Origin: Cellulosimicrobium sp. Marseille-Q4280
GTDB lineage: Bacteria; Actinomycetota; Actinomycetes; Actinomycetales; Cellulomonadaceae
Length of the DNA: 64,000 bases
Reading direction: 5' to 3'
Assembly (NCBI RefSeq): GCF_943181405.1
Contig: NZ_CALPBY010000001.1
Span: 496,001-560,000, forward strand
Made by a program: the position numbers and the translations under genes. Each line of letters starts with the position of its first letter. Positions within the stretch are counted from its first letter, which is position 1. Positions 1 through 64,000 of the stretch are shown one piece after another. The notes below the pieces were generated by a model. The model made no database searches and was not told the DNA's origin. It worked only from the letters and a program-made list of their open reading frames with translations.

Positions 1-830
1 CCCTGCATCGTCAGGCCGCGCGTGATGAGGTTCGCCAGGTTGTCCGGTCCGGGGGCGCGGTCGGTCGCGTTGTACCCGGCGATGGCCCCGCACAGGGCGA
101 CCCGTCCGCCGTCGTTCATGACGTCGAGCGCGGCCTCCAGGTGGTCGCCGCCGACGTTGTCGAAGAACACGTCGACGCCGTCCGGCACGAGCGAGGGGAG
201 CTGCTCGCGCACGGGCGCGGCCTTGTAGTCGAGGGCCGCGTCGTAGCCGTAGCGCGACGTGAGGAGCTCGACCTTCTGCGGACCACCGGCGGAGCCGACG
301 ACGCGCGACGCGCCGAGCAGGCGGGCGATCTGCCCGGTCGCCGTCCCGACGGCACCCGCGGCACCGGAGACGAGGACGGTGTCGCCGGGCTTCATCCCGG
401 CGATCGCGGTGAGGCCGACGTAGGCCGTGAGCCCGGTCATGCCCAGGATCCCCAGGTGGACCGACGACGGATGGCCCGGGATCTCCGGCACGACCCGGAA
501 CCCGGACGCGTCCTCCTGCACGACGTCGCGCCAGCCGTGCTGGTGGAGCACGAGCGCCCCGACGGGCATGGCGTCGACCGTCGTCTCGACGACCCGGCCC
601 ACCGCGCCGCCGGTCATCGTCTCGCCGAGCGCGAAGGGAGGGGTGTAGCTCTTCACGTCGTTCATGCGGCCGCGCATGTAGGGGTCGACGGACACGAACT
701 CGTTGACCACGCGCACCTCGCCGGGGGCGAGGTCGCCGTACTCGACGGTGACGGTGCGGAAGTCGTCGTGCGTCGGCCAGCCCTCGGGACGGGTGGCGAG
801 CTGGACCTGGGTGCTGCGGGCGGACGTCAT
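1..830 (-). CDS. NADP-dependent medium-chain oxidoreductase, CurA/YncB type (3' end outside the window)
   Basis: The reverse strand reads from an ATG at 830 without a stop to base 1, so about 276 N-terminal residues are present and the C-terminus lies outside the window. The N-terminus (MTSARSTQVQLATRPEGWP) and the segment around VDPYMRGRMND are typical of zinc-free medium-chain reductases that reduce activated double bonds of enones or quinones with NADPH. A Rossmann nucleotide-binding motif (VSGAAGAVGTATGQ) lies near residue 150, and FDNVGGDHLEAALD follows as expected. No zinc ligands are seen. The substrate cannot be deduced. The DUF1304/TetR pair beside it may or may not be functionally linked. 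Confidence 0.85.
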   Translation of the reverse strand, partial: MTSARSTQVQLATRPEGWPTHDDFRTVTVEYGDLAPGEVRVVNEFVSVDPYMRGRMNDVKSYTPPFALGETMTGGAVGRVVETTVDAMPVGALVLHQHGWRDVVQEDASGFRVVPEIPGHPSSVHLGILGMTGLTAYVGLTAIAGMKPGDTVLVSGAAGAVGTATGQIARLLGASRVVGSAGGPQKVELLTSRYGYDAALDYKAAPVREQLPSLVPDGVDVFFDNVGGDHLEAALDVMNDGGRVALCGAIAGYNATDRAPGPDNLANLITRGLTMQ

Positions 831-923
831 GCGGAGGGCCTCCGGTGGGGTCGGGTGGTGCGGCTGCTGGTGGGTGCGGGCTCGGTCCTGCGAGCCGCGG
901 CGTCGCGCGGCGGGTCGCGGCCG

Positions 924-1310
924 TCAGGCTGAGAGGGCGACGACGACCGCCAGGACCGCCAGGAGCGGTAGCGTCCCCTGCTTGACCGCGGCCGCGCGGT
1001 GCGCGCGGGAGGAGAGGAGCAGGACGAGCGCCGCCGCGAGCATCGAGCCGGTGCCGGTGAGCACGAGGGTCGTGCCGACGGTCGTCTCGCCCGCGACGTG
1101 GAGGACGACGCCGAGCACGGTGACGATCGCGAGGAACAGGTTGTAGAACCCCTGGTTGAACGCGAGCGACCGCGTGGCCTCGGCCTCCTCGGGCGTGGTG
1201 GCGAACGTGGCGCGGGCCCGGGGAGAGGTCCACGCGACGGACTCCAGGTAGAAGATCACGACGTGGAGCGCCGCCGCGGCGGTGGCGAGCACGAGTCCGA
1301 CGACGATCAC
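924..1310 (-). CDS. DUF1304 family small integral membrane protein
   Basis: This 128-residue protein starts at a GTG (1310) preceded by AGAGGAAG at good spacing. A longer open frame upstream is ignored because it runs into the divergent regulator. Four hydrophobic segments are seen, about residues 3-20, 48-66, 71-90 and 103-126. The early motif HVVIFYLESVAW and FNQGFYNLFLA are hallmarks of DUF1304, a family of unknown function. It is divergently arranged with a TetR regulator, so that regulator probably controls it. That link is inferred from position only. Confidence 0.8.
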   Translation of the reverse strand: MIVVGLVLATAAAALHVVIFYLESVAWTSPRARATFATTPEEAEATRSLAFNQGFYNLFLAIVTVLGVVLHVAGETTVGTTLVLTGTGSMLAAALVLLLSSRAHRAAAVKQGTLPLLAVLAVVVALSA

Positions 1311-1350
1311 GCGACCACTTCCTCTCTGCCGCCGACGTCTGGTCGGCTTT

Positions 1351-1384
1351 CTGGACTGAGCGTTACACAACATATACTGGACTG
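1351..1384. promoter_or_regulatory. Direct repeat CTGGACTG in the divergent DUF1304/TetR intergenic region
   Basis: CTGGACTG occurs at 1351-1358 and again at 1377-1384, 26 bases apart, in the only AT-richer stretch between the two divergent genes. A TATACT hexamer at 1374-1379 could be a -10 element for the regulator gene. The arrangement fits an operator region for an autoregulating TetR protein. Only the repeat itself is seen; binding is inferred. Confidence 0.35.
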
Positions 1385-1412
1385 CACGGTTCACAAAAAG
1401 CGAGGAGCACCC

Positions 1413-2018
1413 GTGGGCAGGCCGCAGTCGTTCGACACGAGCGCCGTCGTGCGCGCGGCGCGCGCCGCCTTCTGGGAGCACGGCTACGAGGACGCGTCGC
1501 TGCCGCTGCTCGAAGGTGCGACGGGGCTGCGCCGGTCGAGCCTCTACCACGCGTTCGGGAGCAAGCGCGGGCTGTTCGACGCCGCGGTGACGAGCTATCT
1601 CGACGAGGTCGTCCGCCCACGGCTCGCCCCGCTCACGGTCGCCGACGTGCCGCCGGACGCGGTGGTCGACTACTTCGTCGGGCTGCGCGCCGCCCTCGCC
1701 GCGCCGGGCACGGTCCAGGCGGACAGCGGCTGCCTGCTCATCAACGCCGCGGGAGCGCCGATCGGGAAGGACGTGGTCGTGCGCGAGACCGTGGCCGCCT
1801 ACCGGGCCGAGCTGCGCGCCGCGATCCGGGCCGGCGTCGTCGCCCGCTTCCCCGACCGTGACCCGGCCGAGCACGACCGCGTCGCCGACCTGTGCACCGC
1901 GCTGCTGGTCTCGGCGTTCCTCCTCACGCGCGTCGACCACCCGCAGGCGCTCGCGAACCTCGACGCCGCGCTCGACCTGCTCGCCGCCGACAGGGCGCCG
2001 GCCCCGGCGTCGGCATAG
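1413..2018 (+). CDS. TetR/AcrR family transcriptional regulator
   Basis: A 201-residue regulator. The GTG start at 1413 follows GAGGAG, and the protein opens GRPQSFDTSAVVRAARAAFWEHGYEDASL, the usual helix-turn-helix of TetR repressors, with the recognition-helix signature SSLYHAFGSKRGLFDAAV near residues 42-60. The remainder is the variable ligand-binding domain. It is divergent from the DUF1304 gene and shares a 100-base regulatory gap with it. The ligand is unknown. Confidence 0.9.
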   Translation: MGRPQSFDTSAVVRAARAAFWEHGYEDASLPLLEGATGLRRSSLYHAFGSKRGLFDAAVTSYLDEVVRPRLAPLTVADVPPDAVVDYFVGLRAALAAPGTVQADSGCLLINAAGAPIGKDVVVRETVAAYRAELRAAIRAGVVARFPDRDPAEHDRVADLCTALLVSAFLLTRVDHPQALANLDAALDLLAADRAPAPASA

Positions 2019-2028
2019 AGGGGACCCG

Positions 2029-3585
2029 CTACCTCGCGGTGGCGGCGTCGACGGCGTCGGCGAGCCGCTGCACCGCCTCGTCGACCCGCGCGTCGGCGAG
2101 GTTGCCGTACCCGAGCACGAGCGTGGTCGAGCGTGCGCCGGGGGTGACCTGGTAGCGGCGCAGGTCCACGACCGCCACCTCGCGCGCCGCCGCCTCGCGC
2201 ACGACGTGGGCCGCGTCGGGTGCGTCGTCGCCCAGGTCGAGCAGCGCGTGCATCCCGGCGGCGAGGCCGCTCACGGTCGCGCGAGGCAGGTGACGGCCGA
2301 GCGCGGCGAGCACCGCGTCACGACGGGCCCGGTAGCGACGCCGCGCCGCGCGCAGGTGCCGGTCGTACGCGCCTGCCGTGACGAGACGCGCGAAGGCGAG
2401 CTGCTCGACGGTGGACGGTCCCGCCGTCGGGCCGGCCGCGCGAGCGACGGCCTCGCGCCAGCGCGCCGGCACGACCATCCACCCGAGGCCGAACGCGGGG
2501 GAGACCGTCTTGCTGATCGAGCCGAGCAGCAGCACCCGGTCCGGGTTGAGGCCCTGCAGCGCGGCGACGGGGCGGCGGTCGTAGCGGAACTCGGCGTCGT
2601 AGTCGTCCTCGACCACGAGGCCGTCGACGTCGCGCGCCCAGGCCACGACGGCCTCGCGGCGCTCGGGCGTCAGTGCCGTCCCGGTGGGGAACTGGTGCGC
2701 CGGTGTGAGGAGCGCTGCGCGGGCGCCCGTCCGTCGCGACGCGATGACGAGCGCGCCCGTGTCCACGCCGTCCGCGTCCACGGGGACGGGCACCGGTGTC
2801 AGCCCGGTGCGCGTCGCGACGTCGCGCAGCACGGGCCAGCTCGGGTCCTCGACGAGCAGGTGCGTGTGCCCGGCGGCGGCGAGCGCGGCGGCCACGCGAC
2901 CCATGCCGTCGGTCGCGCCGTGCACGAGCGCCACGGCGTCGTCCGGAGCGGCCGCGACGCGCGCGCGGCGCAGGTGTCCCGCGACGACCGCCCGCGCCGC
3001 CGGGTGCCCGCCCGGAGCCGGCGCGCCGAGGTCGTCGTTCGAGGCCGTCCCGGACGACGAGCCGAGGACGTCGCGCGTCGCGCGCACCCAGGCGTCGCGC
3101 GGGACGTGGCGCAGGTCGGGCACGCCCGGCGCGAGGTCGAACCGAGGTCGCACAGGAGGGGGCTGCCTGGCGGGAGGGACGGCGCGCGCGGGTCTACCAT
3201 CCGCCGCTCGTTCCTCGCGGCTCCCGCCAGGCCCACCACGACCCGCGCGCGCCGTCCCTCCCGCCCCGCTCGTACCGCGCCGTGCCGCGCCCGCCGCGGA
3301 GACGCGCGTGGCGGAGCCCGTGCGGGCTTCGAGGAACCCCTCGGCGACGAGCTGCCCGTAGGCCTCGGTGACGACCCACCGGGAGACGCCGAGCGTCTCG
3401 GCGAGCTGCCGGCTCGGCGGCAGCGCGGAGCCCGCGCCGACGCGGCCGGAGCGGACGGCGTCGCGGATCGCGCGCTCGAGCCGCTCCACGCGCGAACCCG
3501 GCCCGGTGCCCAGGTCGAGCAGAGCCTCCCAGGCGAGGGCCGTCGTCGGGCCCGGAGCCGGAAGATCGGTCTGGTCGATGCTCAT
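2029..3585 (-). CDS. MocR/PdxR-type GntR regulator with aminotransferase domain
   Basis: A 518-residue protein with an N-terminal GntR winged helix (about residues 28-95; SALPPSRQLAETLGVSRWVVTEAYGQLVAEGFLEAR) and a fold-type I aminotransferase-like domain. The PLP-lysine motif is LLLGSISKTVSPAFGLGW, and VEDDYDAEFRYDRRPVAALQG is another hallmark. MocR proteins sense pyridoxal phosphate or related amino compounds; PdxR controls vitamin B6 synthesis. An Arg/Gly/Pro-rich linker of roughly 55 residues joins the domains. The start MSIDQTDL at 3585 was chosen; an ATG seven codons upstream (3606) is possible. It is divergent from the aldo/keto reductase, a plausible target. Confidence 0.88.
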   Translation of the reverse strand: MSIDQTDLPAPGPTTALAWEALLDLGTGPGSRVERLERAIRDAVRSGRVGAGSALPPSRQLAETLGVSRWVVTEAYGQLVAEGFLEARTGSATRVSAAGAARRGTSGAGGTARAGRGGPGGSREERAADGRPARAVPPARQPPPVRPRFDLAPGVPDLRHVPRDAWVRATRDVLGSSSGTASNDDLGAPAPGGHPAARAVVAGHLRRARVAAAPDDAVALVHGATDGMGRVAAALAAAGHTHLLVEDPSWPVLRDVATRTGLTPVPVPVDADGVDTGALVIASRRTGARAALLTPAHQFPTGTALTPERREAVVAWARDVDGLVVEDDYDAEFRYDRRPVAALQGLNPDRVLLLGSISKTVSPAFGLGWMVVPARWREAVARAAGPTAGPSTVEQLAFARLVTAGAYDRHLRAARRRYRARRDAVLAALGRHLPRATVSGLAAGMHALLDLGDDAPDAAHVVREAAAREVAVVDLRRYQVTPGARSTTLVLGYGNLADARVDEAVQRLADAVDAATAR

Positions 3586-3666
3586 GGGATCGGACCGTAC
3601 ACCCATGCCGATCGCTCTCTAGCGTGGAGATGTCACCAGGAACACCCACGAACGGGAGACCGCATC

Positions 3667-4650
3667 ATGCGCTACTGCACCATCGGCGACGGCCGCACGA
3701 CCTTCGACGTCTCGACCCTGTGCCTCGGCACGATGAACATGGGCACCCTCGTGGACGAGGACACCTCGTTCGCGATCCTCGACCGCTACCTCGAGGCCGG
3801 CGGCACGTTCCTCGACACGGCGAACAACTACAGCTCCTGGGCCGGCGGCTACGGCCGGGACAGCGAGGACCTGCTCGGCCGCTGGCTCGCGACCCGCGGC
3901 GTGCGCGACGAGGTCCGCCTCGCGACCAAGCTCGGGGCAGCGAAGAAGGACCCGGCGCTGCCGCTGCAGAACGTCGCGCCGACGAACTACCAGGGGCTGG
4001 CCGCCGACGTCGTCGAGCGGGAGGCGCACGAGAGCCTGCGCCACCTCGGCGTCGACCACCTCGACGTCCTGTACGGGCACGTCGACGACCTCGACACGCC
4101 GCTCGCCGAGACGGTCGGCGCGTTCGGCAAGCTCCAGGCCGAGGGGGTGGTGGGGATCACGGGCATCTCGAACGTCGCGCTGTGGCGCGTGGTGGAGGCG
4201 CGCGAGGAGGCGCTGCGCCAGGGGATCGCGCCCTACGGGCTCGTCCAGCAGAACCTCACCTACGTCTACCCGACGCCCGAGCCGGGGCGGCACAACTGGG
4301 CGTCGTACGAGCTGCTCGACTACGTGGCGTCGACCGGGACGCCGGAACGTCCGCCGCTCGCCGTCGTCGCGTACTCGCCGATCCTCCAGGGCGCGTACGT
4401 GCGCCGCGACAAGCCGCTGTGGGACGGCTTCGACCACCCGACGACGCGCGAGCGCGTCCGCACGCTGCACGAGGTCGCGGGCCAGACCCGCGCCACGCCG
4501 AACCAGGTCGTGCTCGCGTGGCTCCTCGGCGGCGAGCACCCGGTGATCCCGGTGATCGGGCCGAGCACGGTCGAGCAGCTCGACGAGCTCCTCGGCGCGG
4601 CCGACCTCGACCTCGACCCCGAGATCCGGGCGCGCCTCGACGCCGTCTGA
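3667..4650 (+). CDS. Aldo/keto reductase
   Basis: A 327-residue (alpha/beta)8-barrel NADPH oxidoreductase of usual family length. The catalytic tetrad is recognisable: Asp50 and Tyr55 in FLDTANNY, Lys88 in LATKLG and His138 in LYGHVDD. The C-terminal cofactor loop is VIPVIGPSTVEQLDE. The start follows GGGAGA. Pairing with a MocR regulator suggests a role connected to pyridoxal or amino-aldehyde metabolism (some aldo/keto reductases reduce pyridoxal), but this rests on neighbourhood alone. The gene is followed by a pair of palindromic repeats. Confidence 0.9.
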   Translation: MRYCTIGDGRTTFDVSTLCLGTMNMGTLVDEDTSFAILDRYLEAGGTFLDTANNYSSWAGGYGRDSEDLLGRWLATRGVRDEVRLATKLGAAKKDPALPLQNVAPTNYQGLAADVVEREAHESLRHLGVDHLDVLYGHVDDLDTPLAETVGAFGKLQAEGVVGITGISNVALWRVVEAREEALRQGIAPYGLVQQNLTYVYPTPEPGRHNWASYELLDYVASTGTPERPPLAVVAYSPILQGAYVRRDKPLWDGFDHPTTRERVRTLHEVAGQTRATPNQVVLAWLLGGEHPVIPVIGPSTVEQLDELLGAADLDLDPEIRARLDAV

Positions 4651-4656
4651 GGCCTC

Positions 4657-4700
4657 GTGTCAGGGTCACAGGTCGTCGGGGTGATCTGCGACCCTGACAC
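4657..4700. repeat. Palindromic repeat family A, copy 1
   Basis: A 44-base element with perfect 11-base inverted arms GTGTCAGGGTC (4657-4667) and GACCCTGACAC (4690-4700). The core resembles that of three other copies in the window (CACAGGTC then CGGGGTG). It lies just after the aldo/keto reductase stop and could act as a transcript hairpin, but no T-tract follows. It forms a pair with the next copy, 17 bases downstream. Confidence 0.8.
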
Positions 4701-4717
4701 AGCGCAGGACGTCGCGT

Positions 4718-4763
4718 CGTGTCAGGGCGACAGAACACCCGGGTGACCTCTCGACCTGACACG
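4718..4763. repeat. Palindromic repeat family A, copy 2
   Basis: A 46-base element whose 13-base arms (CGTGTCAGGGCGA at 4718-4730 and TCGACCTGACACG at 4751-4763) match with one mismatch. The centre contains the palindrome CACCCGGGTG. The right arm ends eight bases before the nitroreductase ATG, so the element occupies the expected promoter or leader of that gene. Same family as 4657-4700 and the two copies inside tilS. Confidence 0.8.
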
Positions 4764-4771
4764 ATCGGGGC

Positions 4772-5383
4772 ATGGAGTTCCAGGACGTCGTGCGACGCCG
4801 CCGCATGGTCCGGCGGTTCATCGCCGACCCCGTCGACCCCGCCTCGGTGGACCGCGTGCTGCGCAACGCCGTCCGCGCCCCGAGCGCCGGCTTCGCGCAG
4901 GGCTGGGCGTTCGTCGTCCTGACCGAGCCCGACGACGTCGCGCGCTTCTGGGCGGCCTCGACGCCCGCGGACTCCGAGCGGGACATGAGCGCGTGGCTCG
5001 ACGGCATGCGCACGGCCCCCGTGATCGTCCTCGTCCTCACGTCGAAGGACGCCTACCTGCGGCGGTACGCCGAGGACGACAAGGGCTGGGCCGACCGCGA
5101 CGAGAACCGGTGGGCCGTGCCGTACTGGCACGTCGACGCCGGCATGGCGTCGCTGATCATGCTCCAGACCGCGGTCGACGAGGGGCTCGGCGCGTGCTTC
5201 TTCGGCGTGCAGCCCCGTGAGGTTCCGCGGCTGCGCGAGGCGTTCGACATCCCCGACGAGTACGCGCCGACGGGCGTCGTCGCGCTCGGCCACCCGGGCG
5301 ACACCGGGCCGAGCGGGTCGCCGCGCCGCCGGGCCCGCAAGCCGCTCGACGACGTCGTGCACCGGGGCCGCTGGGGCGGTTAG
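4772..5383 (+). CDS. Nitroreductase family protein
   Basis: A 203-residue flavin oxidoreductase of the nitroreductase superfamily. The FMN-binding opening is seen (VVRRRRMVRRFIADPVD, then NAVRAPSAGFAQGW near residues 31-45), followed by a helix rich in small residues (HVDAGMASLIMLQTAVDEGLGACFFGV) and a C-terminal GVVALGHPGD. The substrate cannot be told. Its stop (TAG 5381-5383) overlaps the stop of convergent cofC in the sequence TTAG, so no intergenic terminator separates the two. Confidence 0.88.
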   Translation: MEFQDVVRRRRMVRRFIADPVDPASVDRVLRNAVRAPSAGFAQGWAFVVLTEPDDVARFWAASTPADSERDMSAWLDGMRTAPVIVLVLTSKDAYLRRYAEDDKGWADRDENRWAVPYWHVDAGMASLIMLQTAVDEGLGACFFGVQPREVPRLREAFDIPDEYAPTGVVALGHPGDTGPSGSPRRRARKPLDDVVHRGRWGG

Positions 5384-6228
5384 CCGGCAGTGCCTCCGGC
5401 GTGCAGACCGGGTACGTGCTGCCCGACGGCGGCCCGCACCTCCGCGGGCAGCTCGCCCCAGTCGTCGATCGTGTCGAGGTCGGTCGCCGTCCCGGGCCGC
5501 TGCACGACGGCGGCCCGCAGCCCGCGCGCGGCGGCCTCCGAGAGGTGCGAGGCGAGGCTGTCGACGCCGAACCGGAACCGGAACGCCTGCCGAGCACGAC
5601 CCTGCGGTCGTTCTGCGGCGGGTAACGGCTCTGAGGTCGTGCTCGGCGGGACCGACGCGTCCCCGGAGAGGACGAGCAGGTTCGTCCCCGACCGGTGCCG
5701 GTCGGTCGCGACGACGACCGGCGCGTCGTCGGCGAGCAGCGCGGCGACGTCGTCGGTCGTCAGCGCAGGGAGGTCCGCGTGCGCGACGAGCAGCCGCACG
5801 GGGCCGTCCTCGACCGCGATCTCACGACCCACCTCGACCGCCTCGTTCAGCCCCGGTCGGTCCGCGGGCTGCAGCACGATGCGGAGACGGTCGGCGTCGT
5901 CGGTGAGCAGCGGGGGCCCCTCCCCGTCTCCGGCAGTGCTCGACGCCTCCACGACGACGTCCCGCAGCGCGCGCCACGTGAACCGCGGGTCCGACGTCAC
6001 GACGACCACCCGCTCCACCGCCTCGGACGCGAGGAGCGTCGCCACGACGTGCCGCGCCAGGACGGCGACGAGCCGGCTGCGCGCGGCCGGGTCGAGCACG
6101 TGCGCGAGCCGCGACTTCCCGGACGTCCCGTCGCGCAGCGGCACGACGGCGACCACGCGCCCCGGGCGACCCGACCCCGCCGGGCGGGCCGCGCCGTCGG
6201 GCACGACGGCTCCGGACCGGTCAGCCAC
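5380..6228 (-). CDS. cofC: 2-phospholactate/phosphoenolpyruvate guanylyltransferase (F420 synthesis), with repeat-derived insert
   Basis: CofC-type nucleotidyltransferase (282 residues) that activates phospholactate or phosphoenolpyruvate with GTP for coenzyme F420 synthesis. The opening VVAVVPLRDGTSGKSRLAHVLD is the nucleotidyltransferase signature, LLVAHADLPALT the metal-binding aspartate region, and RHRSGTNLLVLSG and FRFRFGVDSLASH family motifs. Between the last two, residues about 194-214 are encoded by a palindromic repeat (5589-5647) that keeps the frame open; this stretch is unlikely to be ancestral. The start overlaps the cofD stop by 8 bases, so the two genes are co-transcribed with cofD first. 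Confidence 0.88.
   Translation of the reverse strand: MADRSGAVVPDGAARPAGSGRPGRVVAVVPLRDGTSGKSRLAHVLDPAARSRLVAVLARHVVATLLASEAVERVVVVTSDPRFTWRALRDVVVEASSTAGDGEGPPLLTDDADRLRIVLQPADRPGLNEAVEVGREIAVEDGPVRLLVAHADLPALTTDDVAALLADDAPVVVATDRHRSGTNLLVLSGDASVPPSTTSEPLPAAERPQGRARQAFRFRFGVDSLASHLSEAAARGLRAAVVQRPGTATDLDTIDDWGELPAEVRAAVGQHVPGLHAGGTAG
5589..5647. repeat. Palindromic repeat family B, copy inside cofC
   Basis: Perfect 13-base inverted arms GCCGAGCACGACC (5589-5601) and GGTCGTGCTCGGC (5635-5647) enclose a small hairpin, ACGACC-CTGC-GGTCGT (5596-5611). A related element lies at 45230-45309. It sits wholly inside the cofC reading frame without breaking it, between two conserved motifs of the enzyme. 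Confidence 0.75.
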
Positions 6229-7165
6229 GCGTCGCCGCCAGGATCTCCCGGGCGAGGCGCTCGCGGCCGTCCGCGCCGCCCATGACGGTGTCCGTGACGA
6301 GGACGCGCAGGCCGAGCGCCGCGACGTCCTCCGCGAGGTGCGCGTCGCGCTCGTCGATCACCATGTGGTCGACGAGCCCCGTGTAGAGGCGCGCGACGCC
6401 CAGCGCGGACACCTCGTGGCCGAGCGTCGCGAGCATCTGCGCCGCGGGCCCCTTGATCGCCCGTCCACCGACGATCGGGCTCACCGCGACGCGGTGCGCG
6501 CGCGACCCGACGAGCGCCTCGCGGACGCCGGGCACGCCGAGGACGGGCGCGACGGACAGGAACGGGTTCGACGGCGCGACGACCACGACCCGCGCGTCGC
6601 GCACGGCCTCGACCACCCCGGGCGCGGGGCGCGCGGCCTCGATGCCGTCGTAGACGAGCCCGACGACGTCGTCGGCGTGCTGACGACCCACGAAGTACTC
6701 CTGGAAGCCGAGCCGTCCGCCGGGCGTGTCGACGAGCGTCGCCACACGGTCGTCGGTGACGGGCACGACGCGCGCCCGCACGCCGAGCGCGCGGCTGAGC
6801 TCGGCGGTCACCGCGGACAGCGGCGCCCCGGCCCGGAGGCGGGCTGTCCGCACGACGTGCGTCGCGAGGTCCTTGTCGCCGAGCGTGAACCACGTGTCCT
6901 CGCCGAGCCGGCCCATCGCCTCGAGCGTCGCGTACGTCTCGCCGACCACGCCCCAGCCGCGCTCCTCGTCGGCGAGACCGGCGAGCGTGTACGTCACGGT
7001 GTCGAGGTCGGGCGAGATCGCGAGGCCGTGGAGCTCGACGTCGTCGGCGACGTTCACCACGACCGTGAGGTCCGCTCCCGCGCGGTCCATCCCGTGGGCG
7101 AGCCGCGCGCCCCCGACACCTCCGGCCAGCACGGTCACCGCGTCGGTCGCCACGCCCTCAGTCAC
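6221..7165 (-). CDS. cofD: 2-phospho-L-lactate transferase (F420 synthesis)
   Basis: CofD/FbiA joins the activated phospho-acid to the deazaflavin FO, giving (dehydro-)F420-0. The 314-residue length is typical. The N-terminal [17 protein letters not shown] is the family signature, followed by [27 protein letters not shown], and later [20 protein letters not shown] and [13 protein letters not shown]. The GTG start at 7165 has TAGGCT (7177-7172 on the reverse strand) six bases upstream, which points to a leaderless transcript. The F420 lyase-type and ligase genes are not in this window. Confidence 0.93.
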
Positions 7166-7220
7166 GGACCGAGCCTACGTCGGGGGCGAGCACGGTCGGC
7201 GACGTGCCACCATGGGCCCC

Positions 7221-7541
7221 ATGGCCGTCTTCGCCTTCTCCGTCGCCCCGCTCGGTGCCGGCGAGTCCGTCGCGGACTCCGTCGCCGAGGCCGTCCGCAT
7301 CGTGCGCGAGTCCGGCCTGCCGAACCGCACCACGTCGATGTTCACCGAGATCGAGGGCGACTGGGACGAGGTCATGCCCGTCATCCAGCGGGCCACGGAG
7401 GCGGTCGGGGCCGGCGGTCACCGGGTGTCGCTCGTCGTCAAGGCCGACATCCGGCCCGGCCGGACGGGCGAGCTCACGGGCAAGGTCGAGCGCGTCGAGG
7501 AGCGTCTCGCGGCAGACGAGCAGGAGTCGGGGCACGCCTGA
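7221..7541 (+). CDS. Thiamine-binding-like protein (MTH1187/YkoF family)
   Basis: A 106-residue ferredoxin-fold protein: [12 protein letters not shown] opens the first strand, and [21 protein letters not shown] and [15 protein letters not shown] complete the domain. Family members bind thiamine or related pyrimidines and may take part in uptake or storage. ATG at 7221 was chosen; ATG 7212 in the same frame would add three residues. Neither has an obvious ribosome site. It is divergent from cofD with a short promoter gap. A hairpin terminator follows. Confidence 0.8.
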
Positions 7542-7559
7542 CCTGCGGGTTTCCCGACG

Positions 7560-7580
7560 CCCGAACCGTACCGGTTCGGG
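7560..7580 (+). terminator. Short hairpin after the thiamine-binding-like gene
   Basis: CCCGAACC (7560-7567) pairs perfectly with GGTTCGGG (7573-7580) over a five-base loop. It sits 18 bases after the stop. No long T-run follows, as is usual in such GC-rich genomes. Confidence 0.5.
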
Positions 7581-7668
7581 GTGTTCGCGGGACTTGACCG
7601 CCGACGTAGGCTAAGCCGCAAACGCCCCCGCCCCGGACGCGTTCCGCAATGCAGCAGGAGACCCCCCG

Positions 7669-9129
7669 ATGCCCCTCTTCGAGGTGGACGCCGAGCGTCC
7701 GTTGCTCGTCCAGCCGCCCCAGCCGGCCGGCGCCTTCGGGACCGACGCGCAGCGCGTGGTCGACGGCAACCTCGACAGCCTGCTGGGCGAGCAGATCTTC
7801 CCCGTCAAGGAGGGCGCGTCCGACGACGAGCCGCACCTCCTCGCGCTGGACGCGGCCGGGCTGCCGGTGGTCATCGAGGTCACGGCCGAGCTCACCGAGA
7901 GCGCCCTGACGGCCGCCCTCAACCACGCGGGCCGGGCCGGGCGCCTCACGCGCGCCGAGCTCGCCGCCCGGTACACGGGTGGGGCGTCACGCTTCCAGCA
8001 GGACGTCGCGGCGTTCTACGACAACGTGCCGCTCACGCGGTCGCAGGCCACGGCGCGCACCACGGGCGCACGGCTCATCGTCATCTGCTCGAGCGCCGCG
8101 CCGGGGATCGAGGACGCGCTCGACTTCCTGCGCCAGCCCGGCTCGCCCGTCGCGGTGCTGCGCCTCGGCGTGGTGCACGGCGCCGACGGTCGGCGCTTCG
8201 TGGACGTGTCGCCGCTCGCGGTCGGCCGTCCCGAGACGCCCCCGACGCCGGAGCGCACGCCCGTGCGTGCCCGGGAGGCGGCGCCCGCCTCCGACTTCGC
8301 GGACGGCGTCGCCGTGGGCCGAGCGCTGACCGGCAAGTTTCCCGTGGTGACGCAGCACGCGCGCTCGCGCGCCGAGCGGCGCCGCGAGCTCGAGTCGAGC
8401 ACGACGTACGGGTCGACCCCGCCGTCCGCCGACGTCACCGGGCAGCTCGCGCCCGTGCCGCTCGAGATCCCCCTCGGTGGGCCCGCCGCGGAGGACGGGC
8501 TGCCGGTGCTGGACTTCGTGCCCTTCGAGGACCCGTCGACGGCGCGTCCCACGCCGGAGCAGCGCACGTGGTCCGACGAGCCGAGCACGTGGGCCGACCG
8601 CCGGCCCGCCGGCAGCGGGGACGACGCGCGCGTGCCGCGGACGTCGATCCTCACGCGCGAGTCGGTGCGCACCCGTGAGTCGTACCGGACGCGCGAGTCG
8701 ATCCTCACCCACGAGTACGCCGCGCAGCACTCGCCGGCGTCGGAGCGCTCCTACGACCCGCTGTCCTACCAGCCGCCGGCCGGGCTCGAGCCCGACCCCC
8801 TCGTCGGTCGCGAGGTCGCCCCGGTGCCCGCGCCCGCCGTCGTCGACGTGCCGCTCGGTCCCGACGACGACCCGGACCTGGTGGCGCTCGCGCGCACGCT
8901 GGGGAGCCCGCGCCATCTCGTGTGGTCGCGTCCGCGCCGCGGCCAGCGGTTCGAGGCGGTCCTGCAGCCCGACGGCTTCATCGAGCTGGCCGACGGCGCC
9001 CGCTACCGGCACCCCGACCTCGCCGCCGTCGCGGTCTCGGGGACCGCGACGGCGGACGGGTGGAGCGTCTGGCGCCTCGGCGACGACGGCCCCTCGCTCA
9101 CGGACGCGTTCCGCGCCCACCACGCCTGA
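7669..9129 (+). CDS. Large protein with degenerate NucS/PD-(D/E)XK-like domain and C-terminal RAMA-like domain
   Basis: 486 residues in three parts. Residues 1 to about 185 resemble the DUF91/NucS-type nuclease fold: GNLDSLLGEQIFPVKEG, then ALDAAGLPVVIEVTAELTES, where the Asp and Glu of a PD-(D/E)XK site are present but the usual catalytic Lys (ExK) is Thr. ARLIVICSSAAPGIEDALDFLR continues the fold. Residues about 185-410 are Pro/Arg-rich and include a short repeat of TRES units. The last 75 residues (FEAVLQPDGFIELADGARYRHPDLAAVAV...GWSVWRL) match the pattern of RAMA domains, known from restriction-modification proteins. It is probably a DNA-associated protein rather than an active nuclease. 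Function is unknown. Confidence 0.7.
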   Translation: MPLFEVDAERPLLVQPPQPAGAFGTDAQRVVDGNLDSLLGEQIFPVKEGASDDEPHLLALDAAGLPVVIEVTAELTESALTAALNHAGRAGRLTRAELAARYTGGASRFQQDVAAFYDNVPLTRSQATARTTGARLIVICSSAAPGIEDALDFLRQPGSPVAVLRLGVVHGADGRRFVDVSPLAVGRPETPPTPERTPVRAREAAPASDFADGVAVGRALTGKFPVVTQHARSRAERRRELESSTTYGSTPPSADVTGQLAPVPLEIPLGGPAAEDGLPVLDFVPFEDPSTARPTPEQRTWSDEPSTWADRRPAGSGDDARVPRTSILTRESVRTRESYRTRESILTHEYAAQHSPASERSYDPLSYQPPAGLEPDPLVGREVAPVPAPAVVDVPLGPDDDPDLVALARTLGSPRHLVWSRPRRGQRFEAVLQPDGFIELADGARYRHPDLAAVAVSGTATADGWSVWRLGDDGPSLTDAFRAHHA

Positions 9130-9164
9130 CCACCGGTGCGCGTGCTCACGAGCCCGGGCAGCGC

Positions 9165-9198
9165 GGTGGCCGGGGCCGTCGAGACGGTCCGGGCCACC
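9165..9198. terminator. Bidirectional hairpin terminator between convergent genes
   Basis: A 16-base stem (9165-9180 with 9183-9198; arms start GGTGGCC and end GGCCACC) with two non-matching positions lies between the RAMA-protein gene and the convergent ABC permease gene. Its symmetry suits termination in both directions. Confidence 0.65.
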
Positions 9199-9224
9199 GG
9201 CTGAGGCGTCGCCGCGCCGCGCCG

Positions 9225-10058
9225 TCAGTCCGCTGACGTGACCATCGCACGGATACCGACGACCAGGCCGACGACCGCGGTCGCGAGCGCGGCGACCCAG
9301 CCCCAGGCGACCGCGGTCGCGCCGAGGTCGCCCGCGAACAGCGCGCGCTCGGCGTCGACCACGTACTTCAGCGGGTTGACCGACGCGGCGACCTGCATCC
9401 AGCGCGGCCCCGACTCGAGCGGCAGCAGCATCCCGGACAGGAGCATGAGCGGGAACAGCACCGTCTGCTGGACCATCCAGAACATCCAGTCCTGCTTGCG
9501 CACCGCGAGGGCGAGCGCGTAGGACAGCGCGCCGATCCCGACGCCGAGCACGGCGAGCAGCGCGAGCCCGAGCACCGCGCCGACCGCGTGGAGCTCGAAC
9601 CCGAACGGGAGCATGACGAGCACGACGATCACGGACTGCGCGACGATCGGCACCATCTCCTTGAGCGCGCGGCCCACGAGCAGCGACGACCGCGACAGCG
9701 GCGCGACGAGCATGCGCTCGTGCGCGCCGGTCTGGAGCTCGAACAGCAGGTTCGCGCCCGTCGCGGACGTGCCGAACAGCGTGGTCATGACGAGGATCGA
9801 CGGGACGAACCACTGCCAGACGCTCCCCCCGAGCACCTGGGTCCCCCCGAGCGACCCCACGAGAAGCGGGCCGAACAGCACGAGGAAGACGATCGGCTGC
9901 ACGAGGCCGAACACGACGGAGAACGGGTCGCGCACCACGGGCCGCAGCTCGCGCGCGAGGACGATGCCGGTGTCGCGGACGACATGGCGTCGCGACGGCG
10001 CACGTGCCGGTGCGGGCGGGGTCGCGGGGACGTCGGTGCGGGTGTCGACGGCGCTCAT
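9225..10058 (-). CDS. ABC-2 type transporter permease (DrrB-like)
   Basis: A 277-residue integral membrane protein with six hydrophobic segments, preceded by about 25 Pro/Ala-rich cytoplasmic residues. The early motif RELRPVVRDPFSVVFGLVQPIVFLVLFGPL and the ENLLFE-like region (GANLLFELQTGAHERMLVAPLSRSSLLVGRALKEM) are characteristic of drug-exporter permeases such as DrrB. The ATG overlaps the ATPase stop (ATGA, 10055-10058), so the two are translated together. The exported compound is unknown. Confidence 0.88.
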   Translation of the reverse strand: MSAVDTRTDVPATPPAPARAPSRRHVVRDTGIVLARELRPVVRDPFSVVFGLVQPIVFLVLFGPLLVGSLGGTQVLGGSVWQWFVPSILVMTTLFGTSATGANLLFELQTGAHERMLVAPLSRSSLLVGRALKEMVPIVAQSVIVVLVMLPFGFELHAVGAVLGLALLAVLGVGIGALSYALALAVRKQDWMFWMVQQTVLFPLMLLSGMLLPLESGPRWMQVAASVNPLKYVVDAERALFAGDLGATAVAWGWVAALATAVVGLVVGIRAMVTSAD

Positions 10059-11182
10059 GCTGCGGTCCTCTCGGTAGGCCGGGTCGTCGTCCCGGCGGTG
10101 TCGGTGGTCGGTGCGTCGGTCGGCGCGTCGCTCGTGCCGGGGTGGGTGGCGCCGGCCTCACGGAGGCTGCGGCCGGTGAGGGCGAGGAAGACGTCGTCCA
10201 GCGTCGGGCGGTGGACGTACGCCGTCGCGACCGGGATCCCTGTGTCGTCCGCCGCGCGCAGGAGGCGGGGAAGGTAGGCGTCCCCACGCTCCGCACGCAC
10301 GGTCACCTGCGACCCGTCCCGGGCGAGCACCTCGCGGAACCCGTCGACCCGGGCGGCGACCTCGACGAGGCGGGCGACGGCGTCGGGCACGGCGCCGTGC
10401 CGCCCGGCACCGCCCGGCCCGTCGGGGCCCGACGGCGGAGCCTTCACGCCGACGACGACGCGGTCGCCCGCGAGCTCGGCCTTGAGGTTCGCGGCGGTGT
10501 CGTCCGCGATGACCTCGCCGTGGTCGACGACGACGACGCGCTCGGCCATGGAGTCCGCCTCGTCGAGGTAGTGGGTCGTGAGCACGACGGTCATGGGCGC
10601 GCCCGTCGTGGCGACGGCGTCGGCGCGCATCCGGCCGACGTGCTCCCACAGGTTCGCCCGGTTGTGGGGGTCGAGTCCGGTCGTCGGCTCGTCGAGGAAG
10701 AGCAGCGCGGGGGAGTGGACCAGGCCCATCGCCACGTCGAGGCGGCGTCGCTGGCCGCCCGAGAGGTCGGAGACCTTGCGCGTCCTCTGGGCGGTGAGCT
10801 CGAGCACGTCGAGCAGCTCGTCGGCGCGGCGCCGGGCGGCACGACGGTCGAGACCGTGGATGCGTGCCTGGCTCACGAGCTCGTCGACGGCGCGCTGACC
10901 GTGGCCGGCCGCGTTCCCCTGGCCGACGTAGCCGATGCTGCGTCGGACGGCGTCGGGCTGCGCGACGACGTCGAGACCCGCGACGGTCGCCGTGCCCGAC
11001 GTCGGGCGGATCAACGTCGTGAGCATGCGCAGCATGGTCGTCTTGCCGGCGCCGTTGGGGCCGAGGACGGCGACGAGCTCGCCGGGCGCGACGTCGAGGT
11101 CGATGCCGCGCACGGCGTGCACGGTCCTGCTCGCGTCGCGCCCGACGGGGAAGTCCTTCGTCAGGGCTCGGGTACGGATCAC
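10055..11182 (-). CDS. ABC transporter ATP-binding protein (DrrA-like)
   Basis: A 375-residue ATPase. Walker A GPNGAGKTT near residue 42, Q-loop region YVGQGNAAGHGQRAV, signature LSGGQRRRLDVAMGLVH, Walker B LLFLDEPTTGLDPHNR and switch histidine in LTTHYLDEAD are all intact. The C-terminal about 110 residues form the extra domain of the daunorubicin-resistance subfamily (QVTVRAERGDAYLPRLLRAADDTGIPVATAYVHRPTLDDVFLALTGRSLR). The GTG start follows GGAGGA. Overlap with the permease gene indicates one export system. The divergent WYL regulator may control it. Confidence 0.92.
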   Translation of the reverse strand: MIRTRALTKDFPVGRDASRTVHAVRGIDLDVAPGELVAVLGPNGAGKTTMLRMLTTLIRPTSGTATVAGLDVVAQPDAVRRSIGYVGQGNAAGHGQRAVDELVSQARIHGLDRRAARRRADELLDVLELTAQRTRKVSDLSGGQRRRLDVAMGLVHSPALLFLDEPTTGLDPHNRANLWEHVGRMRADAVATTGAPMTVVLTTHYLDEADSMAERVVVVDHGEVIADDTAANLKAELAGDRVVVGVKAPPSGPDGPGGAGRHGAVPDAVARLVEVAARVDGFREVLARDGSQVTVRAERGDAYLPRLLRAADDTGIPVATAYVHRPTLDDVFLALTGRSLREAGATHPGTSDAPTDAPTTDTAGTTTRPTERTAA

Positions 11183-11312
11183 GGTGTCCTCCGGGGCGTG
11201 GTGGTCGGTGGTCTGGCGGATCGGTGGGTGACGCCGGTGCGGGACCGGCTGAGACCACTCTTCCCGGTGTAGCGGTCAGCTTCTGGCCTCTACTGCGTGC
11301 GATGCTGGCGGC

Positions 11313-12338
11313 ATGCTCGAGACCTCCGGACGACTGCTCACGCTGCTGTCCCTCCTGCAGGCCCGCCGCGACTGGCCGGGCCCGGCGCTCGCGGAGCGCC
11401 TCGCCGTCAGCCCGCGCACGGTCCGACGCGACGTCGACCGGCTGCGCGAGCTCGGCTACCCGGTACAGGCCACGAAGGGACCGGACGGCGGGTACCGCCT
11501 CGACGCGGGCGTCGACCTGCCGCCCCTGCTGTTCGACGACGAGCAGGCGGTCGCCGTGGCGCTCGCCCTGCGCACGGCGACGCTCCCGGGGGTCGAGGAC
11601 GCGGCGGCCCGTGCGCTCGCCACCATCCGCCAGGTGATGCCCGCCCGGCTGCGCGGCCGGATCGACGCGCTCGAGGTGACGGCGGTCCCGCGTGCTCGGG
11701 AGTCGGACCGTCCGGCGGTGCGTCCGGACGTCCTCGTGGCGATCGGCACCGCGGCACGGGAGCGGCGCGTGGTGCGCTTCGACTACGACGGAGGGTCGGG
11801 GGACGTGCTGCGTCCGGCGCACGCACCGGACGCTGCCGGCTTCCGGCCCCCACGCCGCGTCGAGCCGCACCACCTCGTCACGTGGGGCGGCAGGTGGTAC
11901 CTCGTGGCCTGGGACCTCGAGCGCGACGACTGGCGCACGTTCCGGGTGGACCGGATCACGGTGCGGTCGGGCGACGGCCCGCGGTTCCGGCCGCGCGACC
12001 TCCCGGCGCCCGACGTCGCGACCTACGTGTCGCAGGCGTTCTCCCGTCCGGCGTGGCCGGTCCGCGGCACGGCCGAGCTGGGTGCGGGCGCGGACCACGT
12101 CGCGCCATGGGTGGGGGACGCCGCGGTCGTCGAGGCGCTCGGCGAGGACCGGTGCCGCGTCACGGCCGGCTCGTGGTCCTGGGGTGGGCTCGCCGCCTGG
12201 TTCGGCATGTTCGACGTCCCCGTGACGGTCGTGGGGCCGTCCCAGTTGCACGACGCCGCGCGGCAGGTCGCGGCACGGCTCGCCGGTGGCACGAACGGGC
12301 CCGCGGAAGCACCGGTGGGCGCACCGGAGGTGCGGTGA
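11313..12338 (+). CDS. HTH/WYL-domain transcriptional regulator
   Basis: A 341-residue regulator with an N-terminal DeoR-type winged helix (RLLTLLSLLQARRDWPGPALAERLAVSPRTVRRDVDRLRELGYPVQAT, residues 7-55) and a WYL domain in which VVRFDYDGGSGD...RVEPHHLVTWGGRWYLVAWDLERDDWRTFRVDRI is clear. WYL domains sense ligands, often nucleotides. GATGCT at 11301-11306 lies six bases before the ATG, suggesting a leaderless mRNA. Divergence from the ABC exporter suggests local control. Confidence 0.9.
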   Translation: MLETSGRLLTLLSLLQARRDWPGPALAERLAVSPRTVRRDVDRLRELGYPVQATKGPDGGYRLDAGVDLPPLLFDDEQAVAVALALRTATLPGVEDAAARALATIRQVMPARLRGRIDALEVTAVPRARESDRPAVRPDVLVAIGTAARERRVVRFDYDGGSGDVLRPAHAPDAAGFRPPRRVEPHHLVTWGGRWYLVAWDLERDDWRTFRVDRITVRSGDGPRFRPRDLPAPDVATYVSQAFSRPAWPVRGTAELGAGADHVAPWVGDAAVVEALGEDRCRVTAGSWSWGGLAAWFGMFDVPVTVVGPSQLHDAARQVAARLAGGTNGPAEAPVGAPEVR

Positions 12339-12368
12339 ACGCGGTGAGCGGGGTCACCACGAGCGGGT

Positions 12369-12397
12369 TTGACCGCGCGCCCTGCGCCCCGTAATGT
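12369..12397 (+). promoter_or_regulatory. rRNA operon promoter P1
   Basis: TTGACC (12369-12374) and TAATGT (12392-12397) are separated by exactly 17 bases, a strong vegetative-sigma promoter. It is the best of the candidates upstream of the 16S gene, and it begins about 30 bases after the WYL regulator stop. Confidence 0.7.
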
Positions 12398-12662
12398 TCT
12401 CGAGGTCGCCCGGCAGGGAGGAACAGACACCACGGCGTAGCTCTTCGGAGCAGACGCGAAGTGGCTGGTCCCGCAGGCGAATCCCCTTCTTCAGATCGTG
12501 AGTGCAGCGTGCTGCGCCTGCGGTACTGTTCGGGGGCCCGATTCAGATCATTCTGAGCGAATTTCCGGTTTCGACCGGGTTCGGGACGAAGGTCCGGGTC
12601 TGGTAGGCTGGAGAACGAAGCCCCGCGCAAGAGTCGGAAACGACTGGAGGCGGTGTGTGTCG

Positions 12663-12678
12663 GTTGTTTGAGAACTCA
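12663..12678 (+). promoter_or_regulatory. Conserved rRNA leader element, shared with the 16S-23S spacer
   Basis: GTTGTTTGAGAACTCA lies upstream of the 16S gene, and GGTTGTTTGAGAACT recurs in the 16S-23S spacer at 14787-14801. In actinobacteria this element coincides with the Nus-factor antitermination and processing region of rRNA leaders. Recurrence at both sites supports the assignment. Confidence 0.65.
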
Positions 12679-12910
12679 ACAGTGTGCTTGTTAGTCAATG
12701 CCAATTTTTGTCCCCTTTGTGGGCGTGGCTGGCTGGGTTGTCCCGTTCGGGGTGGCTGGTTGGTTGTGTCAGGGGATGTTTTTGGTTGATTTCGGAGAAT
12801 GATCGTCAGATTGTTTTTCGTTTGTAGGCCAGTTTTGTGAACCTTTCGGGGTTCGCTTCGTATGGATTGTTCGCTGCCGGGTCTTTGGGTCTGGTGGTGG
12901 GCGTTGATCA

Positions 12911-18026
<5,116 letters not shown>

Positions 18027-18124
18027 CATCACACTCTCATGCGACGCGTCCACTGTGCGGTTCCCGAACCACCAACCCCACCACCCCCACACCGGGGGCG
18101 GCACCCGGGAAAGTGTTCGACAGA

Positions 18125-18241
18125 GTTACGGCGGTCACAGCGAAGGGGAAACGCCCGGTCCCATACCGAACCCGGAAGCTAAGCCCTTCAGCGCCGATGG
18201 TACTGCCCTGGAGACGGGGTGGGAGAGTAGGACGCCGCCGG
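18125..18241 (+). rRNA. rrf: 5S ribosomal RNA
   Basis: A 117-base gene from GTTACGGCGGTCACAGCG to GACGCCGCCGG. The two ends pair (GGCGGT with GCCGCC) and CCATACCGAACCCGGAAG is the conserved loop region. It is the last gene of the rRNA operon, about 100 bases after 23S, and is followed immediately by a strong terminator. Confidence 0.97.
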
Positions 18242-18252
18242 ACAACCCTTCA

Positions 18253-18286
18253 CCGAAGGCCCACCCCACCAGGGGTGGGCCTTCGG
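18253..18286 (+). terminator. rRNA operon terminator
   Basis: A perfect 15-base stem (18253-18267 with 18272-18286) and an ACCA tetraloop, starting 12 bases after the 5S gene. The arms begin CCGAAGGCCC and end GGGCCTTCGG, and CATTTCAC follows. Confidence 0.9.
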
Positions 18287-18307
18287 CATTTCACGATCAT
18301 GACTTGT

Positions 18308-18388
18308 GGTCACGACCGGCGGGTCACGACCGGCGGGTCACGACCGGCGGGTCACGACCGGCGGGTCACGACCGGCGGGTCACGACCA
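18308..18388. repeat. 14-base tandem repeat, about 5.8 copies
   Basis: Unit GGTCACGACCGGCG is repeated perfectly five times from 18308 to 18377, followed by a partial unit with one change. The last partial unit supplies the TGA stop of the reverse-strand hydrolase gene (TCA at 18380-18382). Each unit contains GGTC-ACGACC partial symmetry. The array fills the gap between the rRNA terminator and that gene. Confidence 0.9.
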
Positions 18389-19354
18389 GCCGTAGGACGC
18401 GACCCAGCGCACGATCTCGGCGAAGTACACGGCGCGCGGGCCCGGGGCCGACAGGGCGAGGTCGTGGATCCCGCCGGGGATGCGCACGACCGTGACCACG
18501 CGCCCGAGGTTCGGGGCGCGCCGGGCGAGCGGCTCGACGTCGAGCACGATGTCCGCGCTGCGCATGTTCTCCGTCCAGCGCGTGCTGAACAGCGAACGCT
18601 CGGCCAGGAGTACCAGGACCGGGCAGTCGATCGACAGTCCGCCCGCCACGTGCGCATGGCCGGCGATGACGGCGCGCAGCCATCCCGCCCGCACGGGGAA
18701 CGAGGGCACCGGGCGCCACGCGTCGTCGATCGTCCACGCCCCGTCCTCCCGGTCGCGGAGCGTGCGCGCGTAGTACCCGGGGTCGATGCTGGGCAGCGGA
18801 GCGCGAGGCTGGAACCGCGCGAGCTGCCGGATCGCCGGGCCGGACACGGTGCGTGCGACGGACGACCCCTGGAGCTCCAGCCAGGGACTGTTGAGGATCA
18901 GCCCGCGCACCCGCCCGGGATGGCGGTGCGCCCACAGCGACGCAACGAGCCCCCCGGTCGAGTGACCCATGAGCATCACCGCGGCGCGCGCGCCGAGCTC
19001 TTCGTGGACGACGGCGAGAGCAGCCTCCAGGTCCGCGTCGTAGACGTCGAGCGAGTCGGCGTAGCCCGGTGTCTGGTGCGGCCGCAGGCTCCGGCCGTAC
19101 TTGCGGAGGTCCAGCGCGTAGAACGCGGCACCCTGCGCGTGCCAGAGCGCGGCGAGCTCCGTCTGGAAGAAGTAGTCGCTCCAGCCGTGCAGGTACAGCA
19201 CGGCGCGGGCCGGCCGCACCGCCTCGGGCGCCGGCGGGGCGTAGCGGACGAGGGTCGCGACGACCGGTCCCTCGTCGTCGTCGTCGAGCTCGAGGGTGCG
19301 CCGGACGAAGCCGTCGCCCAGGACGTCCGGCTCCCAGTCGTGCACGTCGGGCAC
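18380..19354 (-). CDS. Alpha/beta hydrolase, monoacylglycerol lipase-like (Hydrolase_4 type)
   Basis: 324 residues. The GTG start at 19354 follows GGGGAGGGGG. The lipase fold is plain: oxyanion region LYLHGWSDYFFQTELAALWHAQGAAFYALDLRKYGRS, nucleophile elbow MGHSTGGLVASLW near residue 145, Asp in the CPVLVLLAERS region and a C-terminal His in IPGGIHDLALS. Serine hydrolases of this type cleave lysophospholipids or monoacylglycerols. It is the last gene of the metY-metX-TIGR03083 line, with a 20-base gap, so it may be read through from there. Confidence 0.87.
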   Translation of the reverse strand: MPDVHDWEPDVLGDGFVRRTLELDDDDEGPVVATLVRYAPPAPEAVRPARAVLYLHGWSDYFFQTELAALWHAQGAAFYALDLRKYGRSLRPHQTPGYADSLDVYDADLEAALAVVHEELGARAAVMLMGHSTGGLVASLWAHRHPGRVRGLILNSPWLELQGSSVARTVSGPAIRQLARFQPRAPLPSIDPGYYARTLRDREDGAWTIDDAWRPVPSFPVRAGWLRAVIAGHAHVAGGLSIDCPVLVLLAERSLFSTRWTENMRSADIVLDVEPLARRAPNLGRVVTVVRIPGGIHDLALSAPGPRAVYFAEIVRWVASYGWS

Positions 19355-19374
19355 GGGCCCCCTCCCCGGCGTGT

Positions 19375-20085
19375 TCAGAGAAGAGGCAGCATGCGGCCGA
19401 GGTCGGGCACCGCCTCGGACGTGTGCAGGGGTGCGAGGGCCTTCGCGAGCCGGTCGACGTCGTACCGTTCGCGGCCCGTCGCGAGCCGCACCCAGAGCAG
19501 CGGGTCGTGCACCTCGAGGCTCCAGCCACCGCGCACGACCACGACGTGCAGCAGCTCGGCCGCGACCGCGTCGAGCGCGCCCGGGTGGACGGGGGAGTCG
19601 TGGACCTCGGGGAACGACCGCGACAGGTCGTCGGCGTGCACGACGAGCTCGACGACGCGGGAGACCACCATGTCCTGGAGCGTGATCGGGCCGCGGCGCG
19701 CCTGGACGACCCGCTCGCCGTCGAGCTCGTCGAGCCGGGCGAAGGCCTGCGCGGCCAGGGCCTCGACCCCGCCGAGCCGGTCCGGTGCGAGCTCGGCGTC
19801 CAGGGTCCGCGTCGCCTCCGCGATCTCCTCCGCGCGGTCGGGATAGGTGCCGAGGTACTCGGCGAACGAGAGGGGCACCGTTCCCGGCTCGACGGGCCCG
19901 CACCGCGCGAGTGCCTCCATCACGCGGCCGAGATGGGAGACGAGCTCGCCGACAGACCATTCGTCGAGGACGCTCGGACGGTCTGCCGCGCGTCCCAGCT
20001 CAGCCCCGAGACCACGCAGCCAACCGTCGAGCCGGTCCCACTGGGCGCGAAGGTGGTCGGCCGCGGCGTCGACGTCGATGCTCAT
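19375..20085 (-). CDS. Mycothiol-dependent maleylpyruvate isomerase-like protein (TIGR03083/DinB fold)
   Basis: 236 residues. The N-terminal four-helix DinB-like bundle holds the metal-ligand pattern HLGRVMEAL near residue 52 and VVELVVHADDLSRSF near residue 150, and a small C-terminal domain follows. Family members use mycothiol or bind metals as thiol-dependent transferases or isomerases; the specific reaction cannot be read from sequence. mshA at 49819 shows the organism can begin mycothiol synthesis. It follows metX by 64 bases on the same strand. Confidence 0.8.
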   Translation of the reverse strand: MSIDVDAAADHLRAQWDRLDGWLRGLGAELGRAADRPSVLDEWSVGELVSHLGRVMEALARCGPVEPGTVPLSFAEYLGTYPDRAEEIAEATRTLDAELAPDRLGGVEALAAQAFARLDELDGERVVQARRGPITLQDMVVSRVVELVVHADDLSRSFPEVHDSPVHPGALDAVAAELLHVVVVRGGWSLEVHDPLLWVRLATGRERYDVDRLAKALAPLHTSEAVPDLGRMLPLL

Positions 20086-20149
20086 GCGCCCATCGTGCCC
20101 GCTCGGACGGTCGCGACGCACGCCAGGTGGCGCGTCGACCGGGACCGTC

Positions 20150-21448
20150 TCACTCGTGCGCGCGAGAGGGCTCGGGGAGGAACTCCGCGACGAGCGGCCC
20201 GAGCTGGTGGTGCTCGACGAGGAACCCGTCGTGGCCGAAGTCGCTGTGCAAGGTCCGGAGCGGCTCCGCACCGGGGATCCCCGCGGCGATCCGTGCGCAG
20301 TCGGCAGGGAGGAAGAGGCGGTCCGAGTCGACGGCGACGACGAGGGCCCGCGCGGTGATCGAGCCGAGCGCGGCCTCGACACCGCCGCGGTCCCGCCCCA
20401 GGTCGTGCGTGAGCATCGCCTGGGTGAGCACGAGGTAGGAGTTGGCGTCGAAGCGGCGGGCGAGCTTGTCGCCGTGGTGGTCGAGGTAGGACTGCACGGC
20501 GTAGCGCCCGTCGGTGAACGGGTCCTCGCCGCCCTGCGGGATCCGGCCGAACCGGGTGTCGATCTCCAGGGCCGAGCGGTACGTGGCGTGCGCGATCTGC
20601 CGCGCGATCCCGAGGCCGACGTGCGGGCCGTCGCCGTCGGCCGCGTCGTAGTAGTCGCCGTCGCGGAACCGCGGGTCGGCTCGGATCGCGCCGATCTGCG
20701 GGTGCGCCCACGCGATCTGGTCGCCGGTGGTCTGGGCGCCCGTCGCGATCGCCGCGAGCGACTCGACGCCGATGCCGGCCTCCGGGCCGAGGATCGCCCA
20801 CTCGAGCACGCGGTGACCACCCATGGAGGCTCCGACGACGAGCGCCCACGACGTCACGCCGAGCGTGCGCGCGAGCTCGATCTCGACGGCGACCTGGTCG
20901 CGTGTCGTCACGCGCGGGAAGCGTCCGCCCCACGGCGCGCCGTCCGGTGCGGTCGACGCCGGTCCCGTGGTCCCCTGGCACCCGCCGAGCACGTTCGGGG
21001 CGACGACGAACCACCGGTCCGTGTCGATGGGCGCGCCCGGACCGATCAGGTCCTCCCACCAGCCCGCGGTGCGGTGGCCTGCGCCGGCCGGGCCGCTGAC
21101 GTGCGAGTCGCCCGTGAGGGCGTGCAGGACGAGGACCGCGTTCGAGCCGTCCGGGGCGAGCGTCCCCCACGTCTCGTACGCGACGCGCACGTCGGGAAGA
21201 CGCGCCCCGGACTCGAGGTCGAAGGTGCCGACGTCCGCGAAGCGGCGACGACCGACGTCGTCGCCGTCCCGCCAGGCGCTGCTCGCCGGGACCGCCGTCG
21301 TGGCACGAGGGCGCGACGAGGGGACCGCGCTGCGCGGGGGCGCGGGGCGGGTCGGGCGGGTCGGGGGGAGCTCGTCGGTCACGGGATTCACCGTCGGCCA
21401 CTGTACGGCCGGGGCGCCGGTGGCGCCCCGGCTGTCCGGATACGTCAT
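20150..21448 (-). CDS. metX: Homoserine O-acetyltransferase
   Basis: A 432-residue alpha/beta-hydrolase fold acyltransferase that acetylates homoserine, the first step of methionine synthesis from homoserine. The motif NVLGGCQGTTGP and the nucleophile elbow VVGASMGGHRVLEWA are diagnostic; the Asp and His of the triad lie in VVAVDSDRLF and HSDFGHDGFLVE. A 60-residue Pro/Thr-rich N-terminal extension precedes the conserved core, so a later start cannot be excluded. It lies 19 bases downstream of metY in one operon. Confidence 0.95.
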   Translation of the reverse strand: MTYPDSRGATGAPAVQWPTVNPVTDELPPTRPTRPAPPRSAVPSSRPRATTAVPASSAWRDGDDVGRRRFADVGTFDLESGARLPDVRVAYETWGTLAPDGSNAVLVLHALTGDSHVSGPAGAGHRTAGWWEDLIGPGAPIDTDRWFVVAPNVLGGCQGTTGPASTAPDGAPWGGRFPRVTTRDQVAVEIELARTLGVTSWALVVGASMGGHRVLEWAILGPEAGIGVESLAAIATGAQTTGDQIAWAHPQIGAIRADPRFRDGDYYDAADGDGPHVGLGIARQIAHATYRSALEIDTRFGRIPQGGEDPFTDGRYAVQSYLDHHGDKLARRFDANSYLVLTQAMLTHDLGRDRGGVEAALGSITARALVVAVDSDRLFLPADCARIAAGIPGAEPLRTLHSDFGHDGFLVEHHQLGPLVAEFLPEPSRAHE

Positions 21449-21467
21449 CGTGGGCTCGTCCTCCCCG

Positions 21468-22805
21468 TCACGCGTCCCGCGCGGACTTGGCGGCGGTGAA
21501 GCCGAGCTCGAGGTCCGCGAGGATGTCGTCGACGTGCTCGATCCCGACGGCGAGGCGCACGAGGCCGGGGGTCACGCCGGACAGCGCCTGCTCCTCGGGC
21601 GTGAGCTGGCTGTGCGTCGTCGACGCCGGGTGGATGACGAGCGAGCGGACGTCGCCGATGTTCGCGACGTTCGAGTGGAGCTGCAGGGCGGAGACGAAGG
21701 CCTGGCCGGCCTCCGCGCCGCCGTCGAGCTCGAACGCGAGCACCGCGCCGGCGCCGCGCGGCAGGTACTTCTGGGCGTTCGCGTGCCAGGGGCTCGACGG
21801 CAGTCCGGCGTAGTGCACCGTGCGGACGTCGTCGCGGGCCTCGAGCCACTCGGCGACCCTCTGGGCGTTCTGGACGTGGCGCTCGACGCGGAGCGAGAGC
21901 GTCTCGATCCCCTGCGCGATGAGGAAGGCGTTGAACGGCGAGATGGCCGACCCGAGGTCACGCAGGAGCTGCACGCGCGCCTTGAGGACGTAGGCCAGGT
22001 TGGCGCCGAGGATGCCGTTCACGCCCAGGTCGCGCGCGTAGACGAGCCCGTTGTAGGAGGGGTCCGGCGTGTTGAACCCGGGGAACCTCTCGGGGTCCTG
22101 CGCGAAGTCGAAGGTCCCGCCGTCGACGACGACGCCGCCGATCGCCGCGCCGTGGCCGCCGAGGTACTTCGTCGCGGAGTGCACGACGACGTCGGCCCCG
22201 TGCGCGAGCGGGCGCAGCAGGTAGGGCGTGGCGACGGTGTTGTCGACGACCAGCGGGACGCCGACCTCGTGGGCGACCGCGGCCACCGCCTCGATGTCGA
22301 GGACGTCGGCCTGCGGGTTGGGGATCGTCTCGCCGAAGAAGAGCTTGGTGTTCGGCCGGACGGCGTCGCGCCACGCCTGCGGGTCGTGCGGGTCGGTGAC
22401 GAACGTCGTCTCGACGCCGAGCTTGGCGAGCGAGTAGCGGAGCAGGTTGTACGTGCCGCCGTACAGGCTCGGGGAGGCGACGACGTGGTCGCCCGCCTCG
22501 GCGACGTTGAGGATCGCGAACGTCGTCGCGGCCTGGCCGGACGCGAGCAGCAGGGCCCCGACGCCGCCCTCGAGCGACGCGATCCGGTTCTCGACGACCT
22601 CCTGCGTCGGGTTGCCGATGCGGGTGTAGATGGGGCCGAGGTCCCGGAGCGCGAACCGGTCGGCGGCGACGGACGCGTCGGGGAAGACGAAGGACGTGGT
22701 CTGGTAGATGGGCAGTGCGCGCGCCCCGGTGGTGGGGTCGGCGGACTGGCCGGCGTGGACCTGGCGGGTCTCGAAGGACCAGGCGGGTGTCTGCTCGGTG
22801 CTCAT
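21468..22805 (-). CDS. metY: O-acetylhomoserine sulfhydrylase (aminocarboxypropyltransferase)
   Basis: 445 residues of the Cys/Met-metabolism PLP family. It makes homocysteine from O-acetylhomoserine and sulfide. The PLP lysine is in [13 protein letters not shown], and [48 protein letters not shown] and [20 protein letters not shown] are family signatures. ATG 22805 gives the normal N-terminus ([15 protein letters not shown]). It is first in an operon with metX. The roughly 270-base transcribed leader contains a tiny Cys-Cys reading frame, a hairpin and an 11-base tandem repeat, suggesting attenuation control. Confidence 0.96.
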
Positions 22806-22833
22806 GGTCTCGCTCCTGCGGGTGTCGGTGGCA

Positions 22834-22920
22834 GTGCCGGTCGGGTGCCGGTCGGGTGCCGGTCGGGTGCCGGTCGGGTGCCGGTCGGGTGCCGGTCGGG
22901 TGCCGGTCGGGTGCCGGTCT
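22834..22920. repeat. 11-base tandem repeat in the metY leader, 7 full copies plus one partial
   Basis: GTGCCGGTCGG is repeated perfectly seven times from 22834 to 22910, followed by a partial unit. It lies just upstream of the metY start (22805), in the transcribed leader. Each unit contains CCGG, so the mRNA could form slipped pairings. A unit length that is not a multiple of three keeps all frames equivalent and open. Confidence 0.92.
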
Positions 22921-23020
22921 CGGCGGGCGCGGGTGCGCCGGGGACGGCCGCAGGTGTGGGTGCTCGACACGGCCGCGGCGGGAGGGGCAGCGCACGGGGA
23001 CGTGGTGCCCGGTCGTCGCG

Positions 23021-23044
23021 GGTACCGCCGTCGTCGGCGGCACC
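23021..23044 (-). promoter_or_regulatory. Hairpin in the metY leader, candidate attenuator
   Basis: On the transcript of the reverse strand, GGTGCCGCC pairs with GGCGGTACC (one G-U pair) over a six-base loop. It begins about 30 bases after the stop of the seven-codon leader frame, a suitable place for a terminator or sequestering stem controlled by ribosome position. Confidence 0.45.
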
Positions 23045-23074
23045 GGCCACAGGGCAGGCGAACGTGCGCTGAGG

Positions 23075-23098
23075 TCAGCAACACATTCGACGGGTCAT
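23075..23098 (-). CDS. Seven-residue leader peptide MTRRMCC upstream of metY-metX
   Basis: A very short frame, ATG to TGA, encoding Met-Thr-Arg-Arg-Met-Cys-Cys, on the metY strand about 270 bases before metY. TACTGT lies exactly six bases before the ATG, so transcription probably starts on the A of the start codon (leaderless). Two consecutive Cys codons right before the stop, ahead of sulfur-assimilation genes, match the known logic of mycobacterial polycysteine leaders, where a ribosome stalled by low cysteine opens expression of downstream genes. A hairpin follows. Expression itself is unproven. Confidence 0.55.
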   Translation of the reverse strand: MTRRMCC

Positions 23099-23103
23099 GG
23101 ACC

Positions 23104-23155
23104 GACAGTAGGCACGCGAGACGTGAGCCGGAAGGGCTGTCTCGTGATGCGAGAC
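23104..23155 (-). promoter_or_regulatory. Promoter and palindrome ahead of the metY leader
   Basis: The reverse strand carries the -10 hexamer TACTGT just before the leader ATG; a -35 match is poor (TTCCGG at about 17 bases). Upstream, GTCTCG-TGATG-CGAGAC (23139-23155) is a perfect six-base inverted repeat that could be an operator for a sulfur regulator. No SAM-riboswitch core was found. Confidence 0.45.
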
Positions 23156-23317
23156 CACATGCTGAGAACGTCGGTCGGTCTCGGATCGCGCGTCTGCGGA
23201 CCGCCGGGCAGACTGCAACGGGCGGCGCGTCGTCTGTCAACGCGACGCGCCGCGCAGGGCGGAGCGGGTTCCAGGGCTCGCGCCGCAGGAGGACGTCGCA
23301 CGACGGGAGGGAGGGGC

Positions 23318-24729
23318 ATGAGCGGATCGACGCGCGGTCGTGCGGTCGCGACGAGCGCCGCCGCGCCCCTCGCCCTCGCCCTCGGCCTGGGTGTCGGGTT
23401 CGCGCCCGCTGCGACGTCGGACCCCGCTTCCCCCTCGACGTCGGACCCCACGCCCGCCTCTGACGAGGACGTGCGCTCCGCGCGCGAGGACGTCGATCGC
23501 GCGAGCGGCGACGTCGCGGCGATTGAGGCCGATCTCACCGCGCTGCGGGACCGCCGGTCGAGCGCCCAGGCCGGTGTGCAGAGCGCCGCGGAGGACTACG
23601 CGGCCGCGCAGGCCGTGCTCACGGAGGCGGACGCGGAGCTGCGCACCGCGCGCGAGGACCTGGTCGTCGCCGAGGCGGCCGAGGACGAGGCGCGCGCCGC
23701 GCTCGGCGCGCTGTTCCGCGCGTCGCGCCAGGGCTCGAGCGACCTCGACGCGCTGCGCGCGGTGGTCGAGGCCGACGGCGTGGCGGAGGTCGTCGAGCGG
23801 GAGCAGGCCGGGCGGGTCGTCGGGCGCACGGCCAGCCGCGCGGTCGACGAGCACGCGACGGCCCGCGCCGTGGCCGACACCGCCCGTGCGCGCGCGGACG
23901 CCGCCCTGGTGCACCAGGAGGAGGTCTCCGGGCGGGCCCGCGCGGCGCTCGCGACGGCCGAGCGGGCGGCGGCCGAGCTCGACGCCGCGGTCGCCGACGC
24001 GGCAGCGCGCCGCGAGGGCCTCGTCGCCGAGCTGGCGCGGGCCCGCGAGACGAGCGTCGAGGTCGAGCGGCAGCGGCAGGACGCGCTCGACGCCGAGCAG
24101 GCCCGGGCCGACGAGGAGCGGGCGCGCGAGCGCGTGGGCGCGGGTGAGCCCGCGCCGTCGGGCACGGCCGGCGCGGCGGCGAGCCCGCCGGCCCCTGCCG
24201 CCCAGCCGCCCGCCCCGACCGCACCCCGGCACCGCCACCCGCCCCGGCACCGCCACCCGCCGCGGCACCGGCACCCGCGCCGGCCCCCGCACCGCAACCG
24301 ACCCCTGCACCCCGGCCCGAGCCGCCACCTCCGGCGGCCCCGCCCGGCACGTCGGTCGGGAGCGCGGCGCAGGGCCAGGCCGCCGTGGCGTGGGCGCGGA
24401 CGAAGATCGGTTCGCCGTACGTGTTCGGCGGGACGGGTCCGGGCTACGACTGCTCGGGCCTGACGTCCCGGGCGTGGTCCGCGGCGGGCGTGGAGATCAC
24501 GCGCACGTCACGGTCGCAGTACCAGCGCGTCGCGAAGATCCCGTACGCGCAGCTGCGCCCGGGCGACCTGATCTTCTACGCGAACGACACGTCGGACCCG
24601 TCGACGATCCGGCACGTCGCGGTCTACGCGGGCGGCGGCAGGATGGTCGAGGCGCCGCAGCCCGGGGTGGACGTGCGCGAGGTGCCGATGCGCTGGACCG
24701 ACGCGATGCCGTACGCCGGCCGGCCCTGA
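23318..24729 (+). pseudogene. NlpC/P60 peptidoglycan endopeptidase (RipA-like), disrupted by a -1 frameshift in the linker
   Basis: The protein starts at ATG 23318 (GGGAGGGAGGGG upstream) with a signal peptide (residues about 8-32), then a long alternating coiled coil of Ala/Glu/Arg-rich helices to about residue 280, then a Pro/Ala linker. The NlpC/P60 domain follows in another frame from about 24360: SPYVFGGTGPGYDCSGLTSRAW has the catalytic Cys and IRHVAVYAGGG the His. The frames join if one C is added to the four-C run at 24224-24227, after which AP-rich codons run smoothly into the peptidase. Either a true single-base deletion or a sequencing error. Family members cleave the peptide stems of the cell wall during division. 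Without the missing base, the product lacks its catalytic domain. Confidence 0.85.
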
Positions 24730-24750
24730 TCGACGCCCGTCCGCGGCGCG

Positions 24751-25740
24751 TCAGGCCCGGCTCCCGTCAGCGCCGGCCCCGGTCAGGCCGGGCTGCCGTG
24801 GGGACTGCCCGGAGGCGACGGGGACGACGTGCCCCGCGAGCCGCTCGAGCTGGTCCCACACCGCCGCGAGCGCGTCGGGCGCGGGTGAAGCGGTCAGCGC
24901 TGGGGGGCGTACCGGCACCGGGAGGCCCCGTGGTCCGTCCGCAGGGGCGTAGACCTGCCCGCCGCGGGCGTGCGGGTCTGTGAGCGCGCGGACCGCCGAC
25001 CACGCAGCGGTGTCCTTGCCCTGCGCCCAGGGCGTGAACGGGTTGCGCTGCACGGGGATCGTCTCGTCGCGGATGCCCGCCCGCTGCGGCGTTCGGGCGT
25101 CCACGCCGACGCCTGGCCGCGCGACGATGGACTCCACCGGCACCCCGGCCGCGTCCAGCCGCCGTGCCAGCTCGAGCGCGAAGACCTCGGTGACCGCCTT
25201 CGCCCGGGTATAGGCGACGACGCCGACCCGGGAGGTCCGCAGCACGTCCGTCACGGGCCGCCGGAGCCGGTCGACGAACCCCGACGACGTGTGGACGATC
25301 CTCGCCGCCCCGTGCAGCGCCCCGGTGCGGGCCATCGCCGGGAGCGCGTGCGCGACGAGGGCGACGTTCGCCACGACGTGCGTCCCGACCAGGGTCGGCA
25401 GCCCGTCGGCCGTGCGGTCCGTGGCGCGGAGAGCCATCGACCCCCCGTTGAGCAGCAGCCCGTCGAGCCGGTCGTACGCGGCCAGTGCGGCTCCCGCGGC
25501 GCGGACCGAGGCCGACGACGCCAGGTCGACCACGAGCCGGTCCGGCGACGCGCCGGGGACGTGCTCGCGGATGCTCGACGCCGCGACCGTCAGCCGGTCG
25601 GGCGAACGCCCGGCGAGCACGACGTGGGCACCGGCCGCGGCGAGCTGCTCTGCGGCGAAGTAGCCGATGCCCGACGTGGCTCCTGTCACGACCACCGTCC
25701 GCCCGCTCTGGTCGGGAAGGTTCTCCGGGTCCCATGCCAT
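24751..25740 (-). CDS. Short-chain dehydrogenase/reductase
   Basis: 329 residues. The NAD(P) site TVVVTGATSGIGYFAAEQL lies near residue 17, HTSSGF carries the catalytic Ser, and YTRAK supplies Tyr and Lys, so the active site is complete. ASSASVRA and LLNGGSMAL are typical of retinol-dehydrogenase-like oxidoreductases. The ATG at 25740 follows GAGAGGAGCG. It is divergent from a TetR regulator, with two matching operator-like sites in between, and is very probably under that control. The substrate is unknown. Confidence 0.92.
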   Translation of the reverse strand: MAWDPENLPDQSGRTVVVTGATSGIGYFAAEQLAAAGAHVVLAGRSPDRLTVAASSIREHVPGASPDRLVVDLASSASVRAAGAALAAYDRLDGLLLNGGSMALRATDRTADGLPTLVGTHVVANVALVAHALPAMARTGALHGAARIVHTSSGFVDRLRRPVTDVLRTSRVGVVAYTRAKAVTEVFALELARRLDAAGVPVESIVARPGVGVDARTPQRAGIRDETIPVQRNPFTPWAQGKDTAAWSAVRALTDPHARGGQVYAPADGPRGLPVPVRPPALTASPAPDALAAVWDQLERLAGHVVPVASGQSPRQPGLTGAGADGSRA

Positions 25741-25758
25741 GGCACGCTCCTCTCATGC

Positions 25759-25804
25759 GGATGAAGTATCCGGATCACCGTAGCGCATTTGGATGAGCTA
25801 TCCG
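25759..25804. promoter_or_regulatory. Two operator-like sites GGAT-N5-ATCCG between the SDR and TetR genes
   Basis: GGATGAAGTATCCG (25759-25772) and GGATGAGCTATCCG (25791-25804) are the same inverted-repeat half sites, GGAT and ATCC, around five bases, spaced 32 bases apart. The second lies upstream of a -10 hexamer TATGCT (25814-25819) that is six bases before the regulator ATG. This is the expected layout for TetR repression of both divergent genes. Confidence 0.65.
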
Positions 25805-25825
25805 CTTCCGGGATATGCTCGTGCC

Positions 25826-26383
25826 ATGAGCTCCCGCCGCGCCGACGCCGTCCGCAGCCGTGAGCGCATCCTCCGTGCCGCCGCCCGGGCGGACCCGAAG
25901 AACCTGCGGCTCAACGAGATCGCCCGCGAGGCGGGCGTCGGCGTCGGCACGGTCTACCGCCACTTCGCCACGGCTCACGCTCTCGTGGAGGACCTCACCC
26001 TCGACGCCCTGACGGCCCTGGGGGACCTCGCCCGGGCGGCGTCGGCGGACCCCGACCCGTGGCACGGCTTCGAGGCAGCGCTCCGCGGTGTGGTGGACCT
26101 GCACGTCGAGGCCGGAGGGCTGCAGGCCGTGCTGCTCGCCCCGGAGGACGCGAGCCCGGAGGTCGCCACGCTCAAGGCCGAGGTCCTCGGTGCGCTCGGC
26201 GACGTGCTCGCGCGCGCCCAGCGGGCGGGTGCGGTCCGGGACGACGTGACCGTGGCGCAGGTCGAACGGCTCGTGTGCGGCGTCGAGCACGCCCTCCGCC
26301 TCGGCTCGCCGGACGACGACCGGGATGTCGTGGTCGGTGTCCTGGTCGACGGGCTGCGGGCGCGGGGGACGGACTCCCGGTGA
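25826..26383 (+). CDS. TetR family regulator divergent from the SDR gene
   Basis: 185 residues. ATG 25826 was chosen because TATGCT sits six bases upstream, giving a leaderless message; an in-frame ATG at 25793 would overlap the promoter. The helix-turn-helix is RSRERILRAAARADPKNLRLNEIAREAGVGVGTVYRHFATAHALVEDL. The C-terminal domain resembles TetR regulators that also control short-chain dehydrogenases. It ends at a convergent hairpin terminator facing ppa. Confidence 0.9.
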   Translation: MSSRRADAVRSRERILRAAARADPKNLRLNEIAREAGVGVGTVYRHFATAHALVEDLTLDALTALGDLARAASADPDPWHGFEAALRGVVDLHVEAGGLQAVLLAPEDASPEVATLKAEVLGALGDVLARAQRAGAVRDDVTVAQVERLVCGVEHALRLGSPDDDRDVVVGVLVDGLRARGTDSR

Positions 26384-26387
26384 CGCA

Positions 26388-26426
26388 CGACGGCGCCCCT
26401 CACCACGCGGGTGAGAGGCGCCGTCG
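26388..26426. terminator. Bidirectional terminator between tetR and ppa
   Basis: A 17-base stem (26388-26404 with 26410-26426) with one mismatch and a five-base loop lies directly between the two convergent stop codons. Arms begin CGACGGCGCC and end GGCGCCGTCG. Confidence 0.8.
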
Positions 26427-26440
26427 GGCGGCGGTGCGGA

Positions 26441-26944
26441 TCAGTGACCGGGCGTGTGGTACCCGGTGTCGATCGCACGCTGCAGCGAACGCTCGATCTC
26501 GGCCTCGGCCTCCGTGCGGCCCACCCAGTGGGCGCCCTCGACCGACTTGCCGGGCTCGAGGTCCTTGTAGACCTCGAAGAAGTGCTGGATCTCGAGGCGG
26601 TGGAAGTCGGACACGTCGTCGATGTCCTGGCGCCACGCCGCGCGCTGGTCGCCCGTCGGGACGCACAGGACCTTGTCGTCGCCGCCGGCCTCGTCGCGCA
26701 TGCGGAACATGCCGAGCGCGCGGCAGCGGATCAGGCAGCCGGGGAACGTGGGCTCCTCGAGCAGCACGAGGGCGTCCAGCGGGTCGCCGTCCTCACCGAG
26801 GGTGCCCTCGATGAAGCCGTAGTCGTCGGGGTAGCGCGTCGACGTGAAGAGCATCCGGTCGAGACGGATCCGGCCGGTCGCGTGGTCGACCTCGTACTTG
26901 TTGCGCTGGCCCTTGGGGATCTCGATCGTGACGTCGAACTCCAC
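26441..26944 (-). CDS. ppa: Inorganic pyrophosphatase
   Basis: A 167-residue family I soluble pyrophosphatase that hydrolyses PPi and so drives biosynthesis. [57 protein letters not shown] (with the DxDPxD metal-binding signature) and DDKVLCVP are diagnostic. The GTG start at 26944 follows GGAGGA with ideal spacing. It is transcribed alone, divergent from dacB. Confidence 0.97.
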
Positions 26945-27093
26945 TGCTGTCCTCCAGTCGTACCGGCACCGCGGTTCTCGGGCGGTGGCTGGTCGGGTTG
27001 ATCGACGGACGACGCCGTCGTGCGGCTCCTAGTGTGACACGGGCACCCCCGTCGGACGGGCCCAGCGGTGCGGGTGAACGCTGCCCGGTGAGT

Positions 27094-27099
27094 GATAAT
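27094..27099 (+). promoter_or_regulatory. -10 element GATAAT upstream of dacB
   Basis: GATAAT (27094-27099) lies six bases before an in-frame GTG (27106), and 79 bases before the ATG with a good ribosome site (27178). Transcription therefore probably begins at about 27106. The transcript could start translation at the first GTG without a leader or at the later ATG. Confidence 0.5.
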
Positions 27100-27177
27100 G
27101 CGCACGTGCTCGCGCCCGGTCCCGTCCTCGCCGACGCCCGGCACGTCCGCACCGAGGGCCACGAACGGGGGAGTCGC

Positions 27178-28590
27178 ATGGGTTGGGGAACGCGCGCGGG
27201 GGTGACCCTCGGCGTCGTCCTGACGCTCACGGGGGGCTACCTCGTGGCGGACGCCGCGGACGTCGTCCCGGGCCTGCTCACGACGGACCCGCTCCCGCCC
27301 GAGGCGGCACCGTTCCCCGACGCGCCCGGCGCGGTGGCCGCGCCTCCGCTCGTCGCCGGGCTGCCCGTGCTCGACGACGCGGCGCCGGTCCCGGCCACGG
27401 GGACCGTCCAGGAGCTCACCGACGCGCTCGTGGCGGACCAGCGCCTCGGCCCCCGCGTGGGCGCGCTCGTGCTCGACGCGACGACGGGCGAGGTGCTCGG
27501 AGAGTCGGGCGCCGGGACGGGCCACGTGCCGGCGTCGACGATCAAGGTGCTCACGGCGGCGGCCGCGCTCACGTCCCCCGGCCCGCACACGACGCTCACC
27601 ACGCGCGCGGTCCTGGAGGGGCAGGACACGGTCGTGCTCGTCGGCGGCGGCGACATGATGCTCGCCGCCGGGGCCGGCGACCCCACGGCGGTCAACGGCC
27701 GCGCCGGGCTCGCGGACCTCGCCGCGCAGGTCTCCGAGGAGCTGCGCCTCACGGGCCGCACGACCGTGACGCTCCACCTCGACGACACCTACTTCACCGG
27801 CCCCGCGGTCAACCCTGCCGTGTTCCCCGGCAACGTCCCGGCAGGGTACATCGCGCCGGTCGCGGCGCTCGCCGTCGACATCGCGCGGCTCGAGGACGAG
27901 GAGTACGCGCGCCGGTCCGAGGACCCGGCTCTCGCCGCGGCCCAGGCGTTCGCGACGGCGCTCGGCGAGCAGGGCATCACGGTGTCGGGGGACCCGGTCC
28001 GTGCGCCCGCGCCCGACGACGGTCGCGTCGTCGGCGAGGTCGAGTCCGCACCTCTCGGCGACGTCGTCGACTACCTCCTGCAGCACTCCGACAACACGAT
28101 CACCGAGGTCGTGGGGCGCGTCGTCGCGATGGACGCGGGTCTGCCCGGCTCGGCGGAGGGGGCGACGCAGGCCGTGCGCGCCGCGGTGGAACGGCTCGGC
28201 GTCGACCTCTCAGGCGCCGTGATCGCCGACTGCTCGGGGCTCGGGGACGGGTCGTCGCTGACCCCGCGCCAGCTCGCCGACGTCGTGCGCCTGCTCGCCG
28301 ACGCGGGGCACCCGCAGCTGCGCACCGCGGCCGTCGGGCTGCCCGTCGCGGGGCTCTCGGGCACGCTCGACGACCGCTTCCTCGACAACGCGGGCCGCGG
28401 CGTCGTGCGCGCGAAGACGGGCAGCCTGCCCGACGTCACGTCGCTCGCGGGGACTGTCGTCACCGCCGACGACCGCCAGCTCGTCTTCGCGCTCATGACC
28501 GACGCCGTGCCCGACGGCGGCACGTACGGCGCGCGCATCATCCTCGACGACTTCGTCGGCTCGCTCGCGGAGTGCGGCTGCACCGGCTGA
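27178..28590 (+). CDS. dacB: D-alanyl-D-alanine carboxypeptidase/endopeptidase (PBP4-type, peptidase S13)
   Basis: 470 residues. The N-terminal signal peptide or anchor (residues 5-28, AGVTLGVVLTLTGGYLVADA) indicates export. The penicillin-binding motifs are all present: SxxK in ASTIKVLT near residue 119, SxN in HSDNTITE near 304, and KTG in AKTGSLPDV near 413. It trims or cuts cell-wall peptides. ATG 27178 follows GGGGGAG; a GTG at 27106, six bases after a -10 box, would add 24 residues without improving the signal peptide. Confidence 0.92.
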   Translation: MGWGTRAGVTLGVVLTLTGGYLVADAADVVPGLLTTDPLPPEAAPFPDAPGAVAAPPLVAGLPVLDDAAPVPATGTVQELTDALVADQRLGPRVGALVLDATTGEVLGESGAGTGHVPASTIKVLTAAAALTSPGPHTTLTTRAVLEGQDTVVLVGGGDMMLAAGAGDPTAVNGRAGLADLAAQVSEELRLTGRTTVTLHLDDTYFTGPAVNPAVFPGNVPAGYIAPVAALAVDIARLEDEEYARRSEDPALAAAQAFATALGEQGITVSGDPVRAPAPDDGRVVGEVESAPLGDVVDYLLQHSDNTITEVVGRVVAMDAGLPGSAEGATQAVRAAVERLGVDLSGAVIADCSGLGDGSSLTPRQLADVVRLLADAGHPQLRTAAVGLPVAGLSGTLDDRFLDNAGRGVVRAKTGSLPDVTSLAGTVVTADDRQLVFALMTDAVPDGGTYGARIILDDFVGSLAECGCTG

Positions 28591-28604
28591 CCCGCCCTGC
28601 CGGC

Positions 28605-28765
28605 TCAGCGGGCGCCTGGCGCTCCGTCGTCGGCCAACCAGTCCTCGACCTCGAGGCCGGGCACCCGGGAGAGCTCGCCGACGGTGCTCGTCACCATGAC
28701 GAGCCCGAGCGACCGCGCGTGGCCGGCGAGGAGCGTGTCGTAGGGTCCGCCCTCGGCCTGCCGGA
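28605..28765 (-). pseudogene. Relic of a VapC-like PIN-domain toxin (C-terminal fragment)
   Basis: The reverse strand between dacB and the DUF2342 gene encodes, up to a TGA at 28605-28607, a stretch reading RQAEGGPYDTLLAGHARSL, followed by GLVMVTSTVGELSRVPGLE and VEDWL. This is the C-terminal third of VapC ribonuclease toxins (the G-P-x-D, A-x-H-A and RVPGL.VEDW patterns). No start, no N-terminal acidic residues and no antitoxin gene accompany it; the upstream part would run into the DUF2342 gene. It is a decayed toxin-antitoxin remnant. Confidence 0.65.
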
Positions 28766-28801
28766 GCCGTGGGCGGGGCGCGTCAGGGATACCGTGGAGC
28801 G

Positions 28802-29923
28802 GTGACGCTCGTCGAGAAGCCGGACAGCCCGCCCGTCGGGCCGTCCATCGTGGACTGGTCCGCCGCCGCGCAGGTCGCCGGGCGCCTCGCGCGCCCCGGC
28901 CCGCAGGCGACGCGCGACGAGCTCGCGGACCTCGTCGACGGGCTGCGTGACGCCGCGGCGCGCGCCGTGCCGCACGTGCTCGACGTGACGCGCATGACCC
29001 CTGCGGGGGTCGCGCGACCGGCCGAGCTCGGTTCGGTGTTCGTCGTGGACCGGGCGCGCTGGGCGCAGGCCAACACCGAGATCATGGCGTCGCTCACCGC
29101 GGGGGTCGCGGACGCGCTGCTCTCCGACGGCTCCGACCGCCCGCCGCGCGTGCCGCAGGCGACGGCACTCGTCGGTGCCGCGCAGGTCGGGTCCGTGCTC
29201 GCCGTCCTCGCGAGCCGTGTGCTCGGGCAGTTCGACCCGTACAGCGCCGCGTCCGGCGGACCGGGCCGCCTCGTGCTCGTCGCGCCCAATGTGCTGCAGG
29301 TCGAGCGCGCGCTCGACCTCGTCCCGGCCGACTTCCGGCTCTGGGTGTGCCTGCACGAGCAGACGCACGCGCTGCAGTTCGCCACGGCGCCCTGGCTCGC
29401 GACGCACCTCCGCGACCGGGCCGGTCGCCTGCTCACCGACCTGTCCGCGTCGTCGCGCCGGCTCGCCGAGGCGCGGCTGCGGGAGAAGCTGCGGACCGTG
29501 GGCCGCGCGGTGCTCGACGCCGTGCGCGGTGAGGGCGGCACGCTCGTCGACGGCTTCCTCACGGACGACGAGCGTCGGCAGCTCGAGGACGTGTCGGCGG
29601 TCATGGCGCTGCTCGAGGGGCACGCCGACGTCGCGATGGACGCAGTCGGGCCGCGCACCGTCCGCACGGTGCGCAGCATCCGCCGGAAGTTCGAGGCGCG
29701 GCGCGACGGCTCGGGCGCGTCGGGTGCCGACGTCGTGCTGCGCCGCGTGCTCGGCATGGACGCCAAGATCGCGCAGTACCGCGACGGCGCCGCGTTCGTG
29801 CGCGCGGTCGAGAAGCTCGTGGGCCGCGACGGCTTCAACGCCGTGTGGGCAGCGCCCGAGAACCTGCCGACCGCTCGCGAGATCGCCGACGCGCGCGCCT
29901 GGGTGCGCCGCGTCCACGGCTGA
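28802..29923 (+). CDS. DUF2342 zinc-metallopeptidase-like protein associated with F420 biosynthesis
   Basis: 373 residues. [10 protein letters not shown] near residue 190 is an HExxH zinc motif, and [14 protein letters not shown] supplies a further Glu. Conserved [13 protein letters not shown] and RKFEARRDG mark the DUF2342 family, some members of which co-occur with coenzyme F420 genes. The biochemical role is unknown and peptidase activity is not established for the family. TACCGT is six bases before the GTG (28802), indicating a leaderless start of the long forward operon. The tilS start follows by four bases. Confidence 0.85.
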
Positions 29924-29927
29924 GACC

Positions 29928-31094
29928 GTGGGCGGTCCGGCGCCCGTCGTCGCGGACGCGCGCCGCGCGGTGCGGACGGCGCTCGCGGACCTGGGTGACG
30001 GCGACCTCGTGCTCGTCGCGTGCTCGGGCGGCGCGGACTCGACGGCGCTCGCGGCGGCGGCGGCGTTCGTCGCGCCGCGCCTCGGCCTGCGGGCGGGTGC
30101 GGTCGTCGTCGACCACGGGCTCCAGGTGGGCAGCGCCGAGGTCGCGGCGGCCGCGGCGGCGCGCTGCCGCGACCTCGGGCTCGACCCGGTCGAGGTGCGC
30201 CGCGTCGTCGTGCCCGCGTCCGGCGCCGGTCCGGAGGCCGACGCCCGCGCCGCTCGGTACTCGGCGCTCGACGCCGCGGCCACCGCGCTCGGCGCCGCGG
30301 CGGTCCTGCTCGGCCACACGCTCGACGACCAGGCCGAGACCGTCCTGCTCGGGCTCGCGCGCGGCGCCGGCGCGCGGTCGCTCGCGGGCATGGCCCCACG
30401 TCGCGGGGTCCTGCGCCGCCCGTTCCTCGGGCTGCGCCGCACCGACACCGAGGCGGTGTGCCGGACGCTCGGCCTCGACTGGTGGGACGACCCGACCAAC
30501 CACGTGTCAGGGCCACAGGTCACCGGGGCGGCCTCTCGTCCTGACACGGGGACGACGGCGCGCGCCGCGTCAGGGCCACAGGTCACCGGGGTGTCTCCTC
30601 GCCCTGACACGAGCGCGCCGCTGCGCTCGCGCGTGCGGGCCGCCGTCGTCCCGGCGCTCGTCGAGGTGCTCGGACCGGGCGCGGTCCCCGGGCTCGCGCG
30701 CACCGCCGACCTGCTGCGCGACGACGCCGACCTCCTCGACGCGCTCGCCGCCGGTCTCCTCGACCGTGCGCTGGTCGTGCCCGACGCCGGCCCCGCGGTC
30801 GCGCCCGTGGAGCTGGACCTTGCGGTGCTCGCCGCGGCGCACCCCGCGCTGCGCCGACGGGCCCTGCGGTCCGCCGCGCTGCGCGCGGGCTGTCCGGCGA
30901 GCGACCTGTTCGCGGTGCACGTCGACGCGCTCGACGCGCTCGTCGTCGGCTGGCGCGGGCAGGGTCCCGTGCACCTGCCGGGCGACCTCCGGGGCAGCCG
31001 GTCGTGTGGCAGGCTTGCTCTGGGTCCTCCGGGGCCACCCCTCCGCACGGACCCGGCACCCACCACCGCCCCCACCCCTGCACCCCAGACCTAG
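29928..31094 (+). CDS. tilS: tRNA(Ile)-lysidine synthetase with in-frame palindromic-repeat insertion
   Basis: 388 residues. It converts C34 of tRNA-Ile(CAU) to lysidine so that AUA codons are read, an essential step. The P-loop [45 protein letters not shown] and DWWDDPTN are diagnostic. Directly after DPTN, residues about 192-228 come from two palindromic repeats (30503-30610, exactly 108 bases) and read as a doubled SGPQVTG...RPDT unit. The normal sequence resumes at [16 protein letters not shown]. The insertion falls in a surface-type loop before the helix that carries conserved arginines, so activity may persist. The GTG start lies four bases after the DUF2342 stop. Confidence 0.92.
30503..30548. 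repeat. Palindromic repeat family A, copy 3 (inside tilS)
   Basis: A 46-base element with nine-base perfect outer arms CGTGTCAGG (30503-30511) and CCTGACACG (30540-30548) and the shared core CACAGGTCACCGGGG. It is the left member of an 18-base-spaced pair and is translated within tilS. Confidence 0.85.
30567..30610. repeat. Palindromic repeat family A, copy 4 (inside tilS)
   Basis: A 44-base element with arms GCGTCAGGGC (30567-30576) and GCCCTGACAC (30601-30610), one mismatch, and core CACAGGTCACCGGGGTG identical over most of its length to copy 3. Together with copy 3 and the spacer it spans 108 bases, a multiple of three. Confidence 0.85.
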
Positions 31095-31105
31095 GAGCGT
31101 CACCC

Positions 31106-31660
31106 GTGGAAGCATCGGACGTCGCAGGCGACCTCGAGAACGTGCTGCTCACCGAGGAGCAGCTCGCCCAGAGGCTCGACGAGATCGCCGCGCAGATCGA
31201 CCGGGACTACGCGGGCAAGGACCTGCTTCTCGTCGGCGTGCTGAAGGGAGCGGTCATGGTGATGGCCGACCTCGCGCGCCGCCTGAGCCACCCCGTCGAG
31301 ATGGACTGGATGGCGGTGTCGTCGTACGGCTCCGGGACCAAGTCCTCCGGCGTGGTGCGCATCCTCAAGGACCTCGACGCCGACCTGACGGGCCGCAACG
31401 TGCTCATCGTCGAGGACATCATCGACTCGGGGCTCACGCTGTCCTGGCTCCTGTCCAACCTGCGCTCGCGCGGCCCGGAGTCGGTCGAGATCGCGGCGAT
31501 GCTGCGCAAGCCCGACGCCGCGAAGACCGACGTCGACGTGCGCTACATCGGGTTCGACATCCCCAACGAGTTCGTCGTCGGGTACGGCCTGGACTACGCC
31601 GAGAAGTACCGCAACCTGCCGTTCGTCGGCACGCTCGCCCCGCACGTCTACTCGAGCTGA
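31106..31660 (+). CDS. hpt: Hypoxanthine phosphoribosyltransferase
   Basis: 184 residues. It salvages hypoxanthine and guanine with PRPP. The PRPP signature [14 protein letters not shown] and the flexible-loop region MAVSSYGSG are present, as are the N-terminal [16 protein letters not shown] and the C-terminal [18 protein letters not shown] 31106 follows AGGAG. Its position after tilS and before ftsH is conserved across most bacteria and helps confirm all three. Confidence 0.97.
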
Positions 31661-31835
31661 GCCGCGCCCGCGCCCGACGCCGCGCGGTCGCCCTCGTGGA
31701 CGGCCGTGCGGTGCGCCCGTCCACGCCCTGGGCGAACAGGGCCGCGAAGCACAGCGGACGCCAAGGTCCAGCGTGTAGTTTCGAGCCCGAACACTTGCGC
31801 GAGCGGAGGGATCCGGGGCGCGCGCCCCGTCGCCG

Positions 31836-33940
<2,105 letters not shown>

Positions 33941-33941
<1 letters not shown>

Positions 33942-34582
33942 TGACGGCGGACGGCGCCCCGAGCGGCATCACGCGCTCGCGGTCGGCCGAGGACCTGCCC
34001 GCTCCCGCGGACGTGCCCCCGTACGACGCCGAACGGGCCGAGGCCGCCGTGCGCGAGCTGCTGCTCGCCGTCGGCGAGGACCCGGAGCGCGAAGGGCTGC
34101 GCGAGACGCCGGCCCGGGTCGCCCGGGCCTACCGCGAGATCTTCGCGGGGCTGCGCCAGGAGCCGGGGGACGTCCTCACCACGACGTTCGACCTCGGCCA
34201 CGAGGAGATGGTGCTCGTCAAGGACATCGAGGTGTACTCGACGTGCGAGCACCACCTCGTGCCGTTCCACGGCGTCGCGCACGTCGGGTACATCCCGAAC
34301 GTCGACGGACGGATCACCGGCCTGTCGAAGCTCGCGCGGCTCGTCGAGGTGTACGCGCGGCGGCCCCAGGTCCAGGAGCGCCTCACGTCGCAGGTCGCCG
34401 ACGCGCTCGTCGAGCACCTGCAGCCGCGCGGCGCCATCGTCGTCGTGGAGTGCGAGCACCTGTGCATGTCCATGCGCGGGGTCCGCAAGCCGGGGTCGCG
34501 CACCGTCACGTCCGCGGTGCGGGGGCAGATGCGGGACGCCGCGACCCGCGCCGAGGCGATGAGCCTCATCCTGGGCCGCTGA
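33941..34582 (+). CDS. folE: GTP cyclohydrolase I
   Basis: 213 residues. It makes 7,8-dihydroneopterin triphosphate from GTP, the first step of folate synthesis. The zinc-binding Cys and His are in [10 protein letters not shown] and [14 protein letters not shown], and [34 protein letters not shown] is the family signature. The ATG overlaps the ftsH stop by one base. It heads a folate cluster with folP and the folB-folK fusion. Confidence 0.98.
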
Positions 34583-34587
34583 CCCGT

Positions 34588-35526
34588 ATGACTCCCGACC
34601 GCGCGCCGCGCACGTCGCGCTCGCGCCCGGTCGCCGGCCTCGAGGAGCTCGCCGGGCTGGACCGGACGCTCGTCATGGGCGTCGTCAACGTCACGCCCGA
34701 CTCGTTCTCCGACGGCGGCGAGTGGTACGAGCCCGACGCCGCCGTCGCGCACGGTCGCGAGCTCCTCGACGAGGGAGCCGACATCCTCGACGTCGGGGGC
34801 GAGTCGACCCGCCCGGGGGCGAGCCGCGTCCCCGTGGAGGAGGAGCTGGCGCGCGTTCTGCCGGTCGTGGCCGCGCTCGCGGCGGACGGTGCGGTCGTGT
34901 CGGTCGACACCACGCGCGCCGTGGTCGCCGAGCAGGCCGTCGCGGCGGGAGCCCGGATCGTCAACGACGTCTCGGGCGGTCTCGCCGACCCGGACATGGC
35001 GGGCGTCGTCGCGCGCACCGGGGCCGCCTACGTGTGCATGCACTGGCGCGGCCACGCCGACGTCATGGACGACCTCGAGGACTACGACGACGTCGTCACG
35101 GACGTGCGCTCGGAGCTCGCCGCGCGGCTCGAGGTGCTGCACGCGGCGGGGGTGCGACGAGAGCAGGTGGTCCTCGACCCGGGCCTCGGGTTCTCGAAGT
35201 CGGGGGCGTCGAACTGGCCGCTCCTCGCCCGACTGGGCGAGCTCGAGGACCTCGGCCTGCCGGTGCTCGTCGGGGCGTCGCGCAAGCGGTTCCTCGGTCA
35301 TCTCCTCGCAGGCCCGGACGGGCAGGCGGTCCCACCCCTCTCGCGCGACGACGCGACCGCCGCGGTCACGACGCTCGCCGCCGCGGCCGGGGCGTGGTGC
35401 GTCCGTGTCCACGCCGTCCGCGCGTCGGCCGACGCGGTCCGCGTCGTCGCGGCCTGGGACCGGGCGCGCGCCGCCGGTCCCGGTGCTGCGGTGGACGGGG
35501 ACTCGACGGAGCGGCCCGCGACCTAG
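34588..35526 (+). CDS. folP: Dihydropteroate synthase
   Basis: 312 residues. It condenses para-aminobenzoate with dihydropterin pyrophosphate and is the sulfonamide target. MGVVNVTPDSFSDGGEWYEP and ILDVGGESTRPGASRVPVEEE are the two prosite-type signatures; ARIVNDVSGG, VVLDPGLGFSKSG and VLVGASRKRFLG follow in order. The ATG lies five bases after the folE stop. A 146-base structured gap separates it from folB-folK. Confidence 0.97.
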   Translation: MTPDRAPRTSRSRPVAGLEELAGLDRTLVMGVVNVTPDSFSDGGEWYEPDAAVAHGRELLDEGADILDVGGESTRPGASRVPVEEELARVLPVVAALAADGAVVSVDTTRAVVAEQAVAAGARIVNDVSGGLADPDMAGVVARTGAAYVCMHWRGHADVMDDLEDYDDVVTDVRSELAARLEVLHAAGVRREQVVLDPGLGFSKSGASNWPLLARLGELEDLGLPVLVGASRKRFLGHLLAGPDGQAVPPLSRDDATAAVTTLAAAAGAWCVRVHAVRASADAVRVVAAWDRARAAGPGAAVDGDSTERPAT

Positions 35527-35672
35527 CAGGATGGGCGACGGCGGCACGACACCGCCGCGAGACAGCGATCGACAGCAACGGCACGAACGATCGGCACGAC
35601 CGATCGCACGAGACAGCGGAGCACGACCGTCCCCGGACGCCTCGTGCTCCCACGTCAGGACGGGAGCACGAC
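35527..35672 (+). other. Structured leader between folP and folB-folK: three consecutive hairpins
   Basis: Three perfect stems follow one another: CGGCGG/CCGCCG (35539-35544 with 35552-35557, loop CACGACA), CGATCGG/CCGATCG (35588-35594 with 35600-35606, loop CACGA) and GGAGCACGA/TCGTGCTCC (35618-35626 with 35642-35650). The string GCACGA recurs in the loops and in the third stem. A GGGAG ribosome site lies just before the folB GTG. The structure could regulate the downstream gene in an otherwise tightly packed operon. Confidence 0.55.
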
Positions 35673-38261
35673 GTGACCACAGCGTTCGCAGGAGCGGTCC
35701 TCGACGCGGACGGCCGGCCGTTCGACCGGATCCGCCTCACCGGGCTCAGCGCGACCGGCCACCACGGCGTGCTCGAGCACGAGAAGGCCGAGGGGCAGCT
35801 CTTCCGCGCCGACGTCGTGCTGCACCTCGACACGCGCGAGGCCGCGCGCGGGGACGACCTCGCGGACACGGTGAGCTACGCCGGGGTCGCGGAGGACGTC
35901 GTCGCCGTCCTCGAGGGGTCGCCGGCCGACCTCGTCGAGACCGTGGCCGAGCGCATCGCCGCGACGATCCTCACGCATCCCGACGTCGTGGCGGTCGACG
36001 TGGCCGTGCACAAGCCGCAGGCGCCGATCACCGTGCCGTTCGAGGACGTCGAGGTCGTCATCCGCCGTGACCGCGTCGTCGTCCCGGTCGTGGCGCCCCT
36101 CGCCCGCCGGCAGGACGCGCGCGAGCAGCAGCCCGTCGCCCCGATCCCCGTCGGCTCCGTGGCGCCGGCCCTGATTCACGGCGTGGAGACCGTGCGCGAC
36201 CCGGAGCCCGAGCCCGTGCTCGCCGAGGCCCCGGCCGTCATGCCGCCGAGCATCCCGCCCACGGGCGCGGTCGAGCGACCGACCGAGCCGGAGTCCTTCA
36301 CCCCCGTGCCCGACGTCGAGTCCCCGACCGGGTCCTCGGTCACCGGTTCGCCCGAGGCCGGGTCCTCGGACGACGGACCGGCTGCGGCGGCGCCCACCAC
36401 CGCTCCGACGGCCGCGGCGGTCGACGCGCTCGGCCACCCTGCCGGGGCCGTGCCGGCACCGAGCGCGAGCCCCGAGGCCGTCGAGGACCTGCCCCGGCCG
36501 GTGACCGACGACCCTCAGGTCGGCTCCGGTCCCCAGGACGAGGTCGGCGACGCCGCGCACCGGCCCACCGACGACGACGCCGAGCACCCGGCGACCGACG
36601 CTGCGTACGAGCCGGCCGCCGACGCCACGCGCGAGGCGCCCCCCGGCCCGGCGCAGGAGGCCGCCCTGCTCCACGAGGCGGCGTCGGCGCAGGAGCCGGT
36701 CCCGGCTCAGGACCGGGCCGGTCAGGACGTCCCGCCGGTCCCGCTGCCGGTCGGCGACACCGCGCCGGTGGAGACCCCGTCCGGGAACTCGGTGTCCGTC
36801 GTGGACGAGGTCGCCGACGGTGCGGCCGCCGGGTCCCCGACCGCCGGAGCGCCGGTCGACGAGGAGGTGCGCGAGCGTGACCGGATGGACGACGTCCCTG
36901 CGGACTTCGTCGAGGTCGTCCTCGCGCTCGGTGCGAACCTCGGCGACGCGCAGCAGACCCTGCGCGACGCGATCACCGACCTCGACCGCATCTCGGGCCT
37001 CGAGCTGACGGAGGTGTCGCCGCTCGCGCGCACCGCGGCCGTGGGCCCGGAGCAGCCCGACTTCCTCAACGCCGTGGTGCTCGCGCGCACGCGGCTGTCC
37101 GCCCGGGACCTCCTGCAGGCGTGCCAGGCGGTCGAGCGGTCGCACGGGCGCGTCCGGCACGAGCGCTGGGGGCCGCGCACCCTCGACGTCGACCTCATCG
37201 TCTACGGGTCCCTGACGGCGGTCGCCGACGACCTCGAGCTCCCGCACCCGCGTGCGCACGAGCGCGCGTTCGTGCTGGAGCCGTGGTCGCAGATCGACCC
37301 CGGCGCGGTGCTGCCGGGCCTGGGCGGTGGCCCCGTGGCCGCGCTCGCCGCGACGGCACCGGACCGTGCAGGGATCCGCTGGCTCGCGCTCGACTGGCTC
37401 ACGGAGGGCGCGCCGAACCCGACGGGCGCCGTGCCGATCGCGAGCCCGGCTCCCGCGACGCCCGACGGCGGGGCGCCGGCTCCGGTCGCACCTCCGGCTC
37501 AGGCTGCACCTCCGGTCCCGGTCGTGCCGCCCGCGCCGACGCCAGCGCCCGCGGTCGTCGCACCCGCACCCGCACCCGCGCAGACGGCCCCGGCCGAACC
37601 GCCCGTGCCGCCCGCGCCTGCCGCACCGCCGGCCCCGGGCGCACCGCCGGCCCCGGGTGCGCAGGCCGGCCTGTCGGCTCCGGTCGCCCCCGCTGCAGGA
37701 CCGGAGACCGTGCGCGACACCGAGCAACCGTCGCCGTTCCCCTTCGACCCGCCGTCGCCTCCCCGGCAGACGTCGCACCCGGCGTCGCACGCGACGTCCT
37801 CCCCGCAGGGTCAGCCCGTCACGCAGACCTCGCCGTTCCCGCCGATCACGGCACCGGCACCGGCACCGGCACAGGCACCGGCCGAGCCGCTCGTCGCGGT
37901 GCCGGTGTTCAGCCCGGTGCACCCCGACGAGCCGGAGCACCGCCACACGGGGGAGCCGTCGTGGCCCGGGGAGCCGTCGTGGTCGGCCGGGGCGGCCGAG
38001 CCGGAGCGCGGTGAGGGGATCATCCGCGGGGTGCCGTTCGCCCCGGTGAGCTCGCCGTTCGGGGCCCGCGGCGACGCGCCGACCGGCGCACCGGTCGCCG
38101 CCCCGGGGCCGCTCGCGGACCCCGCGCTGCACCAGGTGGTCCGTCCTGTCACGCCCCTGCCGCCCGTCCCGGCAGAGCCCGCGCAGCCGGTCCCGCCGGG
38201 GACCGAGCACTGGTCACCGTTCCCGCCGGTGTCCACCCCGCCGTCCGACCCCCAGCGCTGA
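35673..38261 (+). CDS. folB-folK: Bifunctional dihydroneopterin aldolase / HPPK fusion with long disordered linker and tail
   Basis: 862 residues. Residues 1-132 are FolB (DRIRLTGLSATGHHGVLEHEKAEGQLFRADVVLHLD, later VAVHKPQAPI), which cleaves dihydroneopterin. Residues about 410-579 are FolK (VVLALGANLGDAQQTLRDAI, then RWGPRTLDVDLIVYG), which pyrophosphorylates the product. About 275 Pro/Ala/Glu/Asp-rich residues join them, and about 283 Pro/Ala-rich residues follow FolK. Both lengths are far more than the domains need (roughly 120 and 160 residues alone). Codon bias is normal throughout and no stop interrupts, so this is a genuine long protein. GTG 35673 follows GGGAG. The next gene overlaps by one base. 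Confidence 0.93.
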   Translation: MTTAFAGAVLDADGRPFDRIRLTGLSATGHHGVLEHEKAEGQLFRADVVLHLDTREAARGDDLADTVSYAGVAEDVVAVLEGSPADLVETVAERIAATILTHPDVVAVDVAVHKPQAPITVPFEDVEVVIRRDRVVVPVVAPLARRQDAREQQPVAPIPVGSVAPALIHGVETVRDPEPEPVLAEAPAVMPPSIPPTGAVERPTEPESFTPVPDVESPTGSSVTGSPEAGSSDDGPAAAAPTTAPTAAAVDALGHPAGAVPAPSASPEAVEDLPRPVTDDPQVGSGPQDEVGDAAHRPTDDDAEHPATDAAYEPAADATREAPPGPAQEAALLHEAASAQEPVPAQDRAGQDVPPVPLPVGDTAPVETPSGNSVSVVDEVADGAAAGSPTAGAPVDEEVRERDRMDDVPADFVEVVLALGANLGDAQQTLRDAITDLDRISGLELTEVSPLARTAAVGPEQPDFLNAVVLARTRLSARDLLQACQAVERSHGRVRHERWGPRTLDVDLIVYGSLTAVADDLELPHPRAHERAFVLEPWSQIDPGAVLPGLGGGPVAALAATAPDRAGIRWLALDWLTEGAPNPTGAVPIASPAPATPDGGAPAPVAPPAQAAPPVPVVPPAPTPAPAVVAPAPAPAQTAPAEPPVPPAPAAPPAPGAPPAPGAQAGLSAPVAPAAGPETVRDTEQPSPFPFDPPSPPRQTSHPASHATSSPQGQPVTQTSPFPPITAPAPAPAQAPAEPLVAVPVFSPVHPDEPEHRHTGEPSWPGEPSWSAGAAEPERGEGIIRGVPFAPVSSPFGARGDAPTGAPVAAPGPLADPALHQVVRPVTPLPPVPAEPAQPVPPGTEHWSPFPPVSTPPSDPQR

Positions 38262-38770
38262 TGCGCCGCTCGTCCGTCCGGACGCTGCTGCTCGTCGCGG
38301 TCGTGACCGCGGTGGTGGGCTGGCTCGTCGTGCGGTTCGTCGAGGGCCGCGGCACCTACCTCCCGGCGGTCCCGTGGGTGGTCGACGTCGCGATCGTCGC
38401 GCTCGCGGCGGGAGTCTTCTGGGCGGGCTGGGCGGTGCGCGCGTACCAGAAGGGCCGCCGCCCGGGCCTCGACCCGATCCGCGCGGCGCGGACCTTCGTG
38501 CTGGCGAAGGCGGCGGCGCTCACGGGCGCGCTGCTCGCGGGCTGGTACGGCGCGCAGGTGCTCGCCGCGCTGCCCGACCTCGCGATCGAGGCCCGACGTG
38601 ACCGCGCGGTCGCGGCCGGGATCGCGGTCGCGTGCGCCCTCGTCCTGGCCGCGGCGGGGCTGCTCGCGGAGCGGTTCTGCCAGCTCCCGCCCCCGGGGGA
38701 CGACGACGAGCCGGGCGCCGAGCGCCGCAGGACGGCCGAGGCCGACGGCGAGGCCGGCGCCTCGGCCTGA
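38261..38770 (+). CDS. DUF3180 membrane protein
   Basis: A 169-residue membrane protein with four hydrophobic segments (about 8-25, 36-56, 78-97 and 113-131) and a charged cytoplasmic tail. The motif KGRRPGLDPIRAARTFVLAKAAALTGALLAGWYGAQ is characteristic of DUF3180, always found next to folK in actinobacteria. Function is unknown. The start overlaps the folB-folK stop (TGATG). Confidence 0.88.
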   Translation: MRRSSVRTLLLVAVVTAVVGWLVVRFVEGRGTYLPAVPWVVDVAIVALAAGVFWAGWAVRAYQKGRRPGLDPIRAARTFVLAKAAALTGALLAGWYGAQVLAALPDLAIEARRDRAVAAGIAVACALVLAAAGLLAERFCQLPPPGDDDEPGAERRRTAEADGEAGASA

Positions 38771-38810
38771 CCTCGACCCGGTGGCGTCCGCCGGATGGGA
38801 GAATCGAGAC

Positions 38811-39329
38811 ATGACCGACTCCGACCGAGCCCTGACGCGCGACGCCGCGGGTCCGTTCGACCCGCCCGGGATCGTGTGGTCGGGCGTGTCCCCACGGCTG
38901 ATCACGGCGCGCCTCCTCTCGACGGCGATCACGCTCGCCGTCCTCGCGGTCCCGGTGGTCGTCCTCGCGATCCTGTTCCCGCACTGGTGGCAGTGGCTCG
39001 TCCTCGGCGTGCTCGCGCTGATCGGTCTCTGGACGGTGCTGCTGGTGCCGCGCCAGGTCCGTGCGATCGGGTACGCCGAGCGCGACGACGACCTGCTCAT
39101 CCGCAAGGGCATCATGTTCCGCTCGCTCGTCGTCGTGCCGTACGGACGCATGCAGTACGTCGACGTGCAGGCCGGTCCGCTGGCCCGCAGGCTGCGCATC
39201 GCGCAGATCCAGCTCCACACGGCGTCCGCGTCGACGGACGCGATGATCGACGGTCTCGAGCCCGCCGAGGCGGACCGCCTGCGCGACCGCCTCGCGTCGC
39301 GCGGCGAGGCTCGTCTGGCGGGCCTGTGA
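38811..39329 (+). CDS. Bacterial PH-domain membrane protein (YdbS-like)
   Basis: 172 residues: two transmembrane helices (about 33-55 and 59-79), then one bacterial PH (DUF304) domain with the signature [49 protein letters not shown] six bases before ATG 38811 suggests an additional leaderless transcript. The next PH gene overlaps by four bases (GTGA), as in the YdbS-YdbT pairs of Bacillus, whose loss affects stress resistance. The exact role is unknown. Confidence 0.9.
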   Translation: MTDSDRALTRDAAGPFDPPGIVWSGVSPRLITARLLSTAITLAVLAVPVVVLAILFPHWWQWLVLGVLALIGLWTVLLVPRQVRAIGYAERDDDLLIRKGIMFRSLVVVPYGRMQYVDVQAGPLARRLRIAQIQLHTASASTDAMIDGLEPAEADRLRDRLASRGEARLAGL

Positions 39330-40951
39330 GCGGCGAGGTCCCCGGCCCGGGTGCGCCGGCCACGCCGGACGCGTCGCAGCACGAAGCCTCGACGACGGCG
39401 CTCGACTGGCAGCGCGTGCACCCCGTCACGCCGCTCGTGCGCGGCTGGACGGTCATCGCGGTGCTGCTCGTCGTCGTGGGCCAGCAGACGCTCAACGGCC
39501 TGCCCGAGGGGCAGAACCTGCTCGAGGGCGACCGCTGGTGGCAGGTCCTGCTCGGCGTGCTGGCCATCGGCCTCGTGGGGCTCGGCTACTCGGCGCTCGC
39601 GTGGCGCATGACGAGCTACGCGGTCGACGACGAGTCCGTGCACCTGCGCACCGGGGTCCTCTTCCGCCAGCAGCGGCGCGCGCGCCTCGACCGCCTGCAG
39701 GCGGTCGACGTCGTCCAGCCGCTCCTCGCCCGGTTCTTCGGGCTCGCCGAGCTCAAGCTCGAGGTGGCGGGCGGCGGCGACTCGGGCGTCAAGCTCGGCT
39801 TCCTCAAGCAGGACGACGCGGACCGGCTGCGCGTCGAGCTGCTCGCCCGCGCCGCGGGCCTGCGCGTCGGGGCGGCGCCGTCGAGCCCGGCCGCCCCGCA
39901 CGTGCCGGTCGGCCCCGCGGGCCAGCAGGGTCCCGGCACCACCGACGCGTCGGCGCAGGACGGGACGGCCACTCTCCCCGCGCCCCTGCAGGAGGCGCCC
40001 GAGCAGCCCGTCACCGCGCTCCAGCCGGGCCGTCTCGTCGCGTCGCTCCTGCGCTCGGGCGCGACCCTCGGCCTCGTCCTGGGCATCCTCGGCATCGTGG
40101 GCGTCGTCATCGGCACGCGGGAGATCGGCATCCTGTTCAGCGCGCTGCCGGCCGTCCTGGGCTTCGGCGGCTACCTGTTCCAGCGCTTCACGGGCGAGTT
40201 CGGCTTCCGTTCTGCGATCTCGCCCGACGGCATCCGCCTGCGCCACGGCCTCCTCGAGACACGCTCGCAGACCATCCCGCCCGGCCGCGTCCAGGCGGTG
40301 CGGCTGCTCCAGGGTCCGTTCTGGCGAGGTCCGGACTGGTGGCGTGTCGACGTGAACGTCGCCGGGTACGGGCCGAGCGCCGACGGGTCCCAGACGAAGA
40401 GCGTCCTGCTGCCGGTCGGGTCGCGCGACGAGGCGCTCGCCGCGCTGTGGCTGGTCCTGCCGGACCTCGGCACGGCCGACCCGCGCGCGCTCCTCGACGA
40501 AGGCCTGTCGGGCCGTGACGCGGGCGAGCACTTCGTGGCGATGCCGCGCAGGGCACGGCTCCTGGACCTCGTCTCGTGGCGGCGCAGCGGGTTCGCGGTG
40601 ACCGACCGCGCGCTCGTGCTGCGCAGCGGGCGCGTGTTCCGCAGCCTCGTCGTCGTGCCGCACGAGCGCACGCAGTCCCTCGGGCTCGAGCAGGGTCCCC
40701 TGCAGCGCCGGTTCGACGTCGCGACGTTCGCCGTGCACTCGACCCCCGGCCCGGTCGTCCCGAAGGTCTACCACCTCGACTCCGCCGACGCCGCCCGCCT
40801 CCTCGACACGCAGGCGGCCCGTGCGCACGAGGCCCGCGCCCACCAGGGCCCCGAGCTCTGGATGCGGCGCGACGAGGTCCCGCTCGAGGCTCCGGCCGAC
40901 CCCGTGCCCGGCTCCGTGCCCGACGGGCAGGACGTCGGGAGCGACGCGTGA
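39326..40951 (+). CDS. PH-domain membrane protein (YdbT-like)
   Basis: 541 residues. Four or more transmembrane helices in two pairs (about 44-64, 75-95; 235-260, 262-280) alternate with PH (DUF304) domains: [88 protein letters not shown], and a third near the C-terminus ([39 protein letters not shown]). GTG 39326 overlaps the previous stop by four bases. It forms a complex-like pair with the upstream protein. Confidence 0.9.
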
Positions 40952-41958
40952 GCGCGCCCGACGCCCGCCGCCCCGGACGGCTCGGCGTCGGCGTCGTGGG
41001 CGCGGGCCGCGTCGGCGCGGTCCTCGGCAGCGCGCTGCGCGCGACGGGGCACGCGGTCGTGGGCGCGAGCGGCATCTCCGAGGCGTCGCGCGACCGCATC
41101 GACGCGCTCCTGCCGGGCGTGCCCGTGCTCGAGGTGCCGCAGGTCGTGGAGCGCGCCGAGCTCGTGCTCCTCGCGGTGCCCGACGACGCGCTGCCCGGTC
41201 TCGTCCGCGGCCTCGCCGACGTGGGGGCGTGGCAGCCGGGGCAGATCGTCGTGCACACGTCGGGGCGCTACGGCGCCGCGGTCCTCGACCCGGCGCGGGC
41301 GGCGGGCGCGATCCCGCTCGCGATCCACCCCGCGATGACGTTCACCGGGACCTCGCTCGACCTGTCGCGCCTCGAGGGTTCGACGTTCGCCGTGACCGGT
41401 CTGACGCCGGTCCTGCCGATCGGGCAGGCGCTCGTCGTCGAGATCGGCGGCGAGCCGGTCGTGGTCGCCGAGGAGTCCCGCGGCCTCTACCACGCGGCGC
41501 TCGCGCACGGCGCGAACCACCTGGTCGTGCTCGTCGCGCAGGCGGCGCAGGCCCTCGAGGCGGCGGGGGTCGAGCAGCCGGGACGCGTGCTCGCGCCGCT
41601 CCTGTCGGCCGCGCTCGACGGCGCGACCCGGGCCGCGGACCGCGGCGCGGAGTCGGGCACCGGGGGAGCGGCGGGCGCGATCTCGGCGCTCACCGGGCCC
41701 GTGTCGCGCGGCGACGTCGGGACGGTCGTCGAGCACCTCGCGGCCCTGCGCGCGCTCGCGGCGACGAGCGACGCGGCCGACGTGCCGCCGTCGTACGTCG
41801 CCCTGAGCCGCGGGGCGGCGGTCCGGGCCCGCGCGAGCGGGCGCATCGACGGCTCCGCCGAGCAGGCACTGCTCGACGCGCTCGCGGCCGTCCCGGACGA
41901 GGCGCCGGACCTCGCGCACGACGACGACCAGGACGGCCCTCAGGAAGGACGACGATGA
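40948..41958 (+). CDS. Rossmann-like / DUF2520 NAD(P)-binding protein
   Basis: 336 residues. [23 protein letters not shown] is an NAD(P) motif near residue 13, followed by [14 protein letters not shown] and [20 protein letters not shown], and a helical C-terminal DUF2520 domain ([28 protein letters not shown]). It resembles ketopantoate reductase and prephenate dehydrogenase folds. It always stands before panC in actinobacteria, so a link to pantothenate synthesis is likely but unproven. Start and stop overlap neighbours by four bases each. Confidence 0.88.
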
Positions 41959-42977
41959 CCCCGGACCGCCGTGCGGACCCGATCGACGACGGCTCGGGCA
42001 CGGCCGACCACGGCACGGGACCGGCGGCGCCGCGCGTCGTCACGACGCGAGCCGACCTGCGCGCCGCTCTCGCCCGCGGCCGGCGCCGAGCGGTCGTCAT
42101 GACGATGGGCGCGCTGCACGCGGGCCACCTCGAGCTCGTGCGGCGCGCGCGCGAGGCCGTGGGCGCGGAGGGCGAGGTCGTCGTCACGGACTTCGTGAAC
42201 CCCCTGCAGTTCGGCCCGGGCGAGGACTACGAGCGCTACCCGCGCGACGTCGCGGGCGACGTCGCGCTCCTCGCGTCGGCCGGACCCGACGCCCGCGTGG
42301 ACCTCGTGTTCGCCCCGGACGTCGAGGAGATGTACCCGGGCTTCGGGCAGGGCGGGGACGCGCCGATCGTGCGCGTGACGTCGGGCCGCATCGGGACCGT
42401 GCTCGAGGGCGCGTCCCGGCCGGGGCACTTCGACGGGGTCCTCACGGTCGTGCTCAAGCTCCTGCACCTCGTGCGGCCGGACGTGGCCGTGTTCGGCGCG
42501 AAGGACGCCCAGCAGCTCCTCGCCGTACGGCGCCTCGTGACCGACCTCGACCTCGGCGTGGCGATCCTCGGCGTGCCGACGGTCCGCGAGAGCGACGGGC
42601 TCGCGCGCTCGTCCCGGAACGCGTACCTCACGCCCGAGGAGCGCGAGCACGCGCTCGCGCTGAGCCGTGCGCTGCGCGCGGGGGCGGACGCGGCGGACGG
42701 GGGCGCGGACGCCGTCGCAGTCCTCGCTGCGGCGCGGGGAATCCTCGACGGGACCCCTGGCGTTGACGCGGACTACCTGGTGCTCGTCGACCCGGCTACC
42801 GTGGAGGACCTGGCGCCCGGCGCCGTCGGCCCGGGACTCCTCCTCGTGGCCGCGCGCGTGGGCACCACCCGACTCATCGACAACACGGCCGTCGAGATCC
42901 GTGCAGCCGCCGGTGCCCGAGACCCGGGCTCCCCGACGGCCGACGACCGTGCCCAGCACCCTGGAGGAACCGCGTGA
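41955..42977 (+). CDS. panC: Pantothenate synthetase
   Basis: 340 residues. It joins pantoate and beta-alanine using [21 protein letters not shown] carries the HxGH nucleotide motif, [37 protein letters not shown] and [14 protein letters not shown] are diagnostic. About 30 N-terminal and 30 C-terminal disordered residues exceed the core. The ATG overlaps the DUF2520 stop (ATGA) and its own stop overlaps panD. Confidence 0.97.
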
Positions 42978-43543
42978 CCGCGCCGACCCCGCGCCCCGCC
43001 GAGCGACGCCCGGCATCGCTGCAGCGACCCATGATGATCGGCAAGATCCACCGCGCGACGGTGACCCAGGCCGACCTGCACTACGTCGGGTCGATCACCG
43101 TCGACGCCGACCTGCTCGACGCGGCCGACCTGTACCCGGGCCAGCAGGTCGACGTCGTCGACGTGACGAACGGCGCGCGGCTGACCACGTACGTCATCCC
43201 GGGCGAGCGCGGCGCGGGCCAGATCTGCATCAACGGCGCCGCGGCGCACCTCGTGGACCCGGGCGACGTCGTCATCCTCATCGCGTACGGGACGCTGTCC
43301 GACGAGGACGCGCGCACCTACCTCCCGCACGTCGTGTTCGTCGACGAGCGCAACCGCATCGTCGAGCTCTCGGACGAGCCGGGGCTCGTCCCGGACGTCC
43401 CGGCGGCGCGGGGCCTGGAGCCGAGCGGGCTGGCCTTCGCGGCCGTCCGGGCGGGTCACGACACCGGTCACGACACCGCCCCGGGCGCGGTGCGCGACGG
43501 CGTGCCCACCGGCCTGCCCGACGGCGCGGCGCACCGCGGGTGA
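42974..43543 (+). CDS. panD: Aspartate 1-decarboxylase
   Basis: 189 residues, a pyruvoyl enzyme that makes beta-alanine for PanC. Self-cleavage is expected before Ser40 in [10 protein letters not shown], which turns the Ser into the pyruvoyl group. [18 protein letters not shown] and [13 protein letters not shown] are conserved. It has about 15 extra N-terminal residues, and a C-terminal tail of some 50 low-complexity residues is longer than the usual 130-residue enzyme. The GTG overlaps panC by four bases. PanC and PanD together complete pantothenate synthesis from pantoate. Confidence 0.96.
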
Positions 43544-45219
43544 GCGCGCTCGCCCGCTCCCTCGCCGCCCCGGAGCCCGGCTGGACGACGACGGCCGACG
43601 CCATCGTCGTCGGCTCCGGCATCGCGGGACTCACCGCGGCGCTCGAGCTGCGCACGCGCGTGCCCCGGGTCCTGCTCGTCACGAAGGGCGAGCTGTCGTC
43701 GGGCTCGACGGTCTGGGCGCAGGGCGGCATCGCCGCGGCGCTCCACCCGGAGGACTCGCCGGAGGCGCACCTCGCGGACACGCTCGTCGCGGGCGGCGGG
43801 CTGTGCGACCCGGTCGCGGTCGAGGTGCTCGTCACGGAGGGTCCGGCCCGCGTGCGCGAGCTCGTGGCGCTCGGTGCGCGGTTCGACCGGGCCGCCAACG
43901 GCGACATCGCCCTCACGCGCGAGGGCGGGCACCACGCCGACCGGATCGCCCACGCGGGCGGCGACGCGACCGGTGCCGAGATCTCGCGCGCGCTCGTCGC
44001 GCAGCTCGACGCCGTGCGCTCGGACCCGGGCATCGAGGTCATCGAGAACGCGCTCGTGCTCGACGTCCTCACGACCGCGCCCGGCTCCGACGGCGACCCG
44101 GCCGGACGGCCCCGGGCGTGCGGCGTGACCCTCCACGTGAAGGGTGAGGGCACGCGGGACGGCGTCGGCGCGGCACTGGCCCGGGCCGTGGTGCTCGCGA
44201 CAGGGGGAGTGGGCCAGGTCTTCCGGTCCTCGACGAACCCGCCCCAGGCGACGGGCGACGGGATCGCGGCGGCCCTGCGCGCGGGCGCCGCGCTCGGGGA
44301 CCTCGAGTTCGTCCAGTTCCACCCGACCGTGCTGTGGCTCGGGCTGGGCGCCAAGGGCCAGCTCCCGCTCATCTCGGAGGCCGTGCGGGGCGAGGGGGCG
44401 ATCCTCCTCGACACCGACGGGCACCGCTTCATGCCCGCGCAGCACGCCATGGCCGAGCTCGCGCCGCGCGACGTCGTCGCGCACGCGATCGTCCGACAGA
44501 TGGCCGCTACCGGGTCCGACCACGTGCTGCTCGACGCACGGCACCTCGGCGCCGACTTCCTGCGCTCGCGCTTCCCGACGATCACCGGGCGGCTCCTCGA
44601 CAACGGCATCGACTGGACCGAGGAGCCTGTGCCCGTGGCCCCCGCCCAGCACTACCACTCGGGCGGGGTGATCACGGACCTGCACGGGCGGTCGTCCCTG
44701 GACGGCCTGTACGCGATCGGCGAGGTCGCCTGCACCGGCGTCCACGGCGCCAACCGGCTCGCGTCCAACTCGCTGCTCGAAGGGCTCGTGTTCGCCCACC
44801 GCGCGGCGCGCGAGATCACGGGTCGCGTCGCCGCGGGCGACCTCGTCCTCGGGTCGCCGTCTCCGCGCCCCGGGCCGTCCGCGCTCGTCGCCGCGGCCGC
44901 CCGGTCGCGGATCCAGTCGGTCGCGTCCGCCGGGCCAGGCGTCATCCGCGACGCCGAGGGGCTCGCCGCTGCCGAGCGCCGCCTCGCCGCGATCCGCACG
45001 GACGCGCACGAGGCGAGCGACGTCGTCGCGCAGCCGCAGGCCGCCGAGTGGGAGACGACGAACATCCACCAGGTCGCGACGGCCCTCACCGCGGCGGCGA
45101 CGCTGCGCACCGAGAGCCGCGGCGGCCACTTCCGGACCGACTTCCCGGCGCCCGACCCGGCGTGGGAGCGCCGCGTCGTCGTCTCGCTCGACGACGACGG
45201 CACGCTGCTCGTCCGCTGA
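43540..45219 (+). CDS. nadB: L-aspartate oxidase
   Basis: 559 residues. It oxidises aspartate to iminoaspartate for NAD synthesis. The FAD motif [21 protein letters not shown] lies near residue 16. [42 protein letters not shown] and [48 protein letters not shown] are family hallmarks with active-site Arg and His. The GTG overlaps panD by four bases. NadA, the expected partner that uses the product, is not in this window. Confidence 0.96.
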
Positions 45220-45229
45220 CCGGCTCCCT

Positions 45230-45309
45230 GCCGAGCACGTCCTGAGGGACGTTCTGCGCGCGATGACGACCGCGAGGTCGTTCTCGACCGCGGGCGAGGT
45301 CGTGCTCGG
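45230..45309. repeat. Palindromic repeat family B, copy between nadB and nadC
   Basis: The left arm GCCGAGCACGTCC (45230-45242) and right arm GGTCGTGCTCGG (45298-45309) match the cofC copy. Inside are two six-base-pair hairpins: ACGTCC-TGAG-GGACGT (45237-45252) and ACGACC-GCGA-GGTCGT (45266-45281). The first is the same hairpin as at 5596-5611 with a compensated A-T to T-A change. It fills the only sizeable gap in the panC-lysS gene train. Confidence 0.75.
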
Positions 45310-45339
45310 TCGTCGCGCGGGCAGCTACGCCGGGGGCCC

Positions 45340-46341
45340 GTGAGCACCCCCGCCGAGCCCGTTCCCGCCCGCCCGTCCGAGGGCGAACCGCAGCCCGGCG
45401 TCCCGTCGCGCGTCGAGCCGGGTCTGGACCCCACGTGGGTCGCCGAGATCGTGGCGCGCGCGCTCGACGAGGACCTCGGGGCGGCGCCCGGCCGCGACGT
45501 GACCACCCAGGCGACCGTCCCGCCGTCGGCCACGGGCACTGCGCACCTCGTCGCGCGCGCGGACGGCGTGGTCGCCGGTCTCGTCGTGGTCGAGGAGGTG
45601 ACGCGCCAGGTGGCCGCGCGGCTCGGGCTGCCGCCCGTCGCCGTGACGTTCTCCGCCCGCGACGGCGACGCCGTCGGTCGTGGCCACGTGCTCGCCGCGC
45701 TGACCGGCCCGGTCCAGGTGCTGCTCGTCGCGGAACGCACGCTGCTCAACCTCGCGTCGCGCGCGTCGGGCGTCGCGACGGCGACGCGCGCGTGGGCGCG
45801 CGAGCTCGACGGCACGGGGGCGCAGGTCCTCGACACGCGCAAGACGACGCCGGGCCTGCGTGCGCTCGAGAAGTACGCCGTGCGCGCCGGCGGCGGGACC
45901 AACAAGCGCATGGGCCTGTACGACGTCGCAATGGTCAAGGACAACCACGTCGTCGCCGCAGGCTCCGTGAGCGCGGCGATCGGGTCGATCCGCAGGGCGT
46001 TCCCCGACGTGCTGGTCCAGGTGGAGGCCGACACGACCGCGCAGGCGCTCGAGGCGCTCGACGCGGGCGCCGACTTCCTCCTGCTCGACAACATGCCGAC
46101 GTCCGTCCTCGCCGAGACCGTCGCGGCCGTCCGTGCGCGCGAGGGCCGGGACGGCGTGCCCGCGAAGGTCGAGCTCGAGGCGACGGGAAACCTCACGCTC
46201 GACCGCGCGCGCGAGGTGGCCGGCACGGGCGTCGACTACCTCTCGGTCGGCGCACTCACGCACTCCGCCCCGATCCTCGACCTCGCGCTCGACCTGCTGC
46301 CGTCCGTCGAGTCCGTCTCGTCCGTCCCGTCACGGTCGTGA
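45340..46341 (+). CDS. nadC: Nicotinate-nucleotide pyrophosphorylase (carboxylating)
   Basis: 333 residues. It converts quinolinate and PRPP to nicotinate mononucleotide. VAEIVARALDEDLGAAPGRDVTTQA opens the core; ERTLLNLASRASGVATATRA, LDTRKTTPGLRALEKYAVRAGGGTNKRMGLYDVAMVKDNHV and VEADTTAQALEALDAGADFLLLDNM are diagnostic. About 35 extra N-terminal residues. It follows nadB after the family B repeat. Confidence 0.97.
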   Translation: MSTPAEPVPARPSEGEPQPGVPSRVEPGLDPTWVAEIVARALDEDLGAAPGRDVTTQATVPPSATGTAHLVARADGVVAGLVVVEEVTRQVAARLGLPPVAVTFSARDGDAVGRGHVLAALTGPVQVLLVAERTLLNLASRASGVATATRAWARELDGTGAQVLDTRKTTPGLRALEKYAVRAGGGTNKRMGLYDVAMVKDNHVVAAGSVSAAIGSIRRAFPDVLVQVEADTTAQALEALDAGADFLLLDNMPTSVLAETVAAVRAREGRDGVPAKVELEATGNLTLDRAREVAGTGVDYLSVGALTHSAPILDLALDLLPSVESVSSVPSRS

Positions 46342-46383
46342 CCCGGACCCTGTCATCGAGGGGGCGTCGGTAGAATCGTCCGC

Positions 46384-47907
46384 GTGACTCCCCCCGCCGG
46401 AAACCCTGATCCCTCCACGCCCGACGAGGACGACGTCCCCGAGCAGATCCAGGTCCGCCGCGAGAAGCGCGAGCGCATCCTCGCGCGCGGCGACGAGCCG
46501 TACCCGGTGGGCGTGCCGCGCACGCACACGATCGCCGAGGTCCGCGCGGGCTGGGCGCACCTCGAGACGGGCGAGGAGACGCAGGACGAGGTCGGGGTCG
46601 CGGGCCGCGTCGTCTTCCTGCGCAACACCGGAAAGCTGTGCTTCGTCACGCTGCAGGACGGCGAGGGCAACCGCCTGCAGGTCATGCTCAGCCAGGCCGT
46701 GGTCGGCGAGGAGTCGCTCGCCACGTTCAAGGCCGACGTCGACCTCGGCGACCACCTGTTCGCGCACGGGCGCGTCATCAGCTCCCGGCGCGGTGAGCTG
46801 AGCGTCTTCGCCGATTCCTGGAAGGTCGCCGCGAAGGCGCTGCGCCCCCTTCCGGTGCTGCACAAGGACCTGTCGGAGGAATCACGCGTCCGACAGCGTT
46901 ACGTGGATCTCATCGCACGTCCCGCGGCGCGGGACACGGTACGTCTGCGCGCCGCCGTCGTGCGCTCGATCCGCGAGAACTTCTGGGAGCGCGGGTTCGT
47001 CGAGGTCGAGACGCCCATGCTGCAGACGCGCCCGGAAGGTGCCGCGGCGCGCCAGTTCGAGACGCACATGAATGCGTTCGACATCGACCTTTTCCTGCGC
47101 ATCGCGCCCGAGCTGTTCCTCAAGCGCGCAGCGGTCGGCGGAGTCGAGAAGGTCTTCGAGATCAACCGGAACTTCCGCAACGAGGGCGTGGACTCCACGC
47201 ACTCCCCGGAATTCGCGATGCTCGAGGCGTACGAGGCCTACGGCGACTACGACACCATGGCGGCGCTCACGAAGAATCTCGTGCAGCGCGCGGCGCAGGA
47301 CGCTCTCGGCACCACGCTCCTGACCCTGGCGGACGGTACCGAGTACGACGTCGGCGGCGAATGGACGCAGCTGAAGATGTACGACTCGTTGTCGGACGCG
47401 CTGGGGGAGCAGATCACCCCGGAGACGTCGGTCGAGCAGCTGTTGTCGTTCGCGACGAGGTTCGAGCTCTCGTTCGACCCGAAGAACGTCAACCACGGGA
47501 AGCTCGTCGAGGGCCTGTGGGAGCACCTCGTGGGCGACCACCTCGTCGCCCCGACGTTCGTCCGCGACTTCCCGGTCGAGACCTCGCCTCTCACACGGGA
47601 CCACCGCACGGTGCGCGGTCAGGTCGAGAAGTGGGACCTGTACGTGCGCGGCGTCGAGCTCGCGACGGCCTACTCCGAGCTCGTCGACCCCGTGGTGCAG
47701 CGCCAGCGCTTCGAGGCGCAGGCCTTGCTCGCCGCGGCGGGCGACGACGAGGCGATGCGCATCGACGAGGACTTCCTCACCGCGATGGAGTACGCGATGC
47801 CACCCTCGGGCGGCATGGGCCTGGGCATCGACCGCCTGCTCATGGCGCTCACGGGACTGGGTATCCGCGAGACGATCCTCTTCCCGCTCGTCAAGCCGGC
47901 CCAGTGA
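46384..47907 (+). CDS. lysS: Lysyl-tRNA synthetase, class II
   Basis: 507 residues, the usual length. The N-terminal OB-fold ([33 protein letters not shown]) is followed by class II motif 1 (around [17 protein letters not shown]), motif 2 ([27 protein letters not shown]) and motif 3 ([19 protein letters not shown]). TAGAAT lies seven bases before the GTG start, so the gene can be transcribed as a leaderless message apart from the nad operon. In many relatives a type III pantothenate kinase precedes lysS; none is seen here. Confidence 0.97.
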
Positions 47908-47926
47908 CGGGATTAGGATCGAGATC

Positions 47927-48112
47927 ATGAACGACGTGCTGCCCGTGCTCGGCGCCCTCGTCCCCTCGGTCGGCGTGGGGCTGCTGTTCTGGTTCGCCAT
48001 GCGGTACATCGTGCGCGCGGACCGCAACGAACGAGCGGCTCTCGCGCGGCTCGACGCCGAAGAGGAAATGCGTTCGCGGGTGGCCGTGGATTCCGGTCGC
48101 GACGCGGCATGA
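47927..48112 (+). CDS. Small single-span membrane protein (61 residues)
   Basis: MNDVLPVLGALVPSVGVGLLFWFAMRYIV forms one transmembrane helix (about residues 5-28), followed by a charged cytoplasmic part RADRNERAALARLDAEEEM. TAGGAT is seven bases before the ATG, indicating a leaderless transcript. Similar small proteins often stand between lysS and lsr2 in related genomes. Function is unknown; it is real because of its promoter and clean coding pattern. Confidence 0.75.
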   Translation: MNDVLPVLGALVPSVGVGLLFWFAMRYIVRADRNERAALARLDAEEEMRSRVAVDSGRDAA

Positions 48113-48178
48113 CGTTCGGGCCATGCACGGATTCATCGCACCGGACGACGTTATCCCCTGGACGCGCGGCAAAGACAA

Positions 48179-48207
48179 TTGACGTGCTTGTCGTGCTGGG
48201 GCATGCT
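48179..48207 (+). promoter_or_regulatory. lsr2 promoter
   Basis: TTGACG (48179-48184) and CATGCT (48202-48207) are 17 bases apart, upstream of lsr2. The expected start near 48214 gives a leader of about 35 bases with GAGGA at the ribosome site. Confidence 0.7.
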
Positions 48208-48248
48208 GGACAGGTCATCTCCTTCCTGTGAAGCGTGAGGAATCAACA

Positions 48249-48581
48249 GTGGCCCAGAAAGTCCAGGTAATTCTCGTGGACGACATCGACGGAGGGGCGG
48301 CGGACGAGACGGTGACCTTCGCGCTCGACGGCGTCTCCTACGAGATCGATCTCAGCACGAAGAATGCGCAGCAGCTGCGCGACGCGTTCGCCTCGTGGGT
48401 CGGCAACGCCCGCAAGGTCTCGTCGCGCACCTCCGCACGCCCGGCGGCGCGCCGTGGCCGCAGCACGGGTTCCGCCCGCGCGACCGAGATCCGCGAGTGG
48501 GCCCGGGCGAACGGACACAAGGTCAACGACCGCGGCCGCATCTCCCAGGAGATCCAGGCCGCCTACGACGCGGCGCACTGA
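48249..48581 (+). CDS. lsr2: Lsr2 nucleoid-associated xenogeneic silencer
   Basis: 110 residues. Lsr2 is an H-NS-like protein that bridges and silences AT-rich DNA. The N-terminal oligomerisation part (QKVQVILVDDIDGGAADETVTFALDGVSYEIDLSTKNAQQLRDAFASWV) and the C-terminal DNA-binding helices with the minor-groove RGR motif (NDRGRISQEIQAAY) are both complete. GTG 48249 follows GAGGA. Confidence 0.97.
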   Translation: MAQKVQVILVDDIDGGAADETVTFALDGVSYEIDLSTKNAQQLRDAFASWVGNARKVSSRTSARPAARRGRSTGSARATEIREWARANGHKVNDRGRISQEIQAAYDAAH

Positions 48582-48683
48582 CGCTCGACCCGCACGGGGC
48601 GCACCACCTCTCGGTCCTCGACCGGGCGGCGGGCGCCCCGTCGTCGTGTCGGGAGCGGACGGGAGAGAAACTACGCTCGGGCT

Positions 48684-49814
48684 ATGACCTTCTCGACGCG
48701 CACCCTGTGGATCGGCACCTACCCGCACCCCGGGTCGGACGTGCCGGAGGGTGTCTGGCAGGTCGAGGTCGACGTCGAGCAGGGCGCGTTCGTCGGTGGA
48801 CGTCTCGTCGCCACGACGCCGTCGCCGTCGTTCCTCGCGCTGACGGCCCCCGTCCCGCCCGGGGGCGGCACGGCCCGCACGCTCTACGCCGTCGGGGAGA
48901 CCCCGGAGGGCACTCTCTCGGCGTTCGACGTCTCCGCGGACGGCACGCTCCGGCCGCTGGGCCCGGGGATCCCCACCGGCGGCGACTCGCCCTGCCACGT
49001 CCTCGCCCGGCCCGGCGAGGTGCTCGTCGCCAACTACGGCGACGGCGTCCTCACGGTCGCGGCCACCGAGAGCGACGGCGCTCTCACGGGCTCGACGCGT
49101 CGGTACGGTCACGCGGGGACCGGACCCGACGCGGAGCGTCAGGAGGGACCGCACGCGCACTTCGTCGCGGACGACGGCGAGGGGGGCGTGCTCGTGGTCG
49201 ACCTCGGGACGGACGAGCTGCGTCGGCACGACCCCGCAGCCGCCGAGGGCGCGCCGCCCGCGGTCGTCGCGACGTTCCCGCCCGGGACCGGGCCCCGACA
49301 CCTGGCGACCCTTCCGGGCGGTCATCTCGTCGTCGTGGGGGAGCTCGACCCGGCCCTCTTCATCCTCGCGCCCGCGGGCGACGGCCGCTACGACGTCGTC
49401 GCACGGTACCCGGTGACCTTCGCCACCGCGCCGGACGGCGGACGGAGCTTCCCGTCGCACGTCGAGGTCACGCCGGACGGCGCGCGCGTCGTGGTGGGCG
49501 TGCGGGGTGCCGACGTGCTCGCCGTGCACGCGGTCGAGCACGGGCCGGACGGCGCGCCCCCGCGACTGCGCCACCTGGCTGACAGCCCGGTCGGCGGGAC
49601 GTGGCCGCGCCACCTCGCGGTCCTGCTGCCGGTGAGCGGCGAGGAACCGACCCACGACCTCGTCGTCGTCGCGAACCAGCAGGACGACCCGCTGGCGGCC
49701 GGCGACGGGCCGTCGTCGAACCTCGCGCTCCTGCGCGTGCGCCGCAGCGACGGGCTCGGCGAGGTGCTCGACGTCCTCGCGCTCCCCGCCCCCGCCTGCG
49801 TCGTGGAGGCGTGA
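48684..49814 (+). CDS. Lactonase family beta-propeller (6-phosphogluconolactonase-like, YbhE type)
   Basis: 376 residues of the seven-bladed lactonase family (PF10282): [23 protein letters not shown] opens, then [74 protein letters not shown] and WPRHLAVLL. Homologues hydrolyse 6-phosphogluconolactone in the pentose phosphate pathway, though many members are uncharacterised. TACGCT is six bases before the ATG (leaderless). mshA follows after four bases. Confidence 0.85.
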
Positions 49815-49818
49815 CGCG

Positions 49819-51114
49819 GTGACCACCGGCCGCCCCGACGGCGACGCCCTGCGCGTCGCGATGCTGTCCGTCCACACCTCGCCCCTGGACCAGCCGGGAA
49901 CGGGCGACGCGGGCGGGATGAACGTCTACGTCACCGAGCTCGCGCGCGCGCTCGCGCGGCACGGTGCGCAGGTCGAGATCTTCACGCGCGCGACGTCGTC
50001 CGCCCAGCCGCCCGTCGTCGAGGTCGCGGAGGGCGTGACCGTGCGGCACGTCGCCGCCGGCCCGTTCGAGGGACTGGACAAGAACGACCTGCCCGGGCAG
50101 CTCTGCGCGTTCACCGCGGGGGTCCTGCGCGCGGAGGCGCGGCACCACGTCGGCTGGTACGACGTCGTGCACACCCACTACTGGCTGTCGGGCCAGGTCG
50201 GGTGGCTGGCCGCCGACCGCTGGGACGTGCCGCTCGTGCACACGATGCACACGCTCGCGCGCGTGAAGAACGCCGCGCTCGCGCCCGGGGACGCGCCCGA
50301 GCCGCTCGGGCGGATCATCGGGGAGGAGCAGGTCGTCGCGGAGGCCGACGCGCTCGTCGCGAGCACCGACGCCGAGGGCGACGACCTCGTGCGCGACTAC
50401 GCGGCAGACCCGGCGCGCGTCCACGTCGTGCCCCCGGGCGTCGACCTCGACCTCTTCTCCCCGGGCGTGCGCGACGGCGCCGGGCCGGCGGAGCGCGCGG
50501 AGCGGCGCCGCGCGCTGCGCGACGAGCTCGGTCTGCCCACCGAGGGCCGGCTCGTGCTGTTCGCCGGCCGCGTCCAGCCGCTCAAGGCGCCCGACGTCCT
50601 CGTCCGTGCGCTCGGCGTGCTCGCCGACCACGACGAGCCCGTGCCGACGCTCGTCGTCCTGGGCGGACCGAGCGGGCGCCCGACGGCTGTCCGGGAGCTC
50701 GAGGCGCTCGCCTACCAGCTGGGCGTCAGCGACCAGGTCGTCGTGCGGCCGCCCGTGGCGCGCGCGCTGCTCGTCGACTACTACCGGGCCGCCGACCTCG
50801 TGGCGGTGCCCTCGCACAACGAGACGTTCGGGCTCGTCGCCGCCGAGGCGCAGGCGAGCGGGACGCCCGTGGTCGCGGCTGCCGTCGGCGGCCTGACGAC
50901 CGTCGTGGTCGACGGCGAGTCCGGCGTCCTCGTCCCGGACCACAACCCGTGGACCTGGGCCCGTGCGCTCGCGGACCTGCTCGCGGACGACGACCGTCGC
51001 GCCGCGCTCGCCGTCGGTGCGCGGCGCGTCAGCGAGCGGTTCGGCTGGGACGCCGCTGCACGCCGCATGCTCGACGTCTACGCCCAGGCGACGAAGGTCC
51101 GCGCGGCGCGCTGA
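49819..51114 (+). CDS. mshA: D-inositol-3-phosphate glycosyltransferase (mycothiol synthesis)
   Basis: 431 residues. MshA transfers N-acetylglucosamine from UDP to inositol-3-phosphate, the first step to mycothiol. [47 protein letters not shown] is the strongly conserved N-terminus; [37 protein letters not shown] and the GT4 motif [28 protein letters not shown] with EX7E are clear. The other msh genes are elsewhere. It supports a mycothiol-based thiol system, in line with the TIGR03083 protein. Confidence 0.96.
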
Positions 51115-51155
51115 CCCCGGCGCGCGGCGGTCGCTGCGGGCCGTGCCCGGCGGTG

Positions 51156-51599
51156 TCAGGCGTCGGTCGTGCGCTCCAGCACGAGGACCGGGATCTCCCG
51201 CGTCGTCTTCTCCTGGTAGTCCGCGTACGGCGGGTACGCGGCGACGGCGCGCTGCCACCACAGCGCCTTCTCCTCGCCGTGCACCTCGCGCGCGACGTAG
51301 TCGTGGCGCTCGGCGCCGTCCTGCAGCTCGACCTGCGGGTGCGCGAGGACGTTGTGGTACCAGACGGGGTGCTCGGGGGCGCCGCCGAGCGAGGCGATGA
51401 CCGCGTACTCGCCGTCGTGCTCGACACGCATGAGCGGGGTCTTGCGGACCTTCCCGGAGCGTCGCCCGAGGGTCGTCAGCACGACGACGGGCAGACCGTT
51501 CAGCGTCGTGGCCTTCGTCCCCCCGGACGTCTCGTACGTCTCGGCCTGCTTGCGGGCCCAACCGCTGGTGCTGGGTGCGTAGTCTCCGTGGATCGGCAT
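51156..51599 (-). CDS. F420-dependent nitroreductase/deazaflavin oxidoreductase family protein (DDN-like)
   Basis: 147 residues. The split-barrel flavin/deazaflavin fold of the DDN family is shown by [58 protein letters not shown]. Relatives use F420H2 to reduce nitroaromatics or quinones. cofC and cofD in the same window fit an F420-using organism. The true substrate is unknown. It is convergent with mshA and divergent from gpmA. Confidence 0.9.
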
Positions 51600-51755
51600 G
51601 CCCGTCCCAACGTGCGTGCCGGGGGCGACATTCCCCGCGGACGTCCTCGCCGTGCGAGGACGTCCGTCCTGCGGCGGGCGGCATCGGTCACCGGCCGGTC
51701 ACCAGCCCGTGGACCGGACGTGCCCCGCCCCGGAGGCGTGCGGCAGGATGGAGCC

Positions 51756-52493
51756 ATGACCTACACCCTCGTGCTGCTCCGCCACGGCGAGAGCGACTGG
51801 AACGCCAAGAACCTCTTCACCGGCTGGGTGGACGTGGCCCTCTCCGAGAAGGGGATCGAGGAGGCGAAGCGTGGCGGCGAGCTCCTCGCGGAGTCGCAGA
51901 TCTCTCCCGACGTCGTGCACACCTCGCTCCTGCGCCGCGCCATCACGACGGCGAACCTCGCGCTGGACGCCGCCGACCGCCACTGGATCCCGGTCAAGCG
52001 GTCGTGGCGCCTCAACGAGCGCCACTACGGCGCGCTGCAGGGCAAGGACAAGAAGCAGACCCTCGAGGAGTACGGCGAGGAGCAGTTCATGCTCTGGCGC
52101 CGCTCGTACGACACGCCGCCGCCGGAGATCGAGCTCGGCTCGGAGTTCTCGCAGGACGCGGACCCCCGCTACGCCGACGCGCCGGTCGTGCGCACCGAGT
52201 GCCTCAAGGACGTGCTCGAGCGCGCCCTGCCGTACTGGGAGGGCGAGGTCGTCCCCGACCTGAAGGCCGGCAAGACTGTCCTCGTCGCCGCGCACGGCAA
52301 CTCGCTGCGCGCGCTCGTCAAGCACCTCGACGGGATCTCCGACGAGGACATCGCCGGGCTCAACATCCCGACGGGCATCCCGCTGCTGTACGAGCTCGAC
52401 GAGGACCTGAAGCCCGTCACGCGCGGTGGCCGCTACCTCGACCCCGAGGCCGCCGCGACGGCCGCCGCGGCCGTGGCGAACCAGGGCCGCTGA
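51756..52493 (+). CDS. gpmA: 2,3-bisphosphoglycerate-dependent phosphoglycerate mutase
   Basis: 245 residues. It interconverts 3- and 2-phosphoglycerate in glycolysis. [29 protein letters not shown] carries the phosphohistidine His10, RRSYDTPPP and the second histidine at 180 ([23 protein letters not shown]) are family hallmarks. CAGGAT six bases before the ATG suggests a leaderless transcript. A strong convergent terminator follows. Confidence 0.97.
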
Positions 52494-52510
52494 GCGTCAT
52501 CAGGGCGTGA

Positions 52511-52557
52511 CGGCACGAAGGAGGCGCGGATCGACGATCCGCGCCTCCTTCGTGCCG
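52511..52557. terminator. Bidirectional terminator between gpmA and phoU
   Basis: A perfect 22-base stem (52511-52532 with 52536-52557) and a three-base loop, between the convergent gpmA and phoU genes. The arms begin CGGCACGAAG and end CTTCGTGCCG. Confidence 0.9.
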
Positions 52558-52585
52558 CCGTGCCCTCTCGGCACCGGGCGGGGGA

Positions 52586-53269
52586 TCAGGCCGTCGCGCG
52601 CGCCTGGCCCGACGGGATGCCGCGGTCGTCGGCGAAGTCGCCCGTCACCAGGTAGGTGACGCGCTTCGCGATGGAGACGCCGTGGTCGCCGAACCGCTCG
52701 TAGTAGCGGCCGACGAGCGTCACGTCGACGGTCTCCTGCGTCGTGCCGTCCCAGGAGTGGTCCAGCAGGGCCGTGAACGTGTCCTGGTGAAGGCGGTCCA
52801 GCAGGTCGTCGTCGCGCTCGATGTTCGCGGCGACCGTGAGGTCCCGTGTGGTGAGGAGCGTCGTCGTGCGGCGAGCGACACGCACCGCGGCGTCGTTCAT
52901 CTGCTCGAACGTCCTGTGCAGCGTCGGCGCGATGGCACGCGAGGGGTATCGGCCGCGGGCGACCTGCGCGACGTGACGGGCGAGGTCGCCCATGCGCTCG
53001 AGCGTCGCGCTCATGCGCAGCGCGCTGACCACCACGCGCAGGTCGGTGGCGACCGGCTGCTGCTTCGCGAGCAGGAGGACGCAGCGCTCGTCGAGCTCCC
53101 GCTCGATGGCGTCGATGGTGTGGTCGGCCGCGATGACCTGCTGCGCGAGCTGCAGGTCCGCCGTGAGCAGCGCCTGTCCGGCGCGGTTCATCGCCGCCTC
53201 GACCAGCCGGCTCATCTCGGCCAGGTCGTCACCGACCTGCTTCAGCTCGGCCTCGAAGATCTCCCGCAT
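52586..53269 (-). CDS. phoU: Phosphate transport regulator PhoU
   Basis: 227 residues, two three-helix bundles with the metal-binding patterns ERMGDLARHVAQVARG and YYERFGDHGVSIAKRVTYLVTG. PhoU relays the state of the Pst transporter to the histidine kinase so that the Pho regulon is off when phosphate is plentiful. ATG 53269 follows AGAGGGAAG. It is divergent from the senX3-regX3 genes it is expected to modulate. Confidence 0.95.
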   Translation of the reverse strand: MREIFEAELKQVGDDLAEMSRLVEAAMNRAGQALLTADLQLAQQVIAADHTIDAIERELDERCVLLLAKQQPVATDLRVVVSALRMSATLERMGDLARHVAQVARGRYPSRAIAPTLHRTFEQMNDAAVRVARRTTTLLTTRDLTVAANIERDDDLLDRLHQDTFTALLDHSWDGTTQETVDVTLVGRYYERFGDHGVSIAKRVTYLVTGDFADDRGIPSGQARATA

Positions 53270-53522
53270 CGCTTCCCTCTCGTCGTGACCGGACGGCACC
53301 GGACAGCACCGGTCGGCGCGCCCGGGACGCGCCGGCGCAGTGCTCCTCGTGGTCCTCGCAGGTTCCTGGCAGCCGGATGCGTCGTCGGCTCCGGTCACCT
53401 TTCCATCCGAGATGGTCCGCGCGATGAACGCCAGGACGCCGCAAGGTGAACTCTTGCCGTCCCGGTCCGGGGAGGGCCGCCCGCAGTCCGGGACGCGTCG
53501 CGGCCGACCGTACGCTGGACGT

Positions 53523-54791
53523 GTGGAAGCCGAGAGCCTCATCGAGGGCGCGACCGTGCTGCTGGCCGGGATCGTCGGCGTCGTCGTCGGCGTCATCGCC
53601 GCGGTCGCGTTCCGCCTGAGCGAGCGCGAGCAGCGCAGGGGCGCACCCGAACCGGCGCGCGAGCTGGACGAGGGTCTCGTCCGCGTGCTCGCGGTGCTGC
53701 GGTCGGCGGCCGTCGTGCTCGACGGCGAGGGCGACGTCGTGCGCGCGAGCCCGCCCGCGTACGCGCTGGGGGTCGTCCGCGGCGACGCGATCGCGCACGC
53801 CGCGATCCGCGACCTCATCGACGACGTGCGGCGCGACGGCGTGATCCGCGACGAGGAGCTCGAGCTGCCGCGCGGGCCGGTCGGCCGCGGCACCGTGCTG
53901 CTCCAGGTGCGCGTCGCGCAGGTCGGGCCCGACCACGTGCTCGTGCTCGCCGAGGACCGGACCGAGGCGCGCCGCGTGGAGGCGATCCGGCGCGACTTCG
54001 TGGTGAACGTGTCCCACGAGCTCAAGACGCCGGTCGGCGCGCTGGCGCTCCTCGCGGAGACGGTGCAGGACGCCGCCGACGACCCGGTCGCGGTGCGACG
54101 TTTCGCGGCGCGCATGCAGTCGGAGGCGACCCGGCTGTCCGCGCTCGTGCAGGAGATCATCGAGCTCTCCCGGCTCCAGGTGGCCGGAGCGCTGCAGCAG
54201 GTCACGGTCGTCCCCGTACGGGGGGTGGTCGAGGAGGCCGTGGACCGCGCGCGCACGACCGCGCAGGGCAAGGGCATCACGCTGACGACCGGCGGCGACC
54301 TCGACGCCGCGGTGTACGGGGACCACAACCTGCTCGTCACCGCGGTGCGCAACCTGCTCGACAACGCGGTCGCGTACTCGGGGGAGAACACGCGCGTCGG
54401 GGTCGGGGTCGCGCGGGCCGGCGACCTGGTCGAGATCGTCGTCGTCGACCAGGGCATCGGTATCGCGGCCGACGAGCAGGCCCGTGTGTTCGAGCGGTTC
54501 TACCGGGTCGACCCCGCGCGCTCGCGCGACACGGGCGGCACGGGGCTCGGCCTGAGCATCGTCAAGCACGTGGCCGCCGACCACGGCGGCGAGGTGACCA
54601 TGTGGTCGGAGCCCGGCCGGGGCTCGACCTTCACGATCCGCATCCCCGCCGCGGTGCAGCTCCCCGCCGGCGCGGCCCACGACGGGCTCTCCGGGATCCC
54701 CCGGGGCGTCGGCGCTAGGAACGGTGCCGACGCCGGTGACACGAACGACACGACGAACGACGACGTACGGAACAAGGAGGTAGGCGCGTGA
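53523..54791 (+). CDS. senX3: Phosphate-responsive sensor histidine kinase (SenX3/PhoR-like)
   Basis: 422 residues. One N-terminal membrane segment (about 8-30), a PAS-like region (about 50-150), then the HisKA domain with phospho-acceptor His165 in VVNVSHELKTPVGAL, and the ATPase domain with N-box LLDNAVAYS, G1 VVDQGIGIAADEQARVFERFYRVD and G2 GGTGLGLSIVKHV. The GTG start at 53523 is seven bases after TACGCT (leaderless). regX3 overlaps its end by four bases. Confidence 0.95.
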   Translation: MEAESLIEGATVLLAGIVGVVVGVIAAVAFRLSEREQRRGAPEPARELDEGLVRVLAVLRSAAVVLDGEGDVVRASPPAYALGVVRGDAIAHAAIRDLIDDVRRDGVIRDEELELPRGPVGRGTVLLQVRVAQVGPDHVLVLAEDRTEARRVEAIRRDFVVNVSHELKTPVGALALLAETVQDAADDPVAVRRFAARMQSEATRLSALVQEIIELSRLQVAGALQQVTVVPVRGVVEEAVDRARTTAQGKGITLTTGGDLDAAVYGDHNLLVTAVRNLLDNAVAYSGENTRVGVGVARAGDLVEIVVVDQGIGIAADEQARVFERFYRVDPARSRDTGGTGLGLSIVKHVAADHGGEVTMWSEPGRGSTFTIRIPAAVQLPAGAAHDGLSGIPRGVGARNGADAGDTNDTTNDDVRNKEVGA

Positions 54792-55495
54792 CGCGCATCC
54801 TGGTGGTGGAGGACGAGGAGTCGTACCGCGACCCGCTGGCGTACCAGCTGCGGCGCGAGGGCTTCGACGTGGTCGAGGCGGCCACGGGCACCGAGGCGTT
54901 GGAGCAGTACGACGCGGGCGGGGCCGACATCGTGCTCCTCGACCTCATGCTCCCGGGCCTGAGCGGTACGGAGGTCTGCCGAGAGCTGCGCCAGCGCGGT
55001 GACGTCCCCGTCATCATGCTGACCGCGAAGGACTCCGAGATCGACAAGGTCGTCGGGCTCGAGCTCGGGGCGGACGACTACGTGACGAAGCCGTACTCGT
55101 TCCGCGAGCTGCTCGCCCGCGTCCGCGCGGTGCTGCGCCGCAAGGGCGGGGAGAACGGGCACGAGGTGGTCGACGACGGGACGCTCGAGGTCGGTCCGGT
55201 GCGCATGGACGTCGAGCGGCACACGGTGACCGTCGCGGGCGAGGTCGTGCCCTTCCCGCTCAAGGAGTTCGAGCTGCTCGAGCTCCTGCTGCGCAACGCG
55301 GGACGTGTCCTCACGCGCGGCCAGCTCATCGACCGTGTCTGGGGCACGGACTACGTGGGCGACACGAAGACGCTCGACGTCCACGTGAAGCGGATCCGCT
55401 CGAAGATCGAGCCGGAGCCGGCGTCGCCCAGGTTCCTCCTCACGGTCCGCGGCCTCGGGTACAAGATCGCCGACGGTGTGACCGTCCAGCCCTAG
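54788..55495 (+). CDS. regX3: Phosphate response regulator (RegX3, OmpR family)
   Basis: 235 residues. Receiver domain with acidic pocket EDEE, phospho-acceptor Asp52 in DIVLLDLMLPG and Lys in VTKPYSF, then a winged-helix OmpR-type DNA-binding domain (LKEFELLELLLRNAGRVLTRGQLIDRVWG...LDVHVKRIRSKIE). It binds Pho boxes; one lies 75 bases downstream before pstS. GTG 54788 overlaps senX3 (GTGA) for coupled translation. Confidence 0.97.
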   Translation: MTRILVVEDEESYRDPLAYQLRREGFDVVEAATGTEALEQYDAGGADIVLLDLMLPGLSGTEVCRELRQRGDVPVIMLTAKDSEIDKVVGLELGADDYVTKPYSFRELLARVRAVLRRKGGENGHEVVDDGTLEVGPVRMDVERHTVTVAGEVVPFPLKEFELLELLLRNAGRVLTRGQLIDRVWGTDYVGDTKTLDVHVKRIRSKIEPEPASPRFLLTVRGLGYKIADGVTVQP

Positions 55496-55500
55496 CAGCA

Positions 55501-55537
55501 CGTCCCGGGACGGCCGAGAAAGGGGCGTCCCGGGACG
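55501..55537 (+). terminator. Terminator-like repeat after regX3
   Basis: The 12-base palindrome CGTCCCGGGACG occurs at 55501-55512 and 55526-55537, so the two copies can pair over a 13-base loop. It begins five bases after the regX3 stop and stops or reduces read-through to pstS. Confidence 0.6.
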
Positions 55538-55569
55538 ATGCGCACCCTGCCCGGAAACGTCTGTGCACT

Positions 55570-55624
55570 GTTCACCTCGCGTTCATCGGGACTCGGTGAA
55601 CGCGTCACCCGCTCCTCCTACCGT
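55570..55624 (+). promoter_or_regulatory. Pho box and promoter of pstS
   Basis: Two adjacent 11-base direct repeats, GTTCACCTCGC (55570-55580) and GTTCATCGGGA (55581-55591), match actinobacterial Pho boxes bound by PhoP/RegX3. A perfect palindrome GGTGA-ACGCG-TCACC follows (55595-55609), and TACCGT (55619-55624) is a candidate -10 with the Pho box just upstream of the -35 position, where activators act. Confidence 0.75.
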
Positions 55625-55684
55625 CCTGAGCGTCACCGGTACTCGCCGGTGCCTCGCACAGCTTCGAACAGGATGGATCGACTC

Positions 55685-56827
55685 GTGAAGCTCAGCCGAA
55701 TCTCCCGCGCGGGTACCGCGGTCATGGTGGGCGCTCTCGCCCTCACGCTGGCTGCCTGCAGCTCCGACGGCTCGGACGGCTCCGACACCGAGCCGGGCGG
55801 CACCGAGAGCTCTGCCGGGGGCGACCTCGAGAGCCTCAGCGGCACGCTCGCCGGTGCGGGCGCCTCCTCCCAGGAGAACGCCGTCGCGGGCTGGATCGCC
55901 GGCTTCGGCGACATGGCTCCCGGCGTGACCGTCACCTACGACGCCGTCGGCTCCGGCGGCGGCCGCGAGCAGTTCATCGCCGGCGCGACGCAGTTCGCCG
56001 GCTCGGACGCAGCGCTCGACGAGGAGGAGCTGGCCGCGGCGCAGGAGCGCTGCTACGGCGGCGACGTCCTCGAGCTCCCGCTCTACATCAGCCCCATCGC
56101 GGTCGTCTACAACCTGCCGGACGTCGACGCCGACAACGTCAACATGTCCGCCGAGACGCTCGCCAAGGTCTTCAACGGCGACATCACCTCGTGGGACGAC
56201 CCGGCGATCGCCGCCGAGAACGAGGGCGTCGAGCTGCCCGCGATCGACATCATCCCGGTGCACCGCTCCGACGAGTCGGGCACGACGGAGAACTTCACCG
56301 AGTACCTCGCGGCGGCGTCGAACGGCGCCTGGCCGCACGAGGCCAGCGGTGACTGGCCGGTCGAGGGCGGCCAGTCCGGCGCCCAGACGCAGGGTCTCAT
56401 CGACACCGTGACCGGCGCCGAGGGCGCGATCGGCTACGCGGACGCGTCGCGTGCCGGCGACCTCGGCACCGTCGCGGTCAAGGTCGGCGAGGAGTACGTC
56501 CCGTATTCGCCCGAGGCCGCTGCCGCCGTCGTCGACGCCTCGCCGCGCGCCGAGGGCGCGTCGGAGACGCAGCTCGTCGTCGAGATCGACCGCGCCACGA
56601 CGGAGGCCGGCGCGTACCCGCTCGTGCTGATCTCGTACTCGATCGCGTGCGGCACCTACGAGGAGCAGGCCGACGTCGACAACGTCAAGGGCTACCTCGG
56701 CTACGTCGCCAGCGAGGAGGGCCAGGCCCGCGCGGCGGAGCCCGACGTCGCCGGCGCGGCCCCGATCTCGGACGACCTGCGTGCCGAGGTCGAGGCAGCG
56801 CTCGACAGCATCACGGTCCAGGGCTGA
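55685..56827 (+). CDS. pstS: Phosphate-binding lipoprotein PstS
   Basis: 380 residues. The signal peptide ends in a lipobox LTLAAC|SS, so the protein is lipid-anchored on the outer face of the membrane. LAGAGASSQENAVAGWI, YDAVGSGGGREQFIAGATQFAGSD and VHRSDESGTTENFTEYL are the phosphate-binding loops. GTG 55685 (MKLSRI) is favoured because AGGATGG is at good spacing; ATG 55673 would add four residues. It captures phosphate for PstCAB and is induced at low phosphate through the Pho box. Confidence 0.96.
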   Translation: MKLSRISRAGTAVMVGALALTLAACSSDGSDGSDTEPGGTESSAGGDLESLSGTLAGAGASSQENAVAGWIAGFGDMAPGVTVTYDAVGSGGGREQFIAGATQFAGSDAALDEEELAAAQERCYGGDVLELPLYISPIAVVYNLPDVDADNVNMSAETLAKVFNGDITSWDDPAIAAENEGVELPAIDIIPVHRSDESGTTENFTEYLAAASNGAWPHEASGDWPVEGGQSGAQTQGLIDTVTGAEGAIGYADASRAGDLGTVAVKVGEEYVPYSPEAAAAVVDASPRAEGASETQLVVEIDRATTEAGAYPLVLISYSIACGTYEEQADVDNVKGYLGYVASEEGQARAAEPDVAGAAPISDDLRAEVEAALDSITVQG

Positions 56828-56914
56828 CCACCCCCGGGCGGGCGGAGGGCGACTCGTCCTCCCGCCCGCCCGAGGCGTCCCCGCATCTCGTCCCCACCAC
56901 ACGACGGAGCACCA

Positions 56915-57895
56915 GTGAGCGTCACCAGCCCACCCCGGCGGAGCGCCGAGGCCGCGTCCCCGCAGCGCGGGAAGCCGACGGCCGGCGTCGGCGGCAAGAT
57001 CTTCTCCGGCCTGGCGCACGGCGCCGGCATCGTCATCCTCGTCACGCTCGCCGCCGTCGCGGCCTTCCTCGTCGTCGAGGCGTGGCCGGCCCTCACGGCG
57101 AGCCCCGAGGAGCTCGCCGAGATCTCCTGGTTCTCCGGGGGGTCGTTGCTCGCGTACATCGGCCCGCTCGTCTTCGGGACCGTCCTCGCGTCGGTCCTGG
57201 CGCTCCTGCTGGCGGTGCCCGTCTCCGTCGGCATCGCGCTCTTCATCTCGCACTACGCGCCGCGGCGCCTCGCGCAGAGCCTCGGCTATCTCGTCGACCT
57301 GCTCGCCGCCGTCCCGTCGGTCGTCTTCGGCCTGTGGGGCGCGCTGTGGCTCGCGCCGATCCTCGACCCGTTCTTCCGCTGGCTCTCCTCCGCGCTCGGG
57401 TTCATCCCGCTGTTCGAGGGCTACCAGGCCCCGGCGCGCAACATCATGACCGCGGCCGTCGTGCTCGCCGTGATGCTGCTGCCGATCGTCACCGCCGTCT
57501 CGCGCGAGGTCTTCCTCCAGACGCCGACGCTGCACGAGGAGGCCTCGCTGGCCCTCGGCGCGACGCGCTGGGAGATGGTCCGCCAGGCCGTCATCCCGTT
57601 CGGCCGCTCGGGCGTGATCAGCGCCGCGATGCTCGGCCTCGGTCGTGCGCTCGGCGAGACCATGGCCGTGCTCATGGTCATCTCGCCCGGGATGCTCTAC
57701 TCCTTCTTCCTGCTCAAGCCGGGCCAGCACCAGACGATCGCGGCCAACATCGCGGCGCAGTTCCCCGAGGCGTCGGGGCTCTCCGTGAGCGTCCTCATCG
57801 CCACGGGGCTCGCGCTCTTCGTCATCACCTTCGCCGTCAACTTCGCCGCGCGCGCCATCGTCGCCCGCCGCAAGGACTTCTCGGGAGCCAACTGA
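56915..57895 (+). CDS. pstC: Phosphate ABC transporter permease PstC
   Basis: 326 residues with six transmembrane helices. The inner-membrane component signature is [60 protein letters not shown] 25-residue charged N-terminus precedes the first helix. It starts 87 bases after pstS at a GTG and overlaps pstA by one base. Confidence 0.96.
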
Positions 57896-58959
57896 TGACC
57901 GTCGACACCCCCGTCCAGCAGACGGCGCTGGAGCTGACGGCGAGCGGCACGCGCCTCCCGCGCTGGACGCCCTGGGCCTTCGTCGGCGGGTCGCTCGTCG
58001 TCGCGTTCCTCGTGCTCCTCCTCGTCGCGTCGCCGACGCTCGGCGGCGTCGTCGGCCTGGGCGCCGTCCTGTACGCCGTCGGGCTGACGATCACGTCCCG
58101 CGTGGTCGAGGGCGGCCGCTACGCCGCCGACCGCCTCGCGACGACGCTCGTGACCTTCGCGTTCCTCCTCGCGATGATCCCGCTCGTCTCGCTCGTGTGG
58201 ACCGTCGTCTCGAAGGGCGCGGCGCTCTTCAGCGGGGAGTTCCTCACCACCGACATGATGGGCGTCTACGGCGCGATGACGAGCGGAGGGGTCTACCACG
58301 CGATCGTCGGGACGCTGCTCGTCACCCTCGCGTGCTCCGTCATCGCGGTGCCGCTCGGCATCCTCACGGCGATCTACCTCGTCGAGTACGGCCGCGGCGC
58401 GCTCGCCCGCGGCATCACGTTCCTCGTCGACGTGATGACCGGCATCCCGTCGATCGTCGCGGGCCTCTTCGCGTTCGCGCTCTTCACGCTGCTCTTCGGC
58501 CCGGCCTACCGCGCGGGCATCATGGGCGCCGTCGCGCTCGCGGTGCTCATGACCCCGGTGGTCATCCGCTCGGTGGAGGAGATGCTGCGCCTCGTCCCGA
58601 ACGAGCTGCGCGAGGCGTCCCTCGCCCTGGGCGTGCCGAAGTGGCTGACGATCGTCAAGGTCGTCCTCCCGACCGCGATGGCGGGCATCGTCACGGGCGT
58701 CATGCTCGCCGTCGCGCGCGTCATCGGCGAGACCGCCCCGCTGCTGCTGACCATCGGGCTCGTCAACTCGGTCAACTGGGACCTCTTCGACGGACGCATG
58801 GCGACCCTGCCGGTGTTCGCCTACCGCCAGTGGGCACAGGGCGGGACGGGCGTCGACCGCGCCTGGGCCGCGGCGCTCACCCTCATCATCATCGTGATGC
58901 TCCTCAACCTCGTGGCCCGCCTCGTCGGCCGCTGGTTCTCGCCCAAGAAGGGCCGATGA
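57895..58959 (+). CDS. pstA: Phosphate ABC transporter permease PstA
   Basis: 354 residues, eight or so hydrophobic segments, the second membrane subunit. [65 protein letters not shown] is the coupling-helix region that contacts PstB. The ATG shares its first base with the pstC stop (TGATG). Confidence 0.96.
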
Positions 58960-59048
58960 GCACCCCGAGCGCCGCGCGTGGCGGCGGAGCACACACGACC
59001 CCTCGGCCGGCGGCGCACCGCGCCGGGACCTCGGAAGGACCGCACGAC

Positions 59049-59828
59049 ATGAGCAACCGCATCGACGTCAAGGACCTCAACATCTACTACGGCGACTTCC
59101 TCGCCGTGCAGGACGTCAGCATGGCGATCGAGCCCAAGTCGGTGACGGCCTTCATCGGCCCGTCCGGCTGCGGGAAGTCGACGTTCCTGCGCACCCTCAA
59201 CCGGATGCACGAGGTGATCCCCGGTGCGCGCGTCGAGGGCACCGTCGCGATGGAGGGCGTCGACCTGTACGGCAACGGCGTCGACCCCGTCGCGGTGCGT
59301 CGGCAGGTGGGCATGGTGTTCCAGCGTCCCAACCCGTTCCCGACGATGTCGATCAAGGAGAACGTGCTCGCGGGCGTCAAGCTCAACAACAAGCGCATCT
59401 CGCGGTCGGACGCCAACGACCTCGTCGAGGCGTCCCTGCGCGGCGCGAACCTGTGGAACGAGGTCAAGGACCGCCTCGACCGTCCGGGGTCCGGCCTGTC
59501 CGGCGGGCAGCAGCAGCGCCTGTGCATCGCCCGTGCGATCGCGGTGAAGCCGCAGGTGCTGCTGATGGACGAGCCGTGCTCGGCGCTCGACCCGATCTCG
59601 ACGCTCGCGATCGAGGACCTCATCGCGGAGCTGAAGGACGAGTACACGATCGTCATCGTCACGCACAACATGCAGCAGGCGGCGCGCGTGAGCGACCGCA
59701 CCGCGTTCTTCAACATCGCGGGCACCGGCAAGCCGGGTCGGCTCATCGAGATGGACGACACCGCGACGATGTTCTCGTCGCCGTCCCAGCAGGCCACGGA
59801 GGACTACATCTCCGGCCGCTTCGGCTGA
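59049..59828 (+). CDS. pstB: Phosphate ABC transporter ATP-binding protein PstB
   Basis: 259 residues. Walker [10 protein letters not shown] near residue 38, Q-loop [18 protein letters not shown], signature [16 protein letters not shown], Walker [16 protein letters not shown] and switch His in [18 protein letters not shown] are intact. GGAAGGA precedes the ATG. An in-frame ATG at 58956 that overlaps the pstA stop (ATGA) would add 31 low-complexity residues; the later start is more like the family. It energises PstCA. Confidence 0.97.
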
Positions 59829-59854
59829 GCCCCGAGCCCGGCTCCCGGGCCCGT

Positions 59855-59899
59855 GCACGACGGCGCCGCTCCCCACCGAGGGGAGCGGCGCCGTCGTGC
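59855..59899. terminator. Bidirectional terminator after pstB
   Basis: A perfect 20-base stem (59855-59874 with 59880-59899) and a five-base loop between pstB and the convergent lipoprotein gene. The arms begin GCACGACGGC and end GCCGTCGTGC. Confidence 0.9.
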
Positions 59900-59936
59900 T
59901 GCTCGGCGTGGCGCGGCGAGCCCGCGCCGGGCCGGC

Positions 59937-60419
59937 TCAGGGGATCAGGTGCGCGTACTCCTCGAGCGTCCCGTCGAGGACCGGCAGGGAGAGGGTCTCC
60001 TCCTCGCCCGTGCTCACGGAGACGGTCACGGGCAGGACGCCGCCCGGAGCGGCGTCGACGCTGCCGAGCTGGGCGTCGAAGCCGTCCTCGGTGCCGAGGT
60101 ACACGGTCGACCCGGCCTCGACGGGCACGGTCAGGCCGGCGCCGCCCTCGGGGGCGAGCTCGAACTCGACGTCCTCGCTGGTGTCGTTCGCGAAGGCACC
60201 GATGACCGCGCCCGGCTCGCCCTCGCCCGCGGTGACGACCATGAGGTTGAGCCCGCGCAGGTCGTCCGTGAGGTTCACCCGGAGGCCGTCGGACGGCGAG
60301 TATGGCCGGTTCGTCTCGATGGGGGAGCACGCGGCGGTGGCGGCGACGGTCGCGACGACGACGGGGACGGCCCAGGCCCGCAAGGTCCGGCGTGCTCGGG
60401 TGGTCGTGGTGCGGGTCAC
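59937..60419 (-). CDS. Putative lipoprotein of unknown function
   Basis: 160 residues. A signal peptide with lipobox [19 protein letters not shown] shows export and lipid anchoring. The rest is a small beta-sandwich-like domain ([42 protein letters not shown]...[14 protein letters not shown]), a conserved pattern in actinobacteria next to phosphate or carD genes. No catalytic residues are recognised. The GTG start follows CTGGAGAG. Confidence 0.75.
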
Positions 60420-60652
60420 GTGCTCTCCAGGGGCGCGAGGGGGCTGAGGGGTTCCGGGCCAAGCCTAGTGCGTCCTCGTCCGCGGGCGCTGCGCGCCGTT
60501 CCGGACGCGTTCGCGACCCGTTCGTGACGGGCACGCAGAGGCGTCTGACCTGCACGAACACCGGTGCGCGGGGGCGCGGAAAGGTGCCCGGGGCTCGGAT
60601 ATCCACAGAGGCCCGTGGTAAGATGGACCTCCGCGAAAGGGGACATCTGCAG

Positions 60653-61135
60653 ATGACGTTCACAGTAGGCGAGACCGTTGTCTACCCGCACCACGGCGCC
60701 GCACTGATCGAAGAGATCAAGACGCGTACGATCCGCGGCGAGGACAAGATCTACCTCAAGCTCAAGGTCGCCCAGGGTGACCTGACCATCGAAGTCCCAG
60801 CCGAGAACGTCGACCTCGTCGGCGTGCGTGACGTCGTCGGCCAGGAAGGTCTCGACCGTGTGTTCGAGGTGCTTCGTGCACCCTACACGGAGGAGCCGAC
60901 CAACTGGTCCCGCCGGTACAAGGCGAACCTCGAGAAGCTCGCGTCGGGCGACGTCATCAAGGTGGCCGAGGTCGTGCGTGACCTGTCCCGCCGGGACGCC
61001 GACCGGGGCCTGTCGGCCGGTGAGAAGCGGATGCTCTCCAAGGCGCGGCAGATCCTCGTCTCGGAGCTCGCGCTGGCCGAGCACACCGAGGAGGACAAGG
61101 CAGAGGCGATCCTCGACGAGGTCCTCGCGTCCTGA
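60653..61135 (+). CDS. carD: CarD family transcriptional regulator
   Basis: 160 residues. CarD binds the RNA polymerase beta subunit and stabilises open complexes at rRNA and other promoters. [37 protein letters not shown] is the Tudor-like polymerase-binding domain; the C-terminal helices end with [32 protein letters not shown] -10 TAAGAT at 60619-60624 gives a short leader, with AAAGGGG as the ribosome site. ispD-ispF follow, a pairing conserved in actinobacteria. Confidence 0.96.
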
Positions 61136-61175
61136 TCCACCGGGCGGCTCGCACGAGGGCCCGGCGCTCGACACC

Positions 61176-61213
61176 ACGGGAGGGTGGCCGTCCACGGACG
61201 GCCACCCTCCCGT
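61176..61213 (+). terminator. Terminator after carD
   Basis: A perfect 18-base stem (61176-61193 with 61196-61213) with a minimal loop, arms beginning ACGGGAGGGT and ending ACCCTCCCGT. It separates carD from ispD, which has its own promoter-like hexamer. Confidence 0.85.
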
Positions 61214-61286
61214 CGTCGTCCCACCGGGCGCGACGGACGACCGGGCGGGACGGTCGGGCAGGTGCAGCACGGGATACCGTGTGGCC

Positions 61287-62042
61287 GTGCCGACTCTCGC
61301 CGTCCTCACCGCCGCAGGCTCCGGGACGCGCCTCGGGATGGACGTCCCGAAGGCGCTCGTCGAGCTCGACGGGCTGCCCCTCGTCGTGCACGCCGCGCGG
61401 CGTCTGTGCTCCTCGGGCGTCGTGGACGCGATCGTCGTGACGGCGCCCCCCGACCTCGTCGACCACGTCGGCGCGATGCTGCGCGACGACCCCGGCGTCG
61501 ACCGTCCGGTGCGCGCCGTGGCCGGCTCGGGCACACGCCAGGCCTCCGTCGCCGCCGGGCTGCGAGCCGGCCTCGCCGGCGCGGACGCGGCGCCCGGTTC
61601 CGGTCCGGTCGACGTCGTGCTCGTGCACGACGCCGCCCGGCCCCTCGCGCCGCCCTCTCTCGTGCGGCGCGTGGTCGAGGCGGTGCGCGCCGGGCACGCC
61701 GCCGTCGTGCCCGGGCTGCCCGTGACCGACACCGTCAAGCGCGTCGACCCGACGGACCCCGACGACCCCGTCGGCGCCGAGCGGGTCACCGGCACCGTCG
61801 ACCGGTCGGTGCTGCGTGCGGTCCAGACGCCGCAGGGTTTCGACCGGGCGCTGCTCGAGCGCGCGCACGCGGTCGCCGAGCACCGCGCGGGCGACGAGGC
61901 GGTGGCGGCGACCGACGACGCCGGCCTCGTCGAGGACCTCGGTCACGACGTGCACGTCGTCCCGGGCGACCCCGCCGCGGTGAAGATCACCACGCGGCAC
62001 GACCTGCGCGTCGCGGAGCTCACCCTTCAGGAGTCACGATGA
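61287..62042 (+). CDS. ispD: 2-C-methyl-D-erythritol 4-phosphate cytidylyltransferase
   Basis: 251 residues. It couples methylerythritol phosphate to CTP in the non-mevalonate isoprenoid pathway. [31 protein letters not shown] is the CTP-binding opening; [17 protein letters not shown] and [10 protein letters not shown] and [21 protein letters not shown] are conserved. GTG 61287 was chosen because TACCGT lies six bases upstream (leaderless); GTG 61281 in frame would add two residues. It overlaps ispF by four bases. Confidence 0.95.
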
Positions 62043-62587
62043 CGACGGACCCGTCGGAGACCACCGTCCCGTCCACGCCGCGGGGAGCGCCCACGGCGTT
62101 CCCGCGCACGGGCGTCGGGGTCGACGTCCACGCGTACGCGGCCGAGGGCGACGAGCGCCCCCTGTGGCTCGGCGGCCTGCACTGGCCGGGGGAGAGAGGG
62201 CTGGCGGGCCACTCCGACGCCGACGTCGCCGCGCACGCCGCGGCGGACGCCCTGTTCTCCGCGAGCGGGCTCGGAGACCTGGGGTCGAACTTCGGCACGT
62301 CCGCGCCGGAGTGGGCCGGGGCGAGCGGTGCGAGCCTGCTCACCGAGGCCGCGCGCCGCGTCCGGGCGGCAGGGTTCGAGATCGGGAACGTCGCGGTCCA
62401 GGTGATCGGCAACCGGCCGCGCGTCGGCTCCCGCCGGCGCGAGGCGGAGGCCGCGCTCAGCGCGGCGGCGGGCGCCCCCGTGACGCTCACGGCCACGACC
62501 ACCGACGGCCTCGGTCTCACGGGGCGCGGCGAGGGCGTCGCGGCCGTCGCGACGGCGCTCGTCGTGGCGGTCAGCCCGCCGGCGTGA
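62039..62587 (+). CDS. ispF: 2-C-methyl-D-erythritol 2,4-cyclodiphosphate synthase
   Basis: 182 residues. It cyclises the IspD/IspE product. GVDVHAY supplies the first metal ligands, [32 protein letters not shown] the second metal His and substrate loop, and [24 protein letters not shown] the C-terminal signature. A 20-residue N-terminal extension precedes the core. The ATG overlaps ispD (ATGA). Its last 17 bases overlap the 3' end of the convergent lipoprotein gene. Confidence 0.96.
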
Positions 62588-63137
62588 CCTGCACGCTCGT
62601 CAGGACGGAGCGCGCCTGCTCCGCCCCGGTGGCGTCCTCCACGGCGTGGGACGCGGTGAGGTACACCGTCCACGGCTCGCCGTCGGCGGCGGTCGACCCG
62701 ACGAGGAGGACCTCCTGGGCGACCGGCGTCCCGCCGACGTCGACCGTGCCCGAGACGCGATAGGCGGGGGTCTCCCCGAGGGTCGTCGCGCCCTGGCCCT
62801 CCGCGTCGGGGACCCAGCCGTCGATCGCGGCGACGCGCTCCGCGGTGGCGGCGCCGGCGTCGTCCAGCGGGCCGCCCGCCGCCTCGCCCGTGACGACGAC
62901 GTCGGCCTGGAACGCCGGGTCGCCGAACCCGTCGGGGGAGCGGACCGCGAACGCGCCGTCCTGAGTCAGGCGCTCCCAGCCCGCGGGGGCCGTCACCGAG
63001 ACGGGGACGTCGGGCACCGCGTACGTCGCCGGGCTCGCGGTCGCGTCGGGCTCGCCGGAGGCCCCGCAGCCTGCCAGGACGAGTGCGGACGCCACGAGGG
63101 ACATGGCGAGAAGGGGGCGGTGAGCAGCAGGTCGCAC
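62571..63137 (-). CDS. Putative lipoprotein (LpqN/DcrB-like)
   Basis: 188 residues. The signal peptide [17 protein letters not shown] has a clear lipobox. [41 protein letters not shown] and [19 protein letters not shown] resemble the DcrB/LpqN fold of exported actinobacterial lipoproteins, whose roles lie at the cell envelope. GTG 63137 is the first start; the methionine 11 codons later may be the true one. The 3' end overlaps ispF by 17 bases. Confidence 0.72.
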
Positions 63138-63255
63138 GGGGCTCCGTCTCGTCAGGCGCGGTGGCCGGGATGTCCCCGACGCGCCATTCTCGCGCGTGGT
63201 GGGCCCCGCGTGCCAGGCCGATCACGGACCCGTACGATCGGTGGGAAGCCTCACG

Positions 63256-63286
63256 ATGTGTTTCACTTTCCCAGAGCACGACACAT
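63256..63286. promoter_or_regulatory. Inverted repeat ATGTGT...ACACAT upstream of the last TetR gene
   Basis: ATGTGT (63256-63261) and ACACAT (63281-63286) are inverted half sites 19 bases apart, 15 bases before the regulator ATG. They sit in a locally AT-richer patch and could be an operator. Evidence is weak. Confidence 0.3.
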
Positions 63287-63300
63287 GGGATGAACCGCAC

Positions 63301-63924
63301 ATGAACCGTATGTCCGTCGAAGAACGCCGGGCCCAGCTCGTGGACGCAGCGATGACCATCGCGGTCCGCGAGGGGGTTGAAGCGGTGACCATCCGCGGGG
63401 TCGCCGCCGAGGCAGGCGTCTCCCTGGGCGTCGTCCACTACTGCTTCGAGGACAAGGACGAGCTCCTCCAGGCGATGGGCAACAGCCTCGCCCTCGTCGC
63501 GTCCGAGCCGGTCCGCGCGTCGCTCGACGCGAGCACCGACGTCGTCGTCCTCGCGCACGCCGCGGCGGACGCGCTGTGGGAGGGGCTGACACCCCGTCGG
63601 CACATGCGCCTGCTGACGTTCGAGTTCGCGACCGCCGGGGTGCGAAGCCGCGCGCTGCGGTCCGTCGCGCACGCGCACCTCGAGCAGACGTGGAACATGA
63701 CCCAGGGGATCCTCGAGGAGGTCGCCCGGCGCGCCGGGGTGAGCTACCGGCTCGACGTGCGCTTCCTGTCGCGGCTCGTCGCGGGCTACATCGACGGCAT
63801 CGAGATCGCGTGGCTGGTCGAGCAGGACGACGACGTCGCGATCGCGAGCTTCCACGCGCTCGCCGACTACGTCCTCACGCAGGTCGAGCGGCCCGAGGAC
63901 GACGGGGTCCGGGCGAGCGCCTGA
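63301..63924 (+). CDS. TetR/AcrR family transcriptional regulator (BetI-like)
   Basis: 207 residues. ATG 63301 gives MNRMSVEERRAQLVDAAMTIAVREGVEAVTIRGVAAEAGVSLGVVHYCFEDKDELLQAM, a full TetR DNA-binding domain with the VHYxFxxKDELL recognition helix like BetI/FadR-type repressors. The C-terminal domain includes RLLTFEFATAGVRSRALRSVAHAHLEQTW. An ATG at 63256 in the same frame would use the inverted repeat as coding sequence and is less likely. The regulated gene probably lies beyond the window. Confidence 0.88.
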   Translation: MNRMSVEERRAQLVDAAMTIAVREGVEAVTIRGVAAEAGVSLGVVHYCFEDKDELLQAMGNSLALVASEPVRASLDASTDVVVLAHAAADALWEGLTPRRHMRLLTFEFATAGVRSRALRSVAHAHLEQTWNMTQGILEEVARRAGVSYRLDVRFLSRLVAGYIDGIEIAWLVEQDDDVAIASFHALADYVLTQVERPEDDGVRASA

Positions 63925-64000
63925 CGAGTTCCGGCCTTCCGGCCGTACGAGCTCCCGGGCGGCTCGCGGCGACCTGCCGCCCGACCTACCGGCCGACCTA

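Follow-up and report, generated by a model that had tools for sequence, protein, structure and literature searches.

Short palindromes inserted in frame in genes of a Cellulosimicrobium genome, and an AbiEi-like gene encoded between some of them

Introduction

Most known cases of palindromes invading protein-coding sequences come from intracellular Rickettsiales, the rest from a small number of other genomes, and for part of these palindromes we know of no enzyme. Gene conversion has been proposed for the short palindromic REPs of enterobacteria. According to the accessible sections of two reports, the palindromic elements of Rickettsia (RPEs) are in-frame insertions in open reading frames, orthologs can carry members of different groups at one site or close to it, and BirA is among the hosts (PMC3767692; PMC10969869). 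REPs of the CGTC and GTAG type are described, in the part of the source available to us, as monomers and dimers in both gaps and genes, with dimers or groups that encode 20–30 residues accounting for over half of the inserts within genes, and CGTC REPs are described there as lacking a dedicated transposase (PMC3733652). For REPINs, the sections consulted of two studies state that the length of the spacer matters more than its sequence (PMC3116915; PMC3733652). The word "actinobacteria" is absent from PMC3733652, and a search of the literature outside most subscription journals found nothing on such elements in this group.

Here we describe a palindrome family in the actinobacterium Cellulosimicrobium sp. 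Marseille-Q4280, starting from a window of 64,000 nucleotides (C1:496001–560000 of a 4.86-Mb genome in 12 contigs) in which an earlier note had reported a pair of palindromes within tilS. Positions given without a contig or locus are those of the window.

Results

A palindrome pair within tilS

The gene at 29928–31094 (plus strand, predicted start codon) encodes tRNA-Ile lysidine synthetase, as the earlier note had proposed: PF01171 matches residues 28–192, PF09179 matches residues 296–355, and the match to TIGR02432 exceeds the family cut-off. Both domains are kept, and an insert of residues 193–228 follows directly after DDPTNH. It is encoded by two imperfect palindromes whose 44-nt cores lie on the plus strand at 30504–30547 (66.8 bits, E = 3e-11) and 30567–30610 (61.0 bits, E = 4.6e-10), with a start-to-start distance of 63; each translates to 14 residues, then T, which together make up the doubled peptide that had been noticed after the DPTN motif. 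With its flanking bases, the first copy reads CGTGTCAGG...CCTGACACG at 30503–30548, and the second copy ends at 30611. The 19-nt gap between the cores (30548–30566) has the length seen in other in-gene pairs and a sequence not common to them. Pair and spacer form a unit of 108 nt (30504–30611, plus strand, with ends that can slide by 1 base) or 36 codons (15+6+15), and this previously claimed length is matched by a clean 108-nt alignment gap in tilS of the congeners G002, G011, and G010. No Rfam family matched the region 29900–31200 up to E 1.

The earlier note had predicted that the 36 residues would be missing or variable in relatives. In the 15 of 16 congeners whose tilS linker was read (all except G003), neither these residues nor the palindrome ends were found; the linkers vary in length, and at most 7 of 12 outer bases agree with palindrome ends. 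For G005, a possible decayed unit in tilS was considered and rejected, as its ends score 7/12, no better than those of other congeners. The prediction was thus borne out. Congeners do carry such elements elsewhere, with sequence types of their own.

A second pair lies in an intergenic region of the window, with palindromes at 4657–4700 and 4719–4762 and a spacing of 62; it belongs to the same family, which bears out the kinship suggested for it. The window also holds a second, unrelated palindrome family, GCACGACGGCGCC...GGCGCCGTCGTGC, at 26385–26429 and 59855–59899 (and in locus L093 at 3028–3071), possibly representing terminators, as well as tandem 11-bp units GTGCCGGTCGG at 22823–22943 and tandem 14-bp units GGTCACGACCGGCG at 18294–18404.

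A dispersed family in genes and gaps

The repeat unit is an imperfect palindrome of 44–45 nt, in which the ends TGTCAG...CTGACA are constant and the stem depends on the lineage; in this genus, units mostly occur in twos, about 62 nt apart. A gapped pattern describing it matched four times in the window (both strands counted) and never in 100 dinucleotide shuffles; in the whole genome it gave 26 forward and 27 reverse matches, compared to 0 + 0 for the reversed-pattern control. A covariance model built from 23 copies returned 103 matches, falling on 53 separate places, with E values of 1 or less. With one of these dropped as a member of another palindrome family (C5:389027, L093) and a partner in L085 added by eye, at least 53 palindromes of the family are spread over 29 loci in this genome, two of them with E near 0.1 (C6:30294 and C1:213975); this count is a lower bound because 150 of 12499 first-look candidates were scored. 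The additional copies that the earlier note had expected are therefore present, both in genes and in gaps.

Based on open frames, GC3, translations, and flanking sequences, 16 loci (28 palindromes) were classified as in-gene and 13 as intergenic. Because a simple gene caller missed some of these 16 genes, including tilS, the in-gene class relies on Pfam, which identified a domain in each of the 16 insert-carrying proteins, so that the repeat does lie in frame within predicted functional genes. The hosts are TilS, BirA, CydC, an MFS protein, UreD, a heavy-metal ATPase (with a pair plus a single copy), two ABC-F-like proteins, an ABC ATPase, a MaoC protein, a CCG protein, a zinc-type dehydrogenase, an FAD/Fe-S oxidoreductase, an ABC-2 permease, a molybdopterin oxidoreductase that we read as NasA-like, and a pyridine-nucleotide oxidoreductase with a BFD domain that we read as NirB-like. 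The insert is C-terminal in the CCG protein and N-terminal in the ABC-2 permease, where it depends on the choice of start codon, and the ABC-F copy in L094 is a weak case, both strands being open there. No consistent target-site duplication, of the kind that goes with terminal inverted repeats in a MITE, was seen across the loci of this genome when read by eye. The arms of these copies do not covary, the outer pairs being fixed by the selecting pattern, and the copies may therefore be decaying.

Reading frame, codons, and spacing

All 28 in-gene palindromes are read in one frame, mostly as [VL]SG..VTG....PD[TS]. We rejected this uniformity as a sign of selection for the peptide: with both strands considered, stops close all frames of the consensus but one, so the shared frame reflects survivorship, although an individual copy can have a second open frame. 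Of 27 in-gene copies (L094 left out), 25 have TCA as the second codon, for serine, and 26 have CCT as the thirteenth, for proline, vs 2.9% of serine codons and 5.3% of proline codons in sampled genes (elements still included). Because these rare codons are kept, conservation is at the DNA level; the earlier note had set this pattern against one of protein-level conservation in all relatives. Neither of the two outcomes that it named as refutations, the latter pattern and a lack of further copies, was observed.

Two units together span 106–108 nt, and a single unit 44–45 nt. Start-to-start spacing is 63 in 10 of 11 in-gene pairs (105 in the remaining one) and 62 in 11 of 12 intergenic pairs (61 in the other); leaving out the 105-spaced pair, a spacing of 63 is found in 10/10 standard in-gene pairs vs 0/12 intergenic ones (Fisher 1.5e-6). 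Spacer sequences are not shared between copies. The best-scoring strand is the same for both units in 16 of 22 pairs and opposite in six, the units being near-symmetric. Coding-strand mismatches include more A.C (33) than G.U (22). Among congeners, eight pairs judged intergenic are spaced by 61, three of which represent one locus in three species and two of which were placed by a script inside long open frames that we read as 5' extensions, and G008 has two in-gene pairs with a spacing of 60.

Sister families and a related type in another genus

Across 17 genomes of the genus, the pattern TGTCAGS N26-30 SCTGACA gave forward counts of 37 in this genome, 25 in G013, 23 in G015, 15 in G008, and 12 in G009, one to three in seven genomes and none in five, with zero control matches. 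Congener families have the same TGTCAG/CTGACA ends and other interiors. Interior identity, computed on sequences from among the matches listed (none of them from G013), is 0.64–0.69 within families and 0.69 within that of this genome, falls to 0.35–0.44 between this genome and G008, G009, or G015, and is 0.34 for shuffled copies from this genome. These values are based on 26 of the 53 copies of this genome (25 of 30 pattern-scan places plus the second tilS copy), 13 of 15 from G008 (two of other length left out), and 11 of 12 from G009 and 22 of 23 from G015 (one odd copy left out of each). The corresponding identity to seven sequences from another genus of the family, g7, is 0.67, about as close as copies of this genome are to each other, whereas DNA identity across the tilS region is 82% between this genome and G015 and 72% between this genome and g7 (G022).

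At E 0.01 and with strict filters, the covariance model matched in 28 of 221 family genomes, 13 of which belong to g7 and hold the most matches. Palindromes of g7 are near-perfect and single, with 0 of 19 sites in G220 and G221 having a partner 50–80 nt away, and many lie directly 3' of stop codons when inspected by eye. Their covariation score and number of double-change cells, determined on 13 of the 19 sites, exceed those of 500/500 shuffles; double-change pairs are no more numerous than in shuffles (121/500 reach their number). One palindrome, whose interior reads ...ACCGGTCTATAGCCTGGTGAG..., is found almost unchanged in G012, G009, G007, and G015 (L297 3224, L298 3343, L299 3121, and L300 3135), differs from the other copies of these genomes, and is perhaps now part of a promoter. 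Viral contigs gave no match to the palindrome core, and plasmids gave none to the g7 palindrome or the L105 protein (see below) and only weak partial matches to the tilS unit.

Palindromes in the same linkers of different species

Six in-gene sites were compared with congeners, using one genome per species, and at four of them a congener also has a palindrome in that linker, either at the identical residue or no more than six codons away. At the first ATPase site, palindrome ends (11 or 12 of 12) are present in G003, G005, G007, G008, G009, and G015 and absent from the eight others read, a set that does not include G013 and G004; the position is the same residue in this genome, G003, and G008. 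Ends at the second ATPase site were found in G003 (10/12), G008, and G015 and not in the 12 others read. The NasA-like site has a palindrome in G008, and the NirB-like site in G008 and G015, the only congeners read there. Because positions at these two sites are two to six codons apart between species, they may also reflect insertion hot spots. At the BirA site, none of the 15 congeners read has palindrome ends. The congener linkers after KWPNDVLVPD (L236–L250), which lack such ends, vary in length and sequence, and may or may not be decayed inserts.

In 13 comparisons between orthologs, copies are 0.32–0.57 identical on the same strand and 0.39–0.61 on the best strand, compared to best-strand identities of 0.59–0.76 to the family of this genome; two comparisons, both at ATPase site 1, attain 0.61 vs a value of 0.63–0.65 to this family. 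The inserts in genes are whole blocks of 15 or 36 residues. We think it more likely that copies were replaced in place than that hot spots were invaded repeatedly.

An AbiEi-like gene between palindromes

In four loci, a gene of ~310 codons lies between palindromes about 1.1 kb apart: in this genome L091 (C5, minus strand, stop at 3132, palindromes at 3016/3078 and 4166/4228) and L289 (C1, 4817–5767, minus strand, palindromes at 4698/4759 and 5943/6004), in G015 L292 (plus strand, ending at 5242, palindromes at 4079/4140 and 5257), and in g7 genome G220 L105 (2085–3017, plus strand, palindromes at 1868 and 3023). The nearest 3' palindrome is 5–16 bp from the stop codon in 4/4 loci, and the 5' palindrome 105–175 bp from the likely start. 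Two of the four genes were missed by the simple gene caller. A tblastn search with three of the four proteins against the loci examined, mostly picked for carrying palindromes, found homologs at E 1e-8 or better only in L091, L289, L292, and L105. Other genes between palindromes 1.2–1.6 kb apart are ordinary ones, at a nitrate locus and, in G009 (L293), an acyltransferase.

PADLOC AbiEi models match the N-terminal two thirds of all four proteins, with best E values of 2.6e-17 to 4.3e-23. The proteins had no Pfam match at the default threshold and weak ones beyond it (AbiEi_4, E 0.0012; AbiEi_3_N, 0.0075; DUF559, 0.036, in one of the four; MTES_1575, 0.038), nothing of note in NCBIfam, and no match among solved structures. 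They share the motifs LD..W....GRRL.VE.DG.GH and RWYDDLLRDAEL, which we take to recall Vsr-like nucleases. No link of AbiEi-type or DUF559 proteins to dispersed palindromes was found in a limited search of the literature.

Protein identity is 70% between L091 and L105 and 79% between L289 and L292, compared to 60% between L091 and L289, both from this genome, and 57% between L105 and L292. L091 lies between palindromes of this genome's own type and L289 between those of congener type. Hence protein kinship follows palindrome kinship, as for RAYTs and REPs, and an organization similar to that of REPtrons is present, in which palindromes flank one gene whose kinship tracks palindrome type. Since L289 and L292 represent one locus shared by two species (77% DNA identity over 9.9 kb), the four loci amount to three independent cases. 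Palindromes of congener type thus persist in this genome (G000) around L289, at C1:842697–844044, with a spacing of 61.

The RAYT-type transposase Y1_Tnp was rejected as the cognate enzyme: the gene was not found in this genome, in the nine family genomes that include it, or in 219 of 221 family genomes, and the fetched loci of the two exceptions (L233 in G164 and L234 in G129) lack GTGTCAG/CTGACAC. A RAYT below detection is possible. Farther afield, GTGTCAGG/CCTGACAC repeats lie close to Y1_Tnp genes in Fusibacter and a Thiotrichales MAG (L225 and L224), among the matches listed of a scan whose 28-nt interior was set by the search pattern and many of whose listed matches are probably due to chance; these palindromes have the outer octamer GTGTCAGG as here, but their interiors and phyla differ.

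Discussion

These repeats are probably a family of very short mobile palindromes that works like REPs and RPEs, occurs within one family of actinobacteria, and has a different kind of enzyme, although the role of that enzyme, as well as movement and replacement, we infer. Within genes, only translatable in-frame copies would survive, at tolerant linkers. The flanked AbiEi-like gene would represent the autonomous copy, its AbiEi-like half binding the palindromes and the other half cutting DNA; the chances that this protein binds and cuts, and that palindromes thereby spread in trans, seem to us evenly balanced. Repair, or folded-strand copying from another palindrome, would then insert copies or replace them, so that spreading may include the loss of residents, and a near-constant spacing with no conservation of the spacer would fit a protein gripping two dyads about six helical turns apart. 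At sites where congeners have other types, this genome would now have a type and an enzyme related to those of g7, and three palindromes around L289 may be relics of an older genus-type system, the g7-like one having come later. The full proposal is more tentative: a new kind of enzyme that joins an AbiEi-like DNA-binding protein to a nuclease of the Vsr/DUF559 kind, and is encoded between its own palindromes, would spread 44-nt palindromes in trans and overwrite residents, and after transfer between genera one type would have replaced another genome-wide, changing the linkers of unrelated enzymes all together.

Several other processes could produce part of this picture. The linkers may be hot spots at which each lineage's own mobile type was inserted independently, with no replacement. 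The tilS and BirA linkers vary freely in length between congeners, the NasA-like and NirB-like positions lie a few codons apart, and the Rickettsia study, in its accessible part, leaves hot spots open for RPE-4, RPE-6, and RPE-7 (PMC3767692); we nevertheless consider this unlikely given that four of six sites coincide within six codons in genes of thousands of codons, and that the first ATPase site is at the same residue in this genome, G003, and G008. It is likewise improbable that a host DNA-binding protein, AbiEi-like or other, recognizes the palindromes as sites that are kept by selection, change along with its specificity, and are immobile today. Such sites would suit a near-constant spacing with a free spacer sequence, arms that lack compensatory changes in this genome, ends that persist across species, and the annotation of AbiEi-type proteins as regulators, yet the evolution of sites by substitution does not insert whole blocks of 15 or 36 residues, and a type near that of another genus is found here at sites with other types in congeners.

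Strong inverted repeats, and the many g7 copies seen by eye just 3' of stop codons, could also point to bidirectional transcription terminators or RNA hairpins. We regard this as very unlikely, with 28 copies inside predicted genes, A.C mismatches on the coding strand in excess of G.U, and the tilS region free of Rfam matches. Finally, GC-rich sequence contains many weak repeats, but the zero control matches and the related families in many separate genomes leave chance repeats or an assembly artefact with a negligible probability, and we rejected this explanation.

If mobile palindromes with replacement are the correct reading, the system would give a first role to one of many uncharacterised AbiEi/DUF559-like proteins. 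With many sequenced species and a candidate enzyme, this free-living genus of actinobacteria would open the phenomenon to experiment, and because ends, stems, and spacing can be compared at the same linkers between species, it also makes the concerted evolution of dispersed repeats testable.

Overall, elements of this kind are known; the novelty lies in a family from actinobacteria with ends and a spacing of its own, in the gene that its palindromes flank, and in indications of replacement. As in the available descriptions of RPEs and the WPEs of Wolbachia, short palindromic repeats lie in frame in housekeeping genes, and BirA is a host in both; the likeness to RPEs suggested in the earlier note is supported at the level of behavior, from descriptions rather than by comparison to RPE sequences. 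RPEs are described as 100–150 bp long, whereas the unit here is 44–45 nt, often doubled (106–108 nt) at a spacing of 62 or 63; its ends are TGTCAG...CTGACA, its host is a GC-rich actinobacterium, and copies of it flank a gene. CGTC and GTAG REPs, in the part of the source consulted, are also short palindromes found as single units and pairs in gaps and genes; here, the ends GTGTCAGG/CCTGACAC are paired, with no unpaired GTAG or CGTC tag, the stem is ~20 bp instead of 5–13, and the two units of a pair have the same best strand in 16 of 22 cases whereas REP dimers are described as mostly head-to-head (PMC3733652). REPINs are described, in the sections available, as extragenic, and the palindromes here also lie inside genes. 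As reported in the accessible descriptions of REPtrons, palindromes flank an enzyme gene at some loci and are dispersed elsewhere without it, but the flanked gene here is AbiEi-like, with PADLOC AbiEi matches in 4/4 proteins and a weak DUF559 match in one, instead of Y1_Tnp.
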